From Pedosphaera sp. (lineage in GTDB: Bacteria > Verrucomicrobiota > Verrucomicrobiia > Limisphaerales > UBA1100): a stretch of DNA of 36,546 nucleotides. The translations under genes were made by a program, and so were the position numbers. The notes under the pieces are model-generated. The model saw only the letters and a list, made by a program, of their open reading frames with translations. It was not told where the DNA came from and did no database searches. Positions 1 to 36,546 of the stretch are shown one piece after another; the first letter of the stretch is position 1, and each line of letters starts with the position of its first letter. The DNA lies in contig SIAW01000017.1 in the NCBI GenBank assembly GCA_009695465.1, positions 1 to 36,546 on the forward strand, given 5' to 3'.

Positions 1-40
1 AACACCCTTGAACTGCGCGAGTTTGAGGTGGTGTAGCAGC

Positions 41-56
41 GGAACCGGAAGGTTCC
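41..56. repeat. Short hairpin element GGAACC-ggaa-GGTTCC near the window edge
   Basis: 6-bp stem, 4-nt loop; shares the 10-mer GGAACCGGAA, in inverted orientation, with the element at 36407-36416. Confidence 0.5.
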
Positions 57-109
57 GTGCCGATGCGCTCCCGCACGCCGCCCAAGCTGCCGCGGGTGCT
101 GGCGCACGG

Positions 110-1381
110 TCACCGTGTCTCCAGCGAGCGCAGGCATTTTTGCAGGCTTTCCTTGAACGTGCGGCCGATGGCCATCGCTTCGCCGACGCTTTTCATCTGC
201 GTGGTGAGCGTGGGGTCGGCCTGCGGGAATTTCTCGAAAGCAAAGCGCGGAATCTTGGTGACGACGTAATCAATGCTCGGCTCGAAACTCGCGGGCGTTT
301 CGCGCGTGATGTCGTTCCGAAGTTCGTCGAGCAGGTAGCCGACGGCGAGTTTGGCGGCGATTTTCGCAATCGGGAAGCCCGTTGCTTTTGAAGCCAGAGC
401 CGAGCTCCGGCTGACGCGCGGGTTCATCTCGATAATGACCATGCGGCCGGTGACGGGGTCGGCACCGAACTGGATGTTCGAGCCGCCGGTCTCAACGCCG
501 ACAGCGCGAATCACAGCGAAACTTTGGTCGCGCATGATCTGAAATTCCTTGTCGGTGAGCGTCTGGATCGGCGCGACGGTGATGCTGTCGCCGGTGTGGA
601 CGCCCATCGGATCAAAGTTTTCGATGGAGCAGATGATGACGCAATTGTCCGCGCGGTCGCGCATCACTTCCATCTCGTATTCCTTCCAGCCGATCAGCGA
701 TTCCTCGATGAGCACTTCGTTCACGGGCGAAAGTTCGATGCCGCGCTTGGCGATTTCCTCGAACTCATCGCGGTTGTAACCGATGCCGCCGCCCGTGCCG
801 CCGAGCGTGAACGCAGGGCGGATGATGAGCGGGAACTTGCCGATCTTTTCCGCCACCGCGCGGGCTTCGTCCATGTTGTGCGCGACGCCGGAGATGGGCA
901 CGTCGAGACCGATCTGGAGCATGAGTTCCTTGAACGCGAGCCGGTCTTCGCCTTTGTGAATCGCCTCGGGTTTCGCGCCGATCATCTCCACATCGTGCCG
1001 TTCGAGCGCGCCGTTTTTGTGCAACGCCATCGAGGTGTTCAACGCCGTCTGTCCGCCGAGCGTCGGCAGCAGCACGAGTTTCCCCGTTGCGCCCATCCGC
1101 TTCATCTCCGCCTTCTCGCGGATGATAATCTTCTCCACCGCCTCGGGCGTGACCGGCTCGATGTAAGTGCGGTCGGCGAACTCCGGGTCCGTCATGATCG
1201 TGGCCGGATTGGAATTCACGAGCACGACGCGGTAGCCCTCCTCGCGCAGCGCCTTGCACGCCTGCGTGCCGGAGTAATCGAACTCGCACGCCTGGCCGAT
1301 GATGATCGGGCCGGCGCCGATGATGAGGACGCTGTGGATGTCAGTACGTTTGGGCATGCAAAACCGGGCAAGTGAACGCAA
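110..1381 (-). CDS. carB: Carbamoyl-phosphate synthase large subunit, N-terminal (carboxyphosphate) part only; likely start at MPKRTD (about 1357)
   Basis: [72 protein letters not shown] and [32 protein letters not shown] are classic CarB. The ORF ends with TGA at 110-112 after [21 protein letters not shown]. Confidence 0.93.
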
Positions 1382-1460
1382 TCCCGCCGCGCTTGTCAGC
1401 GATTATTTCGGCGCAGCGCACACTTGCCAGACTATCTGCGCAGTGACAACATGCAGGCCA

Positions 1461-4400
1461 ATGTCCCTCACGATGACTTCGCGTCCATCGGCGAATCCAT
1501 TTCTGAACACACTGTGCCTGCACGTGGCTGTGGCCGCGGGACTCATCGCCGCGAGTGTGCTGAGTGCCGCGACCGTCAAGCTCAACGGCCACAACTTCAC
1601 GCTGCCCGATGGATTGGAGATCGAGTTGATTGCCGCCGCGCCGCTGGTCAATCGCCCGATCTCCATCGCATTCGATGAGCGCGGCCGGCTCTACGCCACC
1701 GACTCGGCGGGGATTAGCGACAAAGCCGAGAGACAACTGGAGACCAAACCGCACCGCATCGTCCGTCTCGAGGACACTGATGGCGATGGGCGCTTCGACA
1801 AGTCCGTCGTGTTCGCCGACAAGATGATGTTCCCCGAAGGCGCGATGTTTTACGAAGGCTCACTGTACGTCGCCGCACCGCCGCAGATTTGGAAACTCAC
1901 CGACACCGACAACGACGGCGTGGCTGACAAACGTGAGGTGTGGTTCGATGGCAAAACGCTGACCGGCTGCGCGAACGATTTGCACGGGCCGTTCCTTGGC
2001 CGCGACGGATGGATTTACTGGGCCAAAGGCGCCTTCGCGCAGCAGAGTTACACGCTGCCCAACGGCAAGCCATTCACCACGCGCGCCTCGCATCTTTTCC
2101 GCGCGCGCCCCGACGGCACGGGCATCGAGCCCGTGATGACCGGCGGCATGGATAACCCAGTGGACATCGCTTTTAGCGCGACAGGCGAGCGGTTTTTCAG
2201 CACGACCTTTTTCCAGAATCCCGCCGGCGGCAAACGCGACGGTCTGATTCACGCCATCTACGGCGGCGTTTATGGCAAGCAACACGATGTTCTCAGCGGG
2301 CATGTGCGGACCGGTGAGTTGATGCCCGTGCTGGCGCACATGGGGGCGGCTGCGCCGTGCGGGTTGACCACTTACGATTCGCGCGTGATGGGTGAGGAGT
2401 GGCGCGGCAATCTGCTCGCCTGCTATTTTAATCTGCGCAAGGTCGTGCGCCACCAACTCGTGCCTGATGGCGCGACGTTCAAAACGAAGGACAGCGACTT
2501 GCTCGCCAGCGATCACGTGGACTTTCATCCCACCGATGTGATCGAGGACGCCGATGGCAGCGTGATCATCGTGGACACCGGCGGCTGGTACAAAATCTGT
2601 TGCCCCACTTCGCAACTCGCCAAGCCCGATGTGCTCGGCGGCATCTATCGCGTGCGCAAAATCGGCGCTCCAAAACTCATCGACCCTCGCGGACTCAAAC
2701 TCGACTGGGCAAAACTGACGCCGACCAGTTTGGTGACGTTGCTTGACGATGATCGGCTCTACGTCCAGCAACAAGCGATCCACGAACTGGGCCTGCGCGG
2801 TGCGCGCGCGGTTCCGATGTTGCGCGATGTGTTCGAGGGCAACACACCGGAACGCCAGCAGATCAACGCGATCTGGGCGTTGACGCGCATTCCTGGCGAG
2901 GCTGCGCGCCAGCCTGCGCGGATGGCGGTTCGTTTCAAGAACGCCAACGTGCGTCACGCCGCGATTCATTCGGCGGGACTCTGGCGCGATGGCGGTGCGG
3001 TCGAAGCGTTGGTTCCTGCACTGGGCCGCGATGCCGGTGCGACATCGCGTGCCGCTGCCGAGGCGCTCGGGCGCATCGGCGACGTGCAAGCCGTGCAGGG
3101 TTTGCTCAGCGCGGCGCAACGTTTGCCGCAACAACCCGAAAGCGATGCGCGGCGAATCTTGGAGCACTCTCTCATCTACGCATTGATCGAGATGAACGAC
3201 CCGGCTGCGGTGCGCGCCGAACTGGATCGCGTCCTGCCCGCCGCGCGTCGTGAAAGCGTGATCAAACTCACTGGTGAGACCGATGTGACGGCCGCTTCAC
3301 TTTGGTGCGCGGCGTTGATGGCGCTGGATCAAATGAACGGGGGCGGATTGAAACCCGAAGAAGTGGTGCCACTGCTCAACAGCGCGCATCCATCGTTGCG
3401 CCGCACGGCGGCGTGGATTGTCGCGCACCGGCCCGAGTGGGGCGATGCGCTCACCGGCTATTTTCAGCAACGACTGAGCAGCGGCCCAGCCGATGCGGAG
3501 TCGCGCGCGGAATTGGAATCGCAGCTCGCGCGATTGGCCACCGCACCGGCCGTGCAGGAATTATTGGCAGCCAGTCTGCGCGACGAGCGCGTTGCGGACC
3601 CATCACGACTACTCGTCCTGCGCGCGATGGCAGCGGCGGAGATCAAAGAAACGCCCGCGCGTTGGCAGGTGGAATTGGCACAGCTACTCGCGCAGAGCAA
3701 GCACGAGATGTTGCGCCAAACGGTGGCCACCGTCCGCGCGTTGCCGCAGCCCAAACAAGGCCATGCTGAGTTGACCGCCGCATTGCTCAAAGTGGGTCGT
3801 GGCGAAGCACCGGCGCAGGTGCGATTGGACGCACTGGCCGCTGCGCCGGCGTTGGACAACGTGGAAGCCGCGCTCTTTCAGTTTCTCACGCTGAACCTAG
3901 TTGGAGAGCAGCCGATGCTGACACGGGCGGCGGCGGCCAGCGTGTTGGCCAAGGCCAAGCTCGCGCCGGAACAACAGATGGCATTGGCCACGCGGATGAA
4001 AACTGTTGGCGCACTGGAAGCGCCAAGATTGTTGCCGGCCTTCGAGCGCGGCACGACCGAAGCGCTGGGGATGGCACTGGTGTCGGCGTTAAAAGATTCG
4101 CTGGGCTTGCGCGGGCTTCGCGTGGATTTGATCCAGCCGCTGCTGGCGAAGTATCCGCAGTCGGTGCGCGATGCGGGCGCGCCGTTGATCCAATCGCTCA
4201 ACACCGACGCGGCGGCGCAGACGGCGCGGCTGGAGGAATTGCTGGCGCAGACTAAAGGCGGCGATGTGCGCCGCGGGCAAGTGGTTTTTCTCAGCGCCAA
4301 GGCCGCGTGTTCCGCCTGTCATGCGCAGGGTTATCTGGGCGGCCGATTGGGGCCGGACCTCACCAATCTGGGCAAGGTGCGCACGGAGCGCGATCTGCTC

Positions 4401-4676
4401 GAAGCCATCATCTTCCCCAGCGCCAGCTTCGTGCGCAGCTACGAGTCGTTCATGGTCATTACCAAATCGGGCGAGGATATCACCGGCATCATCCGCAAAG
4501 ACGCGCCGGAGGAAGTCGTGCTGGCGACGGGGCCGGAGACGGAGGTGCGCATCCCACGCGCACAGATTATCGGAATGCGGCCGGGTGCGGTGAGCGTCAT
4601 GCCTGCGGGAATGGACAGCGTGTTGACGCGGCAGGAACTGGCCGACTTGCTGGCCTTCCTGAAGGCGCCGCGCTGA
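1461..4676 (+). CDS. PVC-type membrane-bound dehydrogenase / HEAT-repeat / cytochrome c (CxxCH) protein
   Basis: ATG at 1461 precedes a signal-like N-terminus. Beta-propeller-like dehydrogenase region (LPDGLEIELIAAAPLVNRPISIAFDERGRLYATDSAG), HEAT-like middle, and a C-terminal heme motif CSACH followed by GPDLTNLGKVRTERDLLEAIIFPSASFVRSYESF. Confidence 0.85.
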   Translation: MSLTMTSRPSANPFLNTLCLHVAVAAGLIAASVLSAATVKLNGHNFTLPDGLEIELIAAAPLVNRPISIAFDERGRLYATDSAGISDKAERQLETKPHRIVRLEDTDGDGRFDKSVVFADKMMFPEGAMFYEGSLYVAAPPQIWKLTDTDNDGVADKREVWFDGKTLTGCANDLHGPFLGRDGWIYWAKGAFAQQSYTLPNGKPFTTRASHLFRARPDGTGIEPVMTGGMDNPVDIAFSATGERFFSTTFFQNPAGGKRDGLIHAIYGGVYGKQHDVLSGHVRTGELMPVLAHMGAAAPCGLTTYDSRVMGEEWRGNLLACYFNLRKVVRHQLVPDGATFKTKDSDLLASDHVDFHPTDVIEDADGSVIIVDTGGWYKICCPTSQLAKPDVLGGIYRVRKIGAPKLIDPRGLKLDWAKLTPTSLVTLLDDDRLYVQQQAIHELGLRGARAVPMLRDVFEGNTPERQQINAIWALTRIPGEAARQPARMAVRFKNANVRHAAIHSAGLWRDGGAVEALVPALGRDAGATSRAAAEALGRIGDVQAVQGLLSAAQRLPQQPESDARRILEHSLIYALIEMNDPAAVRAELDRVLPAARRESVIKLTGETDVTAASLWCAALMALDQMNGGGLKPEEVVPLLNSAHPSLRRTAAWIVAHRPEWGDALTGYFQQRLSSGPADAESRAELESQLARLATAPAVQELLAASLRDERVADPSRLLVLRAMAAAEIKETPARWQVELAQLLAQSKHEMLRQTVATVRALPQPKQGHAELTAALLKVGRGEAPAQVRLDALAAAPALDNVEAALFQFLTLNLVGEQPMLTRAAAASVLAKAKLAPEQQMALATRMKTVGALEAPRLLPAFERGTTEALGMALVSALKDSLGLRGLRVDLIQPLLAKYPQSVRDAGAPLIQSLNTDAAAQTARLEELLAQTKGGDVRRGQVVFLSAKAACSACHAQGYLGGRLGPDLTNLGKVRTERDLLEAIIFPSASFVRSYESFMVITKSGEDITGIIRKDAPEEVVLATGPETEVRIPRAQIIGMRPGAVSVMPAGMDSVLTRQELADLLAFLKAPR

Positions 4677-4786
4677 GTTTTGTTTGTGGCCGCTGCGTGG
4701 GCTTGCCCGGTGAATTTCCTCTGCTGTTCTGCAGCCAGCTTGCACGCGGGCCGCTGGTGCCGTAGATTTCCCGCAACGACTTCAAG

Positions 4787-5863
4787 GTGCGTTTCATTGA
4801 ACTAATCAAGGGGATGATGGCGGGCGGCGGCGAACTCAAAGCCGCTGCGCGTTTCCGCTTGGGCCGCTGCATTGATCGCGGCGGCATGGGCACGGTGTAC
4901 GAAGCCGAGCAACAGGGCGCATACGGTTTCACCAAGAAGGTCGCGATCAAGTTGCTGCAACCGGTCACCACGGGGCATGCCGACGCCACGCGCGCGTTCA
5001 TCGGCGAGGCGCGGCTGGTGGCGCGGCTGGTGCATCCCAACATCGCGCAGGTGTATAATCTGGGCCGCACCAAGAACCACATCTTCATCGTGATGGAGCT
5101 GGTGCACGGCATGAACCTGCAGGATCTGCTCGCGTTGGTCGCCCGGCAGGGGATGCGCCTGCCGCGGGACTTGGCCGTGTACATCATCAACCGCGCGCTG
5201 CGCGGGTTGGCGTACGCGCACGGCTTGAAGGATGATGCGGGCCACGCGCTGGGCTTGGTGCATCGCGATGTGCATCTGCGCAACATTCTGGTCAGCTACG
5301 AGGGCGACGTGAAGTTGACGGACTTCGGCATCGCCTGCGCGCGGGGATTTCTGCCGGCAGACAATCCCGATGTGATTGTCGGCTCGCCGGATTTCATGAG
5401 TCCCGAGCAGATCAGCGGCGAGGCGATTGATCATCGGTCCGACATCTTCTCCACGGGCGTGGTGCTTTCCACGCTGCTGCTCAACGTCAATCCGTTCGCT
5501 GGTGCCAGCGTGGAGGAGATGCGCCAGCACCTCACGCAACGCGCGCTGCCGGATTTCCGGCGGATGAATCCGGAGATTGACGAGGACCTCGACCGCATCT
5601 TGCGCACGGCGCTCGCGCGGCAGGCGGCACATCGTTATGCCAGCGCCTACGACATGCTCTCCGATGTGGAGCACTATCTTTATGCGCGCGAGCACGGGCC
5701 TACGGCTGACCGTCTGCGGCGGTTTCTAGTGGAGATCACGACCACGCCGCCCAAGACGCGCAACATCACGCGCACCCGCACGAAGGTCATCCCCAAGCCA
5801 ACGGCAAAAACCACAGCGAAGGCGGCACCCCCCATCGTGGTGCCCGCAAAGAAGCGCGGATAG
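4787..5863 (+). CDS. Serine/threonine protein kinase, no obvious TM segment, basic C-terminal tail (GTG start at 4787, or ATG at 4814)
   Basis: Gly loop GRCIDRGGMGTVYEA, VAIK lysine, HRDVHLRN catalytic loop, DFGIA, SPDFMSPEQ. Confidence 0.88.
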   Translation: MRFIELIKGMMAGGGELKAAARFRLGRCIDRGGMGTVYEAEQQGAYGFTKKVAIKLLQPVTTGHADATRAFIGEARLVARLVHPNIAQVYNLGRTKNHIFIVMELVHGMNLQDLLALVARQGMRLPRDLAVYIINRALRGLAYAHGLKDDAGHALGLVHRDVHLRNILVSYEGDVKLTDFGIACARGFLPADNPDVIVGSPDFMSPEQISGEAIDHRSDIFSTGVVLSTLLLNVNPFAGASVEEMRQHLTQRALPDFRRMNPEIDEDLDRILRTALARQAAHRYASAYDMLSDVEHYLYAREHGPTADRLRRFLVEITTTPPKTRNITRTRTKVIPKPTAKTTAKAAPPIVVPAKKRG

Positions 5864-5879
5864 AAAATGGCCCGCTGGC

Positions 5880-6899
5880 TTAGATCAAACTGGTCTGGCG
5901 ACCGGTGCTGGGTTTGAGGCCGAGTTTTTGATAGCTCAACTCGGTGGCGATGCGGCCTTGCGCGGTGCGGTTGAGGTAGCCTTCCATGATGAGATACGGC
6001 TCGTACACTTCCTCAATGGTGTCGGGCTCCTCGCCCACGGCGACGGCGAGCGAGTTCACGCCCACAGGCCCGCCGCCAAACTTCGTGATGATGGCCTCGA
6101 GGATGCGTTTGTCCATTTCGTCGAGTCCGTTGCGGTCAATCTCCAGCATCGCCAACGCGCGTTCGGCGATCTCGACGGTGATGTGGCCGTCGCCTTTCAC
6201 CTGCGCGTAATCACGCACGCGGCGCAGCAGGTTGTTGGCGATGCGCGGGGTGCCGCGACTGCGTCGTGCGATCTCCATCGCGCCGGCGGATTCGATGCCG
6301 ACTTGAAGCAGCCCCGCCGAACGCAGCACGATGGTCTGCAGATAATCCGCGCTGTAATAATCCAGACGCTCGCGCATGGGGAAACGCGAGAGCAGCGGGC
6401 TGGTGAGCAGGCCCGAACGCGTCGTGGCGCCGATGAGCGTGAAGCGTGGCAGGTTCAGGCGCACGCTGCGGGCGTTAGGGCCGGTGTCGATGATGATGTC
6501 GAGTTTGTAATCCTCCATCGCGGGATAGAGATACTCCTCCACGGTTTTTTGCAGGCGATGAATCTCGTCAATGAACAGCACGTCGCCCTGTTCCAGATTG
6601 GTGAGCAACCCCGCGAGGTCGCCGGCCTTCTCGATAGTCGGGCCGCTGGTGCAGCGCAGATTGGCACCCATCGCCTTGGCAAGAATGTTGGCCAGCGTGG
6701 TCTTGCCCAGTCCCGGCGGGCCGCTCAGGAGAATATGATCGAGCGGTTCGCTGCGCTGTTGAGCGGCGGTGACGGCGATCTCCAGTCGCTCCTTCACCTT
6801 GTCTTGCCCGGTGAAATCGGTGAAGGCCCCCGGCCGCAGCGAGTGTTCCAGTGCGACATCGGGCGCGGTCAACACTTCAGAGATCAAACGCTCGGCCAT
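5880..6899 (-). CDS. ruvB: Holliday junction branch migration helicase RuvB
   Basis: [46 protein letters not shown], Walker [37 protein letters not shown]. The longer upstream ORF is a frame run-on. Confidence 0.96.
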
Positions 6900-6951
6900 C
6901 GCGCGGAAGGATGGGCAAGGGGCGCGGAGCGGACAAGGGAAAATGGCGGCG

Positions 6952-7605
6952 CTAAAATTCGCAGGGCAACTCCACCGCGCGGGCGAGTCGGCGCAGATAC
7001 TCCGCGCGCGCGATGTCCACCGCACCGAGCTGGCGGGTGATGGGCGTGAGTTCCTGAATGTCGAAGAGCGTGAAGCCGCGCTCGCGCAGATGCTGCACCA
7101 GATGCCACAACGCCAATTTGGAAGCGTCGGGCTGACGGTGAAACATAGATTCGCCCGCGAACAAACCGCCAATGGCCACGCCATAAACGCCGCCCACCAA
7201 CGTCTCGCCGTCCCAACACTCCACACTGTGCGCGTGGCCGGCGCGGTGCAGCGCGGTGTACGCAGCGATGAACTCCGGCGCGATCCACGTCTTCTTGCGC
7301 GCCGCACAGGATTCGATCACCGCAGCGAACGCGCGGTTGCGAGTGAGCGTGAAATGCCCGCGCCGCTGCGTCCGTTCCAAACTGCGCGACGCGTGAAACT
7401 GATCCAGCTCGAAAATAGCGCGTGGATCGGGCGACCACCACGTCAGCGGCTTGGCGCTCCACGGAAAAATCCCGCTGCGATAAGCCAGCTGCAGGCGCGC
7501 AATGGAAAGATCGCCGCCGATGGCGATGAGGCCCTCATTGAGATCGTCGCCTCGCGCGGCCTGCACGTCGGGAAACCAAAGGCGCTCATCCAATCTGGCA
7601 ATCAT
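6952..7605 (-). CDS. aat: Leucyl/phenylalanyl-tRNA--protein transferase
   Basis: [57 protein letters not shown] and [21 protein letters not shown] are Aat hallmarks; start at MIARLDE. Confidence 0.93.
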
Positions 7606-7637
7606 GGCGCGAACGGGGCTGCCGGCACGCGGGCCGG

Positions 7638-8126
7638 TCAGTCTGTTGGGTGCAGGATTTCCAGCAACTGCTGCTGCAAGGCGCCGCACAGTTCGATGGA
7701 CAACATATCCAGCGCATTTTTCTTGGACAGATTTTCGACCGACTGATAGTGGCCGTCCTCTCGTTGCTGCGGATAGCCTAGTCGCGCCCAACTGCCCATG
7801 CGGATGTCGTTCAACACCTGCAAGAGCCATTCCACCTCGTCGTCGCCCAGCGAGAGCAGCGCTCCGTCCTCGTCCTCGGTGAACCGCGAAGCGTCCTCCA
7901 GAAAAGTTTGCACAGCCTGCCGGTGCTGTTGCCGCTGTTTGTCGTGTGCCTCCACCAACAACTGGCTCGCGTGATTCAGTTTCGCCGCGTGGGCTTCGTC
8001 CTTCGTCAGGCGATGAAATTCCGGCGGCAACAACGGATAGCGCGGCAGGACGGCCAGCATCAGCATCTTCTCCTGCGGCAAGAGGCGCAGCACCCAGCGT
8101 CCGCGCGCGCGGCGTTCCAGTTTCAT
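7638..8126 (-). CDS. DUF2017-like protein (small acidic/helical protein downstream of clpS)
   Basis: 162-aa ORF overlapping the clpS stop by ATGA. Position next to clpS and composition resemble DUF2017; family call is by context. Confidence 0.6.
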   Translation of the reverse strand: MKLERRARGRWVLRLLPQEKMLMLAVLPRYPLLPPEFHRLTKDEAHAAKLNHASQLLVEAHDKQRQQHRQAVQTFLEDASRFTEDEDGALLSLGDDEVEWLLQVLNDIRMGSWARLGYPQQREDGHYQSVENLSKKNALDMLSIELCGALQQQLLEILHPTD

Positions 8127-8425
8127 TCGTCGCGCTCCATCGTGGCGGTCAATCCATAACTCTGCAGGCGATGCACATAATGCTCGGCGTGCTCCAGCCC
8201 GGCGCGGTGCAGCAGGCTCTTTCCCTGCTGATGCACTTGCAACATGTGATGCTTCGCCTTGGCTTGCGGCCAGCCAAACACCGTCATGAACACGTGCGTG
8301 ACGTAGTCCATCAAGTTCACCGGATCGTCCCAGCAGATCACCAGATAGCCCGGCTCCAACGCCGCTTGAGTGGCGCTGCGGGTTTCCTGTTCCGGCAGAA
8401 CAAGCGGGACTGCGGTTTCGGCCAT
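8123..8425 (-). CDS. clpS: ATP-dependent Clp protease adaptor ClpS
   Basis: YLVICWDDPVNLMDYVTHVFMTVFGWPQAKAKHHMLQVHQQGKSLLHRAGLEHAEHYVHRLQSYGLTATME matches the ClpS core (DDxxN...YV...VH..G). Confidence 0.9.
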   Translation of the reverse strand: MAETAVPLVLPEQETRSATQAALEPGYLVICWDDPVNLMDYVTHVFMTVFGWPQAKAKHHMLQVHQQGKSLLHRAGLEHAEHYVHRLQSYGLTATMERDE

Positions 8426-8490
8426 GGAGAAATTATACACGAGGACGAGGGCGTCGTAAATATCCGTGCCAGCCAAAGCTGCGGGCGCGG

Positions 8491-9465
8491 TCAGATCTGG
8501 AAGTCAGGTTTTTTCTTGTCCAGCTTGTTGAGCACGCGCATGTCCAAACCGTCGTACACGACGAGCGAATGCGGCGCGACGCTGTCCATGATGAAGACGT
8601 TGCCGCCGATGGTGCTGTGCGCGCCGATCACCGTCTCGCCGCCGAGGATGGTCGCGCCGGGATAGATCGTCACATAATCCTCGAGGGTCGGATGCCGCTG
8701 CTGCCCGCGCAATTGCTGGCCGCCGGAAGTGGATTTGGCGCCCAACGTCACGCCGTGATACAGCTTCACGTGATTGCCGATGCGCGTGGTCTCGCCGATG
8801 ACCGTGCCGGTGCCGTGATCAATAAAGAAATGCGAGCCGATGGTTGCGCCCGGATGCAAATCCATCCCCGTGCGTTCGTGCGCCCACTCCGTCATGATGC
8901 GCGGCACCAGCGCGACGTGTTCTTGATAGAGCACATGCGCCATTCGCTGCACCGAGATGGCCTCGATGAACGGATACGACAGGATGATCTCCTCGCGGCT
9001 CTTGGCGGCAGGATCGCCATCGAACGCCGCGTCCACGTCGGTCTTGAGCAGATCGCGGATGTCCGGCAACTTCGCAAGCAGGCCCAACGCCAGCGCACTC
9101 GCTGCAGCGCGCGGGTTGCTCTTGGCCGCAGCGTCCGGCGGATCGTACTCGATGCTCTTGCAGAACTCGTCCTCCAACCGGCCCAGCACCGAGTCCATCA
9201 ACAGCGCCGTCTCCATCTTCAACTCGGAAGAATGGATGGTCTTGCTATCGAAATAACCGGGGAATAGCAGACGCAATAGATCCGCAGTGATCGCCACGAT
9301 GGCGCTCTTCGGGGAAAGATTTTTGCCATCGAGATAATTGATGCCGCCCACGCGCGCGTACGACGCCATCAAATGATCCGTTAGCTCGGTGACTTTCACG
9401 GCGGCAGTAAACCGCAGCGACTGCCCGAAGGCAAGCGCCTCAGCCTGCGCGGTGCCACGCGACAT
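8491..9465 (-). CDS. cysE: Serine O-acetyltransferase
   Basis: DLHPGATIGSHFFIDHGTGTVIGETTRIGNHVKLYHGVTLGAKS left-handed beta-helix hexapeptides. The annotated start overlaps waaF by 26 bp, so the true start may be internal. Confidence 0.88.
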   Translation of the reverse strand: MSRGTAQAEALAFGQSLRFTAAVKVTELTDHLMASYARVGGINYLDGKNLSPKSAIVAITADLLRLLFPGYFDSKTIHSSELKMETALLMDSVLGRLEDEFCKSIEYDPPDAAAKSNPRAAASALALGLLAKLPDIRDLLKTDVDAAFDGDPAAKSREEIILSYPFIEAISVQRMAHVLYQEHVALVPRIMTEWAHERTGMDLHPGATIGSHFFIDHGTGTVIGETTRIGNHVKLYHGVTLGAKSTSGGQQLRGQQRHPTLEDYVTIYPGATILGGETVIGAHSTIGGNVFIMDSVAPHSLVVYDGLDMRVLNKLDKKKPDFQI

Positions 9466-10534
9466 CCACCGCCGCCGTGACTTGCTCCACCGTGATGCCC
9501 ATCATGCAACGCAGGTCCACTGGGCATTCGCGCAGGAAACAGGGCGAGCACGGTGCCTGCGCGCGGATCAGTTGATGGCGCGTGTCATCGGGCAAACCCG
9601 GCCCCGTCAAATCCGCGCTCGTGCTGCCAAAGGGCACGACCACCGCTGCGCCCGCCGCTGCCGCCAGATGCATCGGGCCAGTGTCATTGGTCAACACCAC
9701 GCGACACACTGCCAGTGCGGCGACCAATTGCCGCAACGTGGTGCGGCCTGCAAGGTTCGTCGCCGTGCCCGGAGGGAGCGCCGCGGTGAGCGTCGCCGCA
9801 ACTTCCGCATCGCGTGCCCCGCCGAAGATCACGCAGTGACAACCGTGACGTCGCAGGATTTCTTGCGCGACCGCCGCGAAGCGATCGGCTGGCCAGCGCT
9901 TGGCTGGGCCGTATTCCGCGCCCGGCACCAAGCCCAGCAACGGAGTTGCCAGTGGCAGGACAAAGTCAGATTTAATGCGGGCCAATTCCTCCGCGGGAAC
10001 CGCCAGCCGCGGCGGCAGCAGTTCGGCACGCGCGCCCAGCGCCGAGGCGAGATGCAGGTAGTGCCACGCGTGATGGGACTGCGCGGGGAAACGATCGGGC
10101 GCGGCACCGTTTGCGATGCGCGTGTGGACTTCTGCTGGCGTGCGTTTGCGCATCGGCACTGCGCCGGGAAAATCAGGCAGGGCTTCTGTTAAAAACAAAC
10201 GCCGCCATGCGCCGGCACGGCCGATGCGGCGAGGAATGCGGGCCAGCCAACACTCCAGCGCTGAACGCGGGGAGTTGGGCAGCACCAAGGCGGTGTCGCA
10301 GTCCAGCGCACGCAGACGGCGGCCAACGCGCCAGACCGTTTCATCGGCCGCAAAAGGGATCACCGCATCCACGGCCGGTTGCAGCGTCCACAGGTCGGCC
10401 AACTTTTGATGCGTCAACACGCTGATGCGCGTGTGGGGCAGGGCTTCGCGCAGACGCTGCAGGGCGGGCATGGCCATCACGGCGTCGCCCAGCCAATTCA
10501 CACTGCGCACGAGCAGATGGCGCGAGGCGGTCAT
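9440..10534 (-). CDS. waaF: Lipopolysaccharide heptosyltransferase II (glycosyltransferase family 9)
   Basis: LLVRSVNWLGDAVMAMPALQRLREALP; GLVPGAEYGPAKRWPADRFAAVA; LTNDTGPMHLAAAAG. Confidence 0.88.
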   Translation of the reverse strand: MTASRHLLVRSVNWLGDAVMAMPALQRLREALPHTRISVLTHQKLADLWTLQPAVDAVIPFAADETVWRVGRRLRALDCDTALVLPNSPRSALECWLARIPRRIGRAGAWRRLFLTEALPDFPGAVPMRKRTPAEVHTRIANGAAPDRFPAQSHHAWHYLHLASALGARAELLPPRLAVPAEELARIKSDFVLPLATPLLGLVPGAEYGPAKRWPADRFAAVAQEILRRHGCHCVIFGGARDAEVAATLTAALPPGTATNLAGRTTLRQLVAALAVCRVVLTNDTGPMHLAAAAGAAVVVPFGSTSADLTGPGLPDDTRHQLIRAQAPCSPCFLRECPVDLRCMMGITVEQVTAAVDVAWHRAG

Positions 10535-10535
10535 G

Positions 10536-11711
10536 TCAGCGCAGGAGGATCTGGCGGACGCAGTCGTCGAAATCTTTGGCGCCGCTGATGATCTTGATCT
10601 CCACGCGCATGAAGTAGAGGGGCAGATCGCGGCGGTCGAGCTTGGGAAAACGCACGGCGTCCTTCTGCGTGGTGATGATGATTTCGGCCTGGCGTTTCTT
10701 GGCGCGGTTGATGGTGTTGATCACCTCCTGTTGCGTGAAGCGGTGATGATCGGCAAAGCGTTTGGCGTACACCAGATTGGCGCCCAGTTCGCGCAGACTT
10801 TCCTCGAAGCTCTTGGGCTGGGCGATGCCGCTGAGGGCGGCGATGTTTTTGCCTTTCAAGAAGGACAGCGGCTGGCGGTCGTCGGCATCAAACACGTCCT
10901 CAAAATACAGCGGCGCGTGGACGCACTGGACGATGCCGGCCTTGGTATTGTGCGCACGGATGCGGGCGATCAAGGCTTCGTTGTGGCCGTTGGATTTGGT
11001 GATGAAGATGGTGTGCGCGCGTTTGATGTGCGAGATAGGCTCGCGCAGCGTGCCGCGCGGCAGCAGCATCTCGTTGCCGAAGGGTTGCTGGGCGTCCACC
11101 AACACGATGTCGCGACGGCGGCCGGCGAGTTTCCAGTATTGGAAACCGTCATCGAGCAAGAGCGTGTCGCAGCCAAAATGTTCAATCGCATAACGCCCGG
11201 CCTTCACGCGGTCTTTGTCCACCAACACCACGACATCTTTGAGGTTGGAAGCCAGCATGTACGGCTCGTCGCCGGATTCGTCGGAATTGAGCAGCAGATT
11301 TTTGGCGTCGGAAACAATGCGCGGGGGCGTGTTGTCTTCCTGCAACAGAAGTTTGCTGCGCAGGCGATCCCACAACGGTGGCGGCGTGGAGCGGTAGCCG
11401 CGCGAGAGGATGGCCACCTTGCGTCCGCTGTCCTGCAGGACGCGCGCGAACTTTTCCACCACCGGCGTCTTGCCCGTGCCGCCGACGGTGAGATTGCCGA
11501 TGGCGATGATCTGTACGCCCAGTGTGCTGTCGCGCAGCAGGCGTTTATCGTAAAGCAGACGACGAGCCTTCACGCCCACATAGAAGACTTTTGACAGGCC
11601 AAACAACACGCCCCGCAAAGCGGTGGCCCATTTGTCGCGGCGCTGGTCAAAAATGACCTCCAGGGCGAACGTCTCGAACTGCTCCTGCCAGGCGCGGAGG
11701 GTTTCGCGCAT
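10536..11711 (-). CDS. lpxK: Tetraacyldisaccharide 4'-kinase
   Basis: [83 protein letters not shown]. Confidence 0.93.
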
Positions 11712-11799
11712 CGGCGGAGACTGCCAACAGACGCGGCGCGGGGCAAGGTCAACCGCTGCGGGCTTGCCGGTGCCGCTGGCTTCAGGCTAGATTGGCAGC

Positions 11800-13287
11800 A
11801 TGCGAAACTGGATGGCGATGATACTCCTGGCGTGCAGTTGCGCGTGGGACGGGGCGGCGCAGAACGCCACGCTGCCCGCGGCACCTGCTATGTTGCCGGC
11901 AAAGCCCACCACCGTTTATATCGTGCCCATCCGCGATGACATCACGCTGCCGATGTTGCATCTGGTCACGCGCGGCATCGCCGAGGCGCAGGCGGCGCGC
12001 GCGGAGATTCTCATTCTGGATATCCACACCAACGGCGGGCGCGTGGATGTGACGGAAAAAATCCTGGAGCAACTGAGCCAGTTCAACGGGTTCGCCGTGA
12101 CCTACGTGAACGGCAAGGCCATCTCGGCGGGCGCGCTCATTGCCATCGGCACACAACGCATCTACATGGCGCCCGATGGACGCATCGGCGACGCCGCGCC
12201 CGTTATGATGAGTCCCGGTGGCACGAGCGTGGAGAGTCTGCCCGGCACGATGGAGGAGAAGATCAATTCCTACGTGCGCTCGCTGGCGCGCACGCACGCG
12301 CAGCGCAACGGGCACAACGTGGAAGTGGTGGAGGCGATGATCACGAAGAACCGGCAACTGGTGATTGATGGGGAAATCATTTCCCACAAAGGCGAGTTGC
12401 TGACGCTGACGGCGCGCGAGGCGGAGCGGTTGGTGGGCGCGCCGCTGCGGCCCATGCTTTCGGCCGGCACGAAGGATCGACTGAGTGATGTGCTGGCGGC
12501 GCTGAACGTTTACGATGCGAACAAAGGACGCCAACATCAGGAAGAGGCGGGTGGATTGTTGCCGGTGCAGGTCGTGCGCATTACCGCCAACGTGCCGGAG
12601 TTGCTGGCTTTCTGGTTTGACACCGTCGGCCCCATCCTGCTGGTCGTCGGGATTGTCGGCGTGTTTCTGGAGATGAAGACGCCGGGGTTTGGTTTGCCCG
12701 GCATCATCGGGATATTGGCGTTCGCGGGATACTTTGGCGGCAGTCACGTGGCGCAGTTGACCAGCACGGAGTGGGCCGTGATCTGCTTCCTGGTGTTTCT
12801 CGCGGGACTGGTTTTTCTGGTAGTGGAGCTACACTGGTTCCCAGGCACGATGGTGTTCGGCGCGGTGGGCGTGATAGCCGTGCTGGCGGCGTTGCTGTTG
12901 GTTTCGGTGGACATGACGCAGGGCGGCTGGCATTGGCCAACGACTGCGGAGTTGAAGCAGTCGGTGCGCAATCTCTGCATGGGCACGTTGGGCGCGATTG
13001 TAGTTCTGCTGTTGATGATGCGGTTGATGCCGCACACCCGTTTCTATCAACAACTGCTGCCGCAATCAGCCAGTGGCATGGCGACGGTGATGGAAACCAG
13101 GACGGCGCAGTCGCAACAGATGGGTTGGGTGGGCGTGGCGCAGTCGCCGCTGCGGCCCAGCGGCAAGGCGATGTTCGGCGAGACGTTGCTGGACGTGATG
13201 ACGCGCGGCGAGATGGTCGGCAGCGGCCAGCGCGTGCGCGTCGTCGGACACAGCGGGCATGTGGCCGTAGTGGAAGCGGAAGGTTGA
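11800..13287 (+). CDS. NfeD family membrane-bound ClpP-class serine protease
   Basis: Signal peptide; ClpP-like EILILDIHTNGGRVDVTEKIL, AISAGALIAIGTQRIYMAPDGRIGDAAPV; C-terminal TM helices with GFGLPGIIGILAF. Confidence 0.87.
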   Translation: MRNWMAMILLACSCAWDGAAQNATLPAAPAMLPAKPTTVYIVPIRDDITLPMLHLVTRGIAEAQAARAEILILDIHTNGGRVDVTEKILEQLSQFNGFAVTYVNGKAISAGALIAIGTQRIYMAPDGRIGDAAPVMMSPGGTSVESLPGTMEEKINSYVRSLARTHAQRNGHNVEVVEAMITKNRQLVIDGEIISHKGELLTLTAREAERLVGAPLRPMLSAGTKDRLSDVLAALNVYDANKGRQHQEEAGGLLPVQVVRITANVPELLAFWFDTVGPILLVVGIVGVFLEMKTPGFGLPGIIGILAFAGYFGGSHVAQLTSTEWAVICFLVFLAGLVFLVVELHWFPGTMVFGAVGVIAVLAALLLVSVDMTQGGWHWPTTAELKQSVRNLCMGTLGAIVVLLLMMRLMPHTRFYQQLLPQSASGMATVMETRTAQSQQMGWVGVAQSPLRPSGKAMFGETLLDVMTRGEMVGSGQRVRVVGHSGHVAVVEAEG

Positions 13288-13303
13288 ACAGGCCAACTTC
13301 TGG

Positions 13304-13810
13304 CTACTGGATCACCGTGCCGTTGGAAGGCGAGGGGAGCGGAAGCGAGGCATTGGCATCGCCAGCCTTCTTGCCGGGGAAGGGATCGGGCTGGTGCGGC
13401 GGATTAGATTTCTGCGGCGGCTGTCCCGGTGAACGACCAAAGCGATGCCACGGCAGTTTCTCAAAACGCTTGGCTTGATCCGCAGTCAACACCGCGTGAA
13501 TGGCCTCGTTGAGGCGGCGCTGCTCCTCGTGCATCCGCTGGCGCGTGGGTTCCAAAAACAGCCGCATGCGCTCGTGGCTTTCGTCGTAGATGATTTGAAC
13601 CTGCTTCTCTTGATCGTAAGAAAGACTCAAGCGCACATCCAAGTCCGCCACGCTGAGCTGAGTCAGAAAAGGCTGAACTGGTGCCTTGGCGCTTTGCACT
13701 GCGGCAGGCTGGCTGGGATTGGCAACGGGTTGGCGGGCTAGAAAATAGCCGGTGGTCGCTCCTGCGCCAAAGATTGCCAGCGCAGCAAGAATGGGGTTCC
13801 AAGGGCGCAT
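13304..13810 (-). CDS. Membrane-anchored Spy/CpxP-like (LTxxQ-type) periplasmic protein
   Basis: N-terminal TM (PILAALAIFGAGATTGYFLA), then helical YDESHERMRLFLEPTRQRMHEEQRRLNEAIHAVLTADQAKRFEKL. Confidence 0.6.
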   Translation of the reverse strand: MRPWNPILAALAIFGAGATTGYFLARQPVANPSQPAAVQSAKAPVQPFLTQLSVADLDVRLSLSYDQEKQVQIIYDESHERMRLFLEPTRQRMHEEQRRLNEAIHAVLTADQAKRFEKLPWHRFGRSPGQPPQKSNPPHQPDPFPGKKAGDANASLPLPSPSNGTVIQ

Positions 13811-13818
13811 TAGGCGCG

Positions 13819-14115
13819 TTATTTCGCCGGCAACTCAACCGCCAGAAGGGCGATCTGTTCCAGCTCCGGATCCAGTGCTGCCCGGTTCGGCTGGGCCGGC
13901 GAAAGCGACAACCAAGCCGCGACCACCACGGCGACTGCCGCAGAAGGCGCCACTGATTGCCAAAGCGCGCGGCTCCAGACCGTCCAGAAATCCGTGGCCG
14001 ATTGCTCGGCGATGCGGGCCATGATGCGCTTTTCGAAGGCGTAGGGCACGTGGTCACTCGGGCGATCCTCACGGGCCGCAGCGAGCATTTTTTCGATGAT
14101 ATTGTCCAGTTTCAT
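13819..14115 (-). CDS. Small single-TM protein, putative anti-sigma factor
   Basis: 98 aa, directly downstream of the ECF sigma gene; TM VAPSAAVAVVVAAWLSL; no HxxxCxxC zinc motif visible. Confidence 0.5.
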   Translation of the reverse strand: MKLDNIIEKMLAAAREDRPSDHVPYAFEKRIMARIAEQSATDFWTVWSRALWQSVAPSAAVAVVVAAWLSLSPAQPNRAALDPELEQIALLAVELPAK

Positions 14116-14154
14116 GTCCCTACAGTGGGGGAGACGCAGGTCAGCTAGTGGGAG

Positions 14155-14736
14155 TTACAAATACTTTTCCGGCGCGATTCTGGCCAGCATTTTCCTCATC
14201 TCCAGCCGGGCGCGGTGTGCGCGCACTTTGATCATGGACTCAGACCAGCCGGTGAGCGCGGCGATCTCCTTCACGGATTTTTCCTCCAGATCCAGCATCG
14301 TGATAATCATCGCATCCTTGGAGGAGAGGCCGGCGATCAATCGGTCGAGCAACTGCTTGGCCGCCGCGCGGTTGACCTGTGTGCGATCCGCCTCGTCATC
14401 GCCCACCTTGTCCAGCCAATCCTCCTCCACATCGGAGATGTCGGTGATGTTGTACTCGCGGTTGCGCTCGTGGTTGCGCAGAAAATCATAGCACGTGTGC
14501 ACCGTGATGCGCATGAGCCAGTGTTCAAAGGGCGCATCCGCCCGGAAACTGGACAACCGGCGGAATGCCTTGATGAAGACCTCCTGCACGATGTCTTCCA
14601 CCTCGATCTCGCGCCGCGCATAACGCCGTGCCGTCGCGAACACGCGCGGTTGATGGCGCGCAATCAGCGGCTCGAAACTTGACGCGCTGCCGCCCAGGAC
14701 GGCGCGGATCAGTTCGTGGTCGGATTGTTCGTCCAT
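14155..14736 (-). CDS. RNA polymerase sigma factor, ECF (sigma-70) family
   Basis: YARREIEVEDIVQEVFIKAFRRLSSFRADAPFEHWLMRITVHTCYDFLR (region 2) and EEKSVKEIAALTGWSESMIKVRAHRARLEMRK (region 4). Confidence 0.94.
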   Translation of the reverse strand: MDEQSDHELIRAVLGGSASSFEPLIARHQPRVFATARRYARREIEVEDIVQEVFIKAFRRLSSFRADAPFEHWLMRITVHTCYDFLRNHERNREYNITDISDVEEDWLDKVGDDEADRTQVNRAAAKQLLDRLIAGLSSKDAMIITMLDLEEKSVKEIAALTGWSESMIKVRAHRARLEMRKMLARIAPEKYL

Positions 14737-14779
14737 CCCGCGCTGTTATCTAGCAGCAACCGGCATGAGGCCAAAGAAA

Positions 14780-14807
14780 GAAAGCCACCGCGTGAACGGT
14801 GGCTTTC
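14780..14807 (-). terminator. Probable intrinsic terminator for the 651-aa repeat protein gene
   Basis: GAAAGCCACCG-cgtgaa-CGGTGGCTTTC: perfect 11-bp stem, 6-nt loop. On the minus strand it is followed by TTTCTTTGG. Confidence 0.75.
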
Positions 14808-14838
14808 GTTGATCCAATAACCAAACACTCAAACTGAT

Positions 14839-16794
14839 TTACCGCTGACCTCCTCGGCCGCGATCATCACGACGCTGCGGCTGCGGGGGCGGGCCACCGG
14901 GACCACGGCGGTCCGGGCCTTGGTCACGGCCATGCGCCTGCGGCACTGGGCCACGACGATCCGAGCCTTGATTGTCATGCTTCATCTGAGGGCCACCGTG
15001 GCCGCGGCCATCACGATGCTGCGCCTGCGGGCCACCGGGACCACGGCGGTCCGGGCCTTGGTCACGGCCATGCGCCTGCGGCGCTGGGCCACGACGATCC
15101 GAGCCTTGATTGTCATGCTTCATCTGAGGGCCACCGTGGCCGCGGTCATCACGATGCTGCGCCTGCGGCGGCGGGCCACCGGGACCACGGCGGTCCGGGC
15201 CTTGGTCACGGCCATGCGCCTGCGGCGCTGGGCCACGACGATCCGAGCCTTGATTGTCATGCTTCATCTGAGGGCCACCGTGGCCGCGGCCATCACGATG
15301 CTGCGCCTGCGGGCCACCGGGACCACGGCGGTCCGGGCCTTGGTCACGGCCATGCGCCTGCGGCACTGGGCCACGACGATCCGAGCCTTGATTGTCATGC
15401 TTCATCTGAGGGCCACCGTGGCCGCGGTCATCACGATGCTGCGCCTGCGGCGGCGGGCCACCGGGGCCGCGACGATCCGGGCCTTGGTTGCCGCGCTGTG
15501 CCTGCGGCACTGGGCCACGACGATCCGAGCCTTGATTGTCATGCTTCATCTGAGGGCCACCGTGGCCGCGGTCATCACGATGCTGCGCCTGCGGCGGCGG
15601 GCCACCGGGACCACGGCGGTCCGGGCCTTGGTTGCCGCGCTGTGCCTGCGGAGGCGGTCCACTGGGGCCACGACGGTCCGGGCCTTGGTTGCCACGTTGT
15701 GTCTGCGGAGCTGGGCCACTGGGGCTGCGGTCATCACGACGCTGCGCCTGCGGAACTGGGCCACTGGGGCTGCGACGATCTGGGCCTTGGTTGCCACGCT
15801 GCGCCTGCGGCGGGGCGGCGGGTCTGCGGGATTCCTCGGAGCTACGCTTGGCGCGCTTCTTGTCATCATCATCCTTGTCGTCATCCAGATTATTTACGAA
15901 CACCGTCGTCGTCGGGGTCAAGGTTGTGCCATCGCTTTTGGGACGACGCTGACGCGGGCGCTCTTCGTTGCCCTTTTCATTGCCTTTACGGGGCGGCTCA
16001 TTACCACGCGGCGGGTTGGGGCGGACACCTTCACCACCGGGAGGAAGGACACCATCACCGCGACCACCGCCAGGGGGGCGGAAACCTTCGCCACCGGGGC
16101 CACGGGGGCCACCGCCACCCGGACCGCCAAATCCACCATCTCTGCCGAGGCCACCACCAAAGCCTCCGCCGAAGCCTCCACCAAATCCGCCGCCCATGGA
16201 GGCGCGTTTGAACATCTCCAGCGTTTCGGCTGGCAACGTCTTGCTGACCTTGTCAAAGGCTGCGCGGCGTTTGATGGCCAGTTCGCCCTCCAATTTGCCC
16301 AGCGCAGCGGCCTTGGCTTGCACATCTGCAGCGTCGAACTTTTCGCCAAGCGCGGCCTCGTTGAGTGCGCGGCGGGCCTCGCCGGCTTTCTGCGCCAGAT
16401 CACCGGTCTCCGTGCGCATGGTTTCCATCGCCTCACGGAAAGCCTCGCGCTGTTCCTCGGTCATCGGGGCAAAATTTCCACGACCTTGCGGGGGCTGGCC
16501 GGGTTGTCCTCCGGGAGGCTGGTCGCCACCACGTCCTGCGGGCGGACGCTGGCGGTCATCGGGCGCACCGGGCTGTTGCCCGCGCGGCCCACCTTTGGGG
16601 TCATCGCGGCGAACACCGGGCTGGCTGGGTTGCTGTCCACGCGGTCCACCCTTTGGGTCGTCACGGCGAACGCCGGGTTGTCCTGGGGACGGTTCTTGCT
16701 TTGGGCGCGGCTGGTCTTGGGCAACAGCGCACAGGCTGAAGGCAACCAGCGCACAGCCCAGCCCGACGGTTGGATTGAAGTGCAGTTTTTTCAT
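14839..16794 (-). CDS. Secreted low-complexity protein: signal peptide, short repeats, Spy-like helical domain, Gly-rich and Asp-rich linkers, C-terminal tandem-repeat polyampholyte domain
   Basis: MKKLHFNPTVGLGCALVAFSLCAVAQ signal; MTEEQREAFREAMETMRTETGDLAQKAGEARRALNEAALGEKFDAADVQAKAAALGKLEGELAIKRRAAFDKV; GGGFGGGFGGG; DDDKDDDDKK; repeats of QMKHDNQGSDRRGPxPQAHGRDQGPDRRGPGGP(PP)QAQHRDxRGHGGP. Confidence 0.8.
   Translation of the reverse strand: MKKLHFNPTVGLGCALVAFSLCAVAQDQPRPKQEPSPGQPGVRRDDPKGGPRGQQPSQPGVRRDDPKGGPRGQQPGAPDDRQRPPAGRGGDQPPGGQPGQPPQGRGNFAPMTEEQREAFREAMETMRTETGDLAQKAGEARRALNEAALGEKFDAADVQAKAAALGKLEGELAIKRRAAFDKVSKTLPAETLEMFKRASMGGGFGGGFGGGFGGGLGRDGGFGGPGGGGPRGPGGEGFRPPGGGRGDGVLPPGGEGVRPNPPRGNEPPRKGNEKGNEERPRQRRPKSDGTTLTPTTTVFVNNLDDDKDDDDKKRAKRSSEESRRPAAPPQAQRGNQGPDRRSPSGPVPQAQRRDDRSPSGPAPQTQRGNQGPDRRGPSGPPPQAQRGNQGPDRRGPGGPPPQAQHRDDRGHGGPQMKHDNQGSDRRGPVPQAQRGNQGPDRRGPGGPPPQAQHRDDRGHGGPQMKHDNQGSDRRGPVPQAHGRDQGPDRRGPGGPQAQHRDGRGHGGPQMKHDNQGSDRRGPAPQAHGRDQGPDRRGPGGPPPQAQHRDDRGHGGPQMKHDNQGSDRRGPAPQAHGRDQGPDRRGPGGPQAQHRDGRGHGGPQMKHDNQGSDRRGPVPQAHGRDQGPDRRGPGGPPPQPQRRDDRGRGGQR
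14860..15825. repeat. Coding tandem-repeat array with alternating 138/144-bp units (282-bp higher-order period); outer boundaries approximate
   Basis: The marker attgtcatgcttcatctgagggccaccgtg starts at 14971, 15109, 15253, 15391 and 15535 (spacings 138, 144, 138, 144). Degenerate shorter units follow to about 15825. Confidence 0.92.
16570..16682. repeat. Two-copy coding repeat (QPGVRRDDPKGGPRGQQPS, 19 aa) in the N-terminal part of the 651-aa protein; boundaries approximate
   Basis: QPGVRRDDPKGGPRGQQPSQPGVRRDDPKGGPRGQQP in the translation. Confidence 0.8.
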
Positions 16795-16947
16795 GGGTTA
16801 ATGAGATGACTTGCGTTACTTATTCGACTACCGGAGGCAGCCACAGGCAGCATTGCTTGGGAGACGCCCGACATCCTTGTTTGTTACAGTCCCAGATGGA
16901 GGGTGCAAATCCAAATTGAGCGCCGACAAAGTCGTTGAAAATCTGAA

Positions 16948-16974
16948 TTGACAATGGCCAGTCGAGGTCATAAT
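16948..16974 (+). promoter_or_regulatory. Candidate sigma70-like promoter upstream of rpsU
   Basis: TTGACA at 16948-16953 and CATAAT at 16969-16974. The 15-nt spacer is shorter than ideal. Confidence 0.35.
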
Positions 16975-17053
16975 GTCCGCGCTCCTTTTGGGAGATTGTT
17001 CGCCTCGAAATGGCGACTATTTACCGAATTTATCTTAGAATTGAGGCGAATAG

Positions 17054-17251
17054 ATGACTGAAATCAGGCTAAAGAAGGGTGAGCCGGTTGATCGCGCATT
17101 GCGGCGGCTCAAAAAGAAGGTCGATCGCGAGGGCACCCTCAAGGAGGTCCGCGCCCGGCGGACGTTTGAGAAACCCAGCGCCAAGCGCCGTCGCAAGCTC
17201 AAAGCCGCGCGGTTCTCGGCCATGCTCTCGGCTCGCTACGCCGACCTCTAG
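17054..17251 (+). CDS. rpsU: 30S ribosomal protein S21
   Basis: MTEIRLKKGEPVDRALRRLKKKVDREGTLKEVRARRTFEKPSAKRRRKLKAA. Confidence 0.92.
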   Translation: MTEIRLKKGEPVDRALRRLKKKVDREGTLKEVRARRTFEKPSAKRRRKLKAARFSAMLSARYADL

Positions 17252-17277
17252 TCCACCCTTCCAAACAGGTTGACGAT

Positions 17278-17302
17278 GTGCGCCTCGGCGCACATTTTTT
17301 TT
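17278..17302 (+). terminator. Rho-independent terminator after rpsU
   Basis: GTGCGCC-TC-GGCGCAC-A-TTTTTTTT. The drawn loop is tight and would probably open by a pair or two. Confidence 0.85.
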
Positions 17303-17319
17303 GCCAAGACCCCCGACAC

Positions 17320-18627
17320 ATGCGCGACACCGCCACCAGCATTGTCCGACGACTGCGCGAGGCTGGGCACGCCGCCTATCTCGTCGGCGGCTGCGTGCGC
17401 GATGAACGGCGCGGGGTGGCGCCCCAGGATTACGACATCGCCACCAGCGCAAAGCCCGCGGAGGTCGAGAAACTCTTTTCCCGGACCATCGGAGTGGGAC
17501 GGCAATTCGGGGTGATGCTCGTCGTTGAGGCGGGCAGGGAATACGAAGTCGCCACCTTCCGCGCCGACGGCGATTACACCGACGGGCGCCGCCCCAATGC
17601 CGTCACGTTTAGCGACGCCCATGCCGATGCGCAGCGCCGTGACTTCACCATCAACGGGCTTTTCCTCGATCCCGTCACCGGCACGCTCCACGATTGGGTG
17701 GGCGGCGAGGCTGACCTGCGCGCGCGACTCGTGCGCACCATTGGCGATCCGCGCGAGCGCTTCGCCGAGGATCATCTGCGCTTGCTGCGCGCTGTGCGGT
17801 TTGCCGCGCAACTGGATTTTGTCATCGAAGAAAAAACTTGGGCCGCTGTGCAGGACATGGCCGCCACTGTCGCCAGCGTTTCCGCCGAGCGCATCCGCGA
17901 CGAGCTACTCAAACTCCTGCGCCCACCCCACGCCGCGCGCGGGTTGGAGTTGCTGTTCCAAAGCGGACTGATGGCTCACGTGCTGCCCGAATTGTTGCCC
18001 ACGGTGGACTGCGAGCAATCGCCCGACTACCACCCCGAAGGCAGCGTGTACAATCACATCCACCGCATCCTCTCGCTGCTGCCGGCGGACGCGCCCTTTG
18101 CCCTGCCGTGGGCAGCGCTGCTGCACGACATTGGCAAACCCGCCACCGCCACGCGTTCGCCGGAGGGGCGCATCCATTTTTACGGGCACGAAAAAGTGAG
18201 TGCGACGATGGCGGAGGCGCTGCTCACGCGCCTGCGATTTTCCAACGCGCAGATTGACGACATTGTGCTCGTCGTGCGCCATCACATGCAGTTGAAAGAT
18301 GCGCCGCAGATGCGCAAGGCCACGTTGCGCCGCATGTTGCTGCGGCCCACCTTCGCGCTGGAGTTGGAGCATCACCGGCTGGATTGCCAAGCGTCGCACG
18401 GCAAGCTGGACATCTACCAATTGCTACAGGACGAGCAGGCAACACTGGCCGCGCTGCCGGCGCTGTTGCCGCCGTTGGTGCGCGGCGACGATCTGCTGGC
18501 ACTGGGCATCACTGCCGGGCCGGTGCTGGGCAATTTGCTCAACGCCATCCGCGATCTGCAATTGTCCGAGGAATTGAAAACGCGCGAGGAGGCACTCGCG
18601 TGGGCCAAAGAAAAGGCTGCTCAATGA
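17320..18627 (+). CDS. CCA tRNA nucleotidyltransferase / poly(A) polymerase family with HD domain
   Basis: AAYLVGGCVRDERRGVAPQDYDIATSAKP, RRDFTINGLFLDP, RFAEDHLRLLRAVRFAAQL, ALLHDIGKP. The ORF-track start at 17278 lies in the terminator, so ATG 17320 is preferred. Confidence 0.92.
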   Translation: MRDTATSIVRRLREAGHAAYLVGGCVRDERRGVAPQDYDIATSAKPAEVEKLFSRTIGVGRQFGVMLVVEAGREYEVATFRADGDYTDGRRPNAVTFSDAHADAQRRDFTINGLFLDPVTGTLHDWVGGEADLRARLVRTIGDPRERFAEDHLRLLRAVRFAAQLDFVIEEKTWAAVQDMAATVASVSAERIRDELLKLLRPPHAARGLELLFQSGLMAHVLPELLPTVDCEQSPDYHPEGSVYNHIHRILSLLPADAPFALPWAALLHDIGKPATATRSPEGRIHFYGHEKVSATMAEALLTRLRFSNAQIDDIVLVVRHHMQLKDAPQMRKATLRRMLLRPTFALELEHHRLDCQASHGKLDIYQLLQDEQATLAALPALLPPLVRGDDLLALGITAGPVLGNLLNAIRDLQLSEELKTREEALAWAKEKAAQ

Positions 18628-18660
18628 ACTGCCCGCCGCCTATCTTCCGCCTACATTGGA

Positions 18661-20073
18661 ATGGATAAACTGCTGCTCATTGATGACGAGGCGGACGTAC
18701 GCTATTCCTTCGAGCGCATTTTTGGTGGCGATTCCTCGCTGAGCCTGCGCTGCGCGGGCAGCGGCGAGGAAGCGTTGCAGATCATCCCGCAGTGGCGGCC
18801 CGATCTGGTGTTGATGGACATCCGCATGGCCGGCCTCAACGGCATTGAGACGCTCAAACGTCTGCGCGAGTCCGATCCCAAAACGCCCGTCATTCTGATG
18901 ACCGCTTTTGGCACGACGCAGATGGCCATTCAGGCGATGAAACATGGCGCGTACGATTACGTGCTCAAGCCCTTCGAGGTGCCGCGCCTCAAGCAACTGG
19001 TCGCCGACGCCCTGCACGCGGCGCGCACGATGCGGCAGGTGGTCTCCTACCAGCCGCTGCTCGACCGCGAGGATTACGATCTGGGCATCGTGGGTCGCAG
19101 CCTGGCGATGCAGGAGGTGTTCAAACTCATCGGTCAACTCGCCGCCTCCGACGTCACCGCACTCATCACCGGCGAGAGCGGCACGGGCAAAGAGCTGGTC
19201 GCGCGCGCCATCTACCATCACAGCGACCGCAGCAAACGCCCGTTTCTGGCCATCAACTGCGCGGCCATCCCCGAGGCGTTGCTGGAGAGTGAACTTTTTG
19301 GACACGAGAAAGGCGCCTTCACTGGTGCGGCTACGCAGCGCATCGGCAAGTTTGAGCAGTCGCACGGCGGCACACTTTTTCTGGATGAGATTGGCGACAT
19401 GAGTCCGGCCACGCAGACCAAAATCCTGCGCGTGTTGCAGGATGGCGTGTTCGAGCGCGTCGGTGGCGGCCAGCCCGTGCGCGTGGACGTGCGCATCATC
19501 GCCGCCACCAACAAGCCGCTGGAGCAGGCCGTCGCGGCGCGGCAATTCCGCGAGGATTTATTTTATCGGCTCAACGTCGTGCGCGTGCGACTGCCTGCCC
19601 TGCGCGAACGCGCGGACGACATCCCGCTGTTGCTCGATTATTTTTTGGCGAAGGCCGGCCCGCGCGGGCACGTGCCCAAATCCATCCATCCGCTGGCACT
19701 GGAGGCATTGCAGCGGCATCACTGGCCCGGCAACGTTCGCGAGCTGGAGAACGCCGTGCAACGGGCGATGGTGATCGCAAAGGGCGACGTGATTCGCGCG
19801 GAGGATTTGCCCGCCGAGATTGGCAAGCCCGCCCAGTCTGTGCCCGTGGCACACGACGACATTGGTTCACTGTCGAACAAACTCTTCGAGTGGGCGCGCG
19901 GCAGCAAATCTTTCAGGGTCATCGCGGCGGTCGAGCGCGAGCTGATTGCCAATGCGCTGCGCGAGACCGACGGCAATCAAGTGCAGGCGGCCAAGCTGCT
20001 GGGCATCACGCGCGCCACGTTGCGCAAACGGATCGAGAAGTACGGCATCAAGCGCGAGACTTCTATCCAGTGA
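18661..20073 (+). CDS. Sigma54-dependent response regulator (NtrC family: receiver, AAA+, Fis-type HTH)
   Basis: LLIDDEADVRYSFERIF, DLVLMDIRMAG, GESGTGKELVARAIYHHS, GAFTGA, FLDEIGDMSPATQTKILRVLQDG, HHWPGNVRELENAVQRAM, HTH NQVQAAKLLGITRATLRKRIEKYGI. Confidence 0.95.
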   Translation: MDKLLLIDDEADVRYSFERIFGGDSSLSLRCAGSGEEALQIIPQWRPDLVLMDIRMAGLNGIETLKRLRESDPKTPVILMTAFGTTQMAIQAMKHGAYDYVLKPFEVPRLKQLVADALHAARTMRQVVSYQPLLDREDYDLGIVGRSLAMQEVFKLIGQLAASDVTALITGESGTGKELVARAIYHHSDRSKRPFLAINCAAIPEALLESELFGHEKGAFTGAATQRIGKFEQSHGGTLFLDEIGDMSPATQTKILRVLQDGVFERVGGGQPVRVDVRIIAATNKPLEQAVAARQFREDLFYRLNVVRVRLPALRERADDIPLLLDYFLAKAGPRGHVPKSIHPLALEALQRHHWPGNVRELENAVQRAMVIAKGDVIRAEDLPAEIGKPAQSVPVAHDDIGSLSNKLFEWARGSKSFRVIAAVERELIANALRETDGNQVQAAKLLGITRATLRKRIEKYGIKRETSIQ

Positions 20074-20096
20074 CGCGCGCGCTGCGCTCGTCGCGG

Positions 20097-21119
20097 CTAC
20101 TTGGGGAACAGCGGCGATTGGTGCACGCGCTGCTGGCCGTTTTCATCGGTGATCAACCGCAGTCCGTATCGCGCGCCCAATCGCTCCATGCTTTTTGCGG
20201 TACCCAATACGCTGCACGCCGTCGCCAGTGCGTCGGCTTCCAGACACGTCGGCGCAGTGACGGTGCACGAGAGCACGGTGCGCACGGGCCAGCCGGTGCG
20301 CGGATCCAGCAAGTGCCCGTAGCGCACGCCGGCAATCTCAAAAAAGTTTTCGTAGTTGCCGGAGGTGGACAGCGCGCCGCCGCGCAGTGCGATGGACACG
20401 CGCTGGCCGCGTTTGTCGGGGTCTTCAATCTGCACGATCCATTGTTCCGCACCGGGAGGAAGCCCGAGCACGCGGAGGTCGCCGCCGGCCTTGACCATCG
20501 CGGAGGTGACGCCCAGCGCGCGCAGTCGTTCCACGGCGCGATCCACGGCGTAGCCTTTGCCAAAGCCGCCGGGATCAATGGACATGTCCGCTTTGGCGAA
20601 ACGGATGCTGCGGGCGGTGGCGTTGAACTCCACGTGGTGATGGCCCACGCGCAACAGGGCGGCGCGCAGTTCCGCCTCGGTGGGGATGCGGTAGTTTTCT
20701 TTTTTGATGAAGCCCCAAAGATCCACGAGTGGCCGGACGGTGGGATCAAATGCGCCCTCGGATTGGGCGGCGAGCGCGAAGGCTTTTTGCAGCACATCAA
20801 AAAGGGCGGGGCTGATAACGGTGGACTGCGTGGAGGCGGATTGGTTGAGTTGGCTGAGTTCGCTGTCGAGGCGATGGATGCTCAGCAACCGATCCACGGC
20901 GCGAACTTCATCGAAGGCGGCGTTGACCGCTGCGTTCAGCGCAACGCGATCGCCACCGTGGACAGTGATGGTGACGAGCGTGCCCAGCAGCGGCTGGCTG
21001 CGTGTGAGACGTTCAGCGTCCGCCGGCGGATGGGGTGCCGTTTGGCAGGACGGCTGGCAGGCCAACAGCCACGCGAGGGCGCACCACCAGATCGTAGCTG
21101 GCCAGCACGCGTTTGACAC
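20097..21119 (-). CDS. apbE: FAD:protein FMN transferase, ApbE family, putative lipoprotein (GTG start overlapping upstream gene)
   Basis: QPLLGTLVTITVHG, ALAAQSEGAFDPTVRPLVDLWGF, DPGGFGKGYAVDRAVERLRALGVTSAMVKAGGDLRVLG, GHLLDPRTGWPV; lipobox-like LLAC near the N-terminus. Confidence 0.92.
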   Translation of the reverse strand: MSNACWPATIWWCALAWLLACQPSCQTAPHPPADAERLTRSQPLLGTLVTITVHGGDRVALNAAVNAAFDEVRAVDRLLSIHRLDSELSQLNQSASTQSTVISPALFDVLQKAFALAAQSEGAFDPTVRPLVDLWGFIKKENYRIPTEAELRAALLRVGHHHVEFNATARSIRFAKADMSIDPGGFGKGYAVDRAVERLRALGVTSAMVKAGGDLRVLGLPPGAEQWIVQIEDPDKRGQRVSIALRGGALSTSGNYENFFEIAGVRYGHLLDPRTGWPVRTVLSCTVTAPTCLEADALATACSVLGTAKSMERLGARYGLRLITDENGQQRVHQSPLFPK

Positions 21120-21645
21120 CTTCGGTGACGTTGCGGCAGGAGATGGTGGCGCCGCTGATGTTGTAGATGTCGTCATTGAAACGCAGTTTGTCCGCAGCGG
21201 TTTTGCCGGCGAATTGCGCGCGCCATTTGGTGCTGCGCACTTCGTGGCCGTAGCTTTCGCGGTACTCCAGAATCTCCACTTGCCGCACGTGCCCGTCCAG
21301 CCCAATGGCCACGGCGTAATCAATCTGCTCGTGTTTGCCCCGCACGCGATCCAAGGCGAGCACGCCCATCGGCCGGCCCGCTTTCAGTGCCACGCAATAG
21401 GGAATGCCGTGCAACGGCACGGCAATGCCGCTGTCCTTTTCGATGGCGCGGGTTTGCTCGGCGGTGAAGGTTTCCACGCGGCGCTCAAAAGTGTCGGCCT
21501 CGGGGAAACAGAGTTTCTGCGCTTGGGCAATGGTCAGATAACGTTCCGCGCGCAGGCTGCCCGCTGCGCAAAGACAAAGCAGTGCGGCGCCCCAAGTGAC
21601 GGTTCGTTTGATGTGCGAAAGGAGGGGCATGATGGCGCGGATCAA
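21013..21645 (-). CDS. Exported FMN-binding domain protein (RnfG/NqrC-like), predicted flavinylated
   Basis: Signal peptide (VTWGAALLCLCAAGSLRAE); flavinylation-type motif NDDIYNISGATISCRNVTEGVKRVL; VAIGLDGHVRQVEILEYRESYGHEV. Confidence 0.88.
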   Translation of the reverse strand: MIRAIMPLLSHIKRTVTWGAALLCLCAAGSLRAERYLTIAQAQKLCFPEADTFERRVETFTAEQTRAIEKDSGIAVPLHGIPYCVALKAGRPMGVLALDRVRGKHEQIDYAVAIGLDGHVRQVEILEYRESYGHEVRSTKWRAQFAGKTAADKLRFNDDIYNISGATISCRNVTEGVKRVLASYDLVVRPRVAVGLPAVLPNGTPSAGGR

Positions 21646-22913
21646 AAATCAAAACCGATGCCGATGGAAAAGATGCTGTCGCTGTTCTTGCTCAAGCACG
21701 CGGTGTAGTCGGATTTGAGCACGACGTGGTCGCTGAGAAACCAAGCGAATCCGCCGGTGAGATAGTCTTTGTTGCTGGAATAGGTTTTGGTCAATCCGGA
21801 GGCGTACGCGCCCGAGGTGGTGTGGATGTCGGCGTAGCGCACGAAGGGCACCAAGCGCATCGCGCTGCCTTTGCCGTGCCGCCATGATTCGGGCCACACA
21901 TCGTAGGCGGCCTCGGCGTACCAGCCGTACATGCGGTTGCCCACGTCGTTGGTGGTGCTGGCATCGTTGTTGGCGGAGAGATTTTCTTTGTTGCCAAAGT
22001 GCCACATGGCGAAGTCGCCGCGCAATTCCAGGCGCTTGGCCCAGCGCGGACGGTAGCTGGCCTCCACATCCCACGCGCCGGCGGTGACGGAGCGGTCGAG
22101 GGAACCGCCAAATTCGGTGACGTACCCCGAGGCGCTGGCCTCCAATCCCGGGATGCCGGTGTAAGTGAGCTTGGCGGAGTAGCCCAGCTCGTCGGTGGTG
22201 TCGTCCTTGTTGTAGAGGCGCGGACGCGCCTTGCGCATGCCGGCGTCGCCGGTGATAAAATTGCTGGTCTGCTCCGTGATGCCAGTGCTGACGAGCGTTT
22301 CGTATTTCAGCCCCTCACCGATGTTGCCCCACACGCCGCCCAAGCTGCCTTCCATCCACGTGCTGGGAATGATCTCCTGATACAAGCGCGGGCGATCCAC
22401 CGAGTAGAACGTCGTGGGTTCATGGCGCTGATTGACGCGGCCCATCGGGATGAGCGAGATGCCAGGGGAGCGGATGTTGAAATGTTTGCTCAGAAGGAAG
22501 TCCGCATAGAACTGCTCGATCTCCAGTTCGCCATTAAAAAATCGCCCGGTGCTGTCGCCCTGCGCGCCGCCGTGCTCAATCTCAATCTCGGAGTTGAAGA
22601 TGATCCAGTCGTTCACCTTGAAACTGGGGATGAGCACAAAACGGTTTGGGTCGAAGTAATTGCCGTCCGCTCCCTTCGTCCACTTGTATTTGGACTCGCC
22701 GTAGAACCTGAAATTGAGACCGGACTCCGGCTTCTTCTGCAGCCCGGCGAAAGGGTCGCCCGTCGCAGGCGCTTTCTTGATCTGCTCCACCTCCAATTGC
22801 ATGGCGCGGATCTGCGCCTCCAATTGCTTCACACGATCCTCAACCGTCTGCGCAAACAACGCAGTGTGACAAACGGTCAAAGCCAGCAGTCCAACGACGA
22901 AATTGAGATTCAT
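21642..22913 (-). CDS. Outer-membrane porin (OprO/P-like beta barrel with N-terminal coiled coil)
   Basis: MNLNFVVGLLALTVCHTALFAQ signal; VEDRVKQLEAQIRAMQLEVEQI coiled coil; alternating amphipathic strands; C-terminal SIGIGFDF ending in aromatic F. Confidence 0.8.
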   Translation of the reverse strand: MNLNFVVGLLALTVCHTALFAQTVEDRVKQLEAQIRAMQLEVEQIKKAPATGDPFAGLQKKPESGLNFRFYGESKYKWTKGADGNYFDPNRFVLIPSFKVNDWIIFNSEIEIEHGGAQGDSTGRFFNGELEIEQFYADFLLSKHFNIRSPGISLIPMGRVNQRHEPTTFYSVDRPRLYQEIIPSTWMEGSLGGVWGNIGEGLKYETLVSTGITEQTSNFITGDAGMRKARPRLYNKDDTTDELGYSAKLTYTGIPGLEASASGYVTEFGGSLDRSVTAGAWDVEASYRPRWAKRLELRGDFAMWHFGNKENLSANNDASTTNDVGNRMYGWYAEAAYDVWPESWRHGKGSAMRLVPFVRYADIHTTSGAYASGLTKTYSSNKDYLTGGFAWFLSDHVVLKSDYTACLSKNSDSIFSIGIGFDF

Positions 22914-22918
22914 TCTCA
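22904..22918. promoter_or_regulatory. Candidate Fur box 1 overlapping the porin start codon
   Basis: TGAGATTCATTCTCA against the Fur-type palindrome TGAGAATNATTCTCA: one mismatch. Confidence 0.6.
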
Positions 22919-22928
22919 CAGGGACGAG

Positions 22929-22957
22929 AATCTGTTGAGAACCATTCTCAGTGTCAA
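22929..22957 (-). promoter_or_regulatory. Candidate porin promoter: -35 TTGACA (22957-22952), 17-nt spacer, weak -10 CAGATT (22934-22929)
   Basis: Minus strand reads TTGACA CTGAGAATGGTTCTCAA CAGATT. Confidence 0.45.
22936..22950. promoter_or_regulatory. Candidate Fur box 2 inside the porin promoter spacer
   Basis: TGAGAACCATTCTCA against TGAGAATNATTCTCA: one mismatch; centre 32 bp from box 1. Confidence 0.65.
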
Positions 22958-23469
22958 TCGCTTTTCTGAAGATTTTTTGCCCAGCACCAAGCCCCGAGCA
23001 AATGCCCAACAAGAACCGCAGGCAGTGCCAAGCCCAGCCAGACATGCCAGCGGATGAGCGTTTGCCGTGCTGCGGGGTCGTGGGAAGCCCCAATCAATTC
23101 CGGATAATAGAGGAACAGACCGGTGAGAATAAGCCCGGCAAACAGCGCCGCCAAGGGCACGCCGCTCCAGACATTCGCCCGCATGCGCCAGCCGCCGGAC
23201 AGATGCGTCTGCCACAGCCAGCCGAACATCGCGCAGAGCAGGGGATTCATCGCGCCATGAACCAGCCGTGCTGCCGTCAGCCAGCCGGACTTGCCATTCG
23301 ACGGCGTCTCGGAGAAGAACGATTGCGGATCGTTTTTGGTGGCGTCGGGTGCGGCCTGCCAAAGGGCCAGTCCAGAAACGAAACTCAGCGCCAGCAGACC
23401 CAGCAACACCCATTGCACGGTGGCCGAGAGGCGCGTGGGACGCCGCGCGGCAGATGCGACCTCGGCCAT
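22954..23469 (-). CDS. Four-TM cytochrome b-like membrane protein (DUF4405/cytochrome b561-like)
   Basis: Four hydrophobic helices; His pairs in RLVHGAMNPLLCAMFGWLWQTHL and RWHVWLGLALPAVLVGHLLG (14-residue spacing) suit heme ligation. Confidence 0.65.
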   Translation of the reverse strand: MAEVASAARRPTRLSATVQWVLLGLLALSFVSGLALWQAAPDATKNDPQSFFSETPSNGKSGWLTAARLVHGAMNPLLCAMFGWLWQTHLSGGWRMRANVWSGVPLAALFAGLILTGLFLYYPELIGASHDPAARQTLIRWHVWLGLALPAVLVGHLLGAWCWAKNLQKSD

Positions 23470-23470
23470 C

Positions 23471-23944
23471 TCAGGAATGCTTGTTGCGGCAGGCCCCGAG
23501 TTTCTTCAACTCATCGCAACTGCCCGTGATGCGCAACTGCTGGCTCTTGATGGCGAACCCCAGCCGGTGCGTGATCTCGTTCTCCAACTGATCGAGCTTG
23601 TCGCTCTCGAACTCCACGATCTTGTCGCAGTCCCCGCAGATGATGTGATTGTGATTGGGATGCTCGGCGTAGTTGGGATCGTACACCTTGTAGTCCTTGC
23701 CAAAATCCATCTCATGCACCAGCCCGTTCTCCGTCAGCAACGGCAGCGTGCGGTACACCGTCGCCCGCGACACCGTGGGGTCATGCTTGCGCGCCATCTC
23801 CAGCAATTGCTCGGCGGTGAAATGCCGGTCGGTGGCAAACACCGCGTCCACAATCGCTTTGCGTTGGGAAGTCAGGCGCAGATTTTTTTGCTCCAGAAAC
23901 TGCAGGAACCTTTCCCGCGCCGCCTGTCTCTCAACTTGAGGCAT
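23471..23944 (-). CDS. fur: Fur family transcriptional regulator
   Basis: FLEQKNLRLTSQRKAIVDAVFATDRHFTAEQLLEMARKHDPTVSRATVYRTLPLLTENGLVHEMDFG; PNHNHIICGDCDKIVEFES; C-terminal Cys pair. Confidence 0.92.
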   Translation of the reverse strand: MPQVERQAARERFLQFLEQKNLRLTSQRKAIVDAVFATDRHFTAEQLLEMARKHDPTVSRATVYRTLPLLTENGLVHEMDFGKDYKVYDPNYAEHPNHNHIICGDCDKIVEFESDKLDQLENEITHRLGFAIKSQQLRITGSCDELKKLGACRNKHS

Positions 23945-24000
23945 GGCCGAGAGTATGGACAGCAGCCGGCGCGGAGTCAACGCGGGCTTGTTCAATCTGC

Positions 24001-25323
24001 TTGCCACCACCGCGACCGCCGCCCGACGATGCCGCCGTGCGCGTGGAACTCATCAACACCGGTACCGAATTGCTCATCGGCCGCGTGCTCAACACCCATC
24101 AATACTGGCTGGGCGCACAGATGGTCGCGCAAGGCTGGCCCATCACCCATCAATGCACCGTGCCCGACACCGGCACCGACATCGAGCGCGCCCTGCGCAC
24201 CGCACTGCGCGAGGGCGGATTGATCATCACCACCGGCGGTCTCGGCCCCACCAGCGATGATCTCACGCGGCAACATTTGGCGACGCTGCTGCAACGTCCG
24301 CTGCGCGAAGACCCCGCCGTCGCCCAGCAGATCACCGACCATTTTGTCCGGCGCAATCGGCCCATGCCGCCGTCGGTGATGGTGCAGGCGCTCGTGCCCG
24401 ATGGGGCCACCGTGCTGCCCAACGCGCATGGCACCGCGCCCGGATTGGCGCTGACAATTGCGGCGCAGCCCAGCGAAAATATTGCTGCAAGCTGGCTCGT
24501 CATGTTGCCCGGCCCGCCGCGCGAATTGCGTCCGATGTTCACCACGCAAGTGTTGCCGTGGTTGCGCGACAATCTACCGCCACTGCCGCCGCTGGCCTCG
24601 CGCACTCTGCGCATGACCGGCATCGGGGAATCCCGCGTGGAGGCCGCCATCGTGCCGGCATTGGGTGAACTGATCCGTGCCGGTCTGGAGATCGGCTACT
24701 GCGCACACTGCGCGGGCGTGGATGTGCGGCTCTCCGCGCGAGGTGCCGAGGCTGCAATCATCGTGCAGCGCGCCGAGGAACATGTGCGACTTCAATTGAG
24801 CGCGCACATTTACGGGACGGACGAGGAGACGTTGGAGGAGATTATCGTGCGTCAACTCACGCAGCGCGGGCAGACGCTGGCCGTGGCGGAGTCCTGCACG
24901 GGCGGGTTGCTGGCACATCGCATTACCAATGTGCCCGGCGCCTCAGCGATGTTCGTTGCCGGTGCAACGACCTACAGCAACGCCGCCAAAGAAACGGCGC
25001 TGGGCGTGCGCAGCCAGACATTGATGGAACACGGTGCGGTGAGTGAGGCAGTGGCGCGCGAGATGGCCGCTGGCGTACGCGCCCGGCACCACACCGATTT
25101 TGCGCTGGCCACCACAGGCATCGCCGGGCCGGGCGGCGGCAGTGCGGCAAAGCCCGTGGGAACAGTGTTCATCGCCTTGGCCACGGCAGCGGGAGTGCAG
25201 GTGCGGCAGGAACACAACGCGTTTGACCGCGTGACCTTCAAGGAAGTGACCAGCCAACAGGCGCTGGAAATGTTGCGCGTCCACCTTGGGTCGGGCGCGC
25301 TGGAAAATTCTGGGGGCGACTAG
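24001..25323 (+). CDS. cinA: CinA family protein (competence/damage-inducible; NMN amidohydrolase domain); start uncertain (TTG 24001 or GTG 24037)
   Basis: VELINTGTELLIGRVLNTHQYWLGAQM, TTGGLGPTSDDLTRQ, VAESCTGGLLAHRITNVPGAS, ATTGIAGPGGGSAAKPVGTVFIAL. Confidence 0.93.
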   Translation: MPPPRPPPDDAAVRVELINTGTELLIGRVLNTHQYWLGAQMVAQGWPITHQCTVPDTGTDIERALRTALREGGLIITTGGLGPTSDDLTRQHLATLLQRPLREDPAVAQQITDHFVRRNRPMPPSVMVQALVPDGATVLPNAHGTAPGLALTIAAQPSENIAASWLVMLPGPPRELRPMFTTQVLPWLRDNLPPLPPLASRTLRMTGIGESRVEAAIVPALGELIRAGLEIGYCAHCAGVDVRLSARGAEAAIIVQRAEEHVRLQLSAHIYGTDEETLEEIIVRQLTQRGQTLAVAESCTGGLLAHRITNVPGASAMFVAGATTYSNAAKETALGVRSQTLMEHGAVSEAVAREMAAGVRARHHTDFALATTGIAGPGGGSAAKPVGTVFIALATAAGVQVRQEHNAFDRVTFKEVTSQQALEMLRVHLGSGALENSGGD

Positions 25324-25556
25324 TCGGAGCCGTCGGCGCCGATGGCTTCGACGGGGCAACCTTCCATGGCCTCTTTGCAACGCGCCTCTTCCTCGTCGTT
25401 GGCCGGCTGTTTGTACACGAAGGAATAACCGCCGTCGTCGCTGCGCTTGAAATTGTCCGGCGCGGTTTCACGGCAAAGGTCGCAGTCGATGCACTGCGAA
25501 TCGCAGTAAAACTTGCCCGCGATGTTGTCCGTGTACTTGTCTGCTTGGGTTGCCAT
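25320..25556 (-). CDS. 4Fe-4S ferredoxin, single cluster
   Basis: MATQADKYTDNIAGKFYCDSQCIDCDLCRETAPDNF...CKEAMEGCPVEAIGADGSD. Confidence 0.88.
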   Translation of the reverse strand: MATQADKYTDNIAGKFYCDSQCIDCDLCRETAPDNFKRSDDGGYSFVYKQPANDEEEARCKEAMEGCPVEAIGADGSD

Positions 25557-25683
25557 AAGACGGAGCGGAAAATGCAGAGAGCCGGAGGCAAATGCAAGTG
25601 CAATTTCAGGCGCGCTGCCGCCCGTGCAACGGCGTGTGCGAAGGCCCTTTCCATCGCCCCGCCCCGCTCGTATCCTGCGCCGG

Positions 25684-27102
25684 ATGACCCCGGCCCGACA
25701 GACAAAAATTATTGCCACACTGGGCCCGGCCACCGAGACGCGCGAGGCCATCGCGGGGCTTTTGGATGCGGGCGTGGATTTGTTTCGGTTGAACATGTCG
25801 CACGCGGCGCATGAGTGGGCGCGGCGCATCGTCGCGTTGGTGCGGGCGTTGGAAGCCGAGCGCGGCCGGCCCATCGGCGTCATGATGGATTTGCAAGGCC
25901 CGGCCATCCGCACGGGCGATCTGGCGGCGCCGTTCATGTTGGTGGCAGGACAGACTTTTGCCTTCACCGTGCGCGGCAAGCAGAGCGCGCATCCGCAATG
26001 GGCGGGCGTGAATTACGACGACTTCATCAACGACATTAACCCGGGCGATCACATCCTCATCGATAACGGGCTCATCCACATGAAGGTGCTGGAGGAGTTG
26101 CCCGACGAGGTGCGCTGCGAGGTGATCATCGGCGGCAAGCTGGGCAATCGTCGTCACATCAATCTGCCCGGGGTGAAAGTGAATCTGCCGGCGTTGACGG
26201 CCAAAGACCGCGCCGATGCGCAGTTGGGGTTGGAACTGGGCGTGGATTATTTTGCGCTATCCTTCGTGCGCGAGGCGGCTGATGTGGCCGAACTGCGCCG
26301 TCTGATTCCCGAGCCTGTGCACGGGCCGCGCATCATCGCCAAGATCGAGGATCAGTGCGCCATTAAAAATATCGATGCCATCATCAGCGCGGCCGACGCC
26401 ATCATGGTGGCGCGCGGCGATCTGGGCGTGGAATGTCCGTACGAAGAATTGCCCATCATCCAACTGCGTTTGGTCAACGCGTGCCTGGCCACGGGCCGGC
26501 CGGTGATTGTCGCCACGCAGATGCTCGAAAGCATGGTGCGCGATCCGTACCCCACGCGCGCGGAGGTGACCGATGTGGCCAACGCCGTGAAGGAACAGGC
26601 CGATGCCATCATGTTGAGCGGCGAGACTTCCGTGGGCCAACACCCCGCGCGCTGCGTAGAGGTGGCGCGCCGTGTCGTGATGCGCATGGAACGCGAGGTG
26701 CCCGCACATTTTCAGGAAGGCGTCGCGCTCTCCAGTGCGCGCGAAAAACTGGCCCGCGCCGCTGTGGCGTTGGCCGATGATCTGGCCGCGCGCAGCATCG
26801 TGGTGTTCACCGTGGACGGCGAGACAGTGCGGCGCACCGCGTGGATGCGCCCCAAGGACGCGCTCATCATCGCCATCTGCCCCAACCCACGCTTAGCGCG
26901 CGCGCTGACATTGCTGCGCGCCGTGGTGCCGGTGGTGTGGCCGCTGGATTTTAATGCGCCCGCAGAAGTCACAGTCGAGAAAACCCTGCGGCACTTGCGC
27001 GAGAGCGGGCACCTTGCCGTGGGCGACACGGTGGTGCTGCTCAGTTCACAGGCGGCACTGCCGGGCATGGCCGATTCCATCCGCACGCGCGTGGTGGCCT
27101 GA
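25684..27102 (+). CDS. pyk: Pyruvate kinase
   Basis: TKIIATLGPATETREAIAGLLDAGVDLFRLNMSH, GVMMDLQGPAIRTG, IIAKIEDQCAIKNIDAII, DAIMVARGDLGVE, VIVATQMLESMVRDPYPTRAEVTDVANAV. Confidence 0.97.
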   Translation: MTPARQTKIIATLGPATETREAIAGLLDAGVDLFRLNMSHAAHEWARRIVALVRALEAERGRPIGVMMDLQGPAIRTGDLAAPFMLVAGQTFAFTVRGKQSAHPQWAGVNYDDFINDINPGDHILIDNGLIHMKVLEELPDEVRCEVIIGGKLGNRRHINLPGVKVNLPALTAKDRADAQLGLELGVDYFALSFVREAADVAELRRLIPEPVHGPRIIAKIEDQCAIKNIDAIISAADAIMVARGDLGVECPYEELPIIQLRLVNACLATGRPVIVATQMLESMVRDPYPTRAEVTDVANAVKEQADAIMLSGETSVGQHPARCVEVARRVVMRMEREVPAHFQEGVALSSAREKLARAAVALADDLAARSIVVFTVDGETVRRTAWMRPKDALIIAICPNPRLARALTLLRAVVPVVWPLDFNAPAEVTVEKTLRHLRESGHLAVGDTVVLLSSQAALPGMADSIRTRVVA

Positions 27103-27104
27103 AG

Positions 27105-28622
27105 TCAGCGGAACAATTCCACCGCGCGACTGGAGAGGTCGAGCAGCGGTTCCGGGAAAATCCCCAGCAACACCAAGATCAGCGCGCAAGCGATCAACGT
27201 CAGTCGCGCGGTGGGCGGCAGGATTATTGGCGGGCGCGTTTCCACCACTTCATCTGTGCGGATGCCGTTGCCCCAGTAGATGGCGCGCAGGATGCCGAAG
27301 TAATAGTAGAGCGAGATCACCACACCCGCTAACGCCGCGATGATGAGCCACAGATGCGCGCCACGCTCGGCGAGTGCGCCCAAGGCCGATTGCAGCAGCA
27401 GGAATTTCCCGAGGAATCCCACCAACGGCGGAATGCCCGCCATCGAAATGATGGAGAGCGTCAGCACTGTGGCCAGCAACGGCGAGCGCTGGTGCAGTCC
27501 CGTCAGTATGGAAAGATCCTCGTCCTCCCCGTCGCGCGACACGTGGCAGATGACGGTGAACGCCGCCATCACCGCGAAGAGATAGCCTGCCAGATAGAAC
27601 AGCATGGCGTGGCAACCGTCCGCACTGGCGGTGGGGCCGCCTTGTCTGGTGTTTAATGCCAGCAAGCCCAGCAGCAGATAGCCCGCGCTGGCGATGCCGG
27701 CGTAGCCCAACAGGCGTTTGAGGTTGCGCTGGCGCAGGGCGCACAGGCTGCCGTACAGAATTGTGAGTCCAGCCAGCACTGCCAACACAGTGCCCGCGAG
27801 AGCCTGCAAATCCGGGCGCAGATGGTGGCAGAGTCGCATCAAGAGCGCGAAGCCCGCGGCTTTGGATCCCACCGCGAGGAAGGCCGTGACGGGCGCGGGC
27901 GCACCTTGATAGACATCGGGCACCCAGATCTGGAACGGGAACGCGGCGATCTTGAAACCCAGTCCAGCCATCACCAGCAGCAGGCCCAGTTGCAGGATGT
28001 AATCTTGCGCGGCCGTGCCGGTGGACTCTTTGCCGAGCGCGGCGAAATCCATGGAGCCGGTCGCGCCATAGATCAGCGCGATGCCATACACGAGCACGGC
28101 GGAGGCCGCCGCGCCGAGGATGAGATATTTCACGCCCGCCTCCAGCGAGCGGAACTGGTCGCGCTGAAAACTCGTCAGCACGTAGAAGGTGACGGTGATG
28201 AGTTCGATGGACACGAAGAGCGTGATGAAATTCGTGGCCGACGCCGCTGCAGACATGCCGGCCAGCGCGAAGAGGACCAAGGCGAAGAACTCGGAGACGC
28301 CGTGGCGCAGACGGTCGGCGAAGTCCACCGTCATCAGCAACACCAAGATGGCGGCGAGGATGAAGAGGTGTTTGAAGTAGCGCGCAAAAGGATCCAGCGT
28401 GTAGCCGGGGGCAGCGGTGATGGAGTTGCCGCTGCTCATGAGCGAGAATCCTTCCTGCGCCTCCGGCAGGAAGACGCTTTGGAGCAGCAGCAGGCCCAGC
28501 AGGAACGCGCCGAGATAACCCAAGTCGCGTTTGCCGCGCGCGGGTGTGCCCAGATCCAGCAGCAGGATTCCCAGTCCGGTCAGGACCATCACGATCTCGA
28601 GGCTGTACAACATCCAGTTCAT
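27105..28622 (-). CDS. nuoN: NADH-quinone oxidoreductase subunit N
   Basis: Multi-TM antiporter-like subunit; KIAAFPFQIWVPDVYQGAPAPVTAFLAVGSKAAGFA; last gene of the nuo run. Confidence 0.95.
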   Translation of the reverse strand: MNWMLYSLEIVMVLTGLGILLLDLGTPARGKRDLGYLGAFLLGLLLLQSVFLPEAQEGFSLMSSGNSITAAPGYTLDPFARYFKHLFILAAILVLLMTVDFADRLRHGVSEFFALVLFALAGMSAAASATNFITLFVSIELITVTFYVLTSFQRDQFRSLEAGVKYLILGAAASAVLVYGIALIYGATGSMDFAALGKESTGTAAQDYILQLGLLLVMAGLGFKIAAFPFQIWVPDVYQGAPAPVTAFLAVGSKAAGFALLMRLCHHLRPDLQALAGTVLAVLAGLTILYGSLCALRQRNLKRLLGYAGIASAGYLLLGLLALNTRQGGPTASADGCHAMLFYLAGYLFAVMAAFTVICHVSRDGEDEDLSILTGLHQRSPLLATVLTLSIISMAGIPPLVGFLGKFLLLQSALGALAERGAHLWLIIAALAGVVISLYYYFGILRAIYWGNGIRTDEVVETRPPIILPPTARLTLIACALILVLLGIFPEPLLDLSSRAVELFR

Positions 28623-28626
28623 GTCG

Positions 28627-30258
28627 TCAGCGCGGAGAAACTTGAGTGGTGTGCATGCCCGTGGACTGGCCGATGCGATGATAGCTGCGGTTCATTTTTT
28701 CTGTGAGCCAATTGGGGAACAGACCGAAGAAGAGCAGCGCGCCCAGTAGCAGCACGAACGGCAGGCGTTCGGACCAGTCGCGCGCGTCAGTGTAATTGGG
28801 GCGGATGGCCGGGGGCGGACCGTGCAGCACTTGTCGTGCAGCGCGCAGCATGTACACGGCGCCGATGACCAGCGCGGCCCAACAGACAATGGCGGTGACG
28901 ATGGGCTGGGTTTTCCACAGGCCAAAGAGGACGGTGATCTCGCCCACGAAATTGGCGAAGCCGGGCACGCCGCAGCCCGCCAGCAACGCCATCAAAAGCG
29001 CCGTGCCGATGAAGGGCATCTCGCGTCGCAACCCGCCCAGCTTGGACATCTCCAGCGTTTTGGTCTGCGCATACAAATGCCCGCTGAGGCCAAAGGCCAG
29101 CGCGGCGAGCAGGCCATGCGCGACCATCACCAGCACCGCGCCGGTCAACCCGATGAAGTTGAGGCTGGCGATGCCCAGAAAAACAAAGCCCATGTGCGCC
29201 ACGCTGGAGTTGCCCAGCAGCCAGTTCAGGTCTTTCTGCCGCATCGCCACCAGTCCGCACCACAGGATGTTGGCCAGTCCAAACCACAGCAGCAATTGCC
29301 ACCAGTAATCTGCGTTGGGCGCGTAGGGATGGAGCGGCAGCACGATGCGGATGAGACCGTACAGGCCAAACTTTTTGATGACGCCCGCGTGCATCATCGC
29401 GGTGGCGGTGGGCGCACTGGCGTAGGCCATCGGTGCCCAAGTGTGGAAAGGCCAGAGCGACACCAGAATTCCAAAGCCGATCAGCAACGCCGGAAAGATC
29501 AGCGGGCCCAGTCCCTCGTTGAAGCCCGTGCCGTGAGTCTGTTCGAGCATGCTGTAAAACTCCAGCAGGTTGTAGCCGGAGAATTCTGCTGGGGGATATT
29601 TGGCGCGGACAATCTGGGCCAGACCGATCAGGCCGGCCAGCACCAGCATCGCACCGACGCTCAAGTAGAGTGTGATTTTGTACGCGGCGTAATTCTTGTC
29701 CTCACCGCGGCCCCACACGCCGATCATGATGAACGTGGGCACCAACGCCAGTTCGTGAAAGAGGTACATGCCGAAGAGATCCAGCGAGGCAAAGGCGCCG
29801 AAGATGCCGCCGCTCATCAGCAGCAGGAGCACGTAGAATTCTTTGTCGCGCCGCTGCACATCGCGCGCGCAGCACGCCGCGGCGAAGGCCACCAGCGTGG
29901 CCATCAACAGCAGCGCCGCGCTGAGGCCGTCGGTGCCCACGTGATAACTGATGCCCAGCGAAGGCATCCAATCCGTGCGCTGGGTGAATTTGAATTGGTA
30001 CTTTGCCTCCAACGGCGGCGGGGCGGTTTCGTTGAGCAAGGGCACCGGACTTTGCAGCGCAGTCAACGCGGTGGAAAGATTACCGGGACCGGCCGGCGCA
30101 TTTTCCAGCGAGAGGAACAGGAGCAGCGCCGTCAGCAGCGAGATCATCGTGGCCAGCAGCGTGCCGCGCCGCAAGAGGTCGCGACGATCGGCGGGCACGC
30201 ACATCAAGACCACCGCCATCAGCAGTGGTGCGCCCAATATGACCGTCAGGGGTGACAT
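28627..30258 (-). CDS. nuoM: NADH-quinone oxidoreductase subunit M
   Basis: SLWPFHTWAPMAYASAPTATAMMHAGVIKKFGLYGLIRIVLPL; SSVAHMGFVFLGIAS. Confidence 0.96.
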   Translation of the reverse strand: MSPLTVILGAPLLMAVVLMCVPADRRDLLRRGTLLATMISLLTALLLFLSLENAPAGPGNLSTALTALQSPVPLLNETAPPPLEAKYQFKFTQRTDWMPSLGISYHVGTDGLSAALLLMATLVAFAAACCARDVQRRDKEFYVLLLLMSGGIFGAFASLDLFGMYLFHELALVPTFIMIGVWGRGEDKNYAAYKITLYLSVGAMLVLAGLIGLAQIVRAKYPPAEFSGYNLLEFYSMLEQTHGTGFNEGLGPLIFPALLIGFGILVSLWPFHTWAPMAYASAPTATAMMHAGVIKKFGLYGLIRIVLPLHPYAPNADYWWQLLLWFGLANILWCGLVAMRQKDLNWLLGNSSVAHMGFVFLGIASLNFIGLTGAVLVMVAHGLLAALAFGLSGHLYAQTKTLEMSKLGGLRREMPFIGTALLMALLAGCGVPGFANFVGEITVLFGLWKTQPIVTAIVCWAALVIGAVYMLRAARQVLHGPPPAIRPNYTDARDWSERLPFVLLLGALLFFGLFPNWLTEKMNRSYHRIGQSTGMHTTQVSPR

Positions 30259-30264
30259 CGTGTG

Positions 30265-32124
30265 TTACAAAAATAGGTAGAGCAACAGCAGCAATCCCGC
30301 CGCGAACAGCAGCGCGTAGGTCTGCAGGTTGCCCGTCTGAAACAGCCGCAGCGCGCTGCCCGTCAATTGCGTGAGGCCGCTCACGCCGCGCACGCCCGCG
30401 CCGGCGATGAGCCAGCGGTCGGCAAAGTTCGCCGCGTGCGAGAGCAGTTCTTGCGTCCAGCGATTGAGCCACGCGTAGAGTTCATCGAAGTAAAAGCGGT
30501 CGCGCATCCAGCGTGCGGGCGCGCCCAACAGGTGGGGCAGGGGATCCGCAGTGGCTTTGCGGTAGCATCGCCAAGCCAAGGTCATGCCGAGCAGCATGGC
30601 CAGCGTGCCGCAAATCATGGCGACGGTGCTATCGGCTGCGGCCGGATGGATGGCGCGGGCGAATTCTCCAAAGGGATGGGCGACCTGTCCGATCGCGCCG
30701 CCTGCGATGCTCAGTGCGGCGAGAATCACGAGCGGCACGGTCATCACTGCGGGCGATTCGTGTGCGTGACTGGCGGCGTCGCTGCGGGCGGTGCCGGTGA
30801 AGGCCACGAGGACGAGGCGGATCATGTAAAACGCGGTGAGCATCGCCACGCCTGTGCCCAGCAGGAAGAGCGCGCGGTTTTGGTTGAGGGCCTGCGCAAG
30901 GATTTCATCCTTGCTGAAAAATCCGCTGAACGGCGGCATGCCGCTCAAGGCCAGCGTGCCGATGAGAAATGTCCAGAAGGTCACGGGCATCCGGTTTCGC
31001 AGCCCGCCCATTTTCCAGATGTCCTGCTCGTGATGCAGGGCGAGGATGACGGAGCCGGCACCGAGAAAGAGCAGCGCCTTGAAAAAGGCGTGCGCGGTGA
31101 GATGGAACATCGCTGGCTCCGGCCCGCTGACGCCCACGGCCATCACCATGTAGCCCAGTTGCGAGAGGGTGGAGTAGGCGAGGATGCGTTTGATGTCGTT
31201 TTGTTGCACGGCCATCAGCGCGGCGATGAGCGCGGTGATGCCGCCGGTCCACGCGATGACCAGCAGCGCGTCCGGTGTGAAGAGGAAGAACACGCGGCAG
31301 AGCAGGTACACACCGGCGGCGACCATCGTCGCGGCGTGGATGAGCGCGGAGACGGGCGTGGGGCCTTCCATCGCGTCCGGCAACCAAACATGCAGCGGGA
31401 ACTGCGCGGACTTGCCGACGCAGCCGCAGAAGATCAGCAGGCCCGCAGCGGTGGCGACCGCGCTGAATGCCTCGCGGTTAGCTTTCACAGTGGCACTGAG
31501 CGAGCCGAAGCTGACTGTCCCGAGTACGCCCCACACGATGAGGATGCCGAGCAGGAAGCCGAAGTCGCCAATGCGGTTGGCGAGGAACGCTTTTTTGGCG
31601 GCGTCGGCGGCGCTGGGTTTTTCAAACCAATGCCCGATGAGCAGGTAGCTGGAGACGCCAACCAGTTCCCAAAAGATGAAGAGCTGCACCAGATTGTTGG
31701 CGAGCACGATGCCCAGCATGGAAAACGTGAACAGACTGAGGCAGGCGAAATAGCGCGGCACAGCGCGGTCTTCGCGCATGTAGCCCCACGAGTAGATGTG
31801 GATGAGGCTGCCAACGCCGGTGACGATGAGCAGCATCGCCAGGCTGAGGTTGTCGAGTTGGAAACCGAAATCAAAAGTCAGCGAGCCTGCTGCGATGGGG
31901 TCGCCCACTTGCAGCCAGATCAGCGGATGTTCGGGGGGGACGACCTCGCCGTGATACGCGGCGAAGAGACAGACACTGCCGACGAGACTGGCCACGATGG
32001 CGCCGATGGAGAGCACCGCGCTGCAGCCACGCCGATCGCCGCACAGGCACATGATGGCGACAGCGGCCAACAATGGCGCGAACAGCACCAACCACGGCAA
32101 CTTCATGAGTAACGACTCGGGCAT
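30265..32124 (-). CDS. nuoL: NADH-quinone oxidoreductase subunit L
   Basis: VGKSAQFPLHVWLPDAMEGPTPVSALIHAATMVAAGVYLLCR; STLSQLGYMVMAVG. Confidence 0.97.
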   Translation of the reverse strand: MPESLLMKLPWLVLFAPLLAAVAIMCLCGDRRGCSAVLSIGAIVASLVGSVCLFAAYHGEVVPPEHPLIWLQVGDPIAAGSLTFDFGFQLDNLSLAMLLIVTGVGSLIHIYSWGYMREDRAVPRYFACLSLFTFSMLGIVLANNLVQLFIFWELVGVSSYLLIGHWFEKPSAADAAKKAFLANRIGDFGFLLGILIVWGVLGTVSFGSLSATVKANREAFSAVATAAGLLIFCGCVGKSAQFPLHVWLPDAMEGPTPVSALIHAATMVAAGVYLLCRVFFLFTPDALLVIAWTGGITALIAALMAVQQNDIKRILAYSTLSQLGYMVMAVGVSGPEPAMFHLTAHAFFKALLFLGAGSVILALHHEQDIWKMGGLRNRMPVTFWTFLIGTLALSGMPPFSGFFSKDEILAQALNQNRALFLLGTGVAMLTAFYMIRLVLVAFTGTARSDAASHAHESPAVMTVPLVILAALSIAGGAIGQVAHPFGEFARAIHPAAADSTVAMICGTLAMLLGMTLAWRCYRKATADPLPHLLGAPARWMRDRFYFDELYAWLNRWTQELLSHAANFADRWLIAGAGVRGVSGLTQLTGSALRLFQTGNLQTYALLFAAGLLLLLYLFL

Positions 32125-32125
32125 G

Positions 32126-32434
32126 CTACAGTTTCATGGAGGTCAGATCGGTGGCGTCGGTCGTCTTGCGTTTGCGATAGAGCGCGACGATGAGCGCCAA
32201 GCCCACGGCCACTTCCGCCGCAGCGACGGTGATGGTGAAAAACACCATCAACTGGCCTTCGAGGTTGTTCTGGAAACGCGAGAAAGCGACGAGCGCGAGG
32301 TTCGCGGCGTTGAGCATCAATTCCAATCCCATGTACATCTCGATCAAGCCGCGCCGGATGAGGACGCCCAGCAGGCCGATGCAAAAGAGCACCGCGCTGA
32401 CGATGAGGTAATGGTGAACGCCGATGTCCATCAC
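32126..32434 (-). CDS. nuoK: NADH-quinone oxidoreductase subunit K
   Basis: [47 protein letters not shown]. Confidence 0.96.
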
Positions 32435-32922
32435 TCGACCTCCCGTTTGCTGAGCAGGATCACGCCGACCATCGCCACCAGCAGCAGCACCGAGATGATC
32501 TCGAAGGGAAAGAGGTGCTGCGTGAAGAGCAGTTTGCCCAGCGCGCGCGTCTCGCCGATGGCGGTGGCCGCGCCGGCTTGCGCGTGTTTAACAGTGCCGA
32601 TCATCACGGCGGCCAGTCCCCCCACGGCCGCCAATCCCAGCACGGTGGAAAAAGTTTTGAGGCGGCGCTGCTCGGACTCGCGCAGGTCCAGCAGCATGAT
32701 GACGAAGAGGAAGAGCACCATCACCGCACCGGCATAGACGAGGATCTGCACCGCCGCCAGAAAGTACGCCTGCAGCAGGACGAACAATCCGGAGATGGAG
32801 ATCATCGTGAGCACGAGGAACATGGCGCTGGTGACGGGGTTGCGGCTGAAGGGATTGAAAACCACCAGCAAGCCGCAGAGCAGCGTCAGCGCGGCGAAGA
32901 TGTAGAAGAGCGTCTCGTGCAT
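32431..32922 (-). CDS. nuoJ: NADH-quinone oxidoreductase subunit J
   Basis: Five-TM protein with [31 protein letters not shown]; 4-bp overlap with nuoK. Confidence 0.95.
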
Positions 32923-33558
32923 CTACGGTTTCACGGGGAAGGTTTGCTGCGCGTCGGCCTCGTTTTGTTTGTGCGCCCACTTCTGGATGGCGTCCGGATG
33001 CGTGCCGCCGCGCTCAAGGAGTTGCTCCTTGTTGAAAATCATGTCGGCCCGGTTGGTGCCCGTCAGCGCGTAGTCGCGGCGCATCAGCTTGGGATCATAG
33101 CCCGCGTAATAATCCTTGGCCAAGTAGATGGCTTCCTCGGGGCAGACCTCTTCGCAGAATCCGCAGAAGATGCAGCGCAGCATGTCGATCTCGAACTCGG
33201 CGGGCATCTTCTCCGCGTTGGGCCGGTCGGCAGTCTGCCCAGTGGTGCCGGGCGGGGTGATCTTGATCGCCTTGGGTGGACAGACAAATTCGCAGAGCTG
33301 GCAGGAGACGCATTTGGTGTGACCATCTTGATCGCTTACCAAATACGGCGCGCCACGATAGCCCGGCGGCACCGTCCAAAGTTCGTCGGGATAATTGAGT
33401 GTGGTCTTGAATTTCTGACCCTGCGTCTTGGCCTCGTACACCTTGGATTTGCGCCACGAAAAAAAGTGGCTGAGCGTGACGCGCAAGCCGGAGAGAAGCG
33501 CGGGCAGGTACAGGCGCTCGTACCATTTCAAGACGGGGCGTTGGACAATCTTTGGCAT
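32923..33558 (-). CDS. nuoI: NADH-quinone oxidoreductase subunit I
   Basis: CVSCQLCEFVCPPKAIKI and CIFCGFCEEVCPEEAIYLAKDY (two 4Fe-4S motifs). Confidence 0.97.
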   Translation of the reverse strand: MPKIVQRPVLKWYERLYLPALLSGLRVTLSHFFSWRKSKVYEAKTQGQKFKTTLNYPDELWTVPPGYRGAPYLVSDQDGHTKCVSCQLCEFVCPPKAIKITPPGTTGQTADRPNAEKMPAEFEIDMLRCIFCGFCEEVCPEEAIYLAKDYYAGYDPKLMRRDYALTGTNRADMIFNKEQLLERGGTHPDAIQKWAHKQNEADAQQTFPVKP

Positions 33559-33561
33559 CGC

Positions 33562-34647
33562 TCAGGATTTAATAGACTGCCAGAACAACACGGTGGCGGT
33601 GACGACGATGTTGGCCAGCGCCAGCGGCACCATGCGTTTCCAGCCCAGCTTCATCAGTTGATCGTAGCGGAAACGCGGCAGCATCCAGCGCACCCAAATG
33701 AAGACGCCCATCAACAGGATGAGCTTGCCGAGAAAGATGCCGACTTGTAGCAAGCCCATGCCGAGGCTCGCAGCGGGTTGATCCAGGCCGGCCACGGGCA
33801 GTGTCCAGCCGCCAAAGAAAAGCACGACCATCATGGCGCTCGCGGCCACCATCGCCGCGTATTCGCCGAGGAAGAAGAGGGCGAATTTCATCGAGCTGTA
33901 TTCGGTGTGGTAGCCGCCGACCAATTCGGATTCCGACTCGGGCATGTCGAAGGGCAACCGATTGGTCTCTGCGAACGCCGCCACGAGGAAGATCGCGAAC
34001 GCCAATGGTTGTTTGAACACCAGCCACGCCCCGCTGGATTGATAGGCGATTACCTTGCCCAGATTGAGGTCGCCCACCAACATGAACACGGGGATGACAC
34101 TTAGCCCCATCGCGATCTCGTACGAGATCATCTGCGCGCTGGCGCGGATGCTGCCGAGGAAGGGATACTTGGAGTTGCTCGCGTACCCCGCCAGCACGAT
34201 GCCGTACACGCTGAGCGACACGATGCCGAACGTGTAGAGAATGCCCACGTTGAGATCGGCGATGACGACTTTCTGCGCGCCGAGCTGGGAGCCGAAGGGG
34301 ATGACTGCCAACGTCAGCAACGCGGGCACCATCGCCACCATCGGCGCGATCCAGAAATAAACCGTGCGCGCATAGGCGGGGGTGAAGTCCTCCTTCAACA
34401 GGAATTTTACACCGTCGGCCAGCGGCTGCCCCAAGCCCCACAGCCGGATGTTGGTGAAGGGAATGCCCACACGATTGGGCCCCACGCGATCTTGGATCCA
34501 CGCAGAGATGCGCCGCTCCGCCACCACCGTGTAGGCGACGATCGGCAGCACCACCACGAAGATCGCGATCAGGACTTTCAACAAGCTGAACAGCGCGAAC
34601 TGCTGTCCTGCCGTGAGGCCGCTGACATAATGGTTGAGCCAGTCCAT
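33562..34647 (-). CDS. nuoH: NADH-quinone oxidoreductase subunit H
   Basis: RRISAWIQDRVGPNRVGIP, AETNRLPFDMPESESELVGGYHTEYSSMKFALFFLGEYA. Confidence 0.97.
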   Translation of the reverse strand: MDWLNHYVSGLTAGQQFALFSLLKVLIAIFVVVLPIVAYTVVAERRISAWIQDRVGPNRVGIPFTNIRLWGLGQPLADGVKFLLKEDFTPAYARTVYFWIAPMVAMVPALLTLAVIPFGSQLGAQKVVIADLNVGILYTFGIVSLSVYGIVLAGYASNSKYPFLGSIRASAQMISYEIAMGLSVIPVFMLVGDLNLGKVIAYQSSGAWLVFKQPLAFAIFLVAAFAETNRLPFDMPESESELVGGYHTEYSSMKFALFFLGEYAAMVAASAMMVVLFFGGWTLPVAGLDQPAASLGMGLLQVGIFLGKLILLMGVFIWVRWMLPRFRYDQLMKLGWKRMVPLALANIVVTATVLFWQSIKS

Positions 34648-34654
34648 GCAAAAA

Positions 34655-36382
34655 TCAGATTGGAACCGTCTTGCCGCCGTCGCCCAGCTCGGCCCACTTC
34701 AATCCCGCGAATCCCGGCATCTCAGCCGCCATGTGGTTGAACAACCCCTCGATGCTCGCGAACCCGTTTTGCCCCGTGACGGCGTGCGCCAGCTCCTGCA
34801 GGAATTCCCATTCCGCGCGGGCGGCGCCTTTGGGTTCGATGGCCTTCATGAATTTCTGCACGCGCCCTTTCACATTGGTGAACGAGCCACGCTTTTCCAT
34901 GTGCGCGCAGCCGGGCAAAAGATAATGCGCCGCCGCCGTGGTGGCGCAGGGCAAAATATCGCTGACGATGAGCGTGTCCAGTTTCGAAAGCAGATCCGCG
35001 CTGATGCCATGCTGCGTCACGTCCTCGCCAAAAACAATGAGCGTGCGAATGTTGCCGCTGCGGATGCCCTCGGCAATCTTCGCGAGGTTCGCACCGAGTT
35101 GCGGGCCAGCAATGCCCGTGAGGCGCGCTCCATTGCTGTTGGGATTTTTGTACGCGCTGACGAGCAGCTTGTCCCCCTTGCCCACGCGCGGGACGGATTC
35201 CGTGATTGCACCGAGCTTCTTCGCAAGCCCGGCTAGCAAGTAGAGTTCCTCGTTCGTCTGTCGCGCACTGGCGACTATCGCCACCGAACCCTGAGCCACC
35301 TTGGCAAGCTTCTCAGAAATCTCTTTGAGCGCCACGCCCCACGTGGATTTCCGGCCGCTCACCAGCACGTCCTTCAAACGATCCTCGCGGTTGATCCACT
35401 TGTAATTCAACCGGCCCGCGTCGCACATCCACGTCGAGTTCACGGCGTCGTTCTGGCGCGGCTCGTAGCGATAGACCTTCTCCTCGCGCGAGCTGGCCAC
35501 GATGTTGCAGCCGGTGGCGCAACTGGTGCAAAGGGATTTCGTCTCCTTCATGAACCACACGCGCATCTGGAAACGAAAATCCTTCGAGGTCAGCGCGCCC
35601 ACCGGGCAGAGGTCCACGGTGTTGAGCGTGTAGTTGTTGTCGAACGCGCCCTCTTTCCACGCGGCGATGGTGTTGTAGCTGCCGCGATTGACGATGCCCA
35701 GCGCGTCGTCGCCCGCGATGTCCTTCGTGAAACGGATGCAGCGCGTGCAGAGAATGCAGCGCTCGTCGTCCAGCATGATGCGAGGGCCAAGATCCACCGC
35801 CTTGGGCTTGTGCACCTTCGCCTCCACGAACTGGCTCTGCGCCTGACCGTGCTCAACGGAATATTCCTGCAGCTTGCATTCGCCCGCTTGATCGCAGATC
35901 GGGCAATCGAGCGGATGATTGATGAGCAGCGATTCGAGCACCGCCTCGCGCATCTGTTTTGTCGCGGGCGAGCTGGGATAAATTTCCATGCCCGGCGAAA
36001 TGGGCGTCGCGCAACTGATGGCGCCGCGCGGCGTCTGCGGCTCGTAAGGCAGCACGGACTTCGCGATCTTGGGCGAGCCATCTTCGTTGAACGCCGGTTT
36101 GCGATCCGGCCCCAACTGCGGCGTGCCAAACTCGACGAGGCACATCCGGCAATTGCCCGCGACGGGCAACTTCGGGTGATAGCAATAATGCGGCACCTCG
36201 TGTCCGGCGAGTGCGCACGCCTGCAGCATCGTCGTGGGCTGCGGCTTGCCCTGCCAATCGGGCATCGTCTTCGGCACCTCAATCTCGCGCCCGTCCACCT
36301 TGATCTTGATTTTATCCGACGGCGGCGGCGGTGCCACCGTGTTGGTGGGTTTCGTTTCAGTTGTTGAGTTGTCTGACATCAT
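34655..36382 (-). CDS. nuoG: NADH-quinone oxidoreductase subunit G (molybdopterin-oxidoreductase-like Fe-S subunit)
   Basis: VPHYCYHPKLPVAGNCRMCLVE, CPICDQAGECKLQ, CILCTRCIRFTKDIAG, CTSCATGCNI; Pro-rich N-terminal extension. Confidence 0.95.
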   Translation of the reverse strand: MMSDNSTTETKPTNTVAPPPPSDKIKIKVDGREIEVPKTMPDWQGKPQPTTMLQACALAGHEVPHYCYHPKLPVAGNCRMCLVEFGTPQLGPDRKPAFNEDGSPKIAKSVLPYEPQTPRGAISCATPISPGMEIYPSSPATKQMREAVLESLLINHPLDCPICDQAGECKLQEYSVEHGQAQSQFVEAKVHKPKAVDLGPRIMLDDERCILCTRCIRFTKDIAGDDALGIVNRGSYNTIAAWKEGAFDNNYTLNTVDLCPVGALTSKDFRFQMRVWFMKETKSLCTSCATGCNIVASSREEKVYRYEPRQNDAVNSTWMCDAGRLNYKWINREDRLKDVLVSGRKSTWGVALKEISEKLAKVAQGSVAIVASARQTNEELYLLAGLAKKLGAITESVPRVGKGDKLLVSAYKNPNSNGARLTGIAGPQLGANLAKIAEGIRSGNIRTLIVFGEDVTQHGISADLLSKLDTLIVSDILPCATTAAAHYLLPGCAHMEKRGSFTNVKGRVQKFMKAIEPKGAARAEWEFLQELAHAVTGQNGFASIEGLFNHMAAEMPGFAGLKWAELGDGGKTVPI

Positions 36383-36410
36383 CAGTCTGCTTTTTCCCAG
36401 AAAGAGTTCC

Positions 36411-36437
36411 GGTTCCGGAACCTCCTGAGGAGGAACC
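36411..36437. repeat. Palindromic/hairpin-forming element upstream of nuoG
   Basis: GGTTCCGGAACC (perfect 12-nt palindrome, 36411-36422) followed by CCTCC-TGA-GGAGG and a terminal GGAACC that can pair with the first GGTTCC. Confidence 0.6.
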
Positions 36438-36546
36438 CACTCCTGCCGAGTAACTGGGAAGCAAGTTTCATTTCGCTCTCATTGTGCGACTCGAAGATGA
36501 CGTGCTTTGTTCTACGCAAACAATCGGCGGCCCCAAGAAGGGCGTC

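Follow-up and report, generated by a model that had tools for sequence, protein, structure and literature searches.

What would bring a Fur-type metal regulator, a membrane cytochrome, a porin and enzymes of covalent flavin attachment together in one set of genes? The question is raised by a locus of Pedosphaera sp. lying in a stretch of DNA of 36,546 nucleotides (the window). A sequence-only reading of this locus had proposed a Fur-linked, flavin-based extracytoplasmic electron transfer serving reductive iron uptake, and the evidence favors it. All five of the minus-strand open reading frames that it listed are present, four of them with a Pfam match:

23471..23944, minus strand: fur, Fur-type metal regulator, 157 aa (Pfam FUR, 6.8e-31)
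22954..23469, minus strand: b-type cytochrome-like protein with four transmembrane (TM) helices, 171 aa (Ni_hydr_CYTB, 1.5e-10)
21642..22913, minus strand: porin by predicted fold, 423 aa, without a Pfam or NCBIfam model
21013..21630 (or from a TTG start at 21645), minus strand: exported FMN-binding (RnfG/NqrC-like) protein, 205 aa (FMN_bind, 1.5e-10)
20097..21119, minus strand: apbE, ApbE FMN transferase (PF02424, 9.8e-83)

The fur stop codon and the 4-TM start codon are joined as TGA-G-ATG, and the GTG start of apbE lies inside the FMN_bind gene (overlap 107 nt), both as described earlier. The porin and FMN_bind genes had been said to overlap as ATGA. The sequence has TTGA instead, and the ATG start of FMN_bind at 21630 leaves an 11-nt gap after the porin gene.

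The distribution of these genes was followed in 80 loci chosen solely by porin similarity and spanning about ten phyla. FMN_bind is found beside the porin in 74/80, a small membrane protein in 70/80 and ApbE in 40/80. The module occurs in Verrucomicrobiota, Proteobacteria, Bacteroidota, Acidobacteriota, Planctomycetota, Ignavibacteria, Elusimicrobia, Aquificota and others, and its recurrence in so many genomes places the gene set above chance. Cultured carriers include Geothrix fermentans and Gillisia mitskevichiae. The conserved core is the porin with FMN_bind, while fur and this particular cytochrome vary; the porin, formerly regarded as an unusual addition, is hence a core member. The expectation that relatives would share the five-gene order holds for the gene set, which recurs, but the full order was seen only here and in one genome of the same genus. 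In other relatives the cytochrome or fur is missing, or apbE is not in place. The cytochrome is absent beside the porin in some relatives, and beyond them it is exchanged at other loci for another small 4-TM membrane family that has no Pfam or NCBIfam model.

The porin has a signal peptide, a short coiled coil, about 16 strands and a C-terminal Phe (ending ..GIGFDF), together with a conserved loop (HEPTTFYS..RP..IIPSTW). Its AF2 model (pLDDT 86.9) is closest in Foldseek to OmpM1, OmpC, OmpF and OprP (E about 1e-11 to 1e-10), and with a signal peptide, a C-terminal aromatic residue and a barrel in the 16–18-strand range it belongs among the outer-membrane porins. No known porin family could be assigned, as Pfam and NCBIfam gave no convincing match for the window porin or its distant homologues; neither OprB nor SLH domains were matched by Pfam in 12 porin homologues. 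An MtrB-like wide conduit was rejected, since a barrel of about 16 predicted strands is too narrow to hold a protein. The resemblance to general porins, and the diverse jobs of flavinylated proteins, would suit a flavoprotein engaged in general redox upkeep of the envelope (e.g., reductive repair) with a generic, unrelated porin next to it. This explanation is highly unlikely, however, given that porin and FMN_bind stay together in those 74 loci across phyla while other genes are reshuffled, and that acidic/His and loop residues of the porin are invariant.

The exported FMN-binding protein scores 42 bits against PF04205 (cut-off 22) and matches RnfG structures at 2e-4. It carries the SGATIS motif reported before, and GAT.SC is invariant across 12 Verrucomicrobiota sequences; 72/74 FMN_bind homologues have a flavinylation motif. 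Export, an FMN_bind domain and a [ST]GA[ST]x[ST] motif agree with membership in the flavinylated FMN_bind proteins, and covalent FMN is predicted on the SGATIS threonine. RnfG and NqrC subunits share the domain and an S/TGATxS/T motif, but the protein here lies far under the thresholds of both (rnfG 28.6 bits vs. cut-off 102; nqrC 17.4 vs. 144) and is the sole FMN_bind detected in the Pedosphaera genome. A remnant of an Rnf or Nqr complex was rejected on these grounds. ApbE has a lipoprotein-type signal with an LLAC lipobox, read from the sequence, as in exported members of its family, and in two relatives FMN_bind and ApbE are fused in one open reading frame. This fusion and the overlap of the two genes here hint, indirectly, that ApbE would transfer FMN to its neighbor.

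The 4-TM protein matches Ni_hydr_CYTB (PF01292) with 41.6 bits (cut-off 30.1). Of the profile matches anticipated earlier, those to FMN_bind, ApbE and PF01292 were obtained, whereas DUF4405 (PF14358) stayed just under its cut-off (25.3 vs. 26.7 bits), leaving the protein outside that family, and none was found for PepSY or a porin family. The AF2 model (pLDDT 86.7) consists of four long helices, for which Foldseek ranks cytochromes b at the top with weak E-values (0.08 or more). The His pairs noticed in the sequence proved invariant: H71, H89, H142 and H156 are kept in 22 homologues. Score, helices and bis-His candidates agree with PF01292 membership and suggest a heme-binding cytochrome b.

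Whether iron controls the module depends on the regulator and its sites. The residues that separate Fur-type from PerR-type regulators are well established, and this protein has the Fur-type YRTL and VEF, along with a FUR domain (PF01475); its best PDB match is Campylobacter jejuni Fur (2e-22). Three Fur-family proteins are encoded in the genome, and the window gene alone has Fur-type residues without a Zur-like context. Of the two paralogues, one adjoins a ZIP-like gene; the other has YNCL and FDI residues and adjoins suf genes. As these fit Zur and PerR, respectively, the window gene is left as Fur, and its key residues likewise disfavor a PerR or Zur identity. Two palindromes and a promoter-like hexamer, the former absent from the earlier reading, occupy the gap between the 4-TM and porin genes:

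22936..22950, minus strand: Fur-box-like palindrome 1, TGAGAATGGTTCTCA, of 7-1-7 form, matching TGAGAATNNNTCTCA and conserved in relatives
22904..22918, minus strand: Fur-box-like palindrome 2, TGAGAATGAATCTCA, of 7-1-7 form, overlapping the porin start codon (22913)
22952..22957, minus strand: TTGACA, a -35-type hexamer without mismatch, sharing bases with the stop codon of the 4-TM gene

Palindrome 1 sits in the would-be spacer between this hexamer and a weak -10 element (CAGATT); the consensus scan did not list the TTGACA promoter, which falls below its threshold. The pattern TGAGAATNNNTCTCA has two matches in the whole 2.57 Mb genome, both in the gap before the porin. In 11/15 relatives a palindrome match of at least 11/12 precedes the porin, usually with a second match 25–55 bp away, and the porin-upstream palindromes score above all control windows of those loci. 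Fur-box-like sites also precede the porin at eight loci from unrelated phyla, and many loci outside Verrucomicrobiota have no recognizable Fur box there. Fur may bind at the palindromes, judging by their form and conservation. Copies with two mismatches number 84, against 8 for a reversed control pattern (summed over 11 genomes), but those in the 20 regions inspected lie for the most part inside coding sequence, away from recognized iron genes. As no palindrome box was found at feoAB of the Pedosphaera genome either, the idea of a genome-wide Fur box was dropped.

The neighbors of the module at other loci also point to iron. A FeoB gene is present in five loci, in one of which the 4-TM partner is fused with FeoA in a single open reading frame (9.7e-21) immediately ahead of FeoB, and ferritin adjoins the module in three. 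The link to iron, first guessed from the adjacency of fur, is therefore backed by conserved palindromes, FeoB/FeoA/ferritin neighbors and Fur-type residues. The same evidence bears on two other explanations. Iron could be the signal and not the substrate, with the flavoprotein replacing c-type cytochromes in an iron-sparing, Fur-regulated periplasmic chain that respires under iron limitation to a small acceptor entering through the porin. ApbE/FMN_bind modules do serve many respiratory acceptors, flavin and cytochrome domains interchange (PMC8238504), and Geothrix and Holophagaceae carry the module. Such a chain is nevertheless unlikely, as no terminal reductase recurs among the tallied neighbors, several loci hold FeoB, FeoA or ferritin instead, and the partner in the membrane is predicted to be a heme protein itself. 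Alternatively, the metal reduced by the flavoprotein might be Cu2+ or some other one, destined for import or for the assembly of a cofactor, and the Fur-family regulator might respond to a metal other than iron. Several metals are sensed within the Fur family, and the PepSY_TM protein CrpH is reported to support heme-copper oxidases. The Zur and PerR candidates elsewhere in the genome, the FeoA/FeoB/ferritin partners and the Fur-box-like sites of other phyla make this very unlikely.

A Fur-repressed reductive iron-entry module, made up of porin, periplasmic flavin reduction and FeoB, is the probable function. At low iron, Fur would release the tandem boxes and the porin–FMN_bind–apbE operon would be transcribed. 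Ferric or weakly chelated iron would then cross the outer membrane via the porin, without TonB. ApbE would join FMN to the SGATIS threonine of the exported protein, and electrons, probably from quinol, would cross the inner membrane via the 4-TM diheme cytochrome b to this flavin, which would reduce Fe3+ to Fe2+ in the periplasm. The Fe2+ would be imported by FeoB, of which the genome encodes one, outside the window module. No TonB-receptor plug domain was detected in the Pedosphaera genome, and such plugs are absent from all four sampled genomes of the host family. Several module-bearing Verrucomicrobiota also have TonB receptors, and over the order a tie between the module and the absence of TonB plugs is not significant (5/13 vs. 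18/103; Fisher p = 0.13) and is confounded by kinship. If the iron-entry reading is true, it explains how ferric iron enters bacteria that, like this one, have FeoB while no TonB receptor is detected in them, and two families so far without a name, one of porins and one of 4-TM proteins, gain a function. More tentatively, and less likely than not, the porin and the covalent flavoprotein may form one physical unit, in which the flavinylated reductase would dock at the periplasmic mouth of the pore or at the coiled-coil stalk, so that iron would be reduced on entry and trapped for FeoB. Such a unit would define a class of iron importers that works without TonB and spans phyla, and that has gone without a name because family models are lacking both for the porin and for the alternative small membrane family.

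Related systems share parts of this scheme. In cyanobacteria, iron-selective porins carry inorganic iron (Synechocystis Slr1908), followed by periplasmic reduction and FeoB import (PMC9723758, PMC7676907). However, those porins are OprB-like, unlike the one here with its absent OprB/SLH match, and reduction is proposed to be carried out by the terminal oxidase ARTO, with no flavoprotein partner mentioned in the passages covered. The Bradyrhizobium siderophore reductases FsrB and FoxB similarly feed FeoAB by periplasmic Fe3+ reduction, but FsrB is a COG3182 protein whose substrates are siderophores (PMC10760861). For Bradyrhizobium japonicum, the enzyme that reduces inorganic ferric iron is described as unknown (PMC10760861). 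The module, if the reading is right, is a candidate type of such a periplasmic reductase; it occurs in 19/149 Bradyrhizobium genomes, and at 13% the role of the missing enzyme is not claimed for that copy. DUF4405 proteins, for which heme b has been shown (mSystems 2024, PMC11334425), are likewise small membrane cytochromes with four central His encoded beside apbE. They are described as six-TM and often accompany a flavinylated flavodoxin (PMC11334425), whereas here a 4-TM protein, matching Ni_hydr_CYTB better than DUF4405, goes with FMN_bind and a porin.

The PepSY flavinylation clusters, which are Fur-repressed and tied to iron assimilation (Meheust et al., 2021, PMC8238504), also bring ApbE and FMN_bind together with an electron-transfer protein of the membrane, and the role in ferric reduction and assimilation proposed for them is the one proposed here. 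They differ in the electron-transfer protein, here a 4-TM b561/hydrogenase-type cytochrome, with PepSY absent from the five proteins by Pfam. A porin/FMN_bind/Fur system was not found described in the main texts of the mostly open-access literature covered; porins are not mentioned in the searchable text of the flavinylation literature, and the word itself is absent from the text of PMC8238504. The outer-membrane partner differs as well: flavinylation in iron assimilation has so far concerned mainly PepSY clusters, some of them noted with TonB receptors or VIT1 (PMC8238504), while in the module described here the porin is the constant partner.

All five minus-strand genes proposed by the sequence-only reading are present as open reading frames in the window, which is one entire contig of a 2.57-Mb home genome (~91% complete). 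Among named organisms, those nearest to this genome are Verrucomicrobiota MAGs. Four of them belong to Pfam families, and the porin matches no Pfam model.

Genes of the module (window coordinates, strand, gene, assignment)
23944-23471, minus, fur, Pfam FUR
23469-22954, minus, 4-TM protein, Pfam Ni_hydr_CYTB
22913-21642, minus, porin, ORF without a Pfam model
21630-21013, minus, FMN-binding protein, Pfam FMN_bind
21119-20097, minus, apbE, Pfam ApbE

The gene junctions are as described, except that the porin/FMN_bind overlap reads TTGA, not ATGA. The FMN-binding protein has a Sec-type signal peptide and the SGATIS motif, the ApbE N-terminus is a lipoprotein-type signal, and the porin ends in F. 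A gene for an NtrC-type sigma-54 response regulator (18661-20073; Sigma54_activat, 1.7e-72) is convergent with apbE. The home genome contains two more ApbE genes (on contigs C123, L156, and C4, L157) versus one FMN_bind protein found; by eye, each lies near a Gfo/Idh/MocA-like gene.

The neighbourhood was surveyed with the porin as bait, in 116 genomes of the order and in a collection of 84,980 species genomes. The porin occurs in 13 of the 116, home genome counted, and in the 12 relatives it is always adjacent to FMN_bind, with apbE in 8/12, fur in 5/12 and the cytochrome in 4/12 (some contigs end within the locus). The wider collection holds at least 582 porin relatives. In the best 80 of these loci, FMN_bind is adjacent in 74, a small membrane protein in 70, ApbE in 40 and fur in 8; in two of the six loci lacking adjacent FMN_bind, the contig end cuts the porin. 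From these counts, the porin is the constant partner of FMN_bind, and fur and the window-type cytochrome are variable parts. Judged by record title, the 80 loci span Verrucomicrobiota, Alpha-, Gamma- and Deltaproteobacteria, Bacteroidota, Ignavibacteria, Acidobacteriota (Geothrix, Holophagaceae), Planctomycetota, Elusimicrobia, Caldithrix, Aquificota and Dadabacteria. The genes are arranged differently from locus to locus (porin-FMN_bind-apbE-cytochrome in Bradyrhizobium; divergent in the gammaproteobacterial L099 and L104), so the linkage is not merely a frozen inherited segment. The patchy presence of the porin in Bradyrhizobium (19/149 genomes) suggests gain and loss. FMN_bind and ApbE form a single continuous ORF in two relatives (L026/L070, 5371-7077; L027, 8553-10154), which supports joint action of flavin acceptor and transferase.

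Flavinylation-based iron assimilation is already known from Fur-repressed PepSY systems (PMC8238504), as are small apbE-linked cytochromes (DUF4405; PMC11334425) and iron entry via porins in cyanobacteria (PMC7676907, PMC9723758). The word 'porin' has zero uses in the main texts of PMC8238504, PMC11334425 and the 2025 ApbE review PMC12052999, and further literature searches for a porin-flavoprotein pairing found nothing. The pairing may therefore be new within this known type of system, although absence from the papers searched is not proof that it was never described.

The porin model (pLDDT 86.9, 35 sequences) shows a ~16-stranded barrel and, at the N-terminus, a short coiled coil; Foldseek matches it to OmpM1, OmpC, OmpF and OprP (~1e-11 to 1e-10). 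Residues invariant in 35/35 sequences include D88, E109, E111, E113, H114, E133, H164 and E165. Because E109, E111 and E113 alternate along one strand, they probably share a face, plausibly that of the lumen, which suggests a cation path. Four histidines of the 4-TM protein are unchanged across 22 homologues, and the protein's model has four long helices. In structure the model comes closest, with weak E-values, to hydrogenase cytochrome b and to the b-type cytochromes of the b6f and bc1 complexes; the protein would most naturally carry two b hemes. A second 4-TM family (~165-190 aa, conserved HxH) stands in for the cytochrome beside FMN_bind in 40 loci (L056, L059, L062, L065, L066 and 35 more, within L052-L112). 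It matches nothing in Pfam or NCBIfam and is possibly a different membrane electron carrier.

Fur boxes with a 7-1-7 layout have the form TGATAATNATTATCA. The 4-TM/porin gap contains two 15-bp palindromes of this layout, TGAGAATGGTTCTCA and TGAGAATGAATCTCA, whose common pattern has no other copy in the home genome. With at most one mismatch to TGAGAATNATTCTCA, ~0.07-0.4 sites are expected genome-wide from base composition, but this consensus was picked after the sites were seen, and conservation across relatives carries more weight. Of 15 relatives of the porin locus, 11 carry a site scoring at least 11/12 upstream of the porin, mostly with a second site 25-55 bp off, and no control window of those 11 loci equalled the score of that site. 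Fur-box-like sites also lie ahead of the porin in loci from other phyla, namely L059, L062, L065, L075, L099, L104, L109 and L114, and many other loci there have none. Palindrome 1 closely follows a perfect TTGACA, within a would-be promoter spacer, and palindrome 2 overlaps the porin start codon; as the -10 is weak, the porin promoter is only putative. An extra GATTCTC/GAGAATC half-site lies between the palindromes (22919-22935). Locus L023 of genome G030 has a gene for a TonB-dependent receptor (reverse orientation, 3779-5833) that lies upstream of the boxes of the porin operon and is divergent from this operon.

The regulator has the R of YRTL and the E of VEF, and its best match is C. jejuni Fur; PerR has N and D at these positions. 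Together with the conserved palindromes, these residues support the proposed link to iron. The other two Fur-family genes of the home genome look Zur-like (L155, contig C2, directly after a ZIP-like transporter gene) and PerR-like (L154, contig C75, beside suf genes, with PerR-like residues), so that the window fur is probably the sole iron Fur. A general regulon is argued against by the lack of a box at the home feoAB and by the remaining near-matches inspected, none of which lies at a recognised iron gene.

The locus as a whole is quite probably a reductive iron-entry module. When iron is short, Fur would release the operon and the porin would admit ferric iron; electrons from quinol would pass through the cytochrome to a covalently attached flavin, which would reduce the iron for import by FeoB. 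What the analysis shows directly is the gene set, the motifs, the conserved sites and partners and, by prediction, the folds. Neither the home genome nor the three further members of its family that were sampled have a TonB-receptor plug domain. Across the order, module presence is not significantly linked to plug absence (p = 0.13). The home genome has one FeoB, which occurs in 13/13 module genomes of the order and also in most others. The earlier proposal of reductive iron uptake gains support from the conserved Fur-box-like sites and from FeoB, FeoA and ferritin neighbours in other loci. FeoB lies within the module locus in L056, L066, L071, L083 and L097, and L080, L098 and L111 have a ferritin gene after the module. 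In L071, from a Caldithrix MAG, the 4-TM partner and a FeoA domain (PF04023, 9.7e-21) share a single ORF (7077-7904), immediately followed by FeoB (7886-10033), an arrangement that ties the module directly to ferrous iron transport.
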